The translations under genes and the position numbers were made by a program. A DNA stretch of 64,000 nt from Betaproteobacteria bacterium SCN1 (lineage in GTDB: Bacteria > Pseudomonadota > Gammaproteobacteria > Burkholderiales > Thiobacillaceae), in NCBI GenBank assembly GCA_008923315.1, contig WBSF01000008.1, forward strand, positions 1 to 64,000, written 5' to 3'. How positions within the stretch are numbered: the first letter of the stretch is position 1; each line of letters starts with the position of its first letter. The notes beneath the pieces are model-generated. The model was not told the origin of the DNA and did no database searches. It saw nothing but the letters and a program-made list of their open reading frames with translations. Positions 1-64,000 of the stretch are shown piece by piece.

Positions 1-139
1 GGGCAGCTCGTGTCTTCGCACTCAGCGTCCCTGATGCGTTCGAAAAGCACTTTTTCAACGGCCTGTTAAGGGTTATCAGCATCAAGTATTTTCTTTTCCC
101 GAGCCTGTCGACGGGAAAAATATCATCCTGATTGGCGGG

Positions 140-2110
140 ATGAATGGCTACGGCAAGACATCCATTCTTGAAGCCCTCTATTTGTGCCTCTACGGCAAAG
201 ATGCGATGGTCCATCTCGCGCGGGCGGGGCTGAAGACGGACGAAAAGAAGGGCTATCCTACGTTTCTGGAGCGTGCGTTCAATGGTGAGGCATTGCGGAG
301 CGGTCTCGACACGATGGGTGTTCGCGTTGTTATCAACAAGACGAAGACCAAGGCTATTGATATTGGCCGCAAGTGGTATTTCCGCGCCAACGGAAACTGG
401 ACAAATGAAGAGGAGGCGGTTGTACGCCAGGTTGTCCGGGGAATTCCAGAAACGCCTAGGCAAGACGGACGAAACGGATTTCATTTGGCGGACTTGCTTG
501 ATGAGATTCAGTTCGTTCCTGCCCACGTCGCGCCTTTCTTTTTCTTCGACGGAGAGGAAGTAAAGAAGCTAGCCGACCAGTCGCGGCTGGAACAAGTAAA
601 GCAGGGGCTCGAAGGCTTGCTTGGCGTTGTCCTGCTGCGTTCTCTCGCGGAGCGTTTGAAAGGCTTTGAGGCAAACAAGCGCGGCGAAATCCAGTCGGTG
701 GACGAAGAAAACCTCGCCCGCCTGCTGTCGACATTGACGGCAAATCAGGAACAGCTTGCGGAACTCAAGGCGGATGCAGAGCACAGCGAGGAAGAGCGTC
801 TGCGACTAAGGGCTGAGCAACAGTCACTGATTGAACGGATTACTGCTGCTGGCGGTGGTGGTGGCGATATCGCTACCGTAAGAGACCTTGTCGAAGAACG
901 CGAGCAGCTGCGAAATAAACTTAAAGATAGCCGGCGAAAGCTTGAGGAAATTCTGTCGGGCCGCCTGCCCTTTCATCTTCTTCCGAAAGAGTTGTTAGAA
1001 GAGTTTAGACGGCAACTCATTGCGGAGATCAAGCTATCGGACTGGAACGCTGAGAAGCGCGCGCTGGAACCGCGTAAAGCCGAGTTTGAAACGGCGTTCA
1101 TGGCGCAGTCCGTGCCGACAATTGAACCTGCGTTGACGGAGGAACAACTAGCTGCAATTAAAGAGCGCCTGGAGGCTGCGTGGGCAAGTCTCTTTTACCC
1201 GCCCCCAGCAGACTGCGCGAGAGAATCCGTGCACGACTACCTGCAGGAGGGTTTGCGTCAGACAGCCCTGGAGTTCATGGATACGATTAGCCTTGGGCAG
1301 CGCGAGATCCAAGAGTTGCTTACAGACCAACAGGGTTTGCAGCAGCGCATAGATGAACTTGGCCGAAAGATTTCCCGCCTTGAGGGCATTGATCGTGACG
1401 GGACGCTGGCGGCGTTGAAGAAACAACTCGAAGATATTCAGGTGAAGATGGATGATTGCGCCGAGAGAGTTCGTTCCGACGATAGAAAAATTACAACGCT
1501 GCAGGCACAAATCCAGTCTCAGACTGCGGAATATAACCGGGAAAAAAATGAACTTGATAAGTCTAGTCCCGTAAGAGCGACACTTGAACGCTCTGAACGA
1601 GTACGACGCGTAATCGAGGAGGTGATTCCTACATTATTTCCGTTGAAGGTGAGGGCGCTCGCTAGTGCGATGACAACCGTCTATAAACAGCTGGCGCATA
1701 AAGACCAGGTGGACAAAATAAAGATTCTCGATGATGGCACGACGCAGATACTTGGAAAGACGGGTAAGGAAATTACGTTTGACAGGTCCGCTGGCGAGAA
1801 TCAAATCTTTGCAACGGCGTTGATTGCTGGATTGGCGAAAGTCTCTGGCGTCAAAGCGCCGATGGTGGTTGATACCCCATTAGGACGGCTAGACAGCAAG
1901 CATCGGGAAAACATCCTTAGATTTTGGACCAGCGAGAAGGCGCGGCAGGTTATCTTGCTATCGCAAGATGAAGAAATCGACTACCACTTTTACAAGTCGA
2001 TCCAAGACAGCGTTGGCAAGACATACCTTCTTGAACATTTAGATGTTGGGGATGGCATTGGTCGCACGACGGCGCACGAAGACAAGTACTTTATTAGGGG
2101 CCGGCGATGA
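140..2110 (+). CDS. DndD-like SMC/ABC-type ATPase (N-terminus incomplete or shifted)
   Basis: Large ATPase of the DNA phosphorothioation (Dnd) DndD type, expected to work with DndC and DndE in exchanging DNA backbone oxygen for sulfur. Visible parts: P-loop end NGYGKTS at residues 2-8, a FFFFDGEEV motif at 133-141, a long charged coiled coil from about 165 to 520, an ABC-type signature RSAGENQ near 549 and Walker B MVVDTP near 575. The homologous frame continues upstream of ATG 140 (PEPVDGKNIILIGG), so the first P-loop glycine lies before this ATG. The frame closes at a TGA at 32-34 with no ATG, GTG or TTG in between. The true start is therefore lost, frameshifted or non-canonical. It overlaps the next gene by 4 nt. 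A Rad50/SMC-like defence ATPase is the alternative. Confidence 0.75.
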   Translation: MNGYGKTSILEALYLCLYGKDAMVHLARAGLKTDEKKGYPTFLERAFNGEALRSGLDTMGVRVVINKTKTKAIDIGRKWYFRANGNWTNEEEAVVRQVVRGIPETPRQDGRNGFHLADLLDEIQFVPAHVAPFFFFDGEEVKKLADQSRLEQVKQGLEGLLGVVLLRSLAERLKGFEANKRGEIQSVDEENLARLLSTLTANQEQLAELKADAEHSEEERLRLRAEQQSLIERITAAGGGGGDIATVRDLVEEREQLRNKLKDSRRKLEEILSGRLPFHLLPKELLEEFRRQLIAEIKLSDWNAEKRALEPRKAEFETAFMAQSVPTIEPALTEEQLAAIKERLEAAWASLFYPPPADCARESVHDYLQEGLRQTALEFMDTISLGQREIQELLTDQQGLQQRIDELGRKISRLEGIDRDGTLAALKKQLEDIQVKMDDCAERVRSDDRKITTLQAQIQSQTAEYNREKNELDKSSPVRATLERSERVRRVIEEVIPTLFPLKVRALASAMTTVYKQLAHKDQVDKIKILDDGTTQILGKTGKEITFDRSAGENQIFATALIAGLAKVSGVKAPMVVDTPLGRLDSKHRENILRFWTSEKARQVILLSQDEEIDYHFYKSIQDSVGKTYLLEHLDVGDGIGRTTAHEDKYFIRGRR

Positions 2111-3648
2111 GCGAATTGAACATCCAGCAAATTCTCAATTCGCGTTTCCGCACGAGCGCTGAGGCAGATCGAACGACGGTCGCGCTAATGGGCAATCTAG
2201 GCCTCTCGACCAAAGCCAATGTTGCACGCTTAGCTATCGGACGGTCATTGGCACTGGGCCCTTTTGCGGATGAAGGTATAGATGCAAAAGGGCTCGAAAT
2301 TCCGGCGGCGTCGCTGTTCTCTCAAGAGGATATCGGTGTTTGGGTGGGGCTGGTGGTCACGCATGCGTGCCGGAACGGACTCGAACCGATTGATACTATG
2401 GACGCGTTTCGTGCAGCTGTACGGAAGCACTGGCACCGTGGCGCCTCGTTGCTGCTGCAAGATTGGCAGGGCGCAAATGGTGATTTCGATAAATTCCTGG
2501 AAACACTGATCGTTAGACGCGCGGGACTACCCGAGGACGCACAGAGCACGCCCAAAACTCCCTCAGGTACAAAGCCAACTGAAAAGCCAACGGAGATTTC
2601 TTCTGCATTGGTTAAAGCACTTGCGGAAATCGGTGTTACCGCAGAGGTTCGCGGCTTTGTTCATGGTCCGCGCGTTACGCGATACAAGGTTTATCTCGCT
2701 GACGTCAATCAAAAGCCAAGGCTGGAAAAGGGCATGGACCGCTTGAGTCTGGTCCTGAACCTGCAAAAGGCCAAGCCTATCCTTGGGCCTGGCGAGGAGG
2801 CGAAGACAATTAGCCTTGATGTGCCACGGCCTGAAAGCACATGGGAGGTCGTTCCATTTTCCCGCTTGCGTGAGTGGGCGAGTGCCACGCCTGTTGAAGA
2901 CGGGAAGCTGATGGTATTCCCGGGTGTTGACGTATTGGGCAATCCTTACTCATTCGACTTAGCATCCGCACCACATTTGTTGGTGGGCGGGACGACTGGA
3001 AGTGGCAAGAGCGTCTGTTTGCATTCTCTTATTATGTCGCTGATGCTCAGGCTTCCTCCTGCAAAGCTACAGCTTGCGCTGATTGATCCCAAACAGGTCG
3101 AGTTTTCAGTATATGAGGGGTGTGATTACCTTTATGGCGGCGATGTGGCAGTCGACATCTCGATGGCCCGAGAGCGAATTCTTGAGTTGGTGGCAGAAAT
3201 GGACTCGCGCTACCAGAGGTTCATGTCCGCAGGTGTCACGAACATTGCCGAGGCGAACAAACGCGGTATGGCATTGCCCTACATAGCGGTGTTTATTGAA
3301 GAGCTCGCCGATTTAATTCTTCAGGATCGAGACATTGAGGGCCACGTCGTCAGGCTTGCTCAAAAGGCGCGTGCGGCAGGTATCCACCTTATCTTGGCTA
3401 CCCAGCGACCTGACGCAAAAACATTCTCGGGGCTGGTTCGCAGCAATATCCCTGCGCGTATCGCGCTCACTGTTCAGCGTGGTACCGAATCCACAATCAT
3501 TTTGGATGAAACGGGCGCTGAGGATCTGCTCGGTAAGGGTGACATGCTTGTAAAAGCGAAACCTGGTGGCGAGGCCGAGCGGGTTCATGGCGTCGTGGCA
3601 CTTCGCTCTGATCAAGAGTCAGTCGTGCGGGAACGAGCTGCCCGGTAG
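2107..3648 (+). CDS. DndE-like domain fused to FtsK-type DNA translocase
   Basis: A 513-residue two-part protein. Residues about 14-115 resemble DndE (DUF1832): RFRTSAEADRTT, a KANVARLAIGRSL helix and a GLEIPAASLF stretch. DndE binds DNA in phosphorothioation systems. A Pro/Thr/Lys-rich linker (about 143-165) leads to a full FtsK/SpoIIIE motor: a beta-type domain about 165-280, Walker A GGTTGSGKS at 294-302, DPKQVEF at 328-334, Walker B YIAVFIEELADL at 392-403 and ILATQRPD at 429-436. There are no FtsK membrane helices and no obvious gamma (wHTH) domain. The ATG overlaps the DndD-like stop by 4 nt, so the two are translationally coupled. The inferred role is an ATP-driven DNA-tracking subunit of the same modification or defence complex. 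Confidence 0.8.
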   Translation: MSELNIQQILNSRFRTSAEADRTTVALMGNLGLSTKANVARLAIGRSLALGPFADEGIDAKGLEIPAASLFSQEDIGVWVGLVVTHACRNGLEPIDTMDAFRAAVRKHWHRGASLLLQDWQGANGDFDKFLETLIVRRAGLPEDAQSTPKTPSGTKPTEKPTEISSALVKALAEIGVTAEVRGFVHGPRVTRYKVYLADVNQKPRLEKGMDRLSLVLNLQKAKPILGPGEEAKTISLDVPRPESTWEVVPFSRLREWASATPVEDGKLMVFPGVDVLGNPYSFDLASAPHLLVGGTTGSGKSVCLHSLIMSLMLRLPPAKLQLALIDPKQVEFSVYEGCDYLYGGDVAVDISMARERILELVAEMDSRYQRFMSAGVTNIAEANKRGMALPYIAVFIEELADLILQDRDIEGHVVRLAQKARAAGIHLILATQRPDAKTFSGLVRSNIPARIALTVQRGTESTIILDETGAEDLLGKGDMLVKAKPGGEAERVHGVVALRSDQESVVRERAAR

Positions 3649-3658
3649 GCATTGGCTT

Positions 3659-4138
3659 ATGAGCACACTAGATAATTCGAAGAGCGACGATAAACGAGGA
3701 ACAACTGAGGCCATTCTTTTATATGGATTGTTCGCGCTGGTTATTGGCGGGGGAGCTGGTGTTTGGCTACCACTTCTGATTCCCGGAAAAGCACTTGCTG
3801 CCGATGGGCTCGCGACCTATGTGTTCGCGGTCCTAGCGCCCTTGTTAGCTGATGCTGTATTGCATGAGCCATATTGGTCCGAATTGTCCAAAACAGTTCG
3901 CATGCGAATTGTCTTCGGCTGCGGGCTCGCCGGCGTACTTGCTCTCGTCGCTCTTATTCGCGATGGTAAGGACGGTGACTGGACGGCTGGGTTGCTCGGG
4001 GTCACTCTTGCATTGATTGTGTGGTTCTTTATCGCAAAGTTTTCGCACAGATTTGAGCCTGAGCCTGCTGTGCCGCCGAAGGGGTCCCTCGGCGGTTCGG
4101 TTGTATCTCCCGACAAACTGGGCGGCGGAGGACTGTGA
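3659..4138 (+). CDS. Small four-helix membrane protein of the Dnd-like cluster
   Basis: No family recognised. The ATG at 3659 (159 residues) was preferred because an earlier in-frame start at 3566 would overlap the FtsK gene deeply and add a non-membrane leader. After a polar N-terminus (NSKSDDKRGTTE) come four hydrophobic segments of about 20 residues: near 18-41, 50-70, 85-105 and 112-132. The tail is proline- and glycine-rich (PEPAVPPKGSLGG). It starts 10 nt after the FtsK gene and its stop overlaps the next start by one base (TGATG). It is thus very likely co-transcribed with the DndD/DndE-FtsK genes. A membrane-anchored accessory or effector role is only an inference from context. Confidence 0.6.
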   Translation: MSTLDNSKSDDKRGTTEAILLYGLFALVIGGGAGVWLPLLIPGKALAADGLATYVFAVLAPLLADAVLHEPYWSELSKTVRMRIVFGCGLAGVLALVALIRDGKDGDWTAGLLGVTLALIVWFFIAKFSHRFEPEPAVPPKGSLGGSVVSPDKLGGGGL

Positions 4139-5358
4139 TGTCGAATTCATCCTTTGAATCGTCAGAAATCATTCGTCCCGCGATTGAAATCTCTCAGCCC
4201 CTGGGAAATTTCTACGCATTTTCATTGCGGGCCGACCTCTTAGGGGAAATCACTTATTCCCAGCCCGCCGAAGCAATAGCGCGGATGGACCGCGAGGAAG
4301 ACAACAAGGGTGGGTATTCAATATTTGGCACGCAGCGCGGCGAGGATAGAAAGCGTCTAGATGAGATCGCGTCTTTCATCAGAACCACGGAAGCGACATT
4401 TCCAAATTCCATAATTCTCGCTGCGAATTACGACAAGGATGGCCGGTATATCGACGATGAGGAAATAAAATGGATCGTTGAACGTTCTAGTGACGGCCTA
4501 TGCTGGATCAAGATACCAACACGTGAGCGAACCGCATCCATTATCGATGGCCAGCATCGGCTACACGCGTTTGACCGGCTACCGGCTGACGCAAAAGAAA
4601 GGAAGATGGAACTGCTATGCGTGGTGTTTCTCGAGCTACCGGTTCCTTATCACGCATACGTATTTGCCACGATCAACTTTAACCAAAAGAAGGTTGATCG
4701 CAGCCTTGCGTATGACCTTTTTGGGTTTGATGTTGACGAACGGCCGGTGGAGTATTGGTCGCCAGAGACGCTGGCCGTTTATTTAGCGAGACTATTGAAC
4801 ACGGATCAGGGGTCACCTTTCTACAAATGCATACATCCTGCAGCAGATACCGACAAGATCTTCTTAGGCGAAGGCAAGAATGTGGCGAATATTCGTGTTT
4901 CGATGGCCACGGTTGTCGATGGCATATTGCGTTTGATATCTAGAAATCCCAAGGAAGATCGGAATATCGTCCGAAGACCTGAGAATAAGGAACGTGGTAG
5001 GGGAAGCCTCCGGCCCATTGATGGATTCCCTTTACGCGGCTATTACCTCCGCGGAAACGACCGTGCTCTGTACGAAATCTTGTTTAACTATTTCAGTGCT
5101 GTGCGGAGCACCATCTGGGAATCCGTTGGGCCAGGCTCATATCTTCGTAAGACTGTAGGCATCCAGGCGCTCTTCGATGTGCTTAAAGAAATCGTGAATC
5201 ACAGGCCGATTACAGCCGTAAGCTTCTCAACAGCGTCGCTTATCGAATTACTTCAGCCTTGCTCATTGCTTGATCCTAACGGAGACAAATATCAGGCTTC
5301 TGGTATCGGCCGGAGTGCAATTCGTCGGGATTTATTGGAAGCGCTAGCACAACGCTAG
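4138..5358 (+). CDS. DGQHR-domain protein, DndB-like
   Basis: A 406-residue protein with the diagnostic DGQHR motif at residues 137-141 (context TASIIDGQHRLHAF), followed by a FATINFNQKKV segment typical of the DGQHR/DndB family. DndB proteins accompany DNA phosphorothioation genes and are reported to act as regulators of the modification genes. Start: ATG 4138 shares one base with the previous stop. A GTG directly before it (4135) is the alternative. It is the last gene of the visible low-GC cluster. A DNA-binding or regulatory role follows from the family and not from any catalytic residue seen here. Confidence 0.75.
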   Translation: MSNSSFESSEIIRPAIEISQPLGNFYAFSLRADLLGEITYSQPAEAIARMDREEDNKGGYSIFGTQRGEDRKRLDEIASFIRTTEATFPNSIILAANYDKDGRYIDDEEIKWIVERSSDGLCWIKIPTRERTASIIDGQHRLHAFDRLPADAKERKMELLCVVFLELPVPYHAYVFATINFNQKKVDRSLAYDLFGFDVDERPVEYWSPETLAVYLARLLNTDQGSPFYKCIHPAADTDKIFLGEGKNVANIRVSMATVVDGILRLISRNPKEDRNIVRRPENKERGRGSLRPIDGFPLRGYYLRGNDRALYEILFNYFSAVRSTIWESVGPGSYLRKTVGIQALFDVLKEIVNHRPITAVSFSTASLIELLQPCSLLDPNGDKYQASGIGRSAIRRDLLEALAQR

Positions 5359-5800
5359 CTGATTGATCCTTCTTGATGGATGTAGCAAAAGATGAGTGCA
5401 GTGGGCACCTAGCACTTTGAATTAGAAGAGCAGTCCAGATTCTGTTTGCTGCCGAGCGAGTGACAAGCTCGGCCGTTTCGGCGGCAGAGGCATTGCCGCC
5501 GGCAAATACAAAAACGGTGACTTGGTGGGTGCGGAACGCGTCGAGTTCGGCGGGGCGCCGGCGAATGTGTTTGTCGCGCGTGATGACGATCCAGCCTTCG
5601 CGGCCTGCCACTTCCAGCCAGGCTTCGTCGGGTGCATCGGGCGCAAAGCGCTGATGATGGGCAATGTAGGGTGCGCCCAGCTTGTCCAGGGCTTCGCCCA
5701 GCAGGCGGCTCCAGGCGCAGCGATCAACGAACAGGGGGATCTGTTCAGGCGGCGCGGCGCTGTTCGAAGCGAAGGGCTTCTTCGATTTCTTTTTCGTCAA
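5276..5800 (-). CDS. PIN-like (DUF5615-type) toxin, C-terminus apparently replaced
   Basis: A 174-residue PIN-like nuclease of the type paired with DUF433 antitoxins. Residues 22-115 carry family features: PLFVDRCAW, APDAPDEAWLEVAGREGW, IVITRDKHIRRR with its Asp, and a FVFAGGNASAAE strand-helix. After about residue 118 (TRSAAN) the sequence becomes unlike the family. It runs into low-GC DNA and ends inside the 3' end of the DndB-like gene on the other strand. The native C-terminal helix is thus probably lost at the island junction. Its ATG lies 56 nt inside the upstream antitoxin gene. Toxicity may be reduced or lost. Confidence 0.6.
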   Translation of the reverse strand: MTKKKSKKPFASNSAAPPEQIPLFVDRCAWSRLLGEALDKLGAPYIAHHQRFAPDAPDEAWLEVAGREGWIVITRDKHIRRRPAELDAFRTHQVTVFVFAGGNASAAETAELVTRSAANRIWTALLIQSARCPLHSSFATSIKKDQSASVVLALPINPDELHSGRYQKPDICLR

Positions 5801-6449
5801 CGTTGTAGTCGAGCGCCATGTCTTCCAGCGAATCGCCAGCCTGGAAGCGGTCGAAAATGACCTCGGTCGGCACAGCGGAAGCCGTCAGAACTGGACGCCC
5901 GAACGACAGGCAGGGATCGATGACCACCGATTTCGGCTGGGTGGCCTTGTCGTCCGAACTGCGGCTGTAGGGGAACAGCTTGATCGGGTTGCCCTGGTTG
6001 TCGCGCTCGATGCGCGACAGGGCAAGTTCGAATTCCCCTCTGAGGGCTTCCTGGCCCTGGCGGGAGACGTTCAAAAGTTTGCTGGCGTGTTCGACAAACA
6101 GGTCGATGCCGTTGGTTCTGAACTGGCGATCGATGAGCGGCCGGTCCACCCCGAGCTGGCTGCGCAGGTATTCGACACTGTCGCGCACTTTGGGCAGGCT
6201 GACGCGATGCACGCGCCGGGTGACCGCAAGCACATGCAACTCGCACAGATTGGCAAAGGACAGCAGCTTGTTGTGTGCATCGGCAGCCCGGATGACTGCC
6301 TTGAAGCTCACGCGGCCATCGGCCCGGCGTTTCTGGCCAAAACTCCAGGCGTTGACGGTGGCCGGGGACAAATTGAGGATGTATGCGGCTTCGCGTGCCG
6401 GGTAGGCTGGCTTGTCGAAAATGGCGGCCTTGTCTGTGTGCTGGGGCAT
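5745..6449 (-). CDS. DUF433-domain antitoxin
   Basis: A 234-residue protein with a predicted helix-turn-helix-like N-terminus (AREAAYILNLSPATVNAW) and a C-terminal DUF433 region. The latter is seen in CLSFGRPVLTASAVPTEVIFDRFQAGDS followed by the acidic DEKEIEEALRFEQ helix. DUF433 proteins neutralise PIN-like toxins, and the toxin gene follows with a 56-nt overlap, the usual order. The ATG at 6449 (MPQHTDK) was chosen. Upstream in-frame ATG codons give an Arg/Pro-rich leader with no family resemblance. The G+C content is that of the host chromosome, unlike the island next to the toxin. Confidence 0.65.
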   Translation of the reverse strand: MPQHTDKAAIFDKPAYPAREAAYILNLSPATVNAWSFGQKRRADGRVSFKAVIRAADAHNKLLSFANLCELHVLAVTRRVHRVSLPKVRDSVEYLRSQLGVDRPLIDRQFRTNGIDLFVEHASKLLNVSRQGQEALRGEFELALSRIERDNQGNPIKLFPYSRSSDDKATQPKSVVIDPCLSFGRPVLTASAVPTEVIFDRFQAGDSLEDMALDYNVDEKEIEEALRFEQRRAA

Positions 6450-6543
6450 AGGGCGGCATCTTATCCCAACGGCAGTGCTGAAGCATCCCGGTGCCGCCCG
6501 ATGCGGTAGCGGTAGAAGATTTGCCTGTTGGCGCGGCACGCAC

Positions 6544-6786
6544 TCACCGCACCCGCCGCTCCACCGTCAGTACATCCCCCCCTGCATCCACCACGGCATA
6601 CAGCCGGGGTTGGGGGCGGCCGGCCCAGTTGGGAGCGGGCAGGGGGCTGTCCAGGTAGATGACCTGGGCGCCGTCGAGCTGGCGTTCCACCTGGCCGTGG
6701 GCCAGCAGGTCGTTCAGGGCGGCGATGCTGATGCCGCGCTGCTTCATGCGGCTGAAGGCCAGGGGGCTGATCTTTCCGAGTTTCAT
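6544..6786 (-). CDS. Small DUF4258-like protein divergent from lexA
   Basis: An 80-residue protein of unknown function. The stretch FSRMKQRGISIAALNDLLAHG loosely resembles small DUF4258-type proteins, some of which are toxin-like. The rest (QVIYLDSPLPAPNW, LYAVVDAGGDVLTVERRVR) looks like a short beta sheet. The ATG at 6786 has a good ribosome-binding site (AGGAGA, 7 nt before). An ATG 13 codons upstream has none. The gene faces lexA across an intergenic region with two SOS boxes, so LexA control is plausible but not shown. Confidence 0.5.
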   Translation of the reverse strand: MKLGKISPLAFSRMKQRGISIAALNDLLAHGQVERQLDGAQVIYLDSPLPAPNWAGRPQPRLYAVVDAGGDVLTVERRVR

Positions 6787-6851
6787 GCTGGGTTCTCCTG
6801 TGGGTGTGGATGCGAGCGTGCGCATTGGTTTTTTCCGCTGGGATCTTTATA

Positions 6852-6867
6852 CTGTATGTAAATACAA
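6852..6867 (+). promoter_or_regulatory. SOS box 1 (imperfect LexA site)
   Basis: CTGTATGTAAATACAA matches the proteobacterial LexA consensus CTGT-N8-ACAG except for the last base. It directly abuts the perfect second site, the tandem arrangement known from autoregulated lexA promoters. It lies between lexA and the divergent small gene. Confidence 0.7.
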
Positions 6868-6883
6868 CTGTATATGCATACAG
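6868..6883 (+). promoter_or_regulatory. SOS box 2 (perfect LexA site)
   Basis: CTGTATATGCATACAG is a perfect palindromic LexA operator, 18 nt before the lexA ATG. The AGGAAG ribosome-binding site follows it. It predicts autorepression of lexA and possible co-control of the divergent gene. Confidence 0.9.
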
Positions 6884-6901
6884 TAAAGAAAGGAAGCCCC
6901 C

Positions 6902-7504
6902 ATGCGTGACCTCACTGCCCGCCAGGAAGAAATCCTTGCCCTGATCCGCGAATGGATCGAGACCACGGGCCTGCCGCCGACGCGGGCGGAAATCGCCGAG
7001 CGCTTCGGCTTCAGCTCGCCCAATGCGGCGGAGCAGCATCTCAAGGGGCTGGCGAAAAAGGGCGTGCTGGAGCTGGTGCCGGGCACCTCGCGCGGTATTC
7101 GTTTGCCGGGCGGCGGCGGCCTGCCGCTGGTGGGCCGGGTGGCGGCGGGCAGCCCGCTGCTGGCGCAGGAACACATCGAGCGGCACGTGCAGGTGGAGGC
7201 GGCGCTGTTTGCCCCGCGTGCGGATTACCTGTTGCGCGTGCGTGGCATGAGCATGAAGGACATCGGTATCCTGGACGGCGACCTGCTGGCGGTGCACAAG
7301 ACGGCCGAGGCGAAGAACGGTCAGGTGGTGGTGGCGCGCATCGGCGACGAGGTCACGGTCAAGCGCCTGGACAAGCGCGGCCGCACGGTGCGCCTGCTGC
7401 CGGAAAACCCCGAGTTCGAACCGATCCTGGTCGATGCGGCCAACGATGGATTTGCCATCGAAGGGATCGCGGTGGGGGTGATCCGCGCGGGAACGTCGTT
7501 CTAG
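6902..7504 (+). CDS. lexA: LexA SOS repressor
   Basis: A 200-residue transcriptional repressor of the SOS DNA-damage response that self-cleaves when RecA is activated. The N-terminal winged helix ([36 protein letters not shown]) is followed by the cleavage site RVAAGSPL (Ala-Gly bond). The S24-type catalytic Ser lies in [10 protein letters not shown] and the Lys in VTVKRL. Length is typical of the family. The ATG at 6902 follows an AGGAAG ribosome-binding site. The two SOS boxes immediately upstream indicate autoregulation. Its stop overlaps the convergent neighbour by 3 nt. Confidence 0.97.
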
Positions 7505-8160
7505 TTTTGATCGGTGGCGGTGTCTGCCAGCCGAAGGATGTCGCGATAGCCGCCCGCCACCATCGCGCGGGCGGCCTGCAGTAAAGCCGGCTCGGGCGAA
7601 TCGAGGCCGTCCAGTTGACGCAGCAGTGCGGTCCAGTGCGCGCGCTGGTTGGCCACGCTGCGCGGCACGGCGTGGCCCTGGCGGCGCAGGTCGGCGGTGC
7701 GGCTCACCAGCTTGAATTTGGCCGCTTCCAGTTGCGGCGGCAGCGGCAGGCTCAGATCAAAGGCGATGTCGACGCGGGTGGCGGCATCGATGTCGCGGTC
7801 TGCGGGCGGCGGACGCCACGAGAGGGCATCGGGGGCCGGCGCGTCGCAGGCGGGGTCGAGCGGGAATTTGTAGAACCCCCATTTCGCGCCCATCCAGCAT
7901 TCCAGCAGCACGCGGTCGTCGTCCAAGGTGCAGCGTTCGCCGGTAAACGCGAGCGGTGCGTCGGTGCCGGGCAGCGGGCCGTAGGCACGCGGGTCTTGTT
8001 TCCATCTGGAAAAATCGCGATTCGGCGGCGCGCCGTAGTCGGCTTCGAGCGCGCGCCAGAGCGCAATGAAGCGGCCATAGTCGGCGCGGTAGTCGGGGTT
8101 GCGGCGCAGGAATTCCCAGGCCCACTGGTCGCGGGTCAGACGGGCCAGGATATCACTCAT
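7501..8160 (-). CDS. Conserved protein of unknown function (DUF6499/DUF2285-like N-terminus)
   Basis: A 219-residue soluble protein. Its start ([20 protein letters not shown]) has the W-x-W-E-x-x-R-R-N-P-x-Y pattern found in proteobacterial DUF6499/DUF2285-type proteins annotated as transcriptional regulators. The remainder has no recognised motif. The ATG at 8160 overlaps the stop of the upstream lipoprotein gene by 4 nt, suggesting one transcript with it and selO. Its stop overlaps the lexA stop convergently. Function unknown. Confidence 0.6.
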
Positions 8161-8879
8161 ATCGGCAGAAAGATCATCGTGGCGGCGTTCACCACGCCGA
8201 AGCGGATGGCGCGGTTGCTTTTGTCCTCGATGACCTTGGCGAGAGTGTCCTCGACGCCGATCAGCTTGCCGAATTCGCGTTCGAAACTGAGGTTGGGTAT
8301 GCCGTTGGGGTCGAAGCCGTTCGACAGCAGCATGGGGTCGCCCATGGCGTTGCGCGCGGTGGCGAGTTTCCACATCACGGCTTCGGTGTTGCGCGCGGCG
8401 TTGTAGAGTTTCTGGGCGTCGACTTCGGTGAGCAGGTAGAACTCGGTCCGGTGGTCGAACGCGGCCATGTGCATGACCAGCAGACCGCCCATCAGGGATT
8501 TCACGCGGTCGCCGGCATAGTCGGCGCGCAGGGCGTCGAGCAGGGCGTTTTCCCACTTCAGGCTGCGCTGCGGCGACAGATGCCAGTAGGGCAGCGGTTT
8601 GAACAGGGCGGCGGTTGCATCCTCGGCGCTGGCATGGCCGGATTTGCGCCACTCGGCCGGGTTGCGCCGGTAGAGTTTGAGGGTGAGCGTGCGCAGGATG
8701 GCCAGCATTTCCTGCTGGTGGATTTCGACGACGTTGTCGACGTCGCCTTTGGCGAGATCCTTCATGCTGAACGACCGGGCGCTGCTGCTGCCGTCCTTGC
8801 GGTGAATGGTCTGGCCGGTGCAACCGGCAATGAGCAAAAGGGCGAGGCAGGCGGCGGCAAGTCGGACGTCGTGTTTCAC
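8157..8879 (-). CDS. Putative lipoprotein, unknown function
   Basis: A 240-residue protein with a lipoprotein signal peptide: basic start MKHDVR, hydrophobic core, lipobox LIAGC with Cys at about 20. The mature part is mixed helical, with FSMKDLAKGDVDNVVEIHQQ and LYRRNPAEWRKSG, and no catalytic motif was recognised. It overlaps the genes on both sides by 4 nt. It therefore sits in an operon selO, lipoprotein, unknown protein. It is probably anchored in the outer or inner membrane facing the periplasm. Confidence 0.7.
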   Translation of the reverse strand: MKHDVRLAAACLALLLIAGCTGQTIHRKDGSSSARSFSMKDLAKGDVDNVVEIHQQEMLAILRTLTLKLYRRNPAEWRKSGHASAEDATAALFKPLPYWHLSPQRSLKWENALLDALRADYAGDRVKSLMGGLLVMHMAAFDHRTEFYLLTEVDAQKLYNAARNTEAVMWKLATARNAMGDPMLLSNGFDPNGIPNLSFEREFGKLIGVEDTLAKVIEDKSNRAIRFGVVNAATMIFLPI

Positions 8880-10327
8880 GACGAGCAGCTTACCTCAATC
8901 TTTCGTGCCCAGTCGGGCGGCTCGGCGGCGTAGGCGTCGGATTCGGGCTGATCGTCGTAGGGACGCGTCAGCAGCGCATGCAGGCGCGCCACCTCGCTGG
9001 TGTCGCGCTGGTCGGCGGCGCGGCGGATGGCGGTTTCGGCCAGGTGGTTGCGCAGGATGTACTTGGGATTGACGGCGCGCAGGGCAATGCGGCGTTCGGC
9101 GTCCGGCACCCCGGTCTGCCGCAGGGCGGCGGCGTAACGCGCAGCCCAGGCGTCGAAGGCGTCGCGGTCGAGAAAGCGGTCGCGCACGGGAGCGTTGGTC
9201 GCGCCGGACGTACTGTCGAAATCGCACAGGCAGCGGAAGAAGATCGTGTAGTCGACATGGCTGGCGGCCATGAGTTCGAGCAGGTCGAGCAGCAGGCCGA
9301 CAGTGTCGCCGCCGGGCGCGAGGCCGATTTTGGCGGTCATGCGCGCCACATAGGCCCGGCTGAAAATCTGCGGGTAGTCCTGGATGGCGCTGGAAGCGGC
9401 CTCCACCGACAGCAGCGGCACCAGCGCCTGCGCGAGTTTGGTCACGTTCCATGCGCCCACGTCGGGCTGCTGGTCGAAGGCGTAGCGGCCGCCGGTATCG
9501 GAATGGTTGCAGACAAAGCCGGGGTCGAAGGCGTCCAGAAAGCCAAAGGGGCCGTAGTCGAGCGTGAGCCCGAGGATGGACATGTTGTCGGTGTTCATCA
9601 CGCCGTGTGCGAAACCCACGGCCTGCCAGTCCGCCATCAGCTCGGCCGTGCGCCGCATCACTTCGTGCAGGAAGGCGGCATGGGGCTCGTCGAGCCCGGC
9701 GAATTCGGGGTAGTAGCGCCGGATCACGTAGTCGGCCAGTTCGCGGATCGGTTCGGGCTGGTTGCGGTAATAGAAGACTTCGAACGAGCCGAAGCGCACG
9801 AAGCTCGGCGCGAGCCGCGTCACCAGCGCGGCGGTTTCCTCGTCCTCGCGATACACCGGCAGGTCGCTGCCGACGATGGCAAGCGCGCGCGTGGTGGGGA
9901 TGCCGAGCGCGTGCATGGCCTCGGAGCAGAGGAATTCGCGGATGCTCGAACGCAGTACCGCGCGCCCGTCGCCGCCGCGCGAATACGGCGTGCGGCCGGC
10001 GCCCTTGAGCTGGATTTCCCAGCCTCCGGTTTCGCCGAGCAGCAAGGCGCGGCCGTCGCCGAGTTGCGGGACGTAATGGCCGAACTGGTGGCCGGCGTAG
10101 AGCGCGGCCACCGGGTCCATGCCGGGCAGCAGGCGGTTGCCGGCCAGCGTCTCGATCAGGTCGCGCCGGTGGATAGCACCGGCGTCCAGGCCCAGCAGGG
10201 CGAGCGCGTCCGGGCTGTGGCAGACCAGATAAGGGTCGGGCACCGGCGTGGCCTGTATGCGCGAGTGAAAAGTCCCGGGCAGGCGGGCAAAACCGTTGTC
10301 GAAGGCAAGGGCATCAAGGGAAGACAT
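8876..10327 (-). CDS. selO: Protein adenylyltransferase SelO (YdiU family)
   Basis: A 483-residue pseudokinase-fold enzyme that transfers AMP from ATP to Ser/Thr/Tyr of target proteins, implicated in redox stress. Family hallmarks are AGHQFGHYVPQLGDGRA near the N-terminus, EIQLKGAGRTPYSRGGDGRAVL, the active-site region GVMNTDNMSILGLTLDYGPFGF and the C-terminal CSS tripeptide that matches the conserved redox Cys. Length equals the family norm. It heads a short operon with the downstream lipoprotein (4-nt overlap). The N-terminus MSSLDALAFDNGFARLP is family-like and supports ATG 10327. Confidence 0.95.
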   Translation of the reverse strand: MSSLDALAFDNGFARLPGTFHSRIQATPVPDPYLVCHSPDALALLGLDAGAIHRRDLIETLAGNRLLPGMDPVAALYAGHQFGHYVPQLGDGRALLLGETGGWEIQLKGAGRTPYSRGGDGRAVLRSSIREFLCSEAMHALGIPTTRALAIVGSDLPVYREDEETAALVTRLAPSFVRFGSFEVFYYRNQPEPIRELADYVIRRYYPEFAGLDEPHAAFLHEVMRRTAELMADWQAVGFAHGVMNTDNMSILGLTLDYGPFGFLDAFDPGFVCNHSDTGGRYAFDQQPDVGAWNVTKLAQALVPLLSVEAASSAIQDYPQIFSRAYVARMTAKIGLAPGGDTVGLLLDLLELMAASHVDYTIFFRCLCDFDSTSGATNAPVRDRFLDRDAFDAWAARYAAALRQTGVPDAERRIALRAVNPKYILRNHLAETAIRRAADQRDTSEVARLHALLTRPYDDQPESDAYAAEPPDWARKIEVSCSS

Positions 10328-10557
10328 GCGCGGATTGTAGGGGCTCGCCGCGTCCCCGCCACCCGGTTGTTCGCAGGGTTAAGCCGGCGAACAGCGGTTC
10401 GCGGGGCTGGGGGCGCTGGTATGCTTCCGTGCCGCCCGGCCGATGCTGGCGCGTGATGTGTTCCATTTCGAGACCGTATGCCTGCTTCCATCGCCCCGGC
10501 GCTACCGGCTGTCCTGCCATCGCACGGCATGCGGTCCGCGCGTCCGCGTTCACGTTC

Positions 10558-11763
10558 ATGAGAAGGCCCGGTCTCCGTGCTGCCCAGTTGCTGTGGCTGG
10601 CCACGGTGGTGCTGGTCACGCTGAACCTGCGGCCGTTTCTCACCGCCATCGGGCCGCTGACCCCGGCCATCCAGACGGAGACCGGCATGAGTCTGGAGGC
10701 GCTGGCCTGGCTCACGCTGCTGCCGATGGTGCTGATCGGTGCGGGGACCTGGGCGACGCCGGCCGTGCAGACCCGCCTGGGCGTGCGGCCGGCGATGCTG
10801 CTGGCGCTGGCGCTCATTGCCTTCGGCTGTGCGCTGCGCCTGGCCGGTGGCGTGTCTGCCGTGCTGATCGCCACCGCCGTCTTGTGCGGCACGGGCGTGG
10901 CGCTGGTGCAGGGCATGCTGCCGGGTCTGATCAAGTTTCACGCGCCGCGTCATGTGGCGCCGATGATGGGCGTCTATTCGGCCGCGCTGATGAGCGGCGG
11001 CGCGCTGGGGGCACAGGTTTCGCCGCTGGCCATGCAATGGGGGTTGAGCTGGCAGGCCGCGCTCGCGCTCTGGACCGGGCCGGTACTGCTGGCGCTGGCG
11101 CTGGCCCGGACGGCGCTGGATACGCTGCCGCAGCCGCCCGCAGCGCCGCAGAACGGGAGCGATACCCGCTGGCTGTTGCGCCGCCGCCGGACCTGGCTGC
11201 TCATGCTGGCCTTCGGCCTGATGAACGGCGGCTACGCCATGATGGTGGCCTGGCTGGCGCCGTACTACCAGGAACAGGGCTGGAGCGCGACGCACAGCGG
11301 CCTGATCGTCGCCGTGGTGTCCCTGGCACAGGCGGCGGCAGCGTTCGTCTTCCCGCTGCTGGCGGCACGCCATCAGGATCGCCGGCCCTGGCTCTGGCTC
11401 ACGCTGGCCTGTCAGGCCGCGGGTTTTGCCGCGCTGGCCGAATGGCCCGCCGTGGCGCCCATGGCGGCGGCCGTGGTGCTGGGCGTGGGCATCGGCGGCT
11501 GTTTTGCGCTCTTCATGGTGGTGGCGCTCGATCATTTGCGCCATCCCATGCAGGCCGGTGCGCTCAGTGCGCTGATGCAGGGCGGGGGCTTCATGCTGAC
11601 GGCGGTGGCGCCCTGGGCGATGGCGCGTCTGCATGAAACCACCGGCGGATACCGTGCAGGCTGGCTGGCGCAGTGCGGCGCCGTGCTGCTGGTGGCCCTG
11701 CTGGTTACCCGGTTCGGGCCCGGACGCTACGAGGCGGCGATGCGGCCGCCTTCGCGCCGGTAG
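10558..11763 (+). CDS. MFS transporter, CynX/NimT family
   Basis: A 401-residue inner-membrane major facilitator with about 12 hydrophobic helices. The N-terminal TLNLRPFLTAIGPLTPAIQ is characteristic of the CynX/NimT (cyanate or 2-nitroimidazole transporter) branch. Start ATG 10558 (MRRPGLRAAQLLWL) puts a short basic leader before helix 1. The longer frame to 10429 adds unrelated sequence. Substrate cannot be told from sequence and no cyanase gene is nearby. It is transcribed alone. The 230 bases between selO and this start hold both divergent promoters but no motif I can name. Confidence 0.85.
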   Translation: MRRPGLRAAQLLWLATVVLVTLNLRPFLTAIGPLTPAIQTETGMSLEALAWLTLLPMVLIGAGTWATPAVQTRLGVRPAMLLALALIAFGCALRLAGGVSAVLIATAVLCGTGVALVQGMLPGLIKFHAPRHVAPMMGVYSAALMSGGALGAQVSPLAMQWGLSWQAALALWTGPVLLALALARTALDTLPQPPAAPQNGSDTRWLLRRRRTWLLMLAFGLMNGGYAMMVAWLAPYYQEQGWSATHSGLIVAVVSLAQAAAAFVFPLLAARHQDRRPWLWLTLACQAAGFAALAEWPAVAPMAAAVVLGVGIGGCFALFMVVALDHLRHPMQAGALSALMQGGGFMLTAVAPWAMARLHETTGGYRAGWLAQCGAVLLVALLVTRFGPGRYEAAMRPPSRR

Positions 11764-11782
11764 GGCGGGCGCGGCGTCCGGC

Positions 11783-14002
11783 TCAGAACTTGCCTTCGAG
11801 CGAAAGGTTGAACACGCGCACGCCGCGCGCACGGTCGATTTCTCGGCGAACCAGGCTGCCGGCGGCGTATTCGAGCGTGTCGTCGCCCGTCCGGGCTTCG
11901 GTGACGTTGTCGACCGACAGGCGCAGCGAAAGCTTGCTGCTGAATTTGCGCACCGCGAACAGATCGAGCTGGGTGCGCGGTGTCGTCGTCTGCTCGGTGT
12001 CCTGGCTGGCTTCGCTGCTGAAGGCGGAGCTGTACGAGAGATTGCCGCCGAAGGTGAGGCCGCGGTCTTTCAGTTCGTAGTCGACGCCCAGGCTCGCGGC
12101 GCGGCGCGGGCTTTCCTGTCGCACGAAGGCGGTGCTGTCGTCGATCGTCAGGCGGCTGGTGGAGACGTTGCCGCGCAGGGTGAGGCCGGGCAGCTCGGCG
12201 ACTTTCCATTTGAAGTCGGCGACCACGCTGGTTTCGCTGGCGGAATCGAAGTTGACCGGACGTTCGACGTAGCGGCCCGATTCGAGCAGGATGCGGCGCT
12301 GGATCTTGTCGGAGATGTCGCGCAGGTAGAGATTGAGGCCGGCGGTGCCGCGCTGTTCGGGCAGGAAGTGTTCCACGCCCATCTGCAGCGTGGTGGTCGT
12401 TTCCGGCTTGAGCGCGGGGTTGCCGCCGCGGTCCGGGTTGGACAGCGTGTTCTGGCCGGTGGTGGTGCGCACGATGGGGGAAAGATCGTTCACGTTCGGC
12501 AGGCGCTGGTTCATCGCCACGCTGGTGCGCAGATTCCAGCGCTCGTTCATGCGCCAGACGTAATGTACCGAAGGCAGCCAGGTGACCGTGTCGTCCGCGA
12601 TCTTCGCGCCGAGCGCGTCGACCACCTGACGGCCGCTGGCGGAGACGCGCAGGCCGGGGGTGAGCGTATGGGCCTCGGCGAACTGCCACTCGTCCTGCGC
12701 CCACAGGGCAAATTCGCTTTCGCGCGACTCGGCGCGCGCCTGCGCGCCGAGGCTGGCCGGGACGCCGTTCTGCGTTTCGCTGCGGCTGTCGGTCGTCTTC
12801 TTGACCGAGGCGTCGAGGCCGAAGGTGGCGATGTGGGTGCCGTTGGCGAACGACTGACTGGTCTTGCCGCGGAAATTCGCGCCCAGGCTGCGGCTTTCGT
12901 CCAGCGTGTCGGTCGATCCGGTCAGCGCACCGCCGGCGTTGTATTCGTTGCGGGTGCGGTCGGTACGGTCCGTCTGTCCCTGCAGTGCCAGCACGGCGCT
13001 GGTTTCACCCTGGCCGGGGCGGCGTTTCTTGTAGTCGAAGGCGAGACGGCCATTGAGGTTGCGGCCTTCGCTGTCGTTGTACACCGAGCCGTCGCCGGTG
13101 CGGCCGGTGCCGTTCAGCGGGTTGGTGTAGGTGTAGCGCTGCGTTTCGTTGACGAGGTCGTTGGTGCGGCCGAACAGCATGGGGCTGATCACCAGGCGCG
13201 CACCGTCGCCGAGATCGCGCGTGTAGCGCGCGATCAGATGCAGGCCATTGGAGCGGCCGCTGTCTTCGTCGTGTTCGAGGTCGTAACCGGTGCGCGCGCC
13301 GCCGGCGAAGGTTTCGATCGATACGTCGCGTCCGCCCGTGGTGGCGCGGGTGTCGGCAAAGCCGATGAGGATCAGCCCGGCTTCGCCTTCGCGGTTGCCG
13401 TAGGTGCCGCCGGCACGGCCGCCCAGGCCGCCGTCGTTGGCCGTCAGGCCGGCGCGGAAGGTCCCGGCCTTGGTGCCGGGCGCGTCGCGCAGGATGAGGT
13501 TGACGGTGCCGCCGGGGCCTGACGGGAATTCCGGCGTGCTGTTCTTGATGATTTCGATGCGTTCGATCAGGTCGGCCGGCAGGCGGAAGGCGGCGCGACT
13601 GCCGCCGGGCAGCGAGATGCCGTCGACCACGACATTGGGCTGCAGCCGGTCTTCACCGCGCTGGCGGCCGCCGCGTCCCTGGGTGGGCGGTGAGAGATTC
13701 ACGCCGGGCAGCTGGCGCAGCAGTTCGCCCACGGTCGCCGCGTCCATGCGTTCGAGATCTTCGCGGCTGATGACGACCTTGGCCGAGGAGGAAAACTGGC
13801 GCTCTTCCTGCGCGGTATCGGGCGTGGCCGTGACCTGGACCGTATCCAGCGTGGTCGGAGCGACCGGTTCGGCGACCGGTTCGGCGGCCGGTGCGTCGGG
13901 CGAGGGCGTCTGCGCGTGCGCGGCGAAGGCGGCAAGGCAGGCGGCAAGGCAGAGCACGCGGGGGAAAGGCGGTGTCGACATGGGGGTTGTGGGCGGGGAC
14001 AT
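11783..14002 (-). CDS. TonB-dependent outer-membrane receptor
   Basis: A 739-residue receptor. Signal peptide (FPRVLCLAACLAAFAAHA), Pro/Ala-rich spacer, then TonB box TTLDTVQVTAT near 50-60. The plug domain contains GELLRQLPGVNLSPP and RIEIIKNSTPEFPSGPGGTVNLIL. A barrel with many alternating strands follows, ending in a terminal Phe (SLEGKF), the usual BAM signal. The plug is short and the Arg-rich loop GRGGRQRGEDR is notable. The ligand is unknown: iron chelate or another scarce nutrient. It is the second gene of an operon behind the secreted protein at 14017-14664 (14-nt gap). An in-frame ATG at 13981 is an alternative start. Confidence 0.85.
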   Translation of the reverse strand: MSPPTTPMSTPPFPRVLCLAACLAAFAAHAQTPSPDAPAAEPVAEPVAPTTLDTVQVTATPDTAQEERQFSSSAKVVISREDLERMDAATVGELLRQLPGVNLSPPTQGRGGRQRGEDRLQPNVVVDGISLPGGSRAAFRLPADLIERIEIIKNSTPEFPSGPGGTVNLILRDAPGTKAGTFRAGLTANDGGLGGRAGGTYGNREGEAGLILIGFADTRATTGGRDVSIETFAGGARTGYDLEHDEDSGRSNGLHLIARYTRDLGDGARLVISPMLFGRTNDLVNETQRYTYTNPLNGTGRTGDGSVYNDSEGRNLNGRLAFDYKKRRPGQGETSAVLALQGQTDRTDRTRNEYNAGGALTGSTDTLDESRSLGANFRGKTSQSFANGTHIATFGLDASVKKTTDSRSETQNGVPASLGAQARAESRESEFALWAQDEWQFAEAHTLTPGLRVSASGRQVVDALGAKIADDTVTWLPSVHYVWRMNERWNLRTSVAMNQRLPNVNDLSPIVRTTTGQNTLSNPDRGGNPALKPETTTTLQMGVEHFLPEQRGTAGLNLYLRDISDKIQRRILLESGRYVERPVNFDSASETSVVADFKWKVAELPGLTLRGNVSTSRLTIDDSTAFVRQESPRRAASLGVDYELKDRGLTFGGNLSYSSAFSSEASQDTEQTTTPRTQLDLFAVRKFSSKLSLRLSVDNVTEARTGDDTLEYAAGSLVRREIDRARGVRVFNLSLEGKF

Positions 14003-14016
14003 GTTCGGGAAGAGGG

Positions 14017-14664
14017 TCAGTCGGGCAGGCGGTCGAGGCTGAAAGCTTCGACCGCAACACCGAATTCGTTGCGGGTGCCGACGCCGTCGGCCCGGATTGT
14101 CGCACCGGGCTGAAGCAGGCTGCGATTGCGATGCGCGAGCCGCGGCGACAGGCGCACCACGGTGCCGTCTTCGAGCAGCAGGCCGCGCGGGCGGCGCGGC
14201 GAACCGAGCACGCGGACGATCTTGCCTTCGGCGCGCAGGCTGTCGAGCTGCGGAGCCGGTGCGGCGGGCCGGTCGGGAGTATCGAGCAGGCTGCGGCCGC
14301 TGTCGACGTTGATCAGTGCGCGAGCGTGCGGCTCGCCCCGTCCGTGGCCGCGCGCGACGATTGCGCGCACGCGCTCGCCGGGCCGCACGAATTGTGCCGC
14401 TCCCTCGCCGAGCGCGGGCGGCAGGCAGACCAGAGTGCCGTCGTCGAGCTGCAACAGGTCGATCCGGCCGAGCGGATTGATGAAGTAACGCGTCAACGTC
14501 CCTTCGAGCTGTGTCGGCGCCTCTGTCGCGATTCCGGCGGAAGACGCGTCCATGCCCGCCCGGCCGGCGTGGGCAGGAACGGTGCAGGCGGCGAATGCGA
14601 GGCCGGTGCAGGCGAGACGGGCGATGAAGCGCGGCATGCGGAATCGGGGGCGATGGAGAGCCAT
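14017..14664 (-). CDS. Exported protein with two OB/beta-type modules
   Basis: A 215-residue protein with a signal peptide (RFIARLACTGLAFAACTVPAHA). The mature part has two similar segments, LTRYFINPLGRIDLLQLDDGTLVCLPP near 55-85 and GKIVRVLGSPRRPRGLLLEDGTVVRLSP near 145-175. Each has the pattern of a small beta barrel with a 'L..DGT.V.L.P' core. They suggest an internal duplication of a DUF5666/OB-like fold. It is upstream of, and probably co-transcribed with, the TonB receptor. No function is known. Confidence 0.65.
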   Translation of the reverse strand: MALHRPRFRMPRFIARLACTGLAFAACTVPAHAGRAGMDASSAGIATEAPTQLEGTLTRYFINPLGRIDLLQLDDGTLVCLPPALGEGAAQFVRPGERVRAIVARGHGRGEPHARALINVDSGRSLLDTPDRPAAPAPQLDSLRAEGKIVRVLGSPRRPRGLLLEDGTVVRLSPRLAHRNRSLLQPGATIRADGVGTRNEFGVAVEAFSLDRLPD

Positions 14665-14789
14665 GTTATGCAGGATATAGCGAAGGGCATGCCAGATCGG
14701 CAGCCGTGTGGAATCAAGGGCTTGGCGTGCACGTTTCGGACGGCGTGTCCGCCCGCGCGACAGCGGGTGTCACGCAGGCGGACAGAGGC

Positions 14790-16079
<1,290 letters not shown>

Positions 16080-16080
16080 G

Positions 16081-17514
16081 TCAGATGGGCCAGTCGATTT
16101 CGAAAGTGGCGCCGGGTGTGTCGGGTACCAGGCGTGCATGGCCGCCATGCGCGGCAGCGATTTCGCGGACCAGTGCGAGCCCCAGACCGACGCCGTCGGC
16201 ACGCCCGGTGACGAAAGGTTCGAACAGCTGCGCGGCCACGCGCGGTGCGACGCCGGGACCGCTGTCGGCCACGCGCAGGACGAGCCGGCCGCCGCCCGCA
16301 TCGAGACGCAGGCCGACGGTGCCGCCCGGCGGCGTGTGCGCGCGTGCATTGGCGAGCAGGTTGTCGCAGGCGCGGCCCATCAGGTCGGGATCGAAGCGTG
16401 CGATGGGGGCCGTCTCCGGCGGCGTCACGACGAGCGTCACCTTGACGGCGGCAAAGGCTGCGCGATGGCGTGCGGCGCAGGCTTCGAGCCAGAGGGCGGG
16501 GTCGACTTCGCGCGGTGCGGGATGGAAGGGCTGGGTGAGCGCAAGCAGGCTGCCGATCAGGCGCTCGACGCGGCCGGTCTGTTCGAGCACGGCGTCGAGC
16601 GCCTGATGGGCGCGGTCGAGCCGGGTCGCGTCGTCGCCAGCGACGGCGAGCGCGTTTTCCGCGCGCAGTCTCAAGGTGGCGAGCGGATTGCGGACCTCGT
16701 GCGCGAGCCCGGCCGACAGCCGGCCCAGCAAAGCCAGCCGTTGCGCGTCGGCGAGCGTGCGGCCGAGCGCGGCGGCTTCGTCGCGCGCGGCGGCGAGCCG
16801 ATCCGCGTAGGCATTGAGGGCGTGCGCGATGCGGTCGAGTTCGGGGTGGCCGGTGGACGCGTCGGGCAGGGGCTGGCGGCCGTCGGGTTCGCGCCGCAGC
16901 GCGGCCTCGATATCGCCGATGCTGCGGTTCCAGCGGGTGACGCTCCACAGGAAGCCGCCGCCGGCGAGCAGGGTGAAGACCAGCAGTGCGCCCATCGCCA
17001 GCGCGAGCCGGTCGAAAGTGCTGCCTACGAGCGTCGGCACGCGTGTCTGCGTCCACGCCGCCGGGCCGGTCGCGTCGGCGCAGGCGACCGCGATGCGCGT
17101 TTCGCGCAGGCCGGGATCGATCTCGACCAGGCTGGTCCGGCCGATCCGGGCGCGTTCGGCCAGGGCCGCGATGTGCGGCAATCCGGCCGGCGGCGCGTCA
17201 GTGGGCGGACGGTCGCCGTCCAGGGTCGGAAAGACGTGGACAAGCAGCCGCTCGTCCCAATAGCCGCCCTCCACGCCGGGCAGGTCGCGCAGGGCGAGGT
17301 CGGCGAGGGCCTCGAGCGCCGTCGGTTGATGGTGGCGGGCGGCGAGACCGAGCAGGCTCTCACAGCCGGATCGCGCAGCCAGTTCGGCGCGCGCAAGCTG
17401 GGCACGGCTGCCTTCGCGGGCCAGGCTCGCGAGCAGCGCGGCCATTGCCACGATGATGGCGAGCAGGACCAGCCAGTGAAGCAGCAGGCGCGTCTTGAAG
17501 GGCAGGGTGAACAC
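16081..17514 (-). CDS. Sensor histidine kinase
   Basis: A 477-residue inner-membrane kinase. TM1 about 10-31, periplasmic sensor about 32-165, TM2 about 170-192 and a HAMP-like linker. Dimerisation domain with phospho-His272 (GLAHEVRNPLAT), ATP-binding N-box DNLLANARAHT, G1 ADSGPGV and G2 GVGLGLALV. It is the first gene of a two-gene operon with the NtrC-type regulator (1-nt gap). The signal is unknown. Its position between two TonB receptor loci makes a role in nutrient or metal uptake possible but unproven. Confidence 0.93.
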   Translation of the reverse strand: MFTLPFKTRLLLHWLVLLAIIVAMAALLASLAREGSRAQLARAELAARSGCESLLGLAARHHQPTALEALADLALRDLPGVEGGYWDERLLVHVFPTLDGDRPPTDAPPAGLPHIAALAERARIGRTSLVEIDPGLRETRIAVACADATGPAAWTQTRVPTLVGSTFDRLALAMGALLVFTLLAGGGFLWSVTRWNRSIGDIEAALRREPDGRQPLPDASTGHPELDRIAHALNAYADRLAAARDEAAALGRTLADAQRLALLGRLSAGLAHEVRNPLATLRLRAENALAVAGDDATRLDRAHQALDAVLEQTGRVERLIGSLLALTQPFHPAPREVDPALWLEACAARHRAAFAAVKVTLVVTPPETAPIARFDPDLMGRACDNLLANARAHTPPGGTVGLRLDAGGGRLVLRVADSGPGVAPRVAAQLFEPFVTGRADGVGLGLALVREIAAAHGGHARLVPDTPGATFEIDWPI

Positions 17515-17590
17515 GGGCGCGTTGTATCGGTGCGACAGCGATGGCGGAGGGCGATCGTCTGGGGCGTGCCGGGGCTTGCGTAATCTAAGT

Positions 17591-17609
17591 GAGAAATATT
17601 ATCATTGCT
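17591..17609 (+). promoter_or_regulatory. Putative Fur box upstream of siderophore receptor
   Basis: GAGAAATATTATCATTGCT agrees with the 19-bp Fur consensus (GATAATGATAATCATTATC) at 12 positions, including the ATCATT core. It lies in an A/T-rich patch in the 300-base region between the divergent kinase and receptor genes, 206 bases before the receptor ATG. No other motif was recognised in 17515-17814. Confidence 0.45.
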
Positions 17610-17814
17610 TTTAACAATTAAAGCCAGCCGCGCGCAAGCGCAGCCAGCCACAACACGAAATCAGGGAGCGTCCAGTCAGCCAGTCCGCGCGTGCGTCGTG
17701 TTTGCCGCCCGTGCCGGTGCCCGGTTCGTGCCGTCATTGTCCCAGCAGCCAGCCTGCTCCGCGCGATGCGGACTGCCAGCCATTTGAATATCCGTTGTTT
17801 CCAGGAGAAACCCA

Positions 17815-20040
17815 ATGGCTCGCATCCGCAGTCGCCACAATCCGCATACCGCCGCCACACTGGCCGCACTCGTTGCCGCAACCTTGCCGCTCGCCGTCCA
17901 CGCCCAGGAAGCCAAACCGAGCGTCTTGCCCAAGGTCAGCGTCGAGGCCGCCGAGGAAGTGCCGTTCAGGGCCACCGAATCGGCCAATACCAAATACACG
18001 CAACCGTTGCTTGATACGCCGCAGACCGTGCAGGTCATCAAGAAGGAAGTGCTGCAGGAACAGGGCGCGGCTTCGCTGATGGACGCCTTGCGCAACACGC
18101 CCGGGATCACCATGCAGATGGGCGAGAACGGCAATACTTCCGCCGGCGATGCCTTCACGATGCGCGGCTTCTCGACCGAAAGTTCGATGTTCATCGACGG
18201 TATTCGCGATCTTGGCGCGATCACCCGCGACACGTTCAACCTCGAACAGGTGGAAATTGCCAAAGGCCCGGCCGGCGCCGACATCGGCCGGGGCGCGGCT
18301 TCCGGCTACATCAACCTGATCACCAAGCTGCCGACACGCGACGGCGTCAATGGCGCCACGCTCGGCTACGGTACGGCGCAGAAGAAACGCGCCACCGTCG
18401 ATCTCAACCAGGCACTGGGCGAGACTGCGGCGATCCGCCTGAACGCGATGGTCAGCGACGGCGAAGTCGACGACCGCGATTTCGTCGAAAACCAGGGCTA
18501 CGCCATTGCACCCTCGTTCGCGCTGGGCCTCGGCACACCGACCCGCTTCTATCTCTATTCGCAGCACGTCCGTCAGGACAACGTGCCGGATGGCGGTATT
18601 CCGAGTATCGGCATGAAAGGCTACTACAACGGCATCGCCGAGCTTCAGGCGGGCGCGAAGGTTGACCGCAGCAATTTCTACGGCAGCCCGAACGACTACG
18701 AGGAGGTGGATGCCGACATGGTCACGGCCAAGATCGAGCACGACCTGGGGGGCGGGACCACGATCCGTAACATCAGCCGCTACGGCCGGACCACGATGGA
18801 TCGCGTGCTGACCGGTTTGAGCACGGGCGCCAACGGCATTACCGCGGTCAATCCCGCCGACCCGACCACCTGGACGGTCAACCGGTCGCGTCAGCGCGTG
18901 GACCGCGAAGACGAAATCCTGGCCAACCAGACCAGTCTCAACACCGAGTTCAATCTGGGCGGCATGAAGCACACCTTTGTTGGCGGTCTGGAGTTGATGT
19001 CCGAGCGGCAGAAGAACAAGAGCTATGCCACGACGGGTCTGACGATTGATCAGGCCAATCTTTACAACCCGAATCCGAACGACCCCAATATGCCGCTTCC
19101 TTTCGCCACGGGTGCGTATACGGATGGCAAGACCATGACCACGGCATTGTATGCCTTCGATACGATCGAGCTGACACCGCAATGGCTGCTGAACGGCGGC
19201 CTGCGTTTCGAGCATTACCGGACGGAAACGAATGGCGCAACGCTCACTGGTGGTGTACTTGTGCCGACAACTCTTTCCGATTCTGACAATCTGCTGAGCT
19301 GGAAAGTCGGTGCCGTCTACAAGCCCGCGCCCAACGGCAGCATCTACGCGGCCTACGCCACTTCGCTGACACCGCCCGGCAGTGCGAATTTTGCGCTTTC
19401 CGGTACGGCCAACAATGCGAACAATCCGGCGCTCGATCCGCAGGAAACCGAAAACTACGAGATCGGGACCAAGTGGGATCTGCTGAACGAGCGTCTGAGT
19501 CTGGCCGCCGCACTGTTCCGCACCGAGAACAGCAAGCAGGCCTCGTATGACGATGCGCTGCAGCCGATGCAGATCGGGGCCACCCGCGTCCAGGGGGTCG
19601 AACTCAGCCTGGTCGGCCAGATTACCAATTTCTGGCAGATCACCGCCGGCATCACCAAGCTGGATGCCAAGGCGATCGACCAGCAGAACGCGACGGGCAC
19701 GGTCACCCAGGGGGTCCGCTGGACGCCCGATCTCACGGCCACCTTGTGGACGTCCTACACCTTGGGCAGTTTCACGCTGGGCGGCGGTGCACGCTATGTT
19801 TCGGATCAGGAGCGTGTGATTACCGCCAACCCTGCACCTGCGAACGGTCTTTCGGAAATCCCCTCGTACTGGGTGGCCGACATGATGGCAGCGTACAAAC
19901 TCTCCGATCAGATCAATCTGCGTCTGAACGTCTACAACCTGTTCGACAAGGAATACATCGAGAATCTGAACAACGGCGGTGGCCGGGTACGGCTGGGCCT
20001 GCCCCGTTCGGCCATGCTGACGGCGGAGTTCACGTTCTGA
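17815..20040 (+). CDS. TonB-dependent siderophore receptor (catecholate/Fiu-like)
   Basis: A 741-residue outer-membrane receptor for ferric siderophores. It has a long signal peptide ending near VHAQ and a plug domain: LLDTPQTVQVIKKEVLQEQGAASLMDALRNTPGI, FTMRGFSTESSMFIDGIRD and the VEIAKGPAGADIGRGAASGYINLITK motif typical of the Fiu/catecholate branch. A 22-strand-type barrel follows, with the QETENYEIGTKWDL and LRLNVYNLFDKEYIE signatures and a terminal Phe (TAEFTF). A GGAGAA ribosome-binding site precedes ATG 17815. A Fur-like site lies upstream and a PiuC-like hydroxylase follows, both typical for iron-regulated receptors. Confidence 0.93.
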   Translation: MARIRSRHNPHTAATLAALVAATLPLAVHAQEAKPSVLPKVSVEAAEEVPFRATESANTKYTQPLLDTPQTVQVIKKEVLQEQGAASLMDALRNTPGITMQMGENGNTSAGDAFTMRGFSTESSMFIDGIRDLGAITRDTFNLEQVEIAKGPAGADIGRGAASGYINLITKLPTRDGVNGATLGYGTAQKKRATVDLNQALGETAAIRLNAMVSDGEVDDRDFVENQGYAIAPSFALGLGTPTRFYLYSQHVRQDNVPDGGIPSIGMKGYYNGIAELQAGAKVDRSNFYGSPNDYEEVDADMVTAKIEHDLGGGTTIRNISRYGRTTMDRVLTGLSTGANGITAVNPADPTTWTVNRSRQRVDREDEILANQTSLNTEFNLGGMKHTFVGGLELMSERQKNKSYATTGLTIDQANLYNPNPNDPNMPLPFATGAYTDGKTMTTALYAFDTIELTPQWLLNGGLRFEHYRTETNGATLTGGVLVPTTLSDSDNLLSWKVGAVYKPAPNGSIYAAYATSLTPPGSANFALSGTANNANNPALDPQETENYEIGTKWDLLNERLSLAAALFRTENSKQASYDDALQPMQIGATRVQGVELSLVGQITNFWQITAGITKLDAKAIDQQNATGTVTQGVRWTPDLTATLWTSYTLGSFTLGGGARYVSDQERVITANPAPANGLSEIPSYWVADMMAAYKLSDQINLRLNVYNLFDKEYIENLNNGGGRVRLGLPRSAMLTAEFTF

Positions 20041-20086
20041 TCGTGCGTTCGTCCGTGCGCCGGCCAGTCCGGCGCACCGGCCACGA

Positions 20087-20107
20087 GCCCGCCTCAGGCG
20101 GGCTTTT
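20087..20107 (+). terminator. Rho-independent terminator after siderophore receptor
   Basis: Perfect 7-bp stem GCCCGCC/GGCGGGC (20087-20093 with 20097-20103), loop TCA, followed by TTTT. It lies 47 bases past the receptor stop and just before the next gene. It probably attenuates transcription between the two rather than ending an operon completely. Confidence 0.75.
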
Positions 20108-20140
20108 GCCGTTTTTGCGTTGCTGATTCACGGAGCCGTC

Positions 20141-20818
20141 ATGTTGCTGCATTTGCCCGGGGTCTTTTCCAAGCACGAAGTCGCCGAACTGCGCCGCGCG
20201 CTCGACGCGGGGCCCTGGATCGACGGTGCCGGCAGTGCCGGGCCGCAGGCGGCCGAGGTCAAGCGCAACCTCCAGTATTCCCCCGAGGCGCCGGATTTCG
20301 CGGCACTCTCGGGTGCAGTCGCGGCGGCGCTCGAACGGCATCCGCTGTTCGTTGCCGCCGCGCTGCCGCGCCGTATCCTGCCGCCGATGTTCAACCGCTA
20401 TGCCGGCGGCGGCACCTACGGCAATCACATCGACAACGCGAGCCAGATCGACCGGCGCGACGGTGCGCGGGTGCGCACCGATCTGTCGGCGACCGTATTT
20501 CTCTGCGAACCGGCGGATTACGACGGTGGCGAACTCATCGTCGAGGACACGTATGGTGCGCACGAAGTGAAGCTCGATGCCGGCGATGCGATCCTCTATC
20601 CGTCGTCGAGTCTGCATCGCGTCGAGCCGGTCACGCGCGGCGCGCGCGTGGCCTCCTTTCTCTGGGTGCAGAGTCTGGTGCGCGACGAAATGCAGCGCCG
20701 GCTGCTGTTCGAGCTGGACATGAATCTGGTCAGGCTGCGCGCCCGGCATGGCAACGAGGCCGAACTGGTGGGGCTGACCGGGCACTATCACAACCTGTTG
20801 CGGCTGTGGAGCGAATGA
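20141..20818 (+). CDS. Fe(II)/2-oxoglutarate dioxygenase, PiuC/YbiX type
   Basis: A 225-residue PKHD-type hydroxylase of the PiuC/YbiX family, commonly encoded beside TonB siderophore receptors. The iron ligands are visible as H-x-D in GNHIDNA and the distal His in SSSLHRVEPVTRGAR, which also carries the 2-oxoglutarate Arg. The N-terminal HLPGVFSKHEVAELRRAL is typical. ATG 20141 was preferred to a TTG 21 bases earlier. It overlaps the next gene by 4 nt. The substrate is not known, and a role in siderophore or receptor processing is inferred from context. Confidence 0.88.
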   Translation: MLLHLPGVFSKHEVAELRRALDAGPWIDGAGSAGPQAAEVKRNLQYSPEAPDFAALSGAVAAALERHPLFVAAALPRRILPPMFNRYAGGGTYGNHIDNASQIDRRDGARVRTDLSATVFLCEPADYDGGELIVEDTYGAHEVKLDAGDAILYPSSSLHRVEPVTRGARVASFLWVQSLVRDEMQRRLLFELDMNLVRLRARHGNEAELVGLTGHYHNLLRLWSE

Positions 20819-21903
20819 GCGCCGCGCCGTTGCCGCCCCTGACTGAAATTCCGGCCGACCTGGTGGCGGTGGAGGATTACCTGCGCCGCGCGCCGCTGCA
20901 CCTGCCGGCCGCGACCTGGGCCTGGCTCGACGGCGGCGCGGCGGACGAAACGACGCTGGCCGCCAATCTCGCGGCCTGGCGCGCGCTGGAGCTGTGGCCG
21001 CGCGCGTTTGCGCGGGTCGCCGGCGGGCATACGCGCGTCGAACTGTTCGGCGACGCGCTCGCGCATCCCTTCGTGCTCGCGCCGGTGGCGTCGCAGACGC
21101 TGCTGCACCCGGACGGCGAAGCGGCGACCCTGTTGGCGGCCGGCGTGATGGGCGGCGCGGCGGTGGTGGCCTCGCAGTCCGCGGTTCCGCTCGAAATCCT
21201 GGCCGCTCGGGCACATGGCCCGCTGTGGCTGCAACTGTATTGGCAGGGGCGCCGCGATACGACGCGCATACAGGTGCGCCGCGCCGAGGCGGCGGGCTGC
21301 CGTGCGCTCGTGCTGACGGCGGATGCGCCGGTCGCAGGCGTGCGCAACCGCGCCCAGCGTGCCGGATTCGTCATGCCGGCGGCCGGGGGGGCGGCACCCG
21401 TCCTGCCGGCCCTGACTGAGGCGCAGAGCCTGGTCTTCGACGGCTACATGGCGATTGCGCCCGACTGGGACGACATCGCCTGGCTGGCGGACGAAAGCCG
21501 CATACCGCTGCTGATCAAGGGCATCCTGCACCCGGACGACGCGCGTCGCGCACTCGATGCCGGCGCGGCGGGTATCGTCGTCTCCAACCACGGTGGCCGC
21601 GCGCTCGACGGCGCGCCGTCGAGCGTCGCCGCGCTGCCCGGCGTGGTCGAGGCGGTGGGCGGCCGCATACCGGTGTTGGCGGACGGCGGCATCCGGCGTG
21701 GCGCGGATGCGCTGAAGGCGCGCGCACTCGGCGCCGATGCCGTGCTGATCGGCCGGCCCTACGCCTGCGCGCTGGCCGTGGCCGGCGCGCTTGGTGTGGC
21801 GCATCTGTTGCGTCTGCTACGCGAAGAGCTGGAGATCGCCATGGCGCTGACCGGGCACGCCACGCTGGCCGAGGCGGGCATGCATGCGCTGCGCCGGAGC
21901 TGA
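20815..21903 (+). CDS. FMN-dependent alpha-hydroxy-acid oxidase/dehydrogenase
   Basis: A 362-residue TIM-barrel flavoenzyme of the glycolate oxidase/lactate oxidase family. Features: WAWLDGGAADETT near the N-terminus, PFVLAPVASQTLLHPDGE, WLQLYWQ, Lys in LLIKGILHPDDA, the catalytic His in VVSNHGGRALDGAPS and the FMN-phosphate region VLADGGIRRGADALKA and VLIGRP. ATG 20815 overlaps the hydroxylase stop (ATGA). Substrate is probably a small 2-hydroxy acid such as lactate. Its coupling to a siderophore locus is unusual but cannot be explained from sequence. Confidence 0.88.
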   Translation: MSAAPLPPLTEIPADLVAVEDYLRRAPLHLPAATWAWLDGGAADETTLAANLAAWRALELWPRAFARVAGGHTRVELFGDALAHPFVLAPVASQTLLHPDGEAATLLAAGVMGGAAVVASQSAVPLEILAARAHGPLWLQLYWQGRRDTTRIQVRRAEAAGCRALVLTADAPVAGVRNRAQRAGFVMPAAGGAAPVLPALTEAQSLVFDGYMAIAPDWDDIAWLADESRIPLLIKGILHPDDARRALDAGAAGIVVSNHGGRALDGAPSSVAALPGVVEAVGGRIPVLADGGIRRGADALKARALGADAVLIGRPYACALAVAGALGVAHLLRLLREELEIAMALTGHATLAEAGMHALRRS

Positions 21904-21935
21904 CGCGGTTTTCTTCACTGTTCACGGGAGTTCCC

Positions 21936-22424
21936 ATGTCGAAACACACAGCTACGGTCGCCGCCTGGTTTGCGATCGTCGCGTTGCCCGCTGGCGTCGC
22001 CCGGGCAGAGTCCTTCACGCCGGCACTCCGGGCCGATGCCGCGTCCGTCTATGTCTGCCGTCCGGACAAATCCTGGTTTGCGCGATTGCCGGCCGCGGAG
22101 GCGCCTGCGATCCGGATTGCGGGCAACGTCCGCGGCATCCTGCCCTGGGGGACCTGCGCACACGCTTTCGCGCCCGCCGGCGAAGTGGAACTGATCGCAG
22201 AACCGGGCCAGGGCGGCTGGGCGTTCGGCCGCTTCGGCGCGCGTTTCGACGCGGTCGCCGGCAGCGCGCGCGTCTTCACGCTGGAAATCGTCGAAACCAT
22301 GCCGGAGAACAGGGGAATGGCGGTGCAGCGGAACTGGGTTGCCCGTTTTCGCGAGATCGGCTTTACGGAAGCAGGGCCCGGGCTGGCGAAACTGCGTGCG
22401 ACGGAATCGCCGGCCGGCCGCTGA
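21936..22424 (+). CDS. Exported protein of unknown function
   Basis: A 162-residue protein with a cleavable signal peptide (MSKHTATVAAWFAIVALPAGVARA). The mature domain has two cysteines (YVCRPD and WGTCAHAFAP) about 45 residues apart that could form a disulfide. No known motif. ATG 21936 has a GGGAG ribosome-binding site. It follows the hydroxy-acid oxidase by 32 bases and may be in the same transcript. Probably periplasmic. Confidence 0.6.
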   Translation: MSKHTATVAAWFAIVALPAGVARAESFTPALRADAASVYVCRPDKSWFARLPAAEAPAIRIAGNVRGILPWGTCAHAFAPAGEVELIAEPGQGGWAFGRFGARFDAVAGSARVFTLEIVETMPENRGMAVQRNWVARFREIGFTEAGPGLAKLRATESPAGR

Positions 22425-22436
22425 ATCGCGCGCGAT

Positions 22437-23549
22437 CTAGGGGGTAGCGGCCTTGAATTCGAACGGCAGGTGCAACACTGCCGGCGTTGGCTGGCCGTCG
22501 ACGCGCGGCGGATCGAAGCGCCAGCGTTTCGCCGCCGTCAGGGCCGCCCAGGCGCGCGCGGGCGTCGCGTCGCCCACCACACGCGGCAACTGCACGCGGC
22601 CCGCGGCATCGACCACGAATTCGACCAATACCGTTTCGGCGGGCGCACCGCTGCGCGGCGCGACCGGCAACGGCCGCACGCGCGCGGTGGGCAGCCGGTC
22701 GAGCGCCTCGGCCGTGGCCAGCGGCGCGCCCTCGCCGTTCAGCCGGGCCAGCAGATCGAGCGCCTCGTCGCCGGGCGCGGTATCGCGGTTGGCCCGGCTG
22801 AATTCCAGCGTGGTGTGCAAGAGCGCCGCGCTGGGCTGGCCGTTCTTCTTTGCAGGTTTGAAGCGCCAGGTTTCCAGCATCGCTGCGGCCGCATGGCCGA
22901 AATCGGGATGCGTCGCTTCGAGCACGCGCGTCTGACGCACGCGGCCGTCCGAGTCGACGACGAAAGCCACCTGCGCCGATCCCGTGACGCGGCGCTGCAG
23001 GAGGCCGAGCGGATAGACGGCGCCGGTTGCGAGCGTGAGGGCCGGCGGGGTGTCATAGCGATAATCCTCGGGCAGACCGGGCGCGGCGCGTTCGGGCACT
23101 TTGAAGGGCGTTACGCCTTGCGGGTCGCGTTCGGTGCCTTGGCGCAGAGGCACGCCTGAAAACGCGTCGACCCATTGCGGCTTGATGAATTTGATACCGG
23201 TACGCAGCTTGGCGGCAATGGGTTGGCCGTCCTTGTACGCGGGACGATAGCTGCCGCTCAGCCAGCGGTCGAGTGCGGCGGATTCGAAGACGGGATGCGG
23301 CGATTCGAGCACGACGATCTCGTTCAGCACGCCGTCCGCACCGATGCGCAGCAAGGCTTCGACACGCCCCTTATTGTCGGAGACCAGACCGAAAGGATAG
23401 TGAATCGGGGCCGCGTCGACGTGTATGGGGGGCGCATCGTAGGCGGGTTTCTGGGGCGCCTCGTCCGCTCTCGCAGAGGTTGTCCCCGGTAGCGCAAGAG
23501 CTAGCAGTAATGGAACGCGCGTCAGGCGAGGCAGCAGCGTGGTCGTCAT
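22437..23549 (-). CDS. Exported protein with three tandem TonB C-terminal-type domains
   Basis: A 370-residue protein with a signal peptide (LLLALALPGTTSARA) and three repeats of the TonB_C fold. Repeat 1 is near 50-125 (GRVEALLRIGADGVLNEIVVLES, ending KLRTGIKF). Repeat 2 is near 172-252 (GSAQVAFVVDSDGRVRQTRVLEA, ending LLHTTLEF). Repeat 3 is near 290-368 (VLVEFVVDAAGRVQLPRVVGD, ending VLHLPFEF). It lacks the Pro-rich spacer and uncleaved anchor of a working TonB. It is directly adjacent to the flavodoxin-reductase gene at the end of a six-gene operon. A periplasmic adaptor role is inferred. Confidence 0.75.
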   Translation of the reverse strand: MTTTLLPRLTRVPLLLALALPGTTSARADEAPQKPAYDAPPIHVDAAPIHYPFGLVSDNKGRVEALLRIGADGVLNEIVVLESPHPVFESAALDRWLSGSYRPAYKDGQPIAAKLRTGIKFIKPQWVDAFSGVPLRQGTERDPQGVTPFKVPERAAPGLPEDYRYDTPPALTLATGAVYPLGLLQRRVTGSAQVAFVVDSDGRVRQTRVLEATHPDFGHAAAAMLETWRFKPAKKNGQPSAALLHTTLEFSRANRDTAPGDEALDLLARLNGEGAPLATAEALDRLPTARVRPLPVAPRSGAPAETVLVEFVVDAAGRVQLPRVVGDATPARAWAALTAAKRWRFDPPRVDGQPTPAVLHLPFEFKAATP

Positions 23550-24902
23550 TCAGTACACGTCCCGCCGATACCGTCCCTGCACGGCCAGCGCGTCGAGCGC
23601 GTCGCGGCCCAGCGCCTCGGCGAGCGCGGCGTCGACGCCTTCGGCCATGCCGACGCGGCTGCCGCAGACATAGATCGCGCCGTCGGCGTCGATCCAGCGG
23701 CGCAGGGCGTCGGCTTCGGCGGCGAGGCGGTGCTGGACGTAGCGGTGCGCGCCGCCGTCGCGCGAGAACACGGCGTCCACGCGGGCGAGTGCGCCGTCGG
23801 CTTGCCAGCGTGCGATGTCGCGCTCGAACAGATGATCGTGGGCGGCGTTGCGTTCGCCGTAGACCAGCCAGCAGGGCGGGCCGCCGGTTTCGGCGCGCGC
23901 TTTCAGGTGTGCGACGAGCCCGGCGATACCGGTGCCGCCCCCGACGAGCAGCAGCGGGCGGTCGCGGTTACCGTCGATACGGAAGCCGGGCTGCGCGCGC
24001 AGCCGCATTTGCACGGTGTCGCCGGGGCGCAGGCCCGATGCGAGCCAGTTGGAGACGCGGCCGGGGGTGCCGTCGGGGCGGCGCTGGGCGCGCACGACGA
24101 GGCCGAGCCGGGCCGGGCCGGGCGCGTCGGACTCGTGCGGCAGGGTGGCGAGCGTGTAGGTGCGCGCCGTGTCGTCGCCGCTGTCGGCCGGCGGCAGCAC
24201 GTCGAGCACATCGCCGGCTTCCCAATGTGGCGGCTCGCGGCTGTCGCGTTCGAGTTCGATCCAGTAGACCGGCTCGCCGGCACTGCCGGGATTGAGCAGC
24301 CGGCGTTCGGCGAGCAGCGCGGACTGCCAGCCGGGGGTGCGTGGGACGGCGGGCGGGGCGATGCCGAGCGCGTCGTGCCAGGCGGTGAGGGCGTCTGAGT
24401 CGTGGTCGTCGACCTCGATGCGTTCGAAGCGCGGGTGCGCGCCGGAGGCGGCAAGCCAGTCGTCCAGGCTGCGGCCGAAGCCGCAGAAATGGGCGTAATT
24501 GCGGCTGCCAAGCGCGACGAGCCCGTAGTCGAGTCCGCCGAGCAGGGCCGGGGTCTGCATCGCGCGGCGGCGGAAGGCCTGTGCGTTGTCGGGGGCGTCG
24601 CCGTCGCCGGTGGTGCTGACGACGAACCAGGCGTTGCGGCAGGCGGCGAGCGCGTCGGCATCGAGCGCATTCAGGGCGGCAAGCCGCACGGTTTCGCCGC
24701 GCGCGCGCAGGGCGTCGGCGGTGAGCCGGGCGAGATGTTCGGCGCCGCCGGTCTGGCTGGCGTAGCACACCCAGTGTTCGCCGGGCGCGGCGGGCGGGGC
24801 AGGGCGGCGCCACAGCGGCCGCAGACAGGCGAAACACAGCCCGAGGTAGGCAAGCACGACGCCGCCGGCGGCGAGGAGCCGCAGAGGATCGGAGGCGAGC
24901 AT
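23550..24902 (-). CDS. Membrane-anchored flavodoxin/NADPH oxidoreductase (sulfite reductase flavoprotein-like)
   Basis: A 450-residue diflavin reductase. One N-terminal membrane helix (about 8-28). An FMN-binding flavodoxin domain with the phosphate loop YASQTGGAEHLA at 47-58 and STTGDGDAPDNA near 96. A ferredoxin-NADP reductase part follows: RTYTLATLP for FAD, LLLVGGGTGIAGLVAH and YVCGSRVGMAEGV for NADPH, and C-terminal aromatic Tyr. It would pass electrons from cytosolic NADPH to a membrane partner. The PepSY protein of the same operon is a candidate. The ATG overlaps the apbE stop by one base. Confidence 0.88.
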   Translation of the reverse strand: MLASDPLRLLAAGGVVLAYLGLCFACLRPLWRRPAPPAAPGEHWVCYASQTGGAEHLARLTADALRARGETVRLAALNALDADALAACRNAWFVVSTTGDGDAPDNAQAFRRRAMQTPALLGGLDYGLVALGSRNYAHFCGFGRSLDDWLAASGAHPRFERIEVDDHDSDALTAWHDALGIAPPAVPRTPGWQSALLAERRLLNPGSAGEPVYWIELERDSREPPHWEAGDVLDVLPPADSGDDTARTYTLATLPHESDAPGPARLGLVVRAQRRPDGTPGRVSNWLASGLRPGDTVQMRLRAQPGFRIDGNRDRPLLLVGGGTGIAGLVAHLKARAETGGPPCWLVYGERNAAHDHLFERDIARWQADGALARVDAVFSRDGGAHRYVQHRLAAEADALRRWIDADGAIYVCGSRVGMAEGVDAALAEALGRDALDALAVQGRYRRDVY

Positions 24903-25873
24903 CAGACGAGGGCTTCGAGAAAGGCCGGCGTGGGATGCGCGAGATGGCCGGTTGCGCCGTCGCGCGCGACAAAGAGCGCAGCCAGCCCGTGCGCCCGTGC
25001 CCGTTCGACACCGGCGTCGGGGCCCAGCACCAGAAGCGCAGTGGCCCAGGCGTCGGCTTCGATGGCGTCGGCGTGCAATACGGTGACGCTGGCCAGTGCG
25101 TGTGCCACCGGCATGCCGGTACGCGGATCGAGCGTGTGCGAATAGCGGCGGCCGCCGGACTCGAAATAGCGGAAGTCGTCGCCGGAAGTGGCGATGGCCA
25201 GACCGTCGAGCGCGACGACCGGGCCTTCGCCGTCGGCGTGGCCGGGCCAGCGTACGCCGACCTGCCAGGGACGCCCGTCCGGGCGGCGACCGTGCGCCTT
25301 GAGTTCGCCGCCGACCTCGACCATCGCATGCCGGATGCCGGCCGCCGCCAGCGCGGCCAGCACGCGATCGGTGGCGTAGCCCTTGGCGATAGCGGAAAAA
25401 TCGAGGTAGCAGCCGCCCGGCTGCAGCACGCGGTCGCCGACCAGGCGGACGCGCCGCCAGTCCACACGCGCGCGGTGCGCGGCTATGTGCGCGTTCGGCG
25501 GCGGCGTATCGCGCGGGCGCTCGGGACCGAAGCCCCAGAGATTGACCGCCGGGCCGACCGTGGGGTCGAAGGCGCCGTCCGAATCGGCGGCGTGCGCCAG
25601 CGCACGGGCCAGCACGAAGCGGCAGGCTTCGGGCAGCGCGACCCATTCGCCGGCCACGGCGCGGTTGTAGCGCGAAAGGTCGGACCCGGCATCCCAGGTG
25701 CTCATTTCACGCACGACCCGATCCAGTTCGGTTTCGATCGCGGTGCGCAGTTCGGGCAGGCGGGAGGCCTCGGCGCCGGCGATGCGCGCCGACCAGGCCG
25801 TGCCCATCGTCGGCCCGCCCAGCGTATGGATGGCGCCCGTGCGCACCGGCGCCTGATCCGACAGGACCATCAT
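24902..25873 (-). CDS. apbE: FAD:protein FMN transferase
   Basis: A 323-residue ApbE-family enzyme that covalently attaches FMN from FAD to a Thr of exported flavoproteins, using Mg2+. Landmarks: GGPTMGTAWSARI, MSTWDAGSDLSRYN, FDPTVGPAVNLWGFG, DFSAIAKGYATD, GGELKAHG, HTLDPRTGMPVAHALASVTV and the metal-site DAIEADAWATALLVLG. It lacks a clear signal peptide or lipobox. Neighbouring DUF2271 carries a plausible FMN acceptor motif. 12 nt separate it from the DUF4198 gene. Confidence 0.93.
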   Translation of the reverse strand: MMVLSDQAPVRTGAIHTLGGPTMGTAWSARIAGAEASRLPELRTAIETELDRVVREMSTWDAGSDLSRYNRAVAGEWVALPEACRFVLARALAHAADSDGAFDPTVGPAVNLWGFGPERPRDTPPPNAHIAAHRARVDWRRVRLVGDRVLQPGGCYLDFSAIAKGYATDRVLAALAAAGIRHAMVEVGGELKAHGRRPDGRPWQVGVRWPGHADGEGPVVALDGLAIATSGDDFRYFESGGRRYSHTLDPRTGMPVAHALASVTVLHADAIEADAWATALLVLGPDAGVERARAHGLAALFVARDGATGHLAHPTPAFLEALV

Positions 25874-25885
25874 GCCGTCTTGCGC

Positions 25886-26692
25886 TTACTGCGGCAGAAC
25901 TTCGAGCACAGCGGCATACGACAGCCGGCGTTCCTTGATCTGCGGCAGCGAAGTCTTGCTGTCGCGCATTTCGACTTCGATGCGGTACATGCCGGGCGTC
26001 GGCCACTTGATCCTGACTTCACCCTGGGCGTCGGTCTTCAGCTTGAAATCGCCGATCGCGTCGCGATACCGGCTGCCGCCGGGATGGACGTCGACTTCGA
26101 GGCCGGCCGGCACGGGTTTGCCGTCGAGGGTGAAGCGGAAGACGGCATCCTCGCCTGCGTAAAGATCGTTGGGATGGGTGACCGGGGCGAATCCGAGGCC
26201 CTGGCCGCTGGGCTTGAGGGCGCTCGGTTTGCCGACGGTGACGAAGGTTTCGAGCGTATTCGCGCCTTCGCCCACGCGCAGCTCTGCGGCGTCCTTCGGC
26301 ACGTTCTTGTCGAATTCTGCGGCCGGTCCGCGCCAGATTTTGTTTTTGCCCTCGGCATCTTTCCAGCGGGCGTTGATGCCGCTGTTGCTGCTGCGGATGC
26401 GGTAGGTGCCATTGTCTTTCATGTTCACGTCGAACACGCGGCGCAGTTTGCCGGTGGCCTCATTTTCCAGCGGAACGCTGCTGCCGTCCGGCGCGATCGC
26501 GGTGATGTCGCCGCGCAGCGTGTTGTGGTTGAAATAGAACATGTCGTTGCCCGAGGCGGCGTCGAAGGTGACGTAGGCGGGCTTGGACAGTACGGTGGAC
26601 GACGGCAGGATGAAGCTGCCGTGGGCAAATGCAGCGGTGGAACCGGCAGCGAGCAGGGCGGCGACGAGCGGACGGATGAGGCTGGATTTCAT
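25886..26692 (-). CDS. DUF4198-domain periplasmic protein
   Basis: A 268-residue exported protein. The signal peptide (SSLIRPLVAALLAAGSTAAFA) is followed at once by HGSFILPSS, the His-initiated mature end typical of DUF4198/NikM-like proteins, which could bind metal. Ig-like beta sandwich features follow, with a C-terminal YRIEVEMRDSK strand. ATG 26692 was chosen because it begins the signal peptide. The longer frame adds 35 Arg-rich residues. It sits between DUF2271 and apbE in the operon and likely assists metal or flavin transactions in the periplasm. Confidence 0.82.
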   Translation of the reverse strand: MKSSLIRPLVAALLAAGSTAAFAHGSFILPSSTVLSKPAYVTFDAASGNDMFYFNHNTLRGDITAIAPDGSSVPLENEATGKLRRVFDVNMKDNGTYRIRSSNSGINARWKDAEGKNKIWRGPAAEFDKNVPKDAAELRVGEGANTLETFVTVGKPSALKPSGQGLGFAPVTHPNDLYAGEDAVFRFTLDGKPVPAGLEVDVHPGGSRYRDAIGDFKLKTDAQGEVRIKWPTPGMYRIEVEMRDSKTSLPQIKERRLSYAAVLEVLPQ

Positions 26693-26715
26693 GGGAATCT
26701 CCGGTGTTGGATCGA

Positions 26716-27237
26716 TCAGGGTTTCAGGTCGACGACGATCTCGCCGAGTTCGGATTTGCCGGTGGCGGTCAGTTTTTGCGCCTTGGCGGGTGGCCACTGG
26801 AAGGGCACACTGACCAGTTCGCGTCCGCCGACTTCACGTGCGGCCTCGACCTTGAGCACGTACTGGCCTGCGGGGAGCGTGCCTTGCGGGAAGGCGCCGT
26901 TCCTGAATTCCATGGTGTGCTTGCCGACCGGGCGGGTCGCGCTGGTGACGCCGTCGACCGGCATCGCGAGTTCGCGGCCGGTGCGGCGCCACCATTGCCG
27001 CATGTCCTTCAGCCATTTTTCGCCGTTTTCCTTGCCGGCCTTGGGCAGCTGGTACCAGACGGCGAGGTTGCCGGCGACGGTGTTGTCCGGGCGTTCGAGC
27101 CACATCGCCACGTAGGGCCGGTGATACTCGGATACCTTGAGTTGCGGCACCTCGACGGTGAGCGACAGGTCGGCGGCCTGGGCCGCGACGGGCACGGCGA
27201 CGCAGGCGCCGAGCAGCAGGGGGGCGGTTTTTTGCAT
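26716..27237 (-). CDS. DUF2271 protein, candidate covalent flavoprotein
   Basis: A 173-residue exported protein with a signal peptide ending near AAQAAD. The mature domain has YHRPYVAMWLERPDN, a Trp-rich segment WLKDMRQWWRR, and at 95-101 the heptapeptide DGVTSAT. This fits the ApbE acceptor pattern (D-x-x-S/T-G/S-A-T), with Thr101 as the predicted FMN attachment residue. DUF2271 proteins are known partners of PepSY and ApbE. It is second in the operon, 25 nt behind the PepSY gene, with apbE two genes further on. Confidence 0.85.
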   Translation of the reverse strand: MQKTAPLLLGACVAVPVAAQAADLSLTVEVPQLKVSEYHRPYVAMWLERPDNTVAGNLAVWYQLPKAGKENGEKWLKDMRQWWRRTGRELAMPVDGVTSATRPVGKHTMEFRNGAFPQGTLPAGQYVLKVEAAREVGGRELVSVPFQWPPAKAQKLTATGKSELGEIVVDLKP

Positions 27238-27262
27238 GTGAGCCTCTTGGGGTCGGGAAATA

Positions 27263-27895
27263 TCAGTGGATGAACAGCAGGGCGATCAGCAGCGGCACGG
27301 CCAGGCCCAGTCCGGTCAGCGGCCAGGTGGACGGCCGGTTGGGCGCGTGCAGCTTGAGCAGCCACAGACCGGTGATCGCGAACACCAGGCAGGCGATCGC
27401 GATCAGGTCGAGAAATGCGGACCAGACCGCGCCGGTGTGGCGGCCCTTGTGGAGATCGTTGAGATAGGCGATGACGCCGCGCGTCGTGCGTTCGTACTCC
27501 GCCTCGCCGTCTTCGAGACTGAGGCGCAGCCAGGCGTCGCCGCCCGGTTCGGGCAGGGAAACATAGATTTCCTCGGGCGACCATTCGGCGGTCTGCCCGC
27601 CGAGGGCCACATGAAGCGTCTCGCGTGCCCAGCTGCGTGCGGCCTCGGGTAGGGGAGCGTCGCCGGTCGCGGCTTCCGCCGTTTCCGCGAGCGCCGCCTT
27701 GAGCGGTGCTGGAATTGCCGCCTTGCGGGTAACGACGTGCGGTTCGGCCTCGATCAGGCCGGCGTGGTTGAGCGTGATGCCCGTCACGCTCAGCAGGGCC
27801 AGGCCCGCGAGCGCGAGGGCGGCACTGATCCAGTGCCACTGCGTCAGGGTGCGAAGGAGGCTCGAGCGATTGGCTAGCGTGGGGGCTGCAGGCAT
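27263..27895 (-). CDS. PepSY-associated membrane protein
   Basis: A 210-residue inner-membrane protein with the PepSY-TM layout. TM1 with a preceding His/Trp pair (LTQWHWISAALALAGLALLSVTGITLNH), a periplasmic PepSY-like domain (about 50-135), then LNDLHKGRHTGAVW, a His-rich motif before TM2 (LDLIAIACLVFAITGLWLLKLH), and TM3 at the C-terminus. Histidines at both membrane faces could bind haem. The family includes ferric-siderophore reductases. It is the first gene of the operon and lies 65 bases behind a Fur-like palindrome. Confidence 0.85.
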   Translation of the reverse strand: MPAAPTLANRSSLLRTLTQWHWISAALALAGLALLSVTGITLNHAGLIEAEPHVVTRKAAIPAPLKAALAETAEAATGDAPLPEAARSWARETLHVALGGQTAEWSPEEIYVSLPEPGGDAWLRLSLEDGEAEYERTTRGVIAYLNDLHKGRHTGAVWSAFLDLIAIACLVFAITGLWLLKLHAPNRPSTWPLTGLGLAVPLLIALLFIH

Positions 27896-27957
27896 GGCTG
27901 TCCCAAAGACCGGTGGGGTTCGGTTGGCTGGCGACAGCTGGCTCGGAGTGCTGCGAT

Positions 27958-27986
27958 GATAATATGAACGAGAAACATTCTCAATA
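27958..27986 (-). promoter_or_regulatory. Fur-like operator between PepSY operon and doxX
   Basis: The palindrome GAGAA-ACA-TTCTC (27970-27982) sits inside an A/T-rich stretch. Read on the minus strand it gives TGAGAATGTTTCTCG, close to the Fur 7-1-7 pattern, with an adjoining GATAAT (27958-27963). It lies 65 bases before the PepSY start and about 100 before doxX on the other strand. Confidence 0.45.
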
Positions 27987-28087
27987 TGTTGCCCGGCGGA
28001 TGTTTCACACCGGGCAGCCGCGGAGCTGCTTGTAAGGATCGTGCGTCATGCGCGACAGCCTGGCATGACCCACTCGGAGGAAATGCC

Positions 28088-28558
28088 ATGCATGTCATGT
28101 TTGCCGGAATTGCGCGCGGACTCGCCGGACTGGACGGGATAGGCGACTGGATCGGTCTGCTGGGCGTACGTCTGCTGCTGGCCTACGAGTTCGGTCTGGC
28201 CGGCCTCATGAAGCTGCGAGGCGAGAACTGGTTTGCCGACATCGGCCAGGATCTGCCGTTTCCCTTTGCGCACCTGCCCGTTGACCTCAGCTGGACGCTG
28301 GCCACATGGACCGAGCTGATCGGGGCGATGGCCCTGGTGCTGGGGCTCGGCACGCGCTTCTGGGCGTTTGGCCTGCTGGTGGTCGATCTCGTCGCCTGGG
28401 CGTCGGTACACGCCGGAAACGGCTACAACGTCTGCGACAACGGCTATCAGCTGCCGCTGATGTATCTGGTCATGCTGCTGCCCCTCGTCCTGTTCGGGCC
28501 GGGCAGGCTTTCGATCGACCATGCGGTGCGCGCGTATCTGTCGAAGGCGCGTGCGTGA
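28088..28558 (+). CDS. DoxX family membrane protein
   Basis: A 156-residue inner-membrane protein with four helices and the DoxX signature: GVRLLLAYEFGLAGLMKLRGENWF near the N-terminus, then TWTELIGAMALVLGLGTRF. DoxX proteins are small quinone- or thiol-redox-linked membrane subunits of unclear function. ATG 28088 follows a GGAGGAA ribosome-binding site. Longer in-frame starts are not supported. It is divergent from the iron-reduction operon and may share its Fur-like control. Confidence 0.8.
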   Translation: MHVMFAGIARGLAGLDGIGDWIGLLGVRLLLAYEFGLAGLMKLRGENWFADIGQDLPFPFAHLPVDLSWTLATWTELIGAMALVLGLGTRFWAFGLLVVDLVAWASVHAGNGYNVCDNGYQLPLMYLVMLLPLVLFGPGRLSIDHAVRAYLSKARA

Positions 28559-28650
28559 GGGTTGCAGCCGCGCAGGATGAAGCGGCCGTCTCCATCGGGG
28601 CAATGCCGGTTTTGTGCATCCTGAGACGCGCCCGGCCGGGGGCCGGCGGC

Positions 28651-29634
28651 TCAGCCGCCGGTCATCGACATGAAGCGCACGATCTTGCCCGGCGCCTCGC
28701 GGAATTCGTGGCGTTCCGGCTTGAGTTCGATAGCGTCGCGGATCGCGGCCTCGAGTTCGGCATCGGATGCGCCGCGCCGCAGCAGCGGACGGAATTCAAA
28801 TTTCTCGTCCTGCCCCAGGCACATGTAGGCCGTGCCGTCGACGGCCACCCGCACGCGATTGCAGGTTTCGCAGAAATGCTGCGAGATGGGCGTGATGAAG
28901 CCGACGTTGAAGCGGCCGTCGGGCGTGCCCAGGTAGCGTGCGGGACCGGCGCCGGGCTGTGCGGTCTCGACGAGGCCGAACTGGCGCTGCAGGCGGGCGC
29001 GGACCGGCTGCAGATCGAGGTAGGCGGCGTTGCGGCCGGTCTCGCCGATGGGCATGGTCTCGATGAGACGCAGCACGAAACCGCGTTCCATGCAGAAGGC
29101 GACCATGGCGTCGATCTCGTCGTCGTTCTGGCCCGCCAGCGCGACCATGTTGAGCTTGATCGGCGCAAAGCCGGCCGCGCGCGCTGCGTCCAGCCCGCGC
29201 ATTACCCGGTCGAGCACGTCGCGCCCGTTGATCTTTTCCACGCGGGCCTGCTGCAGTGAGTCGAGGCTGACATTGAGCCGCGTCACGCCGGCCGCCTTGA
29301 GTGCCCCGGCATGGCGTTCGAGCTGGGTGGCGTTGGTGGAGAGCGAGAGATCATCGAGGCCGGGCAGGGTGGCCAGCCGGCCGGCGAGGCCGACGATATC
29401 GCGCCGCAGCAGCGGCTCGCCGCCGGTGAGGCGTACATGGCTGACGCCCAGGCGGGCGAAGGCGCCGATCAGGCGTTCGATCTCGTCGAAGCTGAGCCAG
29501 TGTTCGGGCTCCTCGAAGCCCTTGAAGCCTTCCGGCATGCAGTAGCTGCAGCGCAGGTCGCAGCGGTCCGTGACCGAGAGCCGCACGTAGTCGATGCGGC
29601 GGCCGAAACGGTCGACAAGGGCGGGCTGGGACAT
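28651..29634 (-). CDS. moaA: GTP 3',8-cyclase MoaA (molybdenum cofactor)
   Basis: A 327-residue radical-SAM enzyme that turns GTP into 3',8-cyclo-GTP, the first step of molybdopterin synthesis. N-terminal 4Fe-4S motif in TDRCDLRCSYC, SAM-binding LTGGEPLLRRD, and the C-terminal second cluster region CETCNRVRVAVDG with a further Cys (YMCLG). The C-terminal GG (MSMTGG) is conserved and essential in the family. ATG 29634 (MSQPALVDRFGR) is family-like. It is divergent from mobB-moeA across a ModE-box match. Confidence 0.96.
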   Translation of the reverse strand: MSQPALVDRFGRRIDYVRLSVTDRCDLRCSYCMPEGFKGFEEPEHWLSFDEIERLIGAFARLGVSHVRLTGGEPLLRRDIVGLAGRLATLPGLDDLSLSTNATQLERHAGALKAAGVTRLNVSLDSLQQARVEKINGRDVLDRVMRGLDAARAAGFAPIKLNMVALAGQNDDEIDAMVAFCMERGFVLRLIETMPIGETGRNAAYLDLQPVRARLQRQFGLVETAQPGAGPARYLGTPDGRFNVGFITPISQHFCETCNRVRVAVDGTAYMCLGQDEKFEFRPLLRRGASDAELEAAIRDAIELKPERHEFREAPGKIVRFMSMTGG

Positions 29635-29651
29635 GACGGACTGGAGCACGC

Positions 29652-29677
29652 GGGCTATATATGAAAAAATATAACCC
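29652..29677 (+). promoter_or_regulatory. Putative ModE-type operator
   Basis: The motif GCTATATA-N6-AATATAAC (29654-29675) follows the ModE consensus (half-sites CGnTATATA and TATATAACG with N6) at almost every core position. It is also a 9-bp near-perfect inverted repeat (8 of 9 pairs). It lies between moaA and mobB, where molybdate-dependent control would be expected. Confidence 0.6.
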
Positions 29678-29707
29678 CATTTTAGCAGCCCGGCGGGCTG
29701 GCAATCG

Positions 29708-30208
29708 ATGAAGCTATTCGGCATCGCAGGCTACAGCGGCAGCGGCAAGACCACGCTGATCGAACGGGTACTGCCCCGGCTGACGGTGTACGGCCTCCGG
29801 GTGGCGGTGCTCAAGCACACGCACCATGACGTCGACCTCGACCGGCCCGGCAAGGACAGCTGGCGTGCGCGGGAGGCCGGTGCGGCGGCGGTGCTGCTGG
29901 CATCCGATGCGCGCACTGCGCTGCTGGTCGAGCATCGCAGCGCGCCGCCTGCGTTTACCGCATTGCTCGAACGTCTGCCGGCCTGCGATCTGGTGCTGGT
30001 CGAAGGCTGGAAGCGCGAGCCGATTCCGCGGCTGGAGGTGCACCGCGCGGCGACCGGCAAGCCCTGGCTGTTTCCGGACGATCCGTACGTGCGGGCGGTG
30101 GCGTCCGACATCGCGCCACCGGGCGACATTCCGCATATCGACCTTGATGCCATTCCCCAACTGACCGAGTTCATCCTGACCCATGCTGACCGCTGCCCAA
30201 TTGCTTGA
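29708..30208 (+). CDS. mobB: Molybdopterin-guanine dinucleotide biosynthesis protein MobB
   Basis: A 166-residue P-loop GTPase that assists MobA in nucleotide attachment to the molybdenum cofactor. Walker A GYSGSGKTT at residues 8-16, KHTHHDVDLDRPGKDSWRAREAGA (a hallmark block), LVLVEGWKREPIPRLEVHR containing the Walker B-like strand. Family length is normal. It overlaps moeA by 26 nt and heads the operon mobB-moeA-moaD-moaE. Confidence 0.93.
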   Translation: MKLFGIAGYSGSGKTTLIERVLPRLTVYGLRVAVLKHTHHDVDLDRPGKDSWRAREAGAAAVLLASDARTALLVEHRSAPPAFTALLERLPACDLVLVEGWKREPIPRLEVHRAATGKPWLFPDDPYVRAVASDIAPPGDIPHIDLDAIPQLTEFILTHADRCPIA

Positions 30209-31376
30209 TGCCCTGCTCGAACGCGCCCGCGCGCCGCGCGCCACCGAAACCGTTGCGGTGACAGGGGCACTTGGCCGCGTACTTGCCGCGCCGGTACGCT
30301 CGGCGATCACCGTGCCGCCGCTCGACAACAGCGCGATGGACGGTTACGCCGTGCGCGTGGCCGATGTGCCGGCGGCCGGCACGCGCCTGCCGGTGTCGCA
30401 GCGCATCCAGGCCGGAGAAGTCGGCGCGCCGCTCGCCGCCGGCACTGCCGCGCGCATCTTCACCGGCGCGCCGGTGCCGCCCGGTGCCGACGCGGTGCTG
30501 ATGCAGGAAATGTGCAGCGCCGAGGGCGATGCGGTCGTCGTCAACAAGCGGCCTGCCATGGGCGAGAACATTCGCCGTGCCGGCGAGGACATTCGCGCCG
30601 GGAACGAAATTCTCGCTGCCGGTACGCGCCTGGGCCCGGCCGAAATGGGTCTGGCAGCTTCGGTCGGACTGGGCGAGCTGAGCGTGTTCCGCCGCCTGAA
30701 GGTGGCCTGCTTTTTCACCGGAGACGAACTGGTATCGCCCGGCACGCCGCTGGGGCCGGGCCAGATCTACAACTCCAATCGCTACACGCTGGCAGGTTTG
30801 ATCCAGGGCATGGGCTGTGAGCTGATCGATCTGGGCATCGTGCCCGACACGCTCGAAGCCACCGAGACCGCGCTGACGCACGCGGTCGCGGAAGCCGACG
30901 TGGTCGTCACCAGCGGCGGCGTATCGGTGGGCGAGGCCGATTACGTGAAGGCGGCGGTGGAAAAGCTTGGCCGCATCGAAATGTGGAAGGTCGCGATGAA
31001 ACCGGGCAAACCCATCGTCTACGGCCGTGTGGGCGAAGCCGATTTCGTCGGCCTGCCGGGCAATCCCGTCTCGGCCTTCGCCACCTTCAGCCTGTTCGTG
31101 CGGCCCTTCCTGCTGAAACGCATGGGTGCCGCGCACGTACTGTACCGCGCTTTTCCCGTGCGTTCGGCTTCGGCCTGGCCGAAGGCAGGCGACCGTCGCG
31201 AATTCCTGCGTGCGCGACTCGCCGACGACGGACAGGTGGAGATTTTCCGCAACCAGAGTTCGGGTGTGCTGACGTCCTGCGCCTGGGCCGATGGCTTCGT
31301 CGATCTCGATATCGGCAAGACCATCCAGCCGGGCGACTGGGTGCGCTTCATTCCCTTCCCGGAAGTGCTGGGATGA
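30183..31376 (+). CDS. moeA: Molybdopterin molybdenumtransferase MoeA
   Basis: A 397-residue enzyme inserting molybdate into adenylylated molybdopterin. Motifs: PPLDNSAMDGYAVR, RIFTGAPVPPGADAVLMQE, GENIRRAGEDIRAGN, FFTGDELVSPG, VTSGGVSVGEADYVK, and KPGKPIVYG with LPGNPVSAFATF. The start ATG 30183 lies inside mobB, and the family-like N-terminus LTAAQLLDALLE supports it. Its stop overlaps moaD by 4 nt. Confidence 0.96.
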   Translation: MLTAAQLLDALLERARAPRATETVAVTGALGRVLAAPVRSAITVPPLDNSAMDGYAVRVADVPAAGTRLPVSQRIQAGEVGAPLAAGTAARIFTGAPVPPGADAVLMQEMCSAEGDAVVVNKRPAMGENIRRAGEDIRAGNEILAAGTRLGPAEMGLAASVGLGELSVFRRLKVACFFTGDELVSPGTPLGPGQIYNSNRYTLAGLIQGMGCELIDLGIVPDTLEATETALTHAVAEADVVVTSGGVSVGEADYVKAAVEKLGRIEMWKVAMKPGKPIVYGRVGEADFVGLPGNPVSAFATFSLFVRPFLLKRMGAAHVLYRAFPVRSASAWPKAGDRREFLRARLADDGQVEIFRNQSSGVLTSCAWADGFVDLDIGKTIQPGDWVRFIPFPEVLG

Positions 31377-31624
31377 CGCTGCGCATGCTGTATTTCGCCC
31401 GTCTGCGCGAGCGCTTCGGACAGGCTGAAGAATGTCTGGCGTTCGACGGCGCGACAGTGGCCGATCTGCTCGGCGCGCTGCGCGCGCGCGGCGATGCCTG
31501 GGCCGAAGAACTGGCGGCCGGCCGCAGTTTCCGCGTGGCGGTGAACCAGGAACTGGCGACGCCGGATACGCGGTTGGCGGATCGTGCCGAAGTGGCGATC
31601 TTTCCGCCGGTGACGGGGGGCTGA
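31373..31624 (+). CDS. moaD: Molybdopterin synthase small subunit MoaD
   Basis: An 83-residue ubiquitin-like sulfur carrier. MTLRMLYFARLRERFG at the start and the C-terminal GG (PPVTGG) that is adenylylated and thiocarboxylated. ATG 31373 overlaps the moeA stop (ATGA), and moaE follows after one base. Forms the MoaD2-MoaE2 molybdopterin synthase with its neighbour. Confidence 0.93.
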   Translation: MTLRMLYFARLRERFGQAEECLAFDGATVADLLGALRARGDAWAEELAAGRSFRVAVNQELATPDTRLADRAEVAIFPPVTGG

Positions 31625-31625
31625 C

Positions 31626-32096
31626 ATGAAGATACGGGTGCAGACCGAAGCCTTCGATCTGGGCGCGGAAATCGACGCACTGCGTGCCGGACGGCTGGAC
31701 GTCGGTGCGGTTGCGAGCTTCGTGGGCTACGCGCGCGACATCAACGACGGCAGCGACGTGCGGGCGATGACACTGGAGCATTACCCGGGCATGACCGAGA
31801 AGGCGCTCGGCACGCTGGCCGATGAGGCCGCAGCGCGCTGGACGCTGATCGATGCCACGGTGGTGCACCGCGTCGGCCGCCTGCTACCGGGCGATCCCAT
31901 CGTGCTGGTGGCGGTGGCGAGCCGCCACCGCGGCGATGCCTTCGCCGCCTGCGCTTTCATCATGGATGCGCTGAAAACGCGCGCGCCGTTCTGGAAAAAG
32001 GAAGAAACCCCCGCGGGCGAGCGCTGGGTCGAGGCGCGCGCCAGCGACGACGCGGCCGCTGCGCGCTGGGCGGACAAAGTCGGGCGGCCCGACTGA
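31626..32096 (+). CDS. moaE: Molybdopterin synthase large subunit MoaE
   Basis: A 156-residue catalytic subunit that converts precursor Z (cPMP) to molybdopterin with sulfur from MoaD. Recognised by VGAVASFVGYARDIN, MTLEHYPGMTEKAL, VVHRVGRLLPGDPIVLVAVASRHRGDAFAAC and the active-site Lys pair in TRAPFWKKEE. It closes the mobB-moeA-moaD-moaE operon. Confidence 0.96.
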   Translation: MKIRVQTEAFDLGAEIDALRAGRLDVGAVASFVGYARDINDGSDVRAMTLEHYPGMTEKALGTLADEAAARWTLIDATVVHRVGRLLPGDPIVLVAVASRHRGDAFAACAFIMDALKTRAPFWKKEETPAGERWVEARASDDAAAARWADKVGRPD

Positions 32097-32117
32097 AATC
32101 ACGCCTCGACGGTTTGC

Positions 32118-32146
32118 TTGACATTTGTTCTAACACGAACTAAATT
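32118..32146 (+). promoter_or_regulatory. Sigma-70-type promoter of the marR operon
   Basis: TTGACA (32118-32123), spacer of exactly 17 bp, then TAAATT (32141-32146). The spacer is almost filled by the left arm of a perfect inverted repeat, so repressor binding would block RNA polymerase. Confidence 0.65.
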
Positions 32147-32166
32147 TCGTTCGTGTTAGAACAAAT
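32123..32166 (+). repeat. Perfect 18-bp inverted repeat, probable MarR operator
   Basis: Left arm ATTTGTTCTAACACGAAC (32123-32140) is the exact reverse complement of 32149-32166, with an 8-base spacer. It covers the promoter spacer and -10 and ends 10 bases before the marR ATG. Such palindromes are typical for dimeric MarR regulators controlling their own operon. Confidence 0.8.
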
Positions 32167-32176
32167 TGAGTGCGAA

Positions 32177-32617
32177 ATGTCATCGTTCTCCGAATTCCTG
32201 CCGACCGTGCAGGCCCTTGTGCAGTGCTATCAGGCCTTCGAGGCCTGTTCGGATTCGCATATCCGCACGCTCGGCCTCACGCCGCCGCAGTTCGATATCG
32301 TGGCCACCCTCGGCAATACGCCGGGCATGACTTCGAAGGAGCTGGGTGAAAAAACCCTGATCACCAAGGGCACGCTGACTGGCGTGATTGATCGCCTCGT
32401 CGAACGCGGCTGGGTCGAGCGTGCCGCGCACGACCGCGACCGGCGCTGTCAGATCGTTCGTCTGACGTCCGCGGGCGAGGCCGTGTTCGCCCGGGTCTTC
32501 CCCGCTCACATGGAGTACATGGCCACGCACTTTGCCGGCGTGGCCGCGGCCGATCACAAACGCTGGCAGGGTGCGCTGCATGCCCTGCGCGACCAGTTGA
32601 AAAAGGAGAGAACATGA
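32177..32617 (+). CDS. MarR family transcriptional regulator
   Basis: A 146-residue winged-HTH repressor. HTH region LGEKTLITKGTLTGVIDRLVERGWVER followed by the wing DRDRRCQIVRLTSAG with the DxR signature. ATG 32177 was chosen because an upstream GTG (32153) lies within the operator palindrome. Its stop overlaps the cytochrome b561 start (ATGA). The operon continues with two YceI genes, so it probably controls them in response to an unknown (perhaps redox or oxidant) signal. Confidence 0.9.
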   Translation: MSSFSEFLPTVQALVQCYQAFEACSDSHIRTLGLTPPQFDIVATLGNTPGMTSKELGEKTLITKGTLTGVIDRLVERGWVERAAHDRDRRCQIVRLTSAGEAVFARVFPAHMEYMATHFAGVAAADHKRWQGALHALRDQLKKERT

Positions 32618-33153
32618 CATCCGTCCGTTACACGTCGCCTGCCGTCATCCTGCACTGGCTGATCGCACTGCTGATCTTCGTCGGCTTTCCGCTCGGGGTG
32701 TACATGCACGACTTGCCGCTGTCGCCCACCAAACTTCAGCTTTACAGCTATCACAAATGGATCGGCATCAGCGTGCTGCTGCTGGTGGGCCTGCGCCTGG
32801 TCTGGCGCGTGACGCATACCCCGCCGCCGCTGCCGGCCGATCTCAAGGCGTGGGAGCGGGCGGCCAGTCATGCGGCCCACGGCGCACTGTATCTCCTGAT
32901 GATCGCGGTGCCGCTGACGGGGTGGCTGATGAGTTCGGCCAAGGGTTTCCAGACCGTGTGGTTCGGCGTGCTGCCGCTGCCGGATCTGGTCGGCAAGGAC
33001 CGTGCGCTGGGCGAAACGCTCGAAGATGCCCACGAGATTTTGAACTTCGTGATGCTGGGGCTGGTCAGCCTGCACGTGGCTGCGGCCCTGAAACATCATT
33101 TCGTCGAACGCCTGCCTTTCCTGCAACGCATGGGGCTGGGTGGCAAGGAATAG
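32614..33153 (+). CDS. Cytochrome b561 family protein
   Basis: A 179-residue di-haem inner-membrane cytochrome with four helices. Haem-ligating histidines are seen in VILHWLIA (TM1), YHKWIGI (TM2), HAAHGALY (TM3) and LHVAAALKHHFV (TM4). The family oxidises ubiquinol or reduces superoxide (CybB-type). An AGGAGAG ribosome-binding site precedes ATG 32614. It is translationally coupled to marR and followed by yceI genes, a combination common in proteobacteria. Confidence 0.92.
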   Translation: MTSVRYTSPAVILHWLIALLIFVGFPLGVYMHDLPLSPTKLQLYSYHKWIGISVLLLVGLRLVWRVTHTPPPLPADLKAWERAASHAAHGALYLLMIAVPLTGWLMSSAKGFQTVWFGVLPLPDLVGKDRALGETLEDAHEILNFVMLGLVSLHVAAALKHHFVERLPFLQRMGLGGKE

Positions 33154-33156
33154 CGC

Positions 33157-33714
33157 ATGAACATGAAATCCTGGAGTGTATGGCTGGTCTTGCTGGCGGC
33201 GCCGGTCGCCCACGCGGTCGAATATCGCACCGTGCTGCCCGCGCAGAGCAGCATCGGCTTCGAATTCGTACAGATGGGGGTGAAAATTCCGGGCGGCTTC
33301 AAGCGCTTTAACACGCAGATGAGCTTCGATCCGGCCAGGCCGGAAACCGCCCGTGCGACGATCGAAATCGATCTGGCCAGCATCGATGCCGGTTCGCCCG
33401 AGGCCGATGAGGAATCGGCCGGCAAGCTATGGTTCAACCGCGGGGCCTTCCCCCAGGCCCGTTTCGTTTCGAGCCGGATCAGCGCCCTGGGCAACAACCG
33501 CTATGAGATGCGCGGCACGCTCACGATCAAGGGCAAGAGCCGGGAAATGGTTGTGCCGGTGCGCTATACGCCGGGCAAGGATACCGCACGCTTCGACGGC
33601 AGCTTTGCGCTCAAACGCCTGGACTTCGGTATCGGCGAAGGCATGTGGGCCGATGTCGAGACCGTCGCCAACGAGATCAACGTGAAATTCAGCATTGCCG
33701 CCACCGGCAAATAA
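33157..33714 (+). CDS. YceI-family periplasmic protein (first copy)
   Basis: A 185-residue exported lipocalin-like protein. Signal peptide (WSVWLVLLAAPVAHA). YceI landmarks: QSSIGFEFVQMGVKIPGGFKRF, ATIEIDLASIDAG, WFNRGAFPQARFVSSRI, MRGTLTIKGKSREMVVPV. YceI proteins bind isoprenoid chains such as polyprenyls or quinones. It begins 3 bases after the cytochrome b561 stop, so a joint role with the quinone-linked cytochrome is likely. Confidence 0.9.
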   Translation: MNMKSWSVWLVLLAAPVAHAVEYRTVLPAQSSIGFEFVQMGVKIPGGFKRFNTQMSFDPARPETARATIEIDLASIDAGSPEADEESAGKLWFNRGAFPQARFVSSRISALGNNRYEMRGTLTIKGKSREMVVPVRYTPGKDTARFDGSFALKRLDFGIGEGMWADVETVANEINVKFSIAATGK

Positions 33715-33745
33715 AGCCGTTCGTTCAACCAAGGAGAGTTTATCC

Positions 33746-34315
33746 ATGAAACACCTCGCCCTCGCAACCGCGCTCGCAGCCTTCGCCGCCGCTTCCCAGG
33801 CCGCGCCGGTTACCTATGTCATCGACAGCACCCATACCTATCCGGCCTTTACCTACAATCACCTCGGCTTTTCCAACCAGACCCACCGCTTCAACAAGAC
33901 CACCGGCACCATCGTGCTGGATCGCGCCGCCAAGACCGGCTCGGCCGATGTGACCATCGATGCCAAGTCCGTCGATGCCGGTTCCGCCATCTTCAATGAA
34001 CACATCCAGGCCGCCGATTTCTTCGATACGGCGAATCATCCGACCCTGAGTTTCAAGGGCACGAAATTCACCTTCAACGACGATACGCCGGCCACCATGT
34101 CCGGTGAGATCACCATCAAGGGCGTGACCAGGCCGATCACGTTCAGCATCGCCGATTTCAACTGCGGCACGCATCCGATGCGCAAGGTCGAGACCTGCGG
34201 CGCCAACGCCACCGCCAAGATCAAGCGCTCCGAGTTCAACATGGGCAAGAACGCCCCGCTGGTGAGCGACGATGTGACACTGACCCTGTCCGTAGAGGCT
34301 TTCAAGAAGCAGTAA
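33746..34315 (+). CDS. YceI-family periplasmic protein (second copy)
   Basis: A 189-residue YceI protein, clearly divergent from the preceding one. Signal peptide HLALATALAAFAAASQAA, then VIDSTHTYPAFTYNHLGFSNQTHRFNKTTG, VTIDAKSVDAGSAIFNEHIQAADFFD, MSGEITIKGVTRPITF. Two cysteines (FNCGTHP, VETCGANA) could pair. ATG 33746 follows an AGGAGAG ribosome-binding site. Last gene of the marR operon, followed by a strong hairpin. Confidence 0.92.
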   Translation: MKHLALATALAAFAAASQAAPVTYVIDSTHTYPAFTYNHLGFSNQTHRFNKTTGTIVLDRAAKTGSADVTIDAKSVDAGSAIFNEHIQAADFFDTANHPTLSFKGTKFTFNDDTPATMSGEITIKGVTRPITFSIADFNCGTHPMRKVETCGANATAKIKRSEFNMGKNAPLVSDDVTLTLSVEAFKKQ

Positions 34316-34332
34316 TCAGGCAGCCGGCAGCC

Positions 34333-34359
34333 GGGCGCCGCCGCAATGCGGCGGCGCCC
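34333..34359 (+). terminator. Strong GC hairpin at the end of the marR/yceI operon
   Basis: A perfect 12-bp stem (GGGCGCCGCCGC with GCGGCGGCGCCC) and a 3-base loop AAT, 17 bases after the yceI stop. No T-run follows, so it may act as a weak terminator or mRNA-stabilising hairpin. Confidence 0.5.
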
Positions 34360-34366
34360 GCGTAAA

Positions 34367-36340
34367 ATGCGGCTTTCATCCTCGCTGGACGTTGCCGTGC
34401 TGCCCCACCAGATCGAACTGCTCGCCCCCGCACGCGATGCCGACATCGGCATCGAAGCGGTGAATCACGGCGCCGATGCCGTGTACATCGGCGGGCCGGC
34501 ATTCGGCGCACGCGCTTCGGCGGCCAACGACATCGCCGACATCGCGCGGCTGGTCGAGCATGCGCACCGCTTCAACGCGCGCATTTTCGTCACCCTCAAC
34601 ACCATCCTTGCCGACAACGAACTGGAACCGGCGCGCCGGCAGATTCATCGCCTGTACGACGCAGGTGTCGACGCACTCATCGTGCAGGACATGGGCCTGC
34701 TCGAACTCGATTTGCCGCCGATCCAGCTGCATGCCAGCACGCAGTGCGACATCCGCACGCCGGAGAAAGCCCGCTTTCTGCAGGATGCGGGCTTTTCGCA
34801 GATCGTGCTTGCGCGCGAGCTCGACCTGAAACAGATCGCCGCCGCGCGTGCCGCGCTACGGCCCGGGGCCGTGCTGGAATTCTTCGTCCACGGTGCGTTG
34901 TGCGTGGCCTACAGCGGCCAGTGCTACATCAGCCATGCCCACACCGGGCGCAGTGCCAACCGCGGCGACTGTTCGCAGGCCTGCCGCCTGCCGTACCAGG
35001 TGCTCGACATGGAAGGGCGCGTCGTTGCGCACGACAAGCACGTGCTGTCGATGAAGGACAACAACCAGAGTGCCAACATCGAGTCGCTCGTCGAAGCCGG
35101 TATCCGCAGTTTCAAGATCGAAGGCCGCTACAAGGACATGGGCTACGTGAAGAACATCACGGCTCACTACCGCACATTGCTGGACGAACTGATCGAACGC
35201 CGGCCCGAATTCGCGCGCAGTTCCAGCGGCCGCACCACGTTTGCCTTCAGGCCCGATCCCAACCAGAACTTCAACCGCGAATTCACCGATTACTTCGTCG
35301 GTGGGCGCAAGGGCGACATCGGCGCCTTCGATACGCCCAAAAATCCCGGCCTGCCCATCGGCCATGTGACGAAACGCGGCGACAAGTGGGTGGAGCTGGA
35401 AACCGATGATCCGGCTACCGTGCTCAACAACGGCGACGGCCTCTGCTACTACACCCTGCAAAAGGACCTGGCCGGCCTGGCCATCAACCGTGCCGAGAAA
35501 ACAGGCGAGGGGAGCTGGCGTGTGTTTCCGAAAGACCCGGTGGCGAGCCTCAAGGACCTGCGCGCAGGCACAGCCGTCAACCGCAACCGTGACATGAACT
35601 GGATGCGCATGCTGGACAAGACATCCAGCGCGCGTCGCATCGGTGTGTGGATGCGGTTGTACGAAGCCGCGGATGAGCTCGTTCTGACCCTGACCGACGA
35701 AGACGGTATCGCCGCCACGGCCAGACTCGTGCAGCCCTGTGAAACGGCCAAGGACGCCATGCGCGCCGAAACCGGCCTGCGCGAGCATCTGGGAAAACTC
35801 GGCGCCACGTATTTCGAATCGAGAGGCATCGCACTGGAGCTCGCCCAGCCCCGGTTCGTGCCGGCTTCCGTGCTCAACGGCCTTCGTCGCGATGCCGTTG
35901 CCGCGCTCGAAGCCGCGCGTGCCGAAGCCTATGTGCGTCCGCCGCGCGCCGTCGCCGTCGAACCGCCGGCGGCGTACCCGGAAGATACGCTGAGCTATCT
36001 GGCCAACGTCTTCAACCGGAAAGCGCGCGATTTCTACGCAAAACACGGTGTCAGGCTCATCGCCGCGGCCTACGAATCGCACGAAGAAGCGGGCGAGGTA
36101 TCGTTGATGATCACCAAGCACTGCGTGCGCTATTCGCTGAGTCTTTGCCCGAAACAGGCCAAGGGCGTGACCGGTGTGCAGGGTACAGTACGCGCCGCCC
36201 CGCTGACGTTGATCAACGGCAGCGAGAAGCTCACGCTGCGCTTCGACTGCAAGCCGTGCGAGATGCACGTGGTGGGGAAACTGAAACCTGCCGTGGCCCG
36301 GCAGGTGGTGCCGCTGACCTTCTACAAGACCCGTACCTGA
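34367..36340 (+). CDS. rlhA: 23S rRNA 5-hydroxycytidine C2501 synthase RlhA (U32 family)
   Basis: About 657 residues, close to E. coli RlhA (YdcP). RlhA hydroxylates 23S rRNA C2501, needing prephenate-dependent and iron-sulfur functions. Near-signature blocks: ELLAPARDADIGIEAVNHGADAVYIGGP, LHASTQCDIRTPEKA, FFVHGALCVAYSGQCYISHAHTGRSANRGDCSQACRLPY with the conserved cysteines, and VLSMKDNNQS. A C-terminal part has ITKHCVRYSLSLCPKQAKG and DCKPCEMHVVGKL. Start is uncertain. An ATG at 34346 falls in the upstream hairpin, ATG 34367 overlaps a TAAAAT -10-like element, and GTG 34397 gives the most family-like N-terminus. Confidence 0.93.
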   Translation: MRLSSSLDVAVLPHQIELLAPARDADIGIEAVNHGADAVYIGGPAFGARASAANDIADIARLVEHAHRFNARIFVTLNTILADNELEPARRQIHRLYDAGVDALIVQDMGLLELDLPPIQLHASTQCDIRTPEKARFLQDAGFSQIVLARELDLKQIAAARAALRPGAVLEFFVHGALCVAYSGQCYISHAHTGRSANRGDCSQACRLPYQVLDMEGRVVAHDKHVLSMKDNNQSANIESLVEAGIRSFKIEGRYKDMGYVKNITAHYRTLLDELIERRPEFARSSSGRTTFAFRPDPNQNFNREFTDYFVGGRKGDIGAFDTPKNPGLPIGHVTKRGDKWVELETDDPATVLNNGDGLCYYTLQKDLAGLAINRAEKTGEGSWRVFPKDPVASLKDLRAGTAVNRNRDMNWMRMLDKTSSARRIGVWMRLYEAADELVLTLTDEDGIAATARLVQPCETAKDAMRAETGLREHLGKLGATYFESRGIALELAQPRFVPASVLNGLRRDAVAALEAARAEAYVRPPRAVAVEPPAAYPEDTLSYLANVFNRKARDFYAKHGVRLIAAAYESHEEAGEVSLMITKHCVRYSLSLCPKQAKGVTGVQGTVRAAPLTLINGSEKLTLRFDCKPCEMHVVGKLKPAVARQVVPLTFYKTRT

Positions 36341-36387
36341 GCCCGGACCGGGAGGAGGGGGCCGGCCGGGGAAGGCACGCTGCAGGG

Positions 36388-37134
36388 CTACTTGGCGTAT
36401 TTCGGATGCATCGGCACCACTGGCGAGCCACTGGCGGCGTGACCGGGCTGTTTGTCGATGACGGCGATCTTTTCCTCCGGCTCGGTGCGGTCGAGCTGAT
36501 ACAGCGCGATCACCAGGCCCACCGACGCGGCCAGCAGGAAATAGGGGCCGAACAGCCAGAACACCAGCGGTATCGCGATGAAAAAGGCGCGCATGCCGAT
36601 CGAGAACATGCGGCCGGCGCGATGCAGGCGGCGTGCAACCGCGCGCGGCGCGAGCAGGTGATGGGCGTCGTGCTCGGGTACGTTCACCATGAATACCACG
36701 TGGTTGGCGAGCCGGACCGACATCGCGAAGGCGAAGAAAGCCACGATGAAATCCACCAGCAACAGCATCACCTTGAGGATCCACAGCGCCGCGCCGTTCG
36801 CGCCGGAAAGACTGAGCGCATGCCAGCTGAGGGCGATGTTCTGCGCCTGGCCGGACAGGGTGAGCGTACCGATGATGAGCAGCGCGGCGGTCGATGCCAT
36901 GAGCGACGCGCCCATGATGAAGTTGCGCAGCGTCTGCACGGCCATCACGTCCTTGGCCGGGTTGTGCATGATGTGCTCGACCCACAGCCTGCGGGCCAGC
37001 GCATTCACGCCGTGCACGCTGTAGGTGGGATCGTGGCGCGCTTTGTAGCCCAGATAGGCGTAATACAGGCACACGCTGGCGGCGCTGATCAAAAATGCGC
37101 CGATGTCGATTGCGTATTCGTTCAAACCATCCAT
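36388..37134 (-). CDS. DUF599 membrane protein
   Basis: A 248-residue inner-membrane protein of the DUF599 family. N-terminal helix IGAFLISAASVCLYYAYLGYKA, conserved WVEHIMHNPAKDVMAVQTLRNFIMGAS, further helices at about 75-95, 110-140 and 185-215. A polar C-terminus. Function unknown. It stands alone, convergent to rlhA (47 bases apart). Confidence 0.8.
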   Translation of the reverse strand: MDGLNEYAIDIGAFLISAASVCLYYAYLGYKARHDPTYSVHGVNALARRLWVEHIMHNPAKDVMAVQTLRNFIMGASLMASTAALLIIGTLTLSGQAQNIALSWHALSLSGANGAALWILKVMLLLVDFIVAFFAFAMSVRLANHVVFMVNVPEHDAHHLLAPRAVARRLHRAGRMFSIGMRAFFIAIPLVFWLFGPYFLLAASVGLVIALYQLDRTEPEEKIAVIDKQPGHAASGSPVVPMHPKYAK

Positions 37135-37167
37135 TCCTTGTCTTCCTGAAAGGCCGCGGGGTCCGCT

Positions 37168-37347
37168 TCAGGCGGGGCGATGGATGCCGGTGATGGCGGG
37201 CGGGGGCTCGTGTCCGGTGCGCACGGGCGGCGCGCCCAGCGTCTCGGGCCGGGTTTCGAGGCTGCGCAAACGGGTGCGCAGCTCACCCAGGGTTTCGACA
37301 TTGGCAAATGCAAGCGCGGTGGAAAGCCGTTTCAGCGTTTCGATCAT
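37168..37347 (-). CDS. Small hypothetical protein (59 residues)
   Basis: Possible short gene. The start MIETLKRLSTALAFANVETLGELRTRL forms an amphipathic helix, and the C-terminus is Pro-rich (GHEPPPAITGIHRPA). No clear ribosome-binding site was seen. Codon use is like the neighbours. It could be co-transcribed with the DUF599 gene 33 bases downstream. Evidence for translation is weak. Confidence 0.35.
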   Translation of the reverse strand: MIETLKRLSTALAFANVETLGELRTRLRSLETRPETLGAPPVRTGHEPPPAITGIHRPA

Positions 37348-37419
37348 GGTGCGGGGCCTGGGGCCGGGTTGTTGGGTCAACCTGATATATGCATATTGCG
37401 TGCCATTCGCATATGTCAT

Positions 37420-37591
37420 TGTTATTTATTGATTTGTTGCTTGTTGGTCAGATGGGCTGTGTGGATGGTGTGTTGCATTATGCAAAATCCAATATCGGTT
37501 TAATGTAATTAACATATTGATATGTATAAAATTTATGATTTAATTTGCACGTATGTTGTGTTGGCTGAATGAGTGTTTAATAATTAAACAC
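37420..37591. other. AT-rich intergenic region upstream of kinase gene
   Basis: About 170 bases strikingly A/T-rich within GC-rich DNA, with many TAT/ATA runs and several candidate -10 hexamers (for example TATAAAAT near 37526). No sigma-54 promoter (TGGCAC-N5-TTGC) and no convincing long inverted repeat were found. It probably holds the promoter of the two-component operon. Confidence 0.4.
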
Positions 37592-39124
37592 ATGAACCAT
37601 TCTGGCGTATCGGAAAAAGACAATTCTCCCCGGGGGCAGCAAAAAAACCTGGCCTGGCGCGGTTCGTTGCGCGGCAAGATCAGTGGCGCCTATGTGGCAG
37701 TGGCGGTAGCCATGCTGCTGGCTTCGCTGTTCTTCGTCGGCGAATTGCGTACGCTGGAGGCGCGGGTCGAGCTGGGGCAGCGCGTCACGGAACTGTTCGA
37801 TACCGTGCTGGAAATCCGCCGCTACGAACGCAATTACTTTCTGCATCGCCAGCCGGCCGATCAAGCCGAGAATGCGCAGCAGATTGCCCGGGCACGCGAT
37901 CTGCTGACGACGCATCGCACTGATTTTCTCGCTGTCGCGCCGGCGGCGCGGCTGGATGCGCTGCGCGACCGGCTCGACGACTATGCGGGCCAGATGGCGG
38001 CTTATGCGGCGACGCCCGCGCGGCAGGCAACGCTCGAACCGCAGGTGCGCGCCCTCGGCAAGACCGTGGTCGGCCTTGCCGAGGACATGGCGCGCGTCGA
38101 ACGCAGTCAGATCCGGGCGACGCTGGCGTCCTTCCGCAATCTGCTGTTCGGTGTGATCGTCTGTATGGCGCTGCTGATCGTGTTGATCGGGCGCGCGCTG
38201 TCGCAGCGCGTGGCCAAGCCGCTGAAAGCGCTGGAGGCAAGCGCCGCGGCGATTGGCGCGAACCGCCGCGAAACCCTGGCCGCGCCGTCGCGCGACCGCG
38301 AGATCGTCTCCATCATCGAAGCTTTCAATCACATGCTGAAGGAGCTGGATCTGCGCCGGAAATCGCTGATGCGCTCCGAACGGCTGGCCTCGCTGGGCAC
38401 TATGCTGTCCGGCGTCGCCCACGAACTCAACAATCCACTGTCGAACATCTCGTCCTCGTGCCAGATCCTCATCGAGGAGGCGGACGGCGCGCAGCCCGCA
38501 ACCCTGCGCAAATACCTGTCCAATATCGACCAGCAGACCGAACGCGCGCGCGCCATCGTCCGTTCGCTGTTCGATTTCTCGCGCGACCGGGCCTTCAGCC
38601 GCGAAACGGTCCGGCTCAAGCCGCTGGTCGAACAGACGGTCGGCTTCGTGCGCGGCGAGATCGCGGCCAAATCGCTGGTGCGCCTGGCCATTGCGGACGA
38701 ACTTGTGGTGCTGGCCGACCCGCCGCGACTGCAGCAGGTGCTGGTCAATCTGATCCGCAACGCGATGGAAAGCCTGGGGCCGGACGGCCGCATCGACATC
38801 GCGGCCGAGTACGTGACGGCCGGTGCGCCGCTGCCGGGCACCGCGCTCGGCCCGGGTTGCGGCATGGACGATGACATGGTCGAAATCCGCGTCGAGGACA
38901 ACGGCCCCGGCATCCCGCCCGATATCCTGCCGCGCGTGTTCGATCCATTCTTCACCACCAAGGACGTGGGGCACGGCATGGGGCTTGGCCTGTTCGTCGT
39001 CTACGAGATCATCGACGAGCACGGCGGCTGCATCGCCGTGGACAGCGCGCCCGGCGCGGGGGCCCGTTTCCGGATCCGGCTGCCGCGCAGCATGCGCGAA
39101 ACGCAGAAGAGGGAGGCGGCATGA
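37592..39124 (+). CDS. Sensor histidine kinase (NtrB-like partner of sigma-54 regulator)
   Basis: About 510 residues. TM1 near 32-54 (ISGAYVAVAVAMLLASLFFVG), a helical periplasmic sensor to about 180 (EIRRYERNYFLHRQPADQ, like four-helix-bundle sensors), TM2 near 185-205, HAMP. Kinase core with phospho-His in LSGVAHELNNPLSNISSS, N-box LVNLIRNAMESLG, G1 VEDNGPGIPP and G2 GHGMGLGLFVV. ATG 37592 is preferred over ATG 37553, which adds an unlike AT-rich leader. The stop overlaps the regulator start by 4 nt. Confidence 0.9.
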   Translation: MNHSGVSEKDNSPRGQQKNLAWRGSLRGKISGAYVAVAVAMLLASLFFVGELRTLEARVELGQRVTELFDTVLEIRRYERNYFLHRQPADQAENAQQIARARDLLTTHRTDFLAVAPAARLDALRDRLDDYAGQMAAYAATPARQATLEPQVRALGKTVVGLAEDMARVERSQIRATLASFRNLLFGVIVCMALLIVLIGRALSQRVAKPLKALEASAAAIGANRRETLAAPSRDREIVSIIEAFNHMLKELDLRRKSLMRSERLASLGTMLSGVAHELNNPLSNISSSCQILIEEADGAQPATLRKYLSNIDQQTERARAIVRSLFDFSRDRAFSRETVRLKPLVEQTVGFVRGEIAAKSLVRLAIADELVVLADPPRLQQVLVNLIRNAMESLGPDGRIDIAAEYVTAGAPLPGTALGPGCGMDDDMVEIRVEDNGPGIPPDILPRVFDPFFTTKDVGHGMGLGLFVVYEIIDEHGGCIAVDSAPGAGARFRIRLPRSMRETQKREAA

Positions 39125-40476
39125 ACGGCCGCCTGCTCATCGTCGATGACGAAGCCATCACGCTCGACAACCTCGGCCACATCATGGCGAAGGAGGGCTA
39201 TGCGGTCGAAACGGTGTCCAGCGGTGCCGCAGCGGTGGCACTGCTCGATCGTCAGCCCTTCGATGTGGTGCTGACCGATCTGCGCATGGAGGGTATGGAC
39301 GGCATGGACGTGCTGGAGAAGGCGCGCAGCGTGCAGCCCGAAGCCGAAGTCATCTTCATCACGGCCTATGCCACCACCGAGTCGGCCGTGCAGGCCCTGA
39401 AACACGGTGCGTTCTACTACATCGCCAAGCCCTTCCGTCTGGACGAGGTGCGCAAGGTGGTTGCGGAGGCGCTGGCCAAGGTCGCGCTGCGCCGCGAAAA
39501 CGACAGTCTGCGCCGCGAGGTGGAACGCTACCGCGATGGCGACGGCATCATCACCCAGGATTCGGGCATGCAGCGTCTGCTGGAGATGGCGCGGCAGATC
39601 GCGCCCACCGACTGCAGCGTGTTGATTACCGGCGAAAGCGGCACCGGCAAGGAGCTGCTTGCGAAATACATCCACCGGCAGAGCACGCGGCGCGACGGAC
39701 CTTATGTCGCCGTGAACTGCGGCGCCTTTGCCGAACAGCTGCTGGCCAACGAACTGTTCGGTCACGAAAAGGGGGCGTTCACCGGTGCGACCGCGCTGAA
39801 GAAAGGACTCGTCGAGACCAGCGCCGGCGGTACGCTCTTTCTCGACGAAGTCACCGAAATGACGCCGGCCATGCAGGTCAAGCTGCTGCGCGTCCTGCAG
39901 GAGCGGGAAGTGCTTCGCCTGGGCGGTACCCGGCCCGTGAAATGCGATGTCCGGGTAGTGGCCGCGACCAACCGGGATGTGCTGGAGAGCGTGCGCAACG
40001 GCAGCTTCCGCGAGGATCTCTATTTCCGGCTCAACGTCGTGAATCTCGACTTGCCGCCGCTTGCGCGCCGGCCCGACGATATTCCCCTGCTGGCCCGGCA
40101 TTTCGTGCAGAAATATGCGGCGCGGATGAACAAGCCGGTGCTGCGCATCGCGCCCGAAGTCCTCACCGTGCTGATGGGCTACCGGTTTTCCGGCAACGTG
40201 CGCGAACTGGAAAACCTCGTGGAACGCGGTACGGCGATCGCACAGGGCGACACCATCGAGCTTGCGCACCTGCCCGACAATCTGCGCACCGCCGAAGCCA
40301 TGCGCCGGGTGCAGGCAACCGGGCGACTGCCCACGCTGGAGGAACAGGAACAGCGCTACATCCACCGCGTGCTGGACGAGGTGAACGGCAACCAGACGCT
40401 GGCGGCGCAGATTCTCGGCATCAATCGCGCGTCGCTGTGGCGCAAGCTCAAGGCCTGGAAGGAAAAAGCCGGCTGA
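39121..40476 (+). CDS. Sigma-54-dependent response regulator
   Basis: A 451-residue NtrC-class activator. Receiver with Asp53 (VLTDLRMEGMDGMDV) and Lys (YIAKPFRLDEV). AAA+ domain with Walker A GESGTGKE, intact GAFTGA loop (HEKGAFTGATALKKG), Walker B GGTLFLDEVTEM and R-finger region. Fis-type HTH at the end (NQTLAAQILGINRASLWRKL). Coupled to the kinase by an ATGA overlap. Its target genes would need a sigma-54 promoter, and none was found in this window. Confidence 0.94.
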   Translation: MNGRLLIVDDEAITLDNLGHIMAKEGYAVETVSSGAAAVALLDRQPFDVVLTDLRMEGMDGMDVLEKARSVQPEAEVIFITAYATTESAVQALKHGAFYYIAKPFRLDEVRKVVAEALAKVALRRENDSLRREVERYRDGDGIITQDSGMQRLLEMARQIAPTDCSVLITGESGTGKELLAKYIHRQSTRRDGPYVAVNCGAFAEQLLANELFGHEKGAFTGATALKKGLVETSAGGTLFLDEVTEMTPAMQVKLLRVLQEREVLRLGGTRPVKCDVRVVAATNRDVLESVRNGSFREDLYFRLNVVNLDLPPLARRPDDIPLLARHFVQKYAARMNKPVLRIAPEVLTVLMGYRFSGNVRELENLVERGTAIAQGDTIELAHLPDNLRTAEAMRRVQATGRLPTLEEQEQRYIHRVLDEVNGNQTLAAQILGINRASLWRKLKAWKEKAG

Positions 40477-40482
40477 ATGCCG

Positions 40483-40827
40483 TCAGCGTTTGCGGCCCGG
40501 CGCGAGATCGGCGGCGTTCAGCAGGCGTTCGAGACTGGCGGCATGCCTCGCCTCGGCCTTGCGATAGGCGGCGATCAGCCGTTCGGCATCCTCGGTGAGC
40601 CGGCTGCCGCCCGGCCCGCTGTCGACCAGCGATGCGCCCCAGGCGGCGTTCATCGCAGCGACAGCATCCCAGGCGGCCTTGTAGCTCATTTTCATGGAGC
40701 GGGCGGCACGCGAAATCGAGCCCGTCTCGCGGATGCGCTGCAGCAGTTCCACGCGGCCGCGGCCGAGGAAATTCCGGCCGTCGAGAGTGAGCCAGAAACG
40801 ACCGTCGATTTTCAGGCGGGGAGGCAT
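40483..40827 (-). CDS. ModE N-terminal-type winged-helix regulator (DNA-binding domain only)
   Basis: A 114-residue protein matching the LysR-like DNA-binding domain of ModE: FLGRGRVELLQRIRETGSISRAARSMKMSYKAAWDAVAAMN followed by the wing GPGGSRLTEDAERLI. It lacks the two molybdate-binding (Mop/TOBE) domains, so it is a stand-alone DNA-binding form, about half of full ModE. ATG 40827 (MPPRLKID) was chosen. It ends 6 bases from the convergent regulator. It could bind the ModE-like site near moaA. Confidence 0.85.
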   Translation of the reverse strand: MPPRLKIDGRFWLTLDGRNFLGRGRVELLQRIRETGSISRAARSMKMSYKAAWDAVAAMNAAWGASLVDSGPGGSRLTEDAERLIAAYRKAEARHAASLERLLNAADLAPGRKR

Positions 40828-40843
40828 GAATCGAGTGTAACAA

Positions 40844-40863
40844 ACGACCATTGTTGCGGTCGT
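40844..40863. repeat. Short inverted repeat between ModE-like gene and DUF302 gene
   Basis: ACGACC (40844-40849) and GGTCGT (40858-40863) form a 6-bp inverted repeat with an 8-base spacer, 17 bases before the ModE-like start and 48 before the DUF302 start. It could be an operator for either gene. Weak evidence. Confidence 0.25.
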
Positions 40864-40910
40864 AGCGGAAGGCGCACAATCCTGCACGCCGTCATTTCCA
40901 GGAGATTGTC

Positions 40911-41372
40911 ATGAAGAAAATGCTTGCGGTGCTCGCCATGCTGAGCCTGCCGCTGGCCGCCCATGCGGCGGACGCGTTCAATGTGGTGTTCAAGGCCCAG
41001 GGCAGCTACGGCGACGTGCGCGACATGGTGCAGGCGTCGATCGAAGGCAAGGGGCTGAAGATCAACCACACCAACCAGATATCCGAGATGCTGGACCGTA
41101 CCGGCAAGGACATCGGTGCAACCAGGCAGGTATACGAGAAAGCCGAGCAGTTCGAATTCTGCAGTGCGAAGATTTCGCGCGAGATGATGGAGGCCGACCC
41201 GCACGCCATCGTCATGTGTCCCTACATCGTGTCGGTGTACACGATGCCGGGCGACAAGACCGTCTACGTCGCCTACCGCAAGCCGGGACCCGCGGGCAGC
41301 CCGGCACTGAAAAAGGCGCTCGGCGACGTCGAGAAACTGCTGACCGAGATCATTCAGGAAGCCCTGATGTAA
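40911..41372 (+). CDS. DUF302 periplasmic protein
   Basis: A 153-residue exported protein of the DUF302 family. Signal peptide MKKMLAVLAMLSLPLAAHAAD. The mature domain has SYGDVRDMVQASIEGKGLKINHTNQIS, a Cys pair (FEFCSAK, IVMCPYIVSVYTMPGD) and a C-terminal helix. DUF302 proteins often accompany oxidative or sulfur/redox genes, but no reaction is known. A CAGGAGA ribosome-binding site precedes ATG 40911. Single-gene transcript, divergent from the ModE-like regulator. Confidence 0.8.
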   Translation: MKKMLAVLAMLSLPLAAHAADAFNVVFKAQGSYGDVRDMVQASIEGKGLKINHTNQISEMLDRTGKDIGATRQVYEKAEQFEFCSAKISREMMEADPHAIVMCPYIVSVYTMPGDKTVYVAYRKPGPAGSPALKKALGDVEKLLTEIIQEALM

Positions 41373-41378
41373 GCCGGC

Positions 41379-42785
41379 TCAGAGCAGGCGCGCCAGCGCG
41401 GCGAGCGCGCGTTCGACACGCGCATCCCACACGCACGCGCAGGACAGCCGGATGAAATTCCGGTACTTGCGCGTGGCCGAGAAAAGCGGGCCGGGCGCGA
41501 TGCTCACGCCCGCTTCCAGCGCGCGTCTCGCCAGCAGCAGACTGTCGGTGCCCGCCGGCAGCTCCACCCAGATCACGAATCCGCCTTCCGGCCGGGTGAC
41601 GCGGATGCCGTCCGGAAAATGCCGGATTACCGCTGCGGTCATGCGTTCGACAGCCGCCGCGTACTGGCCGCGCACGCCGCGCAGATAGCGGTCGTACTGG
41701 CCGCTTGCCAGCAACTGGGCCACCGCAATCTGCGGCACGCTTGCCACGGCGAGATTGCCGACGAACTTGAGGTATTCGATCCGTTCGAGATGACGGCCCG
41801 GCGCGATCCAGCCGACCCGCAGGCCGGGCGCGAGGGTTTTCGAGAACGAAGCGCAATAGAGCACGTCGGCCCCGGCCTTCGGATTCAGGCTTTTGCAGGG
41901 GCGCGGGCGTTGCGTGTCGAAACCCAGGTCGCCGTAGACATCGTCCTCGATCAGCGGCACGCCGGACCGGCGCAGCAGATCGAGCAGGCGGAGCCGGTTG
42001 GCATCGGGCATGCGGTAGCCGAGCGGATTGCTGAAATTCGGAATGGCCACGCAGGCCTTCACCGGCCAGCGTTCGAGTGCCAGCTCCAGGGCGTCGAGCG
42101 ACAGGCCTTCGCGCGGGTGGGTGGGAATTTCGAGCGCTTCCAGGCCGAGCGAGTCGATCACCTGCAGCAGTCCGTAATAGCTGGGCGATTCGATCGCGAC
42201 CGCGTCGCCCGGCTGCGTCACCGCGCGCAGGGCCAGTGTGATCGCTTCCTGGCAGCCGCCGGTGATCACGATTTCGTCCGGATGCAGGGTGCAGCCGATT
42301 TCGCCCATGCGGCGTGCGATCAGGCGCCGCAGTTCCGGGTCGCCGGGTGGAAAGGCGTAATTCATCGCGCGGGTCCGGTGGCGGCGGCTGGCCTCGACCA
42401 GCGCGCGCTCGACGGCACGGATGGGCAGGAATTCGGGTGCGGGCACGGCGGCGCCGAGCTGTACGACCTGCGGATCGTTCGCCGCCTTGACCAGACGCAG
42501 CACCAGTTCCTGGCCGCTGACCGGCGCAGGTCTGAACGCCGGCGCGGACAGGCCGGGTTCCGGCGCATGCGCCATCCGGCCGCGTACATAGAAACCGGAT
42601 CGTTCGCGCGCTTCGAGATAGCCTTCCCGTTCCAACTGACGGTAGGCCATCACCGCGGTGGCGATGCTGGTACTGCGCTGCGCCGCCAGCACGCGTACAC
42701 CCGGCATGCGGTCGCCGGTCCGGTAGACGCCGGTGTCGATGCCGGCACGCAATGTGGCGGCCAACTGGCCGTAGAGCGTGTCCAT
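41379..42785 (-). CDS. MocR-type transcriptional regulator (GntR HTH + aminotransferase fold)
   Basis: A 468-residue regulator. GntR-type winged helix at 1-75 (YRTGDRMPGVRVLAAQRSTSIATAVMAYRQLEREGYLEARERSGFYV), then a class-I aminotransferase-like domain with the PLP region: NPLGYRMPDANR, LIEDDVYGDLGFD and Lys in YCASFSKTLAPGLRVGWIAPG. MocR proteins sense PLP or an amino-compound adduct. A GGAG ribosome-binding site 8 bases before ATG 42785 supports this start over 42839. It is divergent from an aminotransferase gene, with four operator-like repeats between. Confidence 0.93.
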   Translation of the reverse strand: MDTLYGQLAATLRAGIDTGVYRTGDRMPGVRVLAAQRSTSIATAVMAYRQLEREGYLEARERSGFYVRGRMAHAPEPGLSAPAFRPAPVSGQELVLRLVKAANDPQVVQLGAAVPAPEFLPIRAVERALVEASRRHRTRAMNYAFPPGDPELRRLIARRMGEIGCTLHPDEIVITGGCQEAITLALRAVTQPGDAVAIESPSYYGLLQVIDSLGLEALEIPTHPREGLSLDALELALERWPVKACVAIPNFSNPLGYRMPDANRLRLLDLLRRSGVPLIEDDVYGDLGFDTQRPRPCKSLNPKAGADVLYCASFSKTLAPGLRVGWIAPGRHLERIEYLKFVGNLAVASVPQIAVAQLLASGQYDRYLRGVRGQYAAAVERMTAAVIRHFPDGIRVTRPEGGFVIWVELPAGTDSLLLARRALEAGVSIAPGPLFSATRKYRNFIRLSCACVWDARVERALAALARLL

Positions 42786-42795
42786 GCCGTCTCCG

Positions 42796-42879
42796 ATACA
42801 GATATGGGTCGCAAATGCCGATACAGATGAAATTTTCATTATCTGTACCGTCTCAATTCACAAAAAACTGAATCTGTAT
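42796..42879. promoter_or_regulatory. Four ATACAGAT-type repeats, probable MocR operator
   Basis: ATACAGAT occurs at 42796-42803 and 42821-42828. Its reverse complement ATCTGTAT appears at 42841-42848 (last base C) and at 42872-42879. Two direct plus two inverted copies in 84 bases just upstream of the mocR gene fit the repeated sites bound by MocR dimers. Confidence 0.65.
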
Positions 42880-42932
42880 TGTTGCCCGGAACCGCCTTAG
42901 AGTGAAGCCCTGAGATTGCACGGGAGAGTGCC

Positions 42933-43868
42933 ATGAGCGAATCGGCAAACGCACCGGCGGCCTGCGCGGACATTGCAGGGCATGACGCCGGAATGGCGCC
43001 GCCTCAGGCGGTGTGCTGGATGGACGGCCGCGTCACGCCGGCCGGCGAGGCAAAGGTCGCCGTGACCGATCACGGCCTGTTGTACGGCGACGGCGTGTTC
43101 GAGGGCATTCGCTTCTACGGGCGCAGGCCCTTTCGTCTGACCGCGCATCTCGACCGGCTCGACGCGTCCGCCCGCGCGCTGTTGCTCGATCTGCCCTATC
43201 CGCGTGCAGCGCTCGAAACCGCCGTGCGTGACACGATCGCAGCCAGTGGTTTCGAAGCCGGCTATCTGCGGCTGGTGGTCACGCGCGGCCCTGGCGCACT
43301 GGGACTCGACCCGCGCAGTTGCCCGCGTCCGACGGTATTCATCGTCGCCGACCGCCTGGACATGATCGACGACGCGGCCCGCCGCTGCGGGGCGCGTCTC
43401 ATCGTGGCGGCGACGCGGCGTCTGCCGGCGGACGGGCTCGATCCCCGCATCAAGAGCCTGAACTACCTGAACGCCATCCTGGCGCGCATCGAGGCCAATC
43501 AGGCGGGCGCCGACGAGGCCATACTGCTCAACGCTGCCGGGCGCGTGGCCGAAGGCACGGCGGACAACGTGTTCGTCGTCCGCGCCGGCGCGTTGCTCAC
43601 GCCGCCCGTCAGTGAAGGCGCGCTCGAGGGCGTGACGCGCAACCTCATGCTGGAACTGGCCGCCGCGTGCGGTGTAGCGGCGCGCGAAACGCCGCTGACG
43701 TCCTACGATCTCCATACGGCCGACGAATGCTTCCTGACCGGAACCGGCGCGGAGCTGATTCCGGTCGCACAGATCGACGGCCGGCCGATGCGGCAGTGTC
43801 CGGGACCGGTGTTCGAACGGCTGCAGGCGGCTTTCCGCGAGACGATCCGGACGGAGACCCGGGCATGA
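42933..43868 (+). CDS. PLP-dependent class IV aminotransferase
   Basis: A 311-residue fold-type IV enzyme of the branched-chain/D-amino-acid aminotransferase family. WMDGRVTPAGEAKVAVTDHGLLYGDGVFEGIRFY is the family start, the PLP Lys lies in IKSLNYLNAI, and the phosphate-binding region is EGTADNVFVVRAG and EGVTRNLMLELA, then CFLTGTGAELIPV. Extra N-terminal residues (about 28) are polar. The GGGAGAG ribosome-binding site supports ATG 42933. It is divergent from mocR and likely its target. Substrate (branched-chain or D-amino acid) is unsettled. Confidence 0.9.
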   Translation: MSESANAPAACADIAGHDAGMAPPQAVCWMDGRVTPAGEAKVAVTDHGLLYGDGVFEGIRFYGRRPFRLTAHLDRLDASARALLLDLPYPRAALETAVRDTIAASGFEAGYLRLVVTRGPGALGLDPRSCPRPTVFIVADRLDMIDDAARRCGARLIVAATRRLPADGLDPRIKSLNYLNAILARIEANQAGADEAILLNAAGRVAEGTADNVFVVRAGALLTPPVSEGALEGVTRNLMLELAAACGVAARETPLTSYDLHTADECFLTGTGAELIPVAQIDGRPMRQCPGPVFERLQAAFRETIRTETRA

Positions 43869-44365
43869 ACGCCTGCGAGACGCTGCGTCTGCAGGCGCGC
43901 TACAACGCCTGGATGAACGCGCGCCTGTACGCGGTCTGCGCGCCGATTCCGGAGGCGGACCGGCGGCGTGACCTCGGCGCGTTCTTCCGCTCCGTCCACG
44001 GTACGCTCAACCATATCCTGCTGGTCGACCGCCTGTGGGCCGGCAGGCTTGCCGGCCGGGCCCCGCATTTCGAGGGGCTCGACCAGATCCTGCATGAGGA
44101 TTTCGCCACCCTGCGCATGCGGCAGGCCGGGGCGGACGCCGATCTGCAGGCCCGCGTCGAGGTTTTGCGCGACGCCGATCTGGAACGCCGGGTCGATTAC
44201 CTCAGCCTGATGACCGGCGAGGCGCGCAGCCTGCGTGTCGGCACGCTGCTGACGCATCTGTTTCACCATCAGACACATCACCGCGGCCAGCTCACCGTGC
44301 TGCTGACCCGGCTCGGCGTCGATTTCGGCGAAACCGACCTGATCTGGATGGAGGCCGTGCACTGA
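43865..44365 (+). CDS. DinB-family putative metal-dependent protein
   Basis: A 166-residue four-helix bundle of the DinB/YfiT-like superfamily. Metal-site histidines are seen in TLNHILLVDRLW (first His) and LFHHQTHHRGQL (second and third), the classical DinB pattern. Overlaps the aminotransferase stop by 4 nt, so the two are co-expressed. DinB-like proteins often act as thiol-dependent transferases or hydrolases, but the specific function here is unknown. Confidence 0.85.
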   Translation: MNACETLRLQARYNAWMNARLYAVCAPIPEADRRRDLGAFFRSVHGTLNHILLVDRLWAGRLAGRAPHFEGLDQILHEDFATLRMRQAGADADLQARVEVLRDADLERRVDYLSLMTGEARSLRVGTLLTHLFHHQTHHRGQLTVLLTRLGVDFGETDLIWMEAVH

Positions 44366-44437
44366 GGCGGCAGTGATTTCGCCGCGTGCGGACTGGCCCT
44401 ACAATGCGGGCATGAATCCGCGCGCCGCTTTCTGTCC

Positions 44438-44812
44438 ATGAATGCCTTTCTCGCCGTCGGCGCGGGGGCGGCCATTGGCGCCTGGCTGCGCTGGGGGCTG
44501 GGTCTGTGGCTCAACCCCGTGCTGCCCGCGATGCCGCTCGGCACGCTGGCGGCCAACGTCATCGGCGGCTATTTCATCGGTCTGCTGCTCGGCTGGTTTG
44601 CCGAGCATCCCGGCATGCCGCCGGAAGCGCGGCTTTTTCTCATCACGGGCCTGCTGGGCGGACTCACCACGTTCTCCACGTTCTCAGCCGAGGTCGTCGC
44701 TACGCTGATGCGCGGCCTGTGGCTGACCGGCGGCCTGATCGCGATCGTCCATCTCGCCGGTTCGTTCGTCGCAACCGGGCTCGGTTTCTATACTTTGAGG
44801 CTGTTCAAATGA
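44438..44812 (+). CDS. crcB: Fluoride-specific channel FluC/CrcB
   Basis: A 124-residue four-helix protein forming antiparallel dimeric fluoride channels. Motifs: GAAIGAWLRWGLG, GTLAANVIGGYFIG, the Na+/F- region GLLGGLTTFSTFSAE. Exports toxic fluoride. A TACAAT -10-like element lies 35 bases upstream, and no fluoride riboswitch fold was recognised there. Its stop overlaps the next ATG by 4 nt, an arrangement with DUF190 that is common. Confidence 0.93.
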   Translation: MNAFLAVGAGAAIGAWLRWGLGLWLNPVLPAMPLGTLAANVIGGYFIGLLLGWFAEHPGMPPEARLFLITGLLGGLTTFSTFSAEVVATLMRGLWLTGGLIAIVHLAGSFVATGLGFYTLRLFK

Positions 44813-45120
44813 ACACCGTCTGTCTGCAGATTTTCGTGCCCGAATCCAGCCGCCATCATGGCAAGCCGACCTACGAATGGCTGCTCGATACGGCGCAGGC
44901 GCTCGCCATCGCCGGCGGTTCGGCCTTCCAGTCCGTGGCGGGGTTCGGGCGTCACGGGCGGCACGACGCGGGTTTCTTCGAACTGGCGGGCGAGTTGCCG
45001 GTGATGGTGCAGTTCTTCAGCGAGGCGGCACAGGCGGATGCCCTGCTGGCCGCGGTGGGCGCGGCCGGGCTGAAGCTCGTCTACGCGCGCCTGCCCGCCG
45101 ATTTAGGCACCACGGGCTGA
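44809..45120 (+). CDS. DUF190 protein
   Basis: A 103-residue PII-like protein of the DUF190 family, frequently encoded with CrcB. QIFVPESSRHHGKPTYEWLLDTAQALAIAGGSAFQSVAGFGRHG is the family core, and ELPVMVQFFSEAAQADALL follows. Probably a cytosolic regulatory partner of the fluoride channel. Overlaps genes on both sides (ATGA at the start, TGATG at the end). Confidence 0.9.
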   Translation: MNTVCLQIFVPESSRHHGKPTYEWLLDTAQALAIAGGSAFQSVAGFGRHGRHDAGFFELAGELPVMVQFFSEAAQADALLAAVGAAGLKLVYARLPADLGTTG

Positions 45121-45884
45121 TGCCGGGTCAGGCCATGCTCGACCAGCTGATCCTGCTGGTCGCTTCGCTTGCGGCCAATTTCCTGTCTGCGCTGTCCGGC
45201 GGCGGGGCAGGGCTGATCCAGTTTCCCATCCTGATTTTTCTGGGCCTGCCGTTCGGTGTGGCACTCGCCACCCATAAGCTGGCCAGCGTTGCGCTCGGCC
45301 TGGGCGCGACCTTGCGGCACATCAGGACCTCGCACATCGAGCGCCGCTTCTCGCTCGTGATTCTCGGCGCGGGCCTGCCGGGCGTGGTGCTCGGCGCGCT
45401 TGTCATCCTGCACGTGCCAGAGCGCGCCGCCACGCTGGCGCTGGGGGCGCTGACGCTGGGACTGGGCGTGTATTCGGTGTTCAAACCCCGGCTCGGGATG
45501 GAACACGCGCCGCGTCATCAGCACGGGCGCGGCTTGTGGATCGGCATGGCCGGGCTGTTCGGCATCGGCTTTCTCAACGGTTCGATCACCAGCGGCACGG
45601 GGCTGTTTCTCACGTTGTGGCTGATCCGCTGGTTCGGCCTCGACTACACCCGGGCGGTGGCCTACACGCTGATCCTTTGCGGGCTGGTGTGGAACGGCAC
45701 CGGCGCGGCGGTGCTCGGTGTGATCGGCACCGTGGCCTGGAGCTGGATGCCGGCGCTGCTGGTCGGGTCGATCGTCGGTGGCTATCTCGGCAGCCACTTC
45801 GCGATCATGAAAGGCAATCTCTGGATCAAGCGCACCTTCGAAACCGTGACCATCCTGATCGGCCTGAAACTGATCTTCGGCTAG
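45120..45884 (+). CDS. TauE/SafE family (DUF81) membrane transporter
   Basis: A 254-residue protein with about eight helices and the two repeated family motifs: LSALSGGGAGLIQFPILIFLGLPFGVALATHKLAS and GLFGIGFLNGSITSGTGLFLTLWLIRWFGLDYTRAVAYTLI. The family exports sulfite, sulfoacetate or other anions. ATG 45120 shares one base with the DUF190 stop, and an in-frame ATG at 45135 is possible. Operon with crcB and DUF190 suggests, but does not prove, a role in anion detoxification. Confidence 0.88.
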   Translation: MPGQAMLDQLILLVASLAANFLSALSGGGAGLIQFPILIFLGLPFGVALATHKLASVALGLGATLRHIRTSHIERRFSLVILGAGLPGVVLGALVILHVPERAATLALGALTLGLGVYSVFKPRLGMEHAPRHQHGRGLWIGMAGLFGIGFLNGSITSGTGLFLTLWLIRWFGLDYTRAVAYTLILCGLVWNGTGAAVLGVIGTVAWSWMPALLVGSIVGGYLGSHFAIMKGNLWIKRTFETVTILIGLKLIFG

Positions 45885-45897
45885 CCTGCCCGACGCT

Positions 45898-46857
45898 TCA
45901 CTGCTCGACGCCTTCCTGTTCCAGCCGCAGATACTGGTTGTAGGCATTGACCCGATTCGATTCCTCGAAGGCGGGCAGATCGCGGTATTGCGACCAGTCG
46001 GTCTGCGCGTAGGCCTCCTCGAACGGCACGAAATCGCGTGCGGCGCGGCCCATTTCCTGGCGCAGGTATTTGAGGTAGTCGCGGATGAAGACGAGGTCGG
46101 GCTCGGGGTCGGTCGAGGGGCTGCCGTGGCCCGGCACGAGCACGCGCGGCTTCAGCGCGATCAGGCGGTCGAGCGCGCCGATCCAGGCACGGCTGTCGGC
46201 GTCGCCGACGTAGGGCACGCGGCCGCGGAATACGAGATCGCCCGCGTAGAGCACACCGTCCTCGCGGACGAGCATCGCCATGTCTTCGGAGGAATGCGCG
46301 GGGCCGACGTGGCGCAGCGCGAAATGCACGCCGCCCAGCTCGAAATCGGTATCGCCCTCCAGGAAGCGGTCGGCTTCCAGCAGCCGGATGTGTTCGTCCA
46401 CCCAGGGAAACAGCGCTTCCTTGCGCTGCGCCAGCCGCGCGGCGGCGCCCTCGCTGCGCGTCGCGCCCTCGGCCGCGCGGTGCGCCCAGATTTCCGCGCC
46501 TGCCGCCTTGAATACCTGCAGGCCGTAGAAATGGTCGGCGTGGTAATGACTGACGACCACGATGCGGACGGGCTGCGGCGTGACCTTCCGGATCAGGCCG
46601 AGCAGTTTTTCGGCGAGCGGAGGCGAGGCCAGCGCGTCGAACACGACCACCCCGGCCGGGGTGACGACGAAACCGGCGTTCGACATGAAACCCTGGTTTT
46701 CGCTGGAGGCCGCGCCGGACTGGCCCTGCACGAAATAACTGTGTTCGCCCAGCTTCACGGGTTGCATGGGGACGGTGACGGCCATGGCGGCATCCGAGGC
46801 CTGCGCGGCGGGCATCAGCGCGCAAAGGAAAAACAGGCAGTACAGGCGGGCAAACAT
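45898..46857 (-). CDS. Exported metallo-beta-lactamase-fold hydrolase (SoxH-like)
   Basis: A 319-residue periplasmic MBL-fold protein. Signal peptide CLFFLCALMPAAQA. Metal motif SHYHADHFYG (HxHxDH), later His in GPAHSSED, Asp in YAGDLVF and His in VPGHGSPS complete a di-zinc site. Resembles the SoxH/quinoprotein-relay MBL group found in sulfur- and alcohol-oxidising bacteria. C-terminus Glu-rich (EESNRVNAYNQYLRLEQEG). Convergent with the TauE gene (13 bases apart). Confidence 0.88.
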   Translation of the reverse strand: MFARLYCLFFLCALMPAAQASDAAMAVTVPMQPVKLGEHSYFVQGQSGAASSENQGFMSNAGFVVTPAGVVVFDALASPPLAEKLLGLIRKVTPQPVRIVVVSHYHADHFYGLQVFKAAGAEIWAHRAAEGATRSEGAAARLAQRKEALFPWVDEHIRLLEADRFLEGDTDFELGGVHFALRHVGPAHSSEDMAMLVREDGVLYAGDLVFRGRVPYVGDADSRAWIGALDRLIALKPRVLVPGHGSPSTDPEPDLVFIRDYLKYLRQEMGRAARDFVPFEEAYAQTDWSQYRDLPAFEESNRVNAYNQYLRLEQEGVEQ

Positions 46858-46959
46858 CGGAATCTCCTCGGACAGACCGGCAAATTATAGGCGGCCGGCC
46901 GGGCGGCCAGGGCCACCCGTCTGTGGTATCTTCGGGCCGCTGTAGGGAAGGAATCCATC

Positions 46960-47487
46960 GTGCTGAAGAAACAGTGGCCGGCGTTCTTGCTGGCATTCGT
47001 GCTGCCGCTCGTCGCGGTGTTCTGGTGGTGGGGCGGATTCGCCACGGTGAGCGTATCCGAAGACGAGGCCGGGCCGTACCGTTACGCCTATCTCGATTAC
47101 GAAGGGCCGATCAGCAACATGCGCAAGACCCAGCGCGGGGCACTGGCGGCATTCGAGCACGCCGGCGTGCCGGCCGGCGACACGCTGACCGTCCTCTTTT
47201 CCGATCCGCGCGCGGCGCACGGCAAGGTCACCGCGCACGTGGGCTATGTGCTGGCCGAAGGCGCCGCCCTGCCGGCCGGACTCAAGGAAGCCCGCATCGA
47301 GCGCCGCCCGGTGATCCGCGCGCAGGTGCAGGCGGCCGTGCTGCTGGCGCCGTCCAAGGCCTATCAGGCGCTGGCCGACACGCTGGCCGAGCGCGGCCGG
47401 GACATCGCCATGCCGACCGTCGAGCTTTACCGGCCGGCCGGCGAGGTCGACCGGATCGGCACCTTCACCCTGGAAATGAATCGCTGA
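46960..47487 (+). CDS. Membrane-anchored GyrI-like domain protein
   Basis: A 175-residue protein with an N-terminal membrane helix (WPAFLLAFVLPLVAVFWWWGGF) and a GyrI/SOUL-like small-molecule-binding domain. The latter shows YRYAYLDYEGPISNMRKTQRGALAAF, HVGYVLAEGAALPAGLKEARIERRPVIRAQVQ and VELYRPAGEVDRIGTFTLEM. Starts with GTG 46960, backed by GGAAGGAA. It overlaps the CobD-like gene. Role unknown, perhaps ligand sensing at the membrane. Confidence 0.75.
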   Translation: MLKKQWPAFLLAFVLPLVAVFWWWGGFATVSVSEDEAGPYRYAYLDYEGPISNMRKTQRGALAAFEHAGVPAGDTLTVLFSDPRAAHGKVTAHVGYVLAEGAALPAGLKEARIERRPVIRAQVQAAVLLAPSKAYQALADTLAERGRDIAMPTVELYRPAGEVDRIGTFTLEMNR

Positions 47488-48404
47488 TGGCTTTTTTCTC
47501 GCTGCTCGCCGCCGTCGCGCTGGAACACCTGCGGCCCCTGCGCCAGCCGCTGGCGCACTACCGGCAGTACGGCCGTTTCACGCACTGGCTGGAACGCCGC
47601 TTCAACGCCGGCGAGGCCAGCCACGGTGCGATCGCCTGGGCGCTGGCGATGCTGCCGCCGCTCGCGGGCGTGTGGCTGGTCTACGCCGCGCTGTCGGGCA
47701 TCGCGCCCCTGCTCGGCTGGGCGTGGAACGTGGTGGTGCTCTACGTCACGCTGGGGTTCAAGTACTACAGCGACGACGCCGAACGCATCGCGCGGCTGCT
47801 GCGCGAGGACGATCTCGACGCCGCCCGCGCCGCGCTCGCGGCCTGGCGCGGCGGCGACGCCAGCCAGTTCAGCGCCGACGAGGTCGCGCGCGTGACCATC
47901 GAGCAGACCGTGGCGGCCAGCCACCGGCAGATGTTCGGCGTGCTGTTCTGGTTCGCGGTGCTGGCGCCATTCGGCCCCGTCGGCGCGGTGCTGTTCCGCG
48001 CCGCCTCCATTCTCGACCGGCGCTGGGCCGGCAGCGGCGGCCTGTTCGGCCTGTTCGCCCGGCGCGCCTTCGGCGCGATCGACTGGCTGCCCGCCCGGCT
48101 GACCGCGCTGACCTACGCGATCGCCGGCAACTTCGAGGACGCCACCTACTGCTGGCGGACCCAGGCCGAATCCTGGCCCGAGCCGGGCGAGGGGGTGGTG
48201 ATCGCCGCCGGCGCCGGCGCGATGGGCGTGAAGCTGGGCCAGAGCCTCGCCGTCGGCGGCGAAACGGTCTGGCGGCCCGAGATCGGCACCGGCCAGACGC
48301 CCGACGCCGACTGCATCGACAGCGCCGTCAGCATGATCTGGCGCGGGCTGGTGATCTGGCTGGTGGCCGGCCTGCTGGTCGTCGTCGCCGGCTGGGTGGC
48401 CTGA
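47487..48404 (+). CDS. CobD/CbiB-family membrane protein
   Basis: A 305-residue inner-membrane protein of the CobD/CbiB (adenosylcobinamide-phosphate synthase-like) family. Features: FSLLAAVALEHLRPL, VVLYVTLGFKYYSDDAERIARLL with the family's polar patch, DEVARVTIEQTVAASHRQMFGVLFW and FEDATYCWRTQAESWP. No other cobalamin genes are adjacent. This branch is often a divergent paralogue in betaproteobacteria and a cobalamin role is unproven. Confidence 0.75.
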   Translation: MAFFSLLAAVALEHLRPLRQPLAHYRQYGRFTHWLERRFNAGEASHGAIAWALAMLPPLAGVWLVYAALSGIAPLLGWAWNVVVLYVTLGFKYYSDDAERIARLLREDDLDAARAALAAWRGGDASQFSADEVARVTIEQTVAASHRQMFGVLFWFAVLAPFGPVGAVLFRAASILDRRWAGSGGLFGLFARRAFGAIDWLPARLTALTYAIAGNFEDATYCWRTQAESWPEPGEGVVIAAGAGAMGVKLGQSLAVGGETVWRPEIGTGQTPDADCIDSAVSMIWRGLVIWLVAGLLVVVAGWVA

Positions 48405-48416
48405 CGCGCCGCATCC

Positions 48417-49655
48417 ATGCTCAACGCGCTCTGGGTCGGCTTTTTTCTGGTCGCCTTCCTGATCGCGCTGGTCAAACTGGCTTTCTTCGGCGATGCCGAA
48501 GTCATGGCGGCGCTGGTCAAGGCGCTGTTCGACAGCAGCAGGACCGCATTCGAGATCGCGCTGGGGCTCACCGGGGTGATGGCGCTGTGGCTGGGCGTGA
48601 TGAAGATCGGGGAACGCGCCGGCATGCTGGACGTGCTGACGCGCGGCCTGGCGCCGCTGTTCCGCCGCCTGTTTCCGGACGTGCCGCCGAACCATCCCGC
48701 ACTCGGCGCGATGACCATGAACATGGGCGCCAACATGCTGGGGCTCGACAATGCGGCGACCCCGCTGGGCATCAAGGCGATGCAGGAGCTGCAGAAGCTC
48801 AATCCTTCGTCCGACACCGCCAGCGACGCGCAGATCCTGTTTCTGGTGATCAACACCGCGTCGGTCACGCTGCTGCCGGTGACCATTTTCACCTTTCGGG
48901 CGCAGCTCGGCGCGGCTGACCCCACCGACGTTTTCGTGCCGCTGCTCATCGTTACCTACATCGGCACGCTCATCGGGCTTTTCGTCACCGGTTTCTTCCA
49001 GAAGCTGCATCTGTGGAACCGTGTGACGCTGGCCTACCTCGGCGGCGCCACCGCGCTGATCGGCGGCCTGGTCGCGTATTTCTCCGCGCTGCCGGCCGCC
49101 GAGATGACGCGGCAGTCGTCCATCCTCAGCAACGTCGTGCTGTTCGGCATCGTCGTCGTCTTCCTGCTGATGGCGGTGAAACGGCGGATCAATGCCTACG
49201 AAGCTTTTGTCGAGGGCGCGAAGGAAGGCTTTCATACCGCCGTCACGATCATTCCGTATCTTGTCGCCATGCTGGTGGCGATTGCCGTATTCCGCGCCAG
49301 CGGCGCGCTCGACCTGCTGATGGATGCGGTGCGCGGCGCCGTGCTGGGGCTGGGATTCGACGCGCGCTGGGTCGATGCGCTGCCGACCGCACTGATGAAA
49401 CCCTTTTCCGGCAGCGGCGCGCGCGCGATGATGATCGACACCATGCAGACGCACGGCGCAGACTCCTTTGCCGGCCGGCTCGCCTCCATCGTGCAGGGCA
49501 GCACCGAGACGACCTTCTACGTACTGGCGGTGTATTTCGGCGCGGTCGGCATCAAGCGCGTGCGCCACGCCGTCGCCTGCGGCCTGATCGCCGATCTGGC
49601 GGGCATCCTGGCTGCCATCGGTATCGCCTACCTGTTCTTCGGTTCGGTTGCATGA
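48417..49655 (+). CDS. Nucleoside-recognition (SpmA-SpmB-type) membrane protein
   Basis: A 412-residue protein that looks like spore maturation proteins SpmA and SpmB joined. The first half has Gate-type helices with VMALWLGVMKIGERAGMLDVLTRGLAPLFRRLFPDVP and AMTMNMGANMLGLDNAATPLGIKAMQELQ. The second half has AYEAFVEGAKEGFHTAVTIIPYLVAMLVAIAVF and MIDTMQTHGADSFAGRLASIVQGSTETTFYVLAVYFG. About ten membrane helices in total. It is found in non-sporulating bacteria too, where function is unknown. It follows the CobD-like gene by 12 bases. Confidence 0.85.
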   Translation: MLNALWVGFFLVAFLIALVKLAFFGDAEVMAALVKALFDSSRTAFEIALGLTGVMALWLGVMKIGERAGMLDVLTRGLAPLFRRLFPDVPPNHPALGAMTMNMGANMLGLDNAATPLGIKAMQELQKLNPSSDTASDAQILFLVINTASVTLLPVTIFTFRAQLGAADPTDVFVPLLIVTYIGTLIGLFVTGFFQKLHLWNRVTLAYLGGATALIGGLVAYFSALPAAEMTRQSSILSNVVLFGIVVVFLLMAVKRRINAYEAFVEGAKEGFHTAVTIIPYLVAMLVAIAVFRASGALDLLMDAVRGAVLGLGFDARWVDALPTALMKPFSGSGARAMMIDTMQTHGADSFAGRLASIVQGSTETTFYVLAVYFGAVGIKRVRHAVACGLIADLAGILAAIGIAYLFFGSVA

Positions 49656-49665
49656 AGCCATCGTC

Positions 49666-51150
49666 ATGAAAACCTACGACACCCTTGCCGCGGTCGACCT
49701 CGGCTCCAATTCCTTTCGCCTCGAAGTCGCCCGCGTATCGGGCGACCAGCTCTATCCGCTCGACTCGCTGAAGGAGACCGTGCGCCTCGCCGGCGGGCTC
49801 ACCAGCGACAAGCGGCTCGACGAGGCGACCCAGGCGCGCGCGCTGGCCTGCCTGCACCGCTTCGGCGAACGCCTGCGCGGGTTGTCGCCCGAGGCGATCC
49901 GCTGTGTCGGCACCTCGGCGCTCAGGGTCGCGAAGAATGCCGACGAATTCATTCCCAAGGCCGAGATCGCACTGGGACATCCGATCGAGATCGTTGCCGG
50001 CCGCGAAGAAGCGCGCCTCATCTATCTGGGCGTCGCGCATTCGCTGCCGGCCTCGCCCGACCGACGGCTGGTGGTCGACATCGGCGGCGGTTCGACCGAG
50101 TTCATCATCGGCCAGGGCTTGAAACCCCACGAGCGAGAGAGCCTGCACATGGGCTGCGTCAATTTTTCCAACCGTTTCTTTCCGGGCGGCGTCGTCGACA
50201 AGGCCGCCCTGAAAGCGGCGGAAGTCGCGGCGCGCGTCGAGGTCGAACGCATCGCACGCGAGTTCTCGCGCGGCAACTGGCAGCAGGCCGTGGGGTCCAG
50301 CGGCACTGCCCGTGCACTGCGCGAAATTCTCGAACAGAACGGCTGGTCCCCGCACGGCATCAGCGCCGCAGGGCTCGATCAGCTGCGCACGCAACTCGTC
50401 CGGGCAGGCCATGTCGAGGCGCTCGATCTGGCCGGGCTCTCGCGCGATCGCCGTCCGGTCATCGCGGGCGGGTTCGCCATCATGGCAGGGATATTCGCCG
50501 AACTCGATATCGAGCGCATGGAGGTGGCCGAGACCGCGATGCGCGAAGGCATCCTATACGACCTGCTGGGGCGCTTTCACAAACAGGACATGCGCGGCGC
50601 AACCGTCGAGGAGTTCATGCGGCGCTATCACATCGACGCACAGCAGGCCGCACGCGTGAAGCGTGTGGCGCGCAAGCTGCTCGCGGCGGCTGGCCGGCCG
50701 CTGGACGAGGAGGGACGCGATCTGCTGTTTCTGGACTGGGCCGCGCGTCTGCACGAGATCGGCCTGTCGGTCTCGCATGGCGGCTACCACCGCCATTCCG
50801 GCTATATCCTCGAAAACGCCGACATGCCCGGTTTTTCGCGTACCGAGCAGGCGCGTCTTGCCCTGCTTGCACGCACCCAGCGCGGTGCATTGGTCAAGGT
50901 GCCGGAATTCGCTGCCGCCAGCGTCTCGGACGGCGACCGCCTGCTGGTCTGGCTGCTGCGCCAGGCCGTGATCCTGTGTCGCAGCCGCGCCGAGCCGCGC
51001 CTGTCCGACGTGCAGGTGGAGTTCAACGGCAAACGCATCCGTCTGGGGTTGCCGGAAGGCTGGCTGGCGCGCAGGCCGCTTACCCAGCGCGCACTGGACG
51101 AAGAGGCCGTGCACTGGCACGCGATCGGGATCAAATACGTCTTCGGCTGA
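49666..51150 (+). CDS. ppx: Exopolyphosphatase / Ppx-GppA phosphatase
   Basis: A 494-residue enzyme of the Ppx/GppA family that releases phosphate from polyphosphate or pppGpp. ASKHA-fold motifs: AAVDLGSNSFRLEVARV, TSALRVAKNADEF, EIVAGREEARLIYLGV, VVDIGGGSTEFIIG. A C-terminal HD-like domain has the RLHEIGLSVSHGGYHRHSGYILENADMPGF stretch. Length matches Ppx. ATG 49666 (MKTYDTLAAVDLG) is 10 bases past the preceding gene. Confidence 0.93.
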   Translation: MKTYDTLAAVDLGSNSFRLEVARVSGDQLYPLDSLKETVRLAGGLTSDKRLDEATQARALACLHRFGERLRGLSPEAIRCVGTSALRVAKNADEFIPKAEIALGHPIEIVAGREEARLIYLGVAHSLPASPDRRLVVDIGGGSTEFIIGQGLKPHERESLHMGCVNFSNRFFPGGVVDKAALKAAEVAARVEVERIAREFSRGNWQQAVGSSGTARALREILEQNGWSPHGISAAGLDQLRTQLVRAGHVEALDLAGLSRDRRPVIAGGFAIMAGIFAELDIERMEVAETAMREGILYDLLGRFHKQDMRGATVEEFMRRYHIDAQQAARVKRVARKLLAAAGRPLDEEGRDLLFLDWAARLHEIGLSVSHGGYHRHSGYILENADMPGFSRTEQARLALLARTQRGALVKVPEFAAASVSDGDRLLVWLLRQAVILCRSRAEPRLSDVQVEFNGKRIRLGLPEGWLARRPLTQRALDEEAVHWHAIGIKYVFG

Positions 51151-51156
51151 GTCGTC

Positions 51157-51444
51157 TCAAGCCGAAGCGCTGCCAAAGCGATAGTGTTTGCGGAGCGGCG
51201 CCACGATCCGCCATTTGCAGATCAGGCCCGACGGAAACGTGACCAGATCGCCTTGCCGGATTTCGACGGTGGGGCCGGTTTCCGGTGTGACGATGGCATG
51301 GCCGGACACGATATAGCTCGTCTCGTCCTCGAAATATTCCCACGGGAATTCCGAAGGGCCTTTTTCCCATATCGGCCATTTGTTTACGCCAAGTGCGGCG
51401 AGACGGGCTGCGTCCGGTGCGGATTCGATGCGTATGCCGTTCAT
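51157..51444 (-). CDS. Small cupin protein (DUF861/EutQ-like)
   Basis: A 95-residue single cupin. KWPIWEKGPSEFPWEYFEDETSYIVSGHAIVTPE covers cupin motif 1 and QGDLVTFPSGLICKWRIVAPLRKHYRFG covers motif 2. The family includes (S)-ureidoglycine aminohydrolase-like and polyamine-related proteins. The usual His ligands are partly replaced, so metal binding is uncertain. Convergent with ppx (6 bases apart). Confidence 0.8.
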   Translation of the reverse strand: MNGIRIESAPDAARLAALGVNKWPIWEKGPSEFPWEYFEDETSYIVSGHAIVTPETGPTVEIRQGDLVTFPSGLICKWRIVAPLRKHYRFGSASA

Positions 51445-51508
51445 GATGGCCTCCCATGCCGTGTTTATTCAAGATATAGCGCACGGCAACGGGCAGGGTG
51501 GGGCGTTT

Positions 51509-52042
51509 TTACAGCTTCTTCATCTTCCTTCGCAGATCGATCATCGGGCCATCCACCGCGAAGCGTCCATCGCCCTGAGCGTGCAGCGTGCGGCGTTCAC
51601 GGTGTGCCGGCTCGATCCAGGCGTGCACGCCTTCCAGCACCCACAGACCGTAGCCGTTCACCAGCCGCGTATCCGCCACCCGGCATTCGATGTGCGCGAG
51701 GCATTCGGCGATCAGCGGCGCGCCGACCCGCTTGGCCGGCCGGGGTGTGAGTCCGAAGCGCTCGAACTTGTCCACCTCGCGTCCCGAGCAGTTGCCGATC
51801 TCTACCGCCGTGTCCGCCATGTCGGCCGTGGGGATTGCGATCACGCACTCGCGCGTCTTCTTCAGCGCAGTAAAGGTGAAATCCCAGGGGCCGATGATGC
51901 AGGCGAGGCGCGGGGTGAAGTCGACCACCATATGCCAGGTCATCGTCATCACGTTCATGCGGCCTTTGTGCGCCGTGGTCACCCACACCACCGGACCGGG
52001 TTCGATCAGCTGGAAGGCCTTGTCGAGGGGAAGGGTTCGCAT
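51509..52042 (-). CDS. Flavin reductase-like (DIM6/NTAB) domain protein
   Basis: A 177-residue split-barrel FMN-binding protein. GPVVWVTTAHKGRMNVMTMTWHMVVDFTPRLACIIG and FTALKKTRECVIAIPTADMADTAVEIGNCSGREVDKF are the flavin-reductase-like core, and APLIAECLAHIECRV follows. ATG 52042 (MRTLPLDKAF) was chosen. The much longer open frame upstream is antisense noise over other genes. Substrate unknown. Confidence 0.85.
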   Translation of the reverse strand: MRTLPLDKAFQLIEPGPVVWVTTAHKGRMNVMTMTWHMVVDFTPRLACIIGPWDFTFTALKKTRECVIAIPTADMADTAVEIGNCSGREVDKFERFGLTPRPAKRVGAPLIAECLAHIECRVADTRLVNGYGLWVLEGVHAWIEPAHRERRTLHAQGDGRFAVDGPMIDLRRKMKKL

Positions 52043-52137
52043 AGTCCGGCTCCGGTTCACGCCATGGGTATGCCTGCAGCATAGGCCACGGGAGGCGAGG
52101 GAGGCTTCCGCCGGCGCGAACAGATCACTGTCGGGGC

Positions 52138-52929
52138 TTACAGCCCCAGTTCCGCATCCGTCGCGTGATGGCCGTATTTGTCGCGCGGCGGCCAGGGGCG
52201 GTTCTGCCAGGGCGGGGCGAAGGCCATGGATGACCGGTTCCGGCCTGCCGGAATGGCGCCATTGCCGCTGCCCTGCGAGTAATCGTAGTAGAGCTTCACG
52301 ATTTCCTCCCTCGAGGTCTGTTGCGCGGCCGGATGCGCGACGCAGGCATCGATCCAGCGACGCACGCGGGCGTAGTCGGGCGTGTCGGGCAGTGTGAAAT
52401 CCTCGTAATACGCCAGAAACCAGAAACGCTGGAAAAAGGGTGTGAAGGCCGCCTCGGCCCAGCCGAAATCCTCGAACAGGAAAATATCGCCCTGCGCATG
52501 CCTGCGCAGAAAACCGTCGAGCTGCGCATACTGTCTGAGCATGCCGTCGCGCAGTGCATCGCGGCGCCCGCGATCCTGGTTCATCAGCCAGCCGTAGCCC
52601 TGGCCGACGAAGTCGCCGCCCATCGCAGTCAGCATGCCTTCCACGGCACGTCGCCAGGGGTCCCGCTGGGCCATGGGGCGGTCCGGATGGGTATCTTCCA
52701 GATACTGCATGATGACGAGGCTTTCCTTGACGATGCGGCCATCGGCCGTTTCCAGTACGGGAAGGGCCGTGGTGCCTTGTGTTTTCTCCAGTAGCCAGCC
52801 GGGACGTGGCTGGCTGATGTCGACGGGATGAAAGTCGAACCGTTCGCGCAGGCCTTTCAGCGCGATCTGGATTTCGATGCGCTGGCAGAAGGGGCAAACA
52901 GGGAGGTGGTAGAGCGTGGCTCGGGTCAT
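52138..52929 (-). CDS. Glutathione S-transferase family protein
   Basis: A 263-residue GST-like protein. Thioredoxin-fold N-terminus with active-site CPFC (LYHLPVCPFCQRIEIQIALKG, Cys12 and Cys15), cis-Pro segment TTALPVLE and KESLVIMQYLEDTHP for the glutathione site. A helical C-terminal domain follows (FEDFGWAEAAFTPFFQRFWFL). The CPxC motif suggests an omega-like thiol-transferase. The last 40 residues are extra and rich in Pro, Arg and Gly. Its ATG overlaps the stop of the gene at 52926-54053. Confidence 0.88.
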   Translation of the reverse strand: MTRATLYHLPVCPFCQRIEIQIALKGLRERFDFHPVDISQPRPGWLLEKTQGTTALPVLETADGRIVKESLVIMQYLEDTHPDRPMAQRDPWRRAVEGMLTAMGGDFVGQGYGWLMNQDRGRRDALRDGMLRQYAQLDGFLRRHAQGDIFLFEDFGWAEAAFTPFFQRFWFLAYYEDFTLPDTPDYARVRRWIDACVAHPAAQQTSREEIVKLYYDYSQGSGNGAIPAGRNRSSMAFAPPWQNRPWPPRDKYGHHATDAELGL

Positions 52930-54053
52930 GGCGATTCGGAATGAAGGGAGAGCGGTCGGGGCGAAACGGGGTCGGGCAAAACGGCGCCGTCGCGACGGTA
53001 TTCGATTTGCCAGGGTGCGGCCGGCAAGGGCGGATGGAAGCGCAGGATGACGCCGGAGACCGGGCCTTCCTGCTGCCAGGCGACGCGCCGGTAGCCGGGT
53101 TTGACGCAGTCGTCGGCGAAGGTTTCGCCGGGTTGCAGCATGTCCAGCGAACGGTAATGCAACGCGCCATCCACAGGGTGATGCCAGCCGATCTGGAGGA
53201 GGTCGCGCGCGAGCGGCACGGGCAGATCGAATCCGTCTTCGCGCCAGCGCAGCGCGAAATCATGCCTTGCCGTCCCCGCCGGCATGTTCCCGGTTTCAAA
53301 GCGTGCTTGATGCGGCTGTCCCTGACTGTCCTGCCAGTGGATGCGCAGAGGTGAAGGTTGCATCCCTTCAGGCCAGGCCAGATGCAGGTCATTGCCGTCA
53401 CGGCAGAGCAGGGGATAGCGCAGTGTGGCCGTGTCGTGCCAGTGTTCGCCCGTGCGCATCTCGACGCGTGCCAGCCGGATGCCGGCGGGTGCGGTCAGCG
53501 CTTGCGCGTACAGCACGCCCGAATCACCGAGGCGCAGCAGCTGGACGGGCTGGGCCGTCAGGGCGAGCGGCGATTCGAGCGTGCGGTCGAAGGCCCGTAT
53601 CTTCGCCAGATACGAGACTGTGTGAATAGGTCCCTGTGCGCTGCTTATCAGCAGCGCCGGCACGAGCAGGACGGCGAGTCCGCTGACTGCCAGCCCCAGG
53701 CTTTCGCCGCGGGTGAGCCGGGGTGATTGCAGCCGGCCCGCAAGCAGATGCAGGCCGAACCAGGCCAGTGGCGCCACCACGAGCAGGCCGAAATAGAACA
53801 GGGCCAGTGCCTCCATGCCCGAGACAGCCCGTGCCGGTAGCATTGTCGCCGCGGCCGAGATCGCCAGCATGGGCAGCGCCAGTATGCGCATCCATAGCCA
53901 GCTCCGCCCCTTGCCGCGTCGTTCGTATTGCCGTTTTTCCGTGCGCAGCAGCAGGGCGATGCCGGCGAGCATGACGATGAACAACAGCCCCCAGAGCGCT
54001 ATCGCCACGCTGCCCATGGCGTCGAGCGTCGGGGTGAACGGTGCCCAGGGCAT
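52926..54053 (-). CDS. Membrane protein of unknown function
   Basis: A 375-residue protein. Four hydrophobic segments in the N-terminal half: about 12-35 (SVAIALWGLLFIVMLAGIALLL), 52-70, 78-100 and 110-135. A C-terminal soluble region of about 230 residues follows, rich in short beta strands (LRWREDGFDLPVPLARDLLQIGWHH) and likely periplasmic. No family recognised. Its stop overlaps the glutathione transferase start by 4 nt, and its ATG meets the methyltransferase stop, so the three form an operon. Confidence 0.6.
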   Translation of the reverse strand: MPWAPFTPTLDAMGSVAIALWGLLFIVMLAGIALLLRTEKRQYERRGKGRSWLWMRILALPMLAISAAATMLPARAVSGMEALALFYFGLLVVAPLAWFGLHLLAGRLQSPRLTRGESLGLAVSGLAVLLVPALLISSAQGPIHTVSYLAKIRAFDRTLESPLALTAQPVQLLRLGDSGVLYAQALTAPAGIRLARVEMRTGEHWHDTATLRYPLLCRDGNDLHLAWPEGMQPSPLRIHWQDSQGQPHQARFETGNMPAGTARHDFALRWREDGFDLPVPLARDLLQIGWHHPVDGALHYRSLDMLQPGETFADDCVKPGYRRVAWQQEGPVSGVILRFHPPLPAAPWQIEYRRDGAVLPDPVSPRPLSLHSESP

Positions 54054-54700
54054 CAGGCGGCGCGGCGGGCGGACAGCAGGAACACGGGGTAGTCGCGGGT
54101 ATGCGTTTCGCGCGTCTTGGTGATCGTGAAAACGGTACGGTAGGCGACATCTCCGAAGCCCGACTCGGTCGCGCATCCGGCAAGCGCATCGCGGTCGAAA
54201 CCATGATGTACGTCGACCTCGATCCCGTGAAACGAGCCATCCTCGCGGTCGAGATCGGCAATGCACAGATAGCCGCCGGGTTTCAGCAGATCGTGGAATA
54301 CCCGCAGGATGCGGCCGGTATCGGGAATGTGATGCAGGGTCATCGCGGTGACGATGAGATCGAAACCTCCGGCGGGCGGGGGGTCGCTCAGAAGATCGAG
54401 CTTCGCAGTGTGCATGTGCGCGGCGCCTTGTGCGGCAATCTTTTCATCCGCGACCGCGAGCATGCCGGACGAGGTGTCCGCCAGCAGCATGTCGCCGACC
54501 GCATCCCTGAGCGGAAACGCAAGCAGCCCGGTGCCGCTGCCATAGTCGAGCACGCGCATGGCGCGGTGCAGCGGCACGGCCTCGCGCACGGCCTGGGCGA
54601 TCTTGAGCCCGCGCTCGACGAAGACGGGGTTGTCGTCCCACTGGCGGGCCTTGCTGTCGAAGTGAGTGGCGTCGAGCGTGACGGAAACGGGTGGGATCAT
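54053..54700 (-). CDS. Class I SAM-dependent methyltransferase
   Basis: A 215-residue methyltransferase. Motif I VLDYGSGTGLLAF (SAM binding), motif II-like LADTSSGMLAVADEK, FDLIVTAMTLHHIPDTGRILRVFHDLLKPGGYLCIADLDREDGS (motifs IV-VI). Substrate unknown. ATG 54700 (MIPPVSVTLDATHFDSKARQWDDNP) is family-like, while the longer frame overlaps the glycosylase gene. First gene of the operon with the membrane protein and the GST. Confidence 0.9.
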   Translation of the reverse strand: MIPPVSVTLDATHFDSKARQWDDNPVFVERGLKIAQAVREAVPLHRAMRVLDYGSGTGLLAFPLRDAVGDMLLADTSSGMLAVADEKIAAQGAAHMHTAKLDLLSDPPPAGGFDLIVTAMTLHHIPDTGRILRVFHDLLKPGGYLCIADLDREDGSFHGIEVDVHHGFDRDALAGCATESGFGDVAYRTVFTITKTRETHTRDYPVFLLSARRAA

Positions 54701-54726
54701 GGCGCGAACGAAAGCGGAAACAGGCT

Positions 54727-55230
54727 TCAATTCTGCAACACGTGCGCCCAGCGCGTCATCTTTTCGGCCGGTGGCATCGCGGCGTGGGCCGGGCTGGTCG
54801 AAGGCAGCGTGACCTGCCGGACCGGGTTGGAGGCATCCGCCAGCATGGGCGTCACGCACCGGCGGAAGAGTTCGGCCGCCTTGCCGCCGTTAAAGGCGAG
54901 CAGGCGGATATGCGGATGGGCGGCGAAAAAGGCCGGGAAATCGTTGGGCACCACGCTTGCCCGGTCGATCGCCGCATCGAGGCTACCCGCCCGCTGTGCG
55001 GCGGCACAGACATCCCACAGTGCCACCCCCGCATCGGCCAGCCGTGCCGTGCGTGTTGCATAAGGCAATTCCGGTCCGGCCCCGAACAGCGTGCCCATGA
55101 TCGTCCAGAACGCATTGCGCGGCTGGGCGTAGTACTCGCCGCGTTCGAGCGACATCCGGCCGGGCAGGCTGCCCAGGATCAGCAGGCGGGCGTGCGGAGC
55201 GGCGATGGGGGGGAAGCCGGAAACAGGCAT
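54727..55230 (-). CDS. Hypoxanthine/uracil-DNA glycosylase (UDG superfamily)
   Basis: A 167-residue base-excision repair enzyme of the MUG/DNA-deoxyinosine glycosylase branch. Motif A region LLILGSLPGRMSLERGEYYAQPRNAFW, LWDVCAAAQRAGSLDAAI, and the C-terminal substrate loop LPSTSPAHA. It removes deaminated bases such as hypoxanthine or uracil. ATG 55230 (MPVSGFPPI) fits the family, and the longer open frame upstream is not conserved-looking. Confidence 0.9.
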   Translation of the reverse strand: MPVSGFPPIAAPHARLLILGSLPGRMSLERGEYYAQPRNAFWTIMGTLFGAGPELPYATRTARLADAGVALWDVCAAAQRAGSLDAAIDRASVVPNDFPAFFAAHPHIRLLAFNGGKAAELFRRCVTPMLADASNPVRQVTLPSTSPAHAAMPPAEKMTRWAHVLQN

Positions 55231-55387
55231 GTTGGCGTGCGGGGATTTCCCGTATTTGGCGACGAGGCGTACCCAGTGATGATCTTTTCTAATACTAAAG
55301 TTGTATAGACAGCGTGAAGACCTCCCTTTATATGCTTGTTGAATTGAACAAATACAAGAGGTGAAGGGGATGGAGGGAGGACTGACA

Positions 55388-58300
55388 ATGACAGCGCTCG
55401 CGTTCGTATTGGGCATGGCGGGGCTGTTCTTTGCGTTGCTGGCATATGAAACATCCGGCGACGCGACACAGGCCCGCCTCAACCCCCCCGGTCTGCTGAC
55501 CTGGCTTGCCAGCGGAAATTGGCCGGCCAAAGTAGGCGCTGCACTCCTGATCGTCGGGATCGGTGCGCTGATCCGCTATCTCCTGCTTGCCCTCCAGGTG
55601 CCTCCGGAGGTCAAAACAGGCACAGGTGTCGCTGCCGCGGCGCTGCTTGCCGCGCTCTCGTTCCGGATACGGCAGCGTCCGGACAGGCGAGCCTTGCATT
55701 TTGCCCTGGCCGGGACAGCCCTGGGAGTCGCTTATCTCACCGCTTACAGCGCTTACGGATTCTTCGGTTACGTCAATAGTGCAACCGCGCTGGCATTGCT
55801 GATCCTGGTCGTTGCCGCCGGGGGAACGTTCGCCCTCAAGTCGGGGGCGCTGTCCATCGCGGTTCTGTCCATGTTCGGCGCCTATCTGGCACCGGCCTTT
55901 ACCATAGGCAACCCAGGGCCGTCCGTCGTGTATGGCTACTATGTGGGCGCCAGCCTGTTTACATTCGTGCTTGTGTATTTCAAGGGCTGGCGCGCACTCA
56001 TCCACCTCAGTTTTCTCTTTACGCTCGCCGGCGCACTCTTTTTCGGCTGGACGCGGGCTTTCTATACGCCACAGCACTACACCATCATGAATCCCCTGCT
56101 GCTGGCGCTGGCGGCGATTCATCTGGCCATGCCGATCGTCGAACGGCGTGCGATTCGTGCCGGATGGATGCGTCATGTCGACACAGGATATGCATTGGCC
56201 TTGCCGGCCGTCGCAGCGGTATTGATGCTGTTGATCGCGCCGGATATCCATTCGGATGGCGCGCTGGGGCTGGTCATGTTGGCCGTATTGTGGGCACTGG
56301 CGGCAGGCGTGATCTGGCGCATGGGCCTGGAGGATGGGTTTCTGCACGCCATCGTGGCAGGTCTGCTTGTGTTTGGCGCCGGTTTTCTTTACCTCGAAGA
56401 CCTGCCCTGGTCGCTTCTGGCGCTTTGGGCGGCCACACTGCTTTTCGTTCTTGCGCCCCGTCTGGCCTGGAGCCGGGATGGCGAACTGCGCCTGGCAGGC
56501 ATCGTATTGCTGCTGGGCGTGATCCATATCCAGCAGTCGCTCCTGTCGCCACCAGTAGGGGAGCCTTTCGCCAGTTTAGCGTTCGTACAACGGTTGTTAG
56601 GGGTTGCGGCGCTCGCCCTTACAGGCATCGCCGGACGTCGCCGGAGGGTGGCACTGGGGGATGTGCTCGCTGTGGTTGCCGGGGTTTGGGGCGGCCTCGT
56701 GGTCATCGCCGAATTCGCCCGTCTGCATATCGAGACGCTGCCGCAATTGATCTATGCACTCGAACTGGCACTCGTAGTCGGCATCGCCCTGTCTCCCCTG
56801 TGCAAGCGACTGGCCGTGGAGTGGATGGCGTTGCTCGCAGTGCTGGCAGGTGTGACTGCATTCTGGTCTGCACACGATGCACCGGAAGGCGTCGCCTGGA
56901 TATTGGCACCCTTTACGCTGCTGGCGCTTTTCTTCATGGCGTTCCAGGCGCACCGGATGCGCGACCAGCGGGATGCGGTGCCGGCCATTTTCGCTCTGGC
57001 CGCACCCTTGGCGTTTGCCCCCTGGGCATGGAGGCTTGGATGGCTGACGGTGGGAAATGTGCCGTACTTTCCGATGACGGCGATTGTCCTGTCGGCGGCG
57101 ATGGCAGCCGGAATAGGCGGATTGTTCCGATGGCGCATGGCCTTATGGGGCGGTGCGCTCTGGATTTATTTCTGGTGCGTGGGCCTGCTTGCGATGGGCC
57201 TGACGATTTTTCATATCGAGCGGGGCCCCTGGCCCGTTGCGCTCGATCTGGCCAGCATCGCAACGCTGGTGTTGATGACCGGGTCCCTGACGGGCCGCAG
57301 GCGTGAAACTGCCGGGACCGTGAGCCTGATTGTCGGCGTCTTCGTAGTGCAGGCGATGCTGTTGCGTGCCCTGGGGCCGGCCGGTGTTTTGAACGTGACG
57401 GATCTTTCCCGCATGGCGATGCCCGCGCTCGTATCGTTGATGTGGGCGCTACTTGGCGGCGGGATGTGTGGCTGGGCGACACGGATCGTTTCGAGAAATC
57501 TTTGGCGCGCAGGTGCTCTTCTCCTCGTCCTGTCGGCAATCAAGCTGATCCTGTTCGACTTTGGATCATTGGGGCAGCTTTCCAACATCATCGCGATTCT
57601 CCTGGCGGGGCTGGTATTTCTTGCCGTGGCCTGGCTGGCCCCCATTCCGCCCAGAACCTCGAAAATTTCCGCGCCGGAGATGCACGCCACTTCGGAAAGC
57701 GGCGCCGCGGGCGCCTCGCGGTCAGCCATGCAGTCGGGGCAACCCGTTGATTCCGATGCTTCGTCCGTAAGCACGGCTGCGTCTCGTGCAGCAGCTGATG
57801 CGGCCATGGCGCCCGATGTCGCCGGATCGGCGGAGCCGGACGCAACAGCTCCCGCGACGGCCAGGCGCAGACGCTACGAGCCCGAAATACCGGCGCACTG
57901 GTTGGTCAAGGAAGAGCCTTCCCTGGTCAAACCTCTCCTGATTGGCCTGGGCGCATTGGGCATCCTTGCATGGGGATGGAGTCATTATCGCGATACGTGG
58001 CATCCGAAACCTGTGCATGCCGTTGTGGCCGCGCCGCCCATAGCGGAGGCAACAGGGGAGGAGCCCGCCCCCATCCCCGCCCCGGCACCCGTTCCGCCTC
58101 GCGTCGAGACACCGCCCCGGGTAGTCAATGACTGTTCCCGGTTCATCGACCATCTGCCGGCTGATTACGCGCTCGTAGCGGGGGGTGAATATGCCGGTCG
58201 AAAGTTGGGGTTCCAGATAGACCAGAGCGGGCACGAAGCGACCGGATTCGATGTGTCCGTCAATATGCCGGGGCAAAAGGTCGTGCTGGTGCTGGGTGCG

Positions 58301-58969
58301 TATGAACCCAGTGTCTGGAAAATCAGCAGGGACGCGCGCACCCAGATCATGGGCGTATTCGTGACCGGTTATTACAGGCAGGATCTAATCGGTCTGGATG
58401 CCCGCACGCCTGTGCTGAATTCGAGTCATGCGGAAAAAGGTTCGTGCGGCTACTCGTATCTGTCTGGCAGGGCCGCAGATATGGATAAGCACGTGAGACA
58501 GGTGCTGGGTCGATCGGCACAGATGTATGTTTTTGCCTCCAACGGCCGGCTCAACTTCGGAGAAGAAGGCGCATCGCGTTCGCTGGTGCAGGACAGCCCG
58601 GCTGACTTCCAGCAACTGCGCCGCACGGATATTCCGCCGGCGGGTCGCGAAGGCCTCGACAAGCTGGTATCGGAGGGCGTGCTGCGTCCGGCCAGGCCGG
58701 AAGATTTTCTGGCATGGAAGGATGCACTGAGGCGTGCTCAGGGCCTGCCTCCGTTGAATGTATTGGGGGGTACGCCGGAACAGATGATATTCGGGCGGTC
58801 GGGCGCCTATGTGGTGCAGGGCCCCATGACTTTCCCGGCAGGTTTGCATGGGGCCAATTTGGCTGCTTTCATTGTGCTGAAAGGCGTACCCCGGCCAGCG
58901 GGCAACCCGGGTCATTCGGCCGTATACGACTGGAATACGATGACATGCGAAGGTGCGATATGCCGTTAG
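55388..58969 (+). CDS. Giant DUF2339 membrane protein with extra C-terminal domain
   Basis: A 1,193-residue protein. The first 730 or so residues are DUF2339: dozens of helices, with WPAKVGAALLIVGIGALIRYLL at the start and LRRALHFALAGTALGVAYLTAYSAYGFFG-like glycine patterns. An Ala/Ser-rich low-complexity linker (about 740-840) leads to one more helix (LLIGLGALGILAWGWSHY) and a Pro-rich spacer. A soluble C-terminal domain of roughly 300 residues follows, with Cys pairs (NDCSRF, GSCGYSYL, MTCEGAICR), probably periplasmic. ATG 55388 has a GGAGGGAGG ribosome-binding site, and a GTG at 55361 lacks one. Function unknown. Confidence 0.8.
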   Translation: MTALAFVLGMAGLFFALLAYETSGDATQARLNPPGLLTWLASGNWPAKVGAALLIVGIGALIRYLLLALQVPPEVKTGTGVAAAALLAALSFRIRQRPDRRALHFALAGTALGVAYLTAYSAYGFFGYVNSATALALLILVVAAGGTFALKSGALSIAVLSMFGAYLAPAFTIGNPGPSVVYGYYVGASLFTFVLVYFKGWRALIHLSFLFTLAGALFFGWTRAFYTPQHYTIMNPLLLALAAIHLAMPIVERRAIRAGWMRHVDTGYALALPAVAAVLMLLIAPDIHSDGALGLVMLAVLWALAAGVIWRMGLEDGFLHAIVAGLLVFGAGFLYLEDLPWSLLALWAATLLFVLAPRLAWSRDGELRLAGIVLLLGVIHIQQSLLSPPVGEPFASLAFVQRLLGVAALALTGIAGRRRRVALGDVLAVVAGVWGGLVVIAEFARLHIETLPQLIYALELALVVGIALSPLCKRLAVEWMALLAVLAGVTAFWSAHDAPEGVAWILAPFTLLALFFMAFQAHRMRDQRDAVPAIFALAAPLAFAPWAWRLGWLTVGNVPYFPMTAIVLSAAMAAGIGGLFRWRMALWGGALWIYFWCVGLLAMGLTIFHIERGPWPVALDLASIATLVLMTGSLTGRRRETAGTVSLIVGVFVVQAMLLRALGPAGVLNVTDLSRMAMPALVSLMWALLGGGMCGWATRIVSRNLWRAGALLLVLSAIKLILFDFGSLGQLSNIIAILLAGLVFLAVAWLAPIPPRTSKISAPEMHATSESGAAGASRSAMQSGQPVDSDASSVSTAASRAAADAAMAPDVAGSAEPDATAPATARRRRYEPEIPAHWLVKEEPSLVKPLLIGLGALGILAWGWSHYRDTWHPKPVHAVVAAPPIAEATGEEPAPIPAPAPVPPRVETPPRVVNDCSRFIDHLPADYALVAGGEYAGRKLGFQIDQSGHEATGFDVSVNMPGQKVVLVLGAYEPSVWKISRDARTQIMGVFVTGYYRQDLIGLDARTPVLNSSHAEKGSCGYSYLSGRAADMDKHVRQVLGRSAQMYVFASNGRLNFGEEGASRSLVQDSPADFQQLRRTDIPPAGREGLDKLVSEGVLRPARPEDFLAWKDALRRAQGLPPLNVLGGTPEQMIFGRSGAYVVQGPMTFPAGLHGANLAAFIVLKGVPRPAGNPGHSAVYDWNTMTCEGAICR

Positions 58970-59073
58970 CGGCATGCGGGTCAGTATATGGATGACGAAC
59001 CAAACCTGCCCGGCACAGTCCCTAGCCAGGCGGGATCGCTTCCGCTTTTCATTCATTCCACGAAAGGCAATCG

Positions 59074-59427
59074 ATGCGTACGAAACATGCGATTTTCATG
59101 ATGCTGGCCGCGGCGGTCGCGGCGCCTGCGCTGGCGCAATATGTCGGACCCGGTGCGCAGCCGGCGGTGACCAGCCTGAAGGCCGTGCTCGACAGGCCGG
59201 TCGACGATCAGCGGGCGGTGCTGCGCGGTACGCTGGTCAAGCAGGTGTCGTCGGACAAGTACATCTTCTCCGACGGCGCGCAGGAAATCCGGGTCGAAAT
59301 CGATCGCGATGTGTTTCCGGCGCGACAGATCGGCCCGACGACCCGGGTGGAAATCGTGGGTGAGGTGGAGAAGGATTTCATGACGTCGCCCGAGATCGAC
59401 GTCGATACGCTGCGCGTGATCGACTGA
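59074..59427 (+). CDS. BOF-family (YgiW/YdeI-like) periplasmic OB-fold protein
   Basis: A 117-residue exported protein. Signal peptide (HAIFMMLAAAVAAPALAQ), then the NirD/YgiW/YdeI-like OB fold: AVTSLKAVLDRPVDDQRAVLRGTLVKQVSSDKYIFSDGAQEIRVEID and PTTRVEIVGEVEKDFMTSPEIDVDTLRV. E. coli homologues are stress-tolerance proteins. Ribosome-binding site GAAAGG precedes ATG 59074. Convergent with the response-regulator gene. Confidence 0.9.
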   Translation: MRTKHAIFMMLAAAVAAPALAQYVGPGAQPAVTSLKAVLDRPVDDQRAVLRGTLVKQVSSDKYIFSDGAQEIRVEIDRDVFPARQIGPTTRVEIVGEVEKDFMTSPEIDVDTLRVID

Positions 59428-59446
59428 ACTGCCTGCGCAGGGCCCG

Positions 59447-60346
59447 TCAGGCCTCCGTCAGGGCGCGCGCCGCCAGCGCAGCGGCGGCGGCACGCGTTTC
59501 CACCCCCAGTTTTTCGAAGATGTGTTCGACGTGCTTGGTCGCGGTACGCAGTTTCATGCCGCAGATGTCGGCGATGTCGCGGTTGGTCTTGCCGCGCGCG
59601 AGCCAGTAGAGCACTTCGGTCTCGCGCGGTGTCAGGGCCGCGCGGGTCAGCCGGGCGTTGTCGTCGGCGCGGCAGTCGAGCAGCAGCAGGCGTTCGCCGA
59701 GTCCGACGCGGCCGGCGACGCTGACGGTGAGCCGTTCGCTGCCAAGCTGTGCGAACAGGGGAGCCGGTTCGGGGGCGTCGCGCGACTCGGCAAGCCATTG
59801 CGCGAGCGTGTCGGGCAGGCCGGTGGGGGCAGGCTCGAAAAAACGGCCCAGCCATTCCTCGGCCAGCCGCGAACGCCACAGCACACCGCCGGCGTCGTCG
59901 ACCACCACCACGGCATAGCCGCCGACGTCGAGCGCTTCGCGCACCTGTTTCAGCGCGCGCGCATTGCGGCTGTGCGAACGCAGCCGCGCGATCAGTTCCT
60001 GCGGCTGCACCGGCTTGGTGACGTAGTCGACGCCGCCTGCCTGGAAGCCGGCCACGATATGATCGACCTCGGTAAGCCCGGTCATGAAGACCACGGGCAG
60101 GGCGGACAGGCTGGCGTCGGCCTTGATGCGCCGGCAGACTTCGAAACCGTCCATGCCCGGCATGCAGGCATCGAGCAGGACCACGTCGGGCTCGATGCGG
60201 GCGAGCCGTTCCAGCGCCTGGCTGCCGTCGGTGGCCACCAGCACGGTGAAGCCGGCGGCATCGAGCGCATCGGTCAGAAAGGCCAGCGATTCGGGGACGT
60301 CGTCGACGACCAGTACGGATTGCGGGCGGGGGTCAGTGGGCTGCAT
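59447..60346 (-). CDS. LuxR-type response regulator (partner of permease-kinase hybrid)
   Basis: A 299-residue regulator. Receiver about 10-130 with Asp (VVLLDACMPGMDGFEV) and Lys (YVTKPVQPQEL), a PAS-like central stretch (about 145-215, YAVVVVDDAGGVLWRSRLAEEWLG) and a C-terminal LuxR HTH (LTPRETEVLYWLARGKTNRDIADICGMKLRTATKHVEHIFEKLGV). Start ATG 60346 (MQPTDPRP) lies inside the kinase gene's 3' end (14-nt overlap). It is therefore translationally coupled to that kinase. Confidence 0.92.
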   Translation of the reverse strand: MQPTDPRPQSVLVVDDVPESLAFLTDALDAAGFTVLVATDGSQALERLARIEPDVVLLDACMPGMDGFEVCRRIKADASLSALPVVFMTGLTEVDHIVAGFQAGGVDYVTKPVQPQELIARLRSHSRNARALKQVREALDVGGYAVVVVDDAGGVLWRSRLAEEWLGRFFEPAPTGLPDTLAQWLAESRDAPEPAPLFAQLGSERLTVSVAGRVGLGERLLLLDCRADDNARLTRAALTPRETEVLYWLARGKTNRDIADICGMKLRTATKHVEHIFEKLGVETRAAAAALAARALTEA

Positions 60347-63300
60347 GCGCGGGTGCCTCCAGACGCTGCAAAAAAGTATCGAAATCGAAACGCGCCAGCG
60401 GTTCGCGCAGGCGGGCGGCAAAAGCCTGGTAGCGGCTGTCGCGCGACTCGATCTCGTCGAGCTTGCGGCGGATCGCCATGATGTGTCCGATGCGGGCGAG
60501 CTCGGCCAGCGCGTCCAGTTCGGCGGCGGGCGGCCGAACCGGCGCCTGGGGCGGATCGCCAGCGGCGGCGGCGGGCGGCGGCTCGCGCGTCAGCCAGTCG
60601 AGTCCGAGTTCGTGCCCCAGCATGGCCAGCAGTTCGGATTCCATCACCGGTTTGTCGATGAAACCCTGGCAGCCGGCGTAAGCCTTGAGCTCGTCGACGC
60701 GGGCGAACACGTTGGCCGACACCATGATCACCGGGGGTGGCGCATCGAGGTCGAGCGCGCGCAGCTGGCGACAGGCGTCCCAGCCGTTCATCTCCGGCAT
60801 TTCCACATCCATCAGCACGGCATGCGGCGGATTCGCCGCGACGCAGGCCAGGCATTCGGCGCCGCTGGCGGCCTCCTGCACTTCGAATCCCAGCGGCACG
60901 AGCAGGCCGGCCAGCATCTGGCGCTGGATGGGCTGATCGTCGACGACGAGGATGCAGCGGCGGCGGCCGGCATAGCCGACGACTTCGCGCCCGGCGCCGG
61001 GGCGGACCCGGGGATGCGCGATCTCGGGCAGATAGAGCCGCAGGCTGAACGTGCTGCCGATACCGGGCGTGCTGCGGACCGCGAGTTCGCCGCCCATGAG
61101 TTCGGTGAGCAGCTGGGTGATGGTGAGCCCGAGCCCGGTGCCGGTCCCCCGCCGGCTGCGGCCGGCCGCACCGCGTTCGAAAGGCTGGAAGATCCGTTCG
61201 ATATCTTCCGGCGGAATGCCGACGCCGCTGTCTTCGATCTCGAACCGCGCGATCTCGCGCCGGTAGCGCACGCGCAGCGTGACGGCGCCCACGTCGGTGA
61301 ACTTGACCGCGTTGGCCAGCAGGTTGATCAGGATCTGGCGCAGGCGCTTCGCATCCGCATGCACCGCGGCCGGAAGGGGACCCTCGACCACCACGCGGAA
61401 GGCGAGCCCGCGCGCGGTGGCTTCGGGTTCCACCATGCGCGCGAGCTGGTCGACCAGGTCGGACAGTGCGACTTCGCCCTTGTCGAGCTTGAGTCGGCCG
61501 GCCTCGATGCGGGCGAGATCGAGCAGGCCGTCGACCAGCTGCAGCATGTGTTCGCCACTGCGCCGGATTACGTCGATGGCCTCGCGCTGGCCGCGCGGCA
61601 GGGCCTGCTCGTGCTGCAGGATCTGCGCGTAGCCGAGAATGCCGTTGAGCGGCGTGCGCAGCTCGTGGGTCATGCCCGTGACGTAGCGTGTCTTCGCCTG
61701 ATTGGCCGAATCGGCGGCATCGCGTGCGGCCTGCAGCTTGGCATCGGTGGCGCGGTGCGCTTCGACTTCGCGGGTGAGCAGCTGGGTCTGCCGGTTGGAT
61801 TCCTCCTGCGCCACGCTGCGGCTTTCGTTTTCCAGCACGATCCACCAGGCAGCCACCGCAAGCAGCAGCGTCAGCAGCACGAAGGTCTTGGCAAGCGCTT
61901 GCGCCAGCAGTGCGGCGATCTCGGAGTTGGCGAGCGAGGCGGCCTGGCTGAAATAGATCAGCGCCAGCGACACGGCAAGCAGCAGCAACAGCGGCGTCAG
62001 CACCGCGACATAATGGCCGACCCGGCGGTTCAGATGGCGCGCCACGGGCCCGGGCAGAAAACGGATCAGGGCGGTGTAGATCTGCGCGCCGATCTGCGCG
62101 TCGAGCGTGCAGCACAGCGAGCAGATCGGGCCGGCATAGGCCGGGCAGTGCGCCATGTCCGGGCCTTCGAAAGTGTTCTCGCAGAGCACGCAGCGCTGCG
62201 CGCGCTGCTGTGTGCTGGCCGGCCGTGCCAGATAGGTGCGGCCGCGGGTGGCCCAGGCGATCAGCGGCGCGGTCGCGAATGCGGCGATCAGCGCGATGAA
62301 GGGCGCGAATGCCTGCGCCGCCGGCCCGAAAGCGCCGACATAGGCCGACACCGAGAGCAGCGCGGCGATCAGCGTCGCGCCGACGCCGACCGGATTGATG
62401 TCGTACAGGTGCGCACGCTTGAATTCGATGCCGGGCGGCGACAGCCCCAGCGGCTTGTTCACGACCAGATCGGCGACCAGCGCGCCGACCCAGGCGATGG
62501 CGAGATTGGCGTAGAAACCGAGCACGGATTCCAGCGCCTCGAACACCCCCAGCATCATCACCAGCACCGCGAGCAGCACGTTGAATACCAGCCAGACGAC
62601 GCGGCCGGGGTGGTTGTGCGTCAGGCGCGCGAAGAAATTCGACCAGGCCAGCGAACCGGCGTAGGCGTTCGTGATGTTGATCTTCATCTGCGACACGACC
62701 ACCAGCAGCATGGTCGCGATCATGGCCCAGCGCATGTCGTCGAACACGTAGCCGTAACCGGCAAGGTACATCTGTGTCGGTTCCAGTGCGCGCGCAGCGG
62801 GAATGAAATGCTGCAGCGCGACGAAGGCGAGGAAGGCGCCGCCGAGCATCTTCAGCATGCCGGGCACGATCCAGCCGGGGCCGGCGACGATCACCGCAGC
62901 CCACCAGCGCCAGCGGTTCAGCGGGGTTTTGGCGGGCAGAAAGCGCAGAAAGTCGACCTGTTCGCCGACCTGCACCACCAGTGCGAAAGCCACCGTGGCG
63001 GCGCTGCCGAACATCAGCCAGTCGAAGCGGTCGGCGTCGTCGCCCTGGCCGGCGAGCGAGGTGAACTGCCCGTAGAGCTCGGGCGATTTCCACGCGATGG
63101 CGACGAAGGGCAGCAGCGTCAGCACCAGCCAGAGCGGCTGGGTCCACAGATGCACCCGGCTGATCAGGGTGACGCCGTGCATCACCAGGGGAATCACGAT
63201 CAGCGAGCTCAGCAGATAGGCCAGCGCGATGGGGATGTCGAACACCAGTTCGAGCGCCATCGCCATGATGACGGCTTCGAGCGCGAAGAAGATGAAGGTG

Positions 63301-63734
63301 AAACTGGCGTAGATCAGCGACGTGAAGGTCGAGCCCAGATAGCCGAACCCCGCGCCGCGCGTCAAGAGATCCATGTCGAGTCCGTGGCGGGCGGCGTGGA
63401 TGCTGATCGGCAGCGCGGTCAGAAAGATGATCGCCCCCACCGCGAGGATCGCCGCGAGCGCGTTCCAGAAGCCGTAGGTGATTGCCATGGTCGCGCCGAT
63501 GGCCTCCAGTGCAAGGAAGGACACGGCGCCGAAGGCCGTGTTGGCGACGCGGAAGATCGACCATTTGCGGAAGGCATGCGGCGTATAGCGCAGCGCGTAG
63601 TCTTCCATGGTCTCGTTCGCGACCCAGGTGTTGTAGTCGCGGCGAATCTTGAAGACCTGCTGGATGGGCGTGTCGGTCACGGCGGAATCGGGCGGCCAGG
63701 CGGGAACGTGCCTGTACGGATTTGCAAGAAGCAT
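60333..63734 (-). CDS. Hybrid histidine kinase with NCS1-type permease sensor, Cys cluster and receiver
   Basis: About 1,133 residues. Residues 25-500 form a purine/cytosine (NCS1) permease-like membrane domain of about 12 helices (RDYNTWVANETMEDYALRYTP, then WSIFRVANTAFGAVSFLALEAIG). A cysteine cluster follows (C515, C518, C530, C538, C541, C542), then two more helices (about 575-635). The kinase core has His690 (TGMTHELRTPLNGIL), ATP-site N-box LLANAVKF and G boxes EDSGVGIPPE and GTGLGL, and the receiver carries Asp976 (VLMDVEMPEM). ATG 63734 is the most likely start; GTG 63680 is possible. It is coupled to the LuxR-type regulator and divergent from a Tat-signal gene. Confidence 0.92.
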   Translation of the reverse strand: MLLANPYRHVPAWPPDSAVTDTPIQQVFKIRRDYNTWVANETMEDYALRYTPHAFRKWSIFRVANTAFGAVSFLALEAIGATMAITYGFWNALAAILAVGAIIFLTALPISIHAARHGLDMDLLTRGAGFGYLGSTFTSLIYASFTFIFFALEAVIMAMALELVFDIPIALAYLLSSLIVIPLVMHGVTLISRVHLWTQPLWLVLTLLPFVAIAWKSPELYGQFTSLAGQGDDADRFDWLMFGSAATVAFALVVQVGEQVDFLRFLPAKTPLNRWRWWAAVIVAGPGWIVPGMLKMLGGAFLAFVALQHFIPAARALEPTQMYLAGYGYVFDDMRWAMIATMLLVVVSQMKINITNAYAGSLAWSNFFARLTHNHPGRVVWLVFNVLLAVLVMMLGVFEALESVLGFYANLAIAWVGALVADLVVNKPLGLSPPGIEFKRAHLYDINPVGVGATLIAALLSVSAYVGAFGPAAQAFAPFIALIAAFATAPLIAWATRGRTYLARPASTQQRAQRCVLCENTFEGPDMAHCPAYAGPICSLCCTLDAQIGAQIYTALIRFLPGPVARHLNRRVGHYVAVLTPLLLLLAVSLALIYFSQAASLANSEIAALLAQALAKTFVLLTLLLAVAAWWIVLENESRSVAQEESNRQTQLLTREVEAHRATDAKLQAARDAADSANQAKTRYVTGMTHELRTPLNGILGYAQILQHEQALPRGQREAIDVIRRSGEHMLQLVDGLLDLARIEAGRLKLDKGEVALSDLVDQLARMVEPEATARGLAFRVVVEGPLPAAVHADAKRLRQILINLLANAVKFTDVGAVTLRVRYRREIARFEIEDSGVGIPPEDIERIFQPFERGAAGRSRRGTGTGLGLTITQLLTELMGGELAVRSTPGIGSTFSLRLYLPEIAHPRVRPGAGREVVGYAGRRRCILVVDDQPIQRQMLAGLLVPLGFEVQEAASGAECLACVAANPPHAVLMDVEMPEMNGWDACRQLRALDLDAPPPVIMVSANVFARVDELKAYAGCQGFIDKPVMESELLAMLGHELGLDWLTREPPPAAAAGDPPQAPVRPPAAELDALAELARIGHIMAIRRKLDEIESRDSRYQAFAARLREPLARFDFDTFLQRLEAPAHAAH

Positions 63735-63935
63735 TCCATGGCCCGGCGCGTGCCGCGACGTGGCGCCGGCGGGGCGGCGTGCACCGTCGTAGCGCAATCC
63801 GTCCGCCGTATGCCCCATTGCGAGCCATCGCCGCCCTACGTCGATTTGCGTATTCGGCGATGCGCGACGCGCGCCTAGAGTTCGGACATCCCGCGAGCGA
63901 TGTTCGCCGCGGCAACCTGTCCAGGAGAGCCCGTC
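63735..63935. other. Divergent intergenic region at right edge
   Basis: 201 bases between the kinase hybrid and the partial Tat-signal gene. It is GC-rich with no confident operator. Short ACGTC/GATTTGCG/TATTCGGCGATGCG elements near 63835-63870 could be a regulator site, but no consensus can be named. Confidence 0.3.
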
Positions 63936-64000
63936 ATGTCCGAACACGATCCGTCCGATCCGATTTCCCTTCACCGGCGCCGTCTGTTGCAAGGCATGGC
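63936..64000 (+). CDS. Partial CDS with twin-arginine signal peptide
   Basis: Only the first 21 codons are inside the window (MSEHDPSDPISLHRRRLLQGMA). RRRLLQG is a Tat-type signal start. An AGGAGA ribosome-binding site lies 7-8 bases before ATG 63936. The gene faces the permease-kinase hybrid. A periplasmic substrate-binding protein or redox enzyme for the same nutrient would fit, but the product cannot be identified from this fragment. Confidence 0.65.
   Translation, partial: MSEHDPSDPISLHRRRLLQGM

Follow-up and report, generated by a model that had tools for sequence, protein, structure and literature searches.

A six-gene phosphorothioation (Dnd) cassette with a DndE-FtsK fusion and a membrane-DGQHR gene pair, split in dndD by an insertion sequence, in a Thiobacillus-related genome

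The window analyzed here, a stretch of 64,000 nucleotides opening contig C7 of Betaproteobacteria bacterium SCN1, carries four genuine plus-strand open reading frames between bases 140 and 5358, as confirmed by the ORF calls (140-2110, 2107-3648, 3659-4138 and 4135-5358). They are closely packed, with a 4-nt overlap, a 10-nt gap and a 4-nt overlap between consecutive genes. Over bases 1-6000 the GC content is 52-54%, and the 2-kb steps of the remaining window give 60-73%. The window opens within the gene cluster, base 1 being a contig edge that falls in the end of an insertion sequence. The features are as follows:

1 to 65, no strand: contig-edge end of a multi-copy insertion sequence, its terminal repeat closing next to base 65
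66 to 69, no strand: TTAA target repeat of four bases, also present beside the opposite insertion end, on contig C2
68 to 2110, plus strand: 3' part of dndD, encoding a DndD-type ABC ATPase, with the first codons on contig C2
2107 to 2541, plus strand: DndE domain of the fusion (residues 1-145), with two predicted ribbon-helix-helix units
2542 to 3648, plus strand: FtsK motor of the fusion, with FtsK-alpha at residues 155-240 and the ATPase at residues 260-435
3659 to 4138, plus strand: membrane protein of 159 aa with four hydrophobic segments and a C-terminal LGGGGL
4135 to 5358, plus strand: DGQHR1 protein (TIGR04172), ParB/DndB-like, 407 aa
5276 to 5800, minus strand: flanking PIN-domain protein (PF18478, 72.3 bits)
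5745 to 6539, minus strand: DUF433 protein adjoining the PIN gene (PF04255, 35.9 bits)

The PIN-domain gene probably lies outside the cassette, and the DUF433 protein is likely the toxin-antitoxin partner of the PIN protein. The membrane gene is taken from the ATG at 3659, while the Pfam and PADLOC scans used 3641-4138.

The left border of the cluster is an effect of the assembly. The ATG at base 140, annotated in the first pass as the start of dndD, is an internal methionine of the P-loop region, and the dndD frame continues upstream into the insertion-sequence end. A profile search of the genome contigs places dndC at C2:361-1374 (375.5 bits versus a cut-off of 290.4), where, at the contig edge, it is accompanied by a gene for a 71-aa small protein and by the start of dndD. 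The first-pass impression that DndC is lacking was thus a contig-edge effect, and its suggestion that the remainder lies upstream of base 1 proved right. C2 and C7 carry matching insertion ends, the TTAA repeat and pieces of dndD, and side-by-side sequences reveal that intact dndD relatives run on across the break point. Contigs C3 and C8 likewise terminate in the insertion end seen in the window, and C2, C4, C5 and C6 carry the opposite end. That C2 and C7 are neighbors is supported by sohB and lexA, which flank the variable stretch in relatives from the genus (4 of 13 stretches, with two of the 13 truncated by contig ends). An insertion sequence splits dndD in this assembly, and the cassette is consequently probably inactive here. 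It occupies a defence hotspot of this Thiobacillus-related genome. Because dndC, the small-protein gene and the dndD start were found on another contig, the full set is a six-gene phosphorothioation cassette consisting of dndC, the small-protein gene, dndD, dndE::FtsK, the membrane protein gene and the DGQHR1 gene.

The assignment to the Dnd type, as first annotated, holds for both DndD and DGQHR1, which score over their cut-offs. The 3' part of DndD alone reaches 256.4 bits with TIGR03185 (cut-off 245.85). Its best PADLOC model is named PbeC and not DndD (PDLC02733, 918 bits, profile positions 36-672), an observation that counts against our preferred explanation. In this respect the protein resembles the DndCDEA-PbeABCD system (PMC6459918; also treated in PMC10853773), yet the cassette is without the PbeA helicase-nuclease among the PADLOC matches listed. 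PADLOC finds no PbeA in the cassette genes and the two downstream flanking genes (for DndD, among the best 25 of 58 matches), nor in the four genes at the C2 edge, and a PbeA query has no match in the 12 FtsK- or HerA-type stretches searched. CxC and CxxC motifs are absent from all 19 DndD proteins scanned, that of the window included, in a set without a positive control. No cysteine desulfurase is seen within the cluster; an IscS is encoded outside it, at C7:172655. DptH/DndH has no match in the genome, while the same model scores 1308 bits on locus L032 and stays silent on control genomes.

The N-terminus of the fusion is DndE by its predicted fold and falls just under the cut-off by profile (PF08870, 22.1 bits versus 25). 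The AlphaFold2 model of this domain has a pLDDT of 86.9, and the top 17 of its 144 Foldseek matches in the PDB are all DndE chains (7x4e, 4lrv, 5wtu), the first (E 9.9e-4, prob 1.00) being the only one below E 0.001. The first-pass identification of this domain is thereby borne out at the level of a model. Together with dndC scoring over its cut-off on the neighboring contig, this predicted DndE fold largely refutes an undescribed system unrelated to phosphorothioation, an idea that arose while the window showed only part of the set and that we now regard as very improbable. The motor is of FtsK type, as originally annotated, with FtsK_alpha (PF17854, 28.7 bits) and FtsK (PF01580, 148.3 bits) both over cut-off and an E-value of 3.9e-54 against FtsK chains in the PDB. 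In its Walker B motif the acidic pair is EE instead of the DE of FtsK, and no FtsK gamma domain is seen in the fusion.

Such a single-polypeptide fusion of DndE with FtsK or HerA, beside a DndD-related ABC ATPase and in the same Dnd setting, has already been published as 'clade 3' (Rakesh, Aravind and Krishnan 2024, PMC10853773), and the DGQHR family was named as a Dnd satellite in 2011 (PMC3226654). As far as the available parts of these papers go, the cassette is hence a known but little-studied Dnd subtype rather than the undescribed system first suspected. The portion of PMC10853773 at hand states that FtsK-alpha is limited to certain DndH proteins, cellular FtsK and one Orc/CDC6-linked set; in contrast, the fusion described here has FtsK-alpha. 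That portion contains no mention of a membrane-DGQHR pair or of an alternation between FtsK and HerA in like cassettes. The latter is evident from the DndD tree, in which a single clade (100/99) holds seven rows of FtsK type and four of HerA type. DndE in closely related cassettes thus carries either motor, which we did not find described in the literature. The use of either motor behind the same kind of DndE suggests that the motor has a generic job, movement along DNA, and that DndE gives the target; the fusion may be an ATP-driven tracking subunit, as initially put forward. One could also suppose that the fusion is itself the restriction part, pumping or blocking invading DNA with no further effector. 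Indeed, HerA/FtsK motors recur in the restriction proteins DndH and SspH, according to the accessible text of PMC10853773, and the PADLOC SspH model gives 180 bits to the motor, but the fusion has no nuclease domain in Pfam and the motor family varies between close relatives, and we consider this explanation unlikely.

The same six genes are found by tblastn in nine other loci (L021, L022, L023, L024, L028, L029, L033, L100 and L101), so the expectation that the gene set recurs is confirmed; hydropathy alone identifies the membrane gene of L100 and L101, and the small-protein match of L029 is broken into two parts separated by 1.2 kb. Some FtsK/HerA-type cassettes do have nucleases nearby: an HNH gene adjoins dndC in L100, and a fragment of a phosphorothioate-dependent HNH relative lies at the contig edge in L022. 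The plasmid L102 carries a dndC-dndE::FtsK core with DGQHR absent in 19.5 kb. Locus L020 is damaged, with a short dndD and with the DndE and HerA parts as separate matches.

The last two genes of the cassette deserve separate consideration. The membrane protein, with its four segments by hydropathy, has no Pfam or PADLOC match, and against NCBIfam only a sub-cut-off hit to YijD (17.6 bits against 127). DGQHR1 is a member of TIGR04172 (486.5 bits versus the curated cut-off of 450), a family described in the part of PMC3226654 available to us as seven homologs 'invariably found adjacent' to phosphorothioation genes, with no mention there of a membrane partner or of an adenine-methylase sister clade. 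It further scores 186.5 bits with TIGR03187, and its only Pfam domain shown is PF14072, the DndB family (38.5 bits). A search of phage records gave no match. An identity with DndI was rejected: DndI and SspE are likewise ParB-superfamily proteins with a DGQ(H/Q)R motif from phosphorothioation systems, but DndI has DUF262 and an HNH (DUF1524) nuclease (PMC11662687), whereas Pfam detects no C-terminal HNH domain in DGQHR1, whose C-terminal half yielded no catalytic domain. A profile of DGQHR1 has 0 matches at E <= 1 against PDB sequences, and its fold search gives no PDB match at E <= 0.001. The ParB-like Noc comes out best in the fold search, without reaching significance (E 0.078, prob 0.80). 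This match, in combination with the constant membrane partner, would fit a Noc-like tether in which DGQHR1, as a ParB-like protein, clamps DNA in a nucleotide-dependent manner and its partner fastens the clamped DNA to the membrane, but the match is weak and the clamp function putative, making such a tether improbable.

The pairing itself is remarkably constant. A gene for a membrane protein with about four helices immediately precedes that of DGQHR1, or of its sister clade, in all 31 loci whose upstream DNA could be read (the window; L020-L024, L026, L028-L034; L049, L050, L051, L052, L053; L100, L101, L103-L106, making 25; and L107-L111 plus E. coli, L116). Left out of this count are L025, L027 and L048/L077, whose genes are cut by the contig start, L046/L076 (on the contig of L020), L102 (no DGQHR) and L035, with 252 bp upstream only; the tail of a membrane protein is visible in those 252 bp. 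By hydropathy, a crude test of helices, three peaks are counted in L031, L109 and L110, five in L030, L053 and L111, and four in the rest. The gap between the two genes is below 40 bp in all but L111 (77 bp). As a control, a multi-helix protein is encoded upstream in one of 16 weaker DGQHR loci (L017, 352 aa, 5 peaks), a weak control since many gene starts were extrapolated from a short internal match (16 of 18 loci scorable, L010-L017 and L036-L043; L018 and L019 unmatched by the query). Among plasmid records with a DGQHR1 match, 12 of 23 were examined. We did not find this constant membrane partner described in the literature.

The pair occurs with Dnd genes, with PbeA-type genes and, for the sister clade (tree support 100/100), with adenine methylases. 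Five sister-clade loci (L049, L053, L107, L108, L109) place it with adenine-methylase genes instead of Dnd, a setting we likewise did not find in the literature; the pair and the MT-A70 methylase of L108 are not immediate neighbors. In L081, L103 and L104 it lies beside PbeA-type genes with dndC unmatched within 19 kb, implying that the pair can do without a sulfur-tagging gene close by, which counts against our preferred explanation. The DGQHR1 tree does not show the proteins of FtsK-type cassettes as a single clade: this label needs three changes, and the grouping of the window with L023 and L024 has a support of 53/30. This suggests, without proving it, that the pair moves between Dnd cores. 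These contexts also bear on a regulatory explanation, in which DGQHR1 replaces DndB, which the cassette lacks, and limits modification, with the membrane protein serving as tether or sensor. It draws on the match to PF14072 and on a DndB query that is unmatched in the 12 FtsK- and HerA-type stretches searched. Nevertheless, TIGR03233, the DndB model, is not among the matches of DGQHR1 at E 0.01, and the pair also adjoins a real dndB in 11 loci (L026, L030, L032, L034, L035, L079, L080, L106, L110, L111 and L117). The replacement can hence not be a simple one, and we hold a regulatory role to be rather doubtful. An equation of DGQHR1 with DndB itself was rejected on the same two observations.

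In this study, we propose as a fairly probable reading that the cassette is a phosphorothioation cassette of the known Dnd subtype, interrupted by an insertion in dndD, with the membrane-DGQHR pair as its reader unit. We infer that, in an intact cassette, the housekeeping cysteine desulfurase IscS would supply DndC with sulfur, the ATPase DndD would locate sites on the DNA together with the DndE domain of the fusion, the FtsK (or HerA) motor on DndE would carry the complex along the DNA, and sulfur would be inserted into the DNA backbone. The four-helix membrane protein and the DGQHR protein would act as one unit, a putative membrane-linked reader, in which the DGQHR protein senses the modification status and the membrane protein either converts this reading into a response at the membrane or serves there as an anchor for the DNA. 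Several Dnd systems are without DndFGH restriction genes, and the membrane protein of the pair is a candidate for their anti-invader arm. More tentatively, and with less than even confidence, the pair may be a single module that can pass between systems, reading the modification of DNA and responding at the membrane. It would be plugged into phosphorothioation, both in this cassette and in the ordinary, DptFGH-bearing Dnd of E. coli and others, and, for the sister clade, into Dam-type adenine methylation. If so, it would represent a shared membrane-acting arm of modification-based immunity serving more than one chemical mark. The membrane and DGQHR genes are intact here although dndD is split, which argues against a reader that kills cells without the mark; the insertion may also silence these two genes.

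The genes that the first-pass annotation described at the start of the window are present and tightly packed in the ORF listing, and the DNA carrying them is indeed low in GC (52-54%, versus 60-73% across the remaining window). They are the last four of a cassette consisting of dndC, a small protein, dndD, dndE::FtsK (the fusion), a membrane protein and a DGQHR1 protein (the latter two hereafter the pair), and we are highly confident that this cassette is of the Dnd kind. In profile searches the dndD product scores 256 bits against TIGR03185 (cut-off 246) and the DGQHR1 protein 486 bits against TIGR04172 (cut-off 450), while the motor part of the fusion matches the FtsK-alpha and FtsK families. 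A PIN/DUF433 pair and then further genes lie 3' of the cassette on contig C7.

2107-3648, + strand: dndE::FtsK fusion (motor 2542-3648)
3659-4138, + strand: membrane protein
4135-5358, + strand: DGQHR1 protein
5276-5800, - strand: PIN gene with a tail-to-tail overlap of 83 bp with the DGQHR1 3' end

The N-terminus of the fusion scores 22.1 against the DndE Pfam family, just below the cut-off of 25; relatives fall on either side of it (L021 31.7 and L105 35.4 above, L022 20.8 and L023 22.8 below; L-numbers denote compared loci). Residues 1-150 were modeled with AlphaFold2 (pLDDT 86.9) from a 15-row alignment of eight fusions and seven small proteins occupying the DndE place in other loci, one of these (L030:4725-5129) being doubtful. 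The modeled fragment resembles DndE in its predicted helices and short strands. The structural match that had been proposed as a check was found: the first 17 of 144 Foldseek matches are DndE chains (7x4e, 4lrv, 5wtu), the best with an E-value of 9.9e-4 and the other 16 between 5e-3 and 0.2.

As the first-pass annotation had considered, the cluster begins before the window, which covers bases 1-64000 of contig C7 and so opens at a contig edge. Bases 1-65 are an insertion-sequence end that likewise terminates contigs C3 and C8 of the same genome, and the opposite end closes C2, C4, C5 and C6. The accompanying statement that no DndC is visible does not extend to the genome: dndC lies at the edge of C2 (375 bits), followed by a 71-aa small protein, the first dndD codons and the other insertion end. 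TTAA adjoins the insertion on both C2 and C7, and in intact relatives a single dndD N-terminus covers both pieces. Downstream of sohB, four of 13 stretches in the genus (two of the 13 ending early at contig ends) carry sohB, variable DNA, a 93-aa gene and lexA in this order, the outer genes being those of C2 and C7; for lexA and the 93-aa gene we presume these identities from reading the window ORFs, not from a family search. Together, the matching insertion ends, common TTAA, spanning dndD and sohB/lexA order argue that C2 and C7 are very probably adjacent, with dndD split between them. As read from the assembly, this copy of the cassette is thus quite likely broken. In L029 (4508-5884) the small-protein gene is split into two matches separated by 1.2 kb, and a 276-aa ORF on the opposite strand lies in the interval. 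This arrangement looks like a second interrupted cassette, comparable to dndD of the window and of L020.

The small protein (71 aa; L005:120-335 on C2, L102:6706-6918) gives a weak match to profile positions 384-444 of DndC, its C-terminal tail. DndC of this cassette stops at profile position 364, and the small protein may be its split-off tail. It also matches PbeB weakly (E 0.0094); from such a tail the PbeB-type small protein may have originated as well.

Upstream of dndC, C2 carries sohB, a PIN gene, sodB and pheT. At the same site, other genomes of the genus encode a type IIG enzyme (L094), type I systems (L095, L096) or, in about 1.4 kb, one ORF weakly matching restriction models (L087); in G413 (L077) a PADLOC PDC-S05 candidate gene comes after a DGQHR1 3' end. 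Across the genus, the sohB-lexA site is a defence hotspot shared by type I and type IIG restriction systems, the PADLOC candidates PDC-S01 and PDC-S05 and the Dnd cassette.

The suggestion of an undescribed system is overtaken by the literature: Rakesh et al. (2024; PMC10853773) report that a subset of Dnd systems joins HerA/FtsK domains to DndE, next to a DndD-related ATPase, and cite Krishnan (2020). The fusion motor aligns to FtsK across the alpha and ATPase parts (E 3.9e-54), with EE as Walker B acidic pair (also in L023, L024, L028 and L102) versus DE in FtsK and in L100, L101 and L105. L021 and L022 have a HerA-type ATPase (PF01935) joined to a DndE domain encoded at the corresponding position, and L029 and L033 align with these two. 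In a DndD tree of 19 rows, seven FtsK-type rows and four HerA-type rows form one clade (100/99) in which the HerA rows group together (94/94), L105 standing apart on a long branch elsewhere. This common clade suggests either that one motor replaced the other behind DndE or that the fusion arose twice in one lineage. Directly 3' of dndE::FtsK, L100 (11232-11435) and L101 (10521-10757) carry a TusA-type sulfur carrier gene, with TusA-like matches also in L032 and L106; its product could possibly relay sulfur to DndC.

More than the fusion, the membrane-DGQHR pair deserves a second look. In every one of the 31 distinct loci whose upstream DNA could be read, a membrane protein of 155-235 aa with 3-5 hydrophobic peaks lies directly upstream of DGQHR, ending less than 80 bp from its start; among scorable weaker DGQHR loci, a weak control with many extrapolated starts, a multi-helix protein does so in one of 16. 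In NCBIfam, the five members scanned gave a sub-threshold YijD match of the window protein as sole match. The E. coli 55989 protein is named 'accessory gene regulator B family protein' by NCBI. TIGR04172 was founded as a Dnd satellite by ProPhylo in 2011 (PMC3226654), and the hypothetical proteins encoded between dpt and dnd in E. coli are reported to be restricted to dnd-positive genomes (PMC4373003), which fits the pair; DndI (PMC11662687) is a ParB-like protein different from DGQHR1. The membrane partner was not found described in openly accessible literature on DGQHR, DndE with FtsK/HerA, or Dnd with a membrane protein or accessory gene regulator, covered mostly as titles and abstract starts. 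That the pair acts as a membrane-linked reader is a tentative idea, somewhat less probable than its opposite.

Dnd and Pbe queries on the compared stretches reveal that the company of the pair varies. It accompanies dndC-small protein-dndD-dndE::motor, ordinary dndBCDE with DptH (L032, L034, L080, L110, L111 and E. coli) or PbeA-type genes (L026, L030, L081, L103, L104), the dndC query being without match on L081, L103 and L104. Relative to the core genes, the pair is oriented convergently in L028 and L100 and divergently in L101. Elsewhere it occurs with methylases:

L078:7800-10568 (window's own genus): Dam-type methylase, membrane protein and DGQHR in a row
L082:7865-10597: the same order
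L109:4596-7146: the same order
L107:1084-5051: adenine methylase and BglII/BstYI restriction enzyme with the pair
L108:2267-7146: MT-A70 methylase and BglII/BstYI restriction enzyme with the pair

On these five stretches the Dnd queries matched nothing except DGQHR itself. Their DGQHR proteins form one clade (100/100), and the two scanned with TIGR04172 fall below the cut-off of 450 bits (L078 181, L082 151).

A DGQHR1 scan of genome contigs returned 24 loci, of which 16 are long relatives. TIGR04172 exceeds its cut-off in one of 369 class genomes, the window's own. By alignment (E <= 1e-30, own genome counted in each set), DGQHR1 was found in 4 of 100 relatives and 5 of 398 phylum genomes. 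Among plasmids, 23 records match, 12 of which were examined. In E. coli, a 2.1-kb piece is matched in 176 of 5426 genomes and covered to at least 80% in 109.
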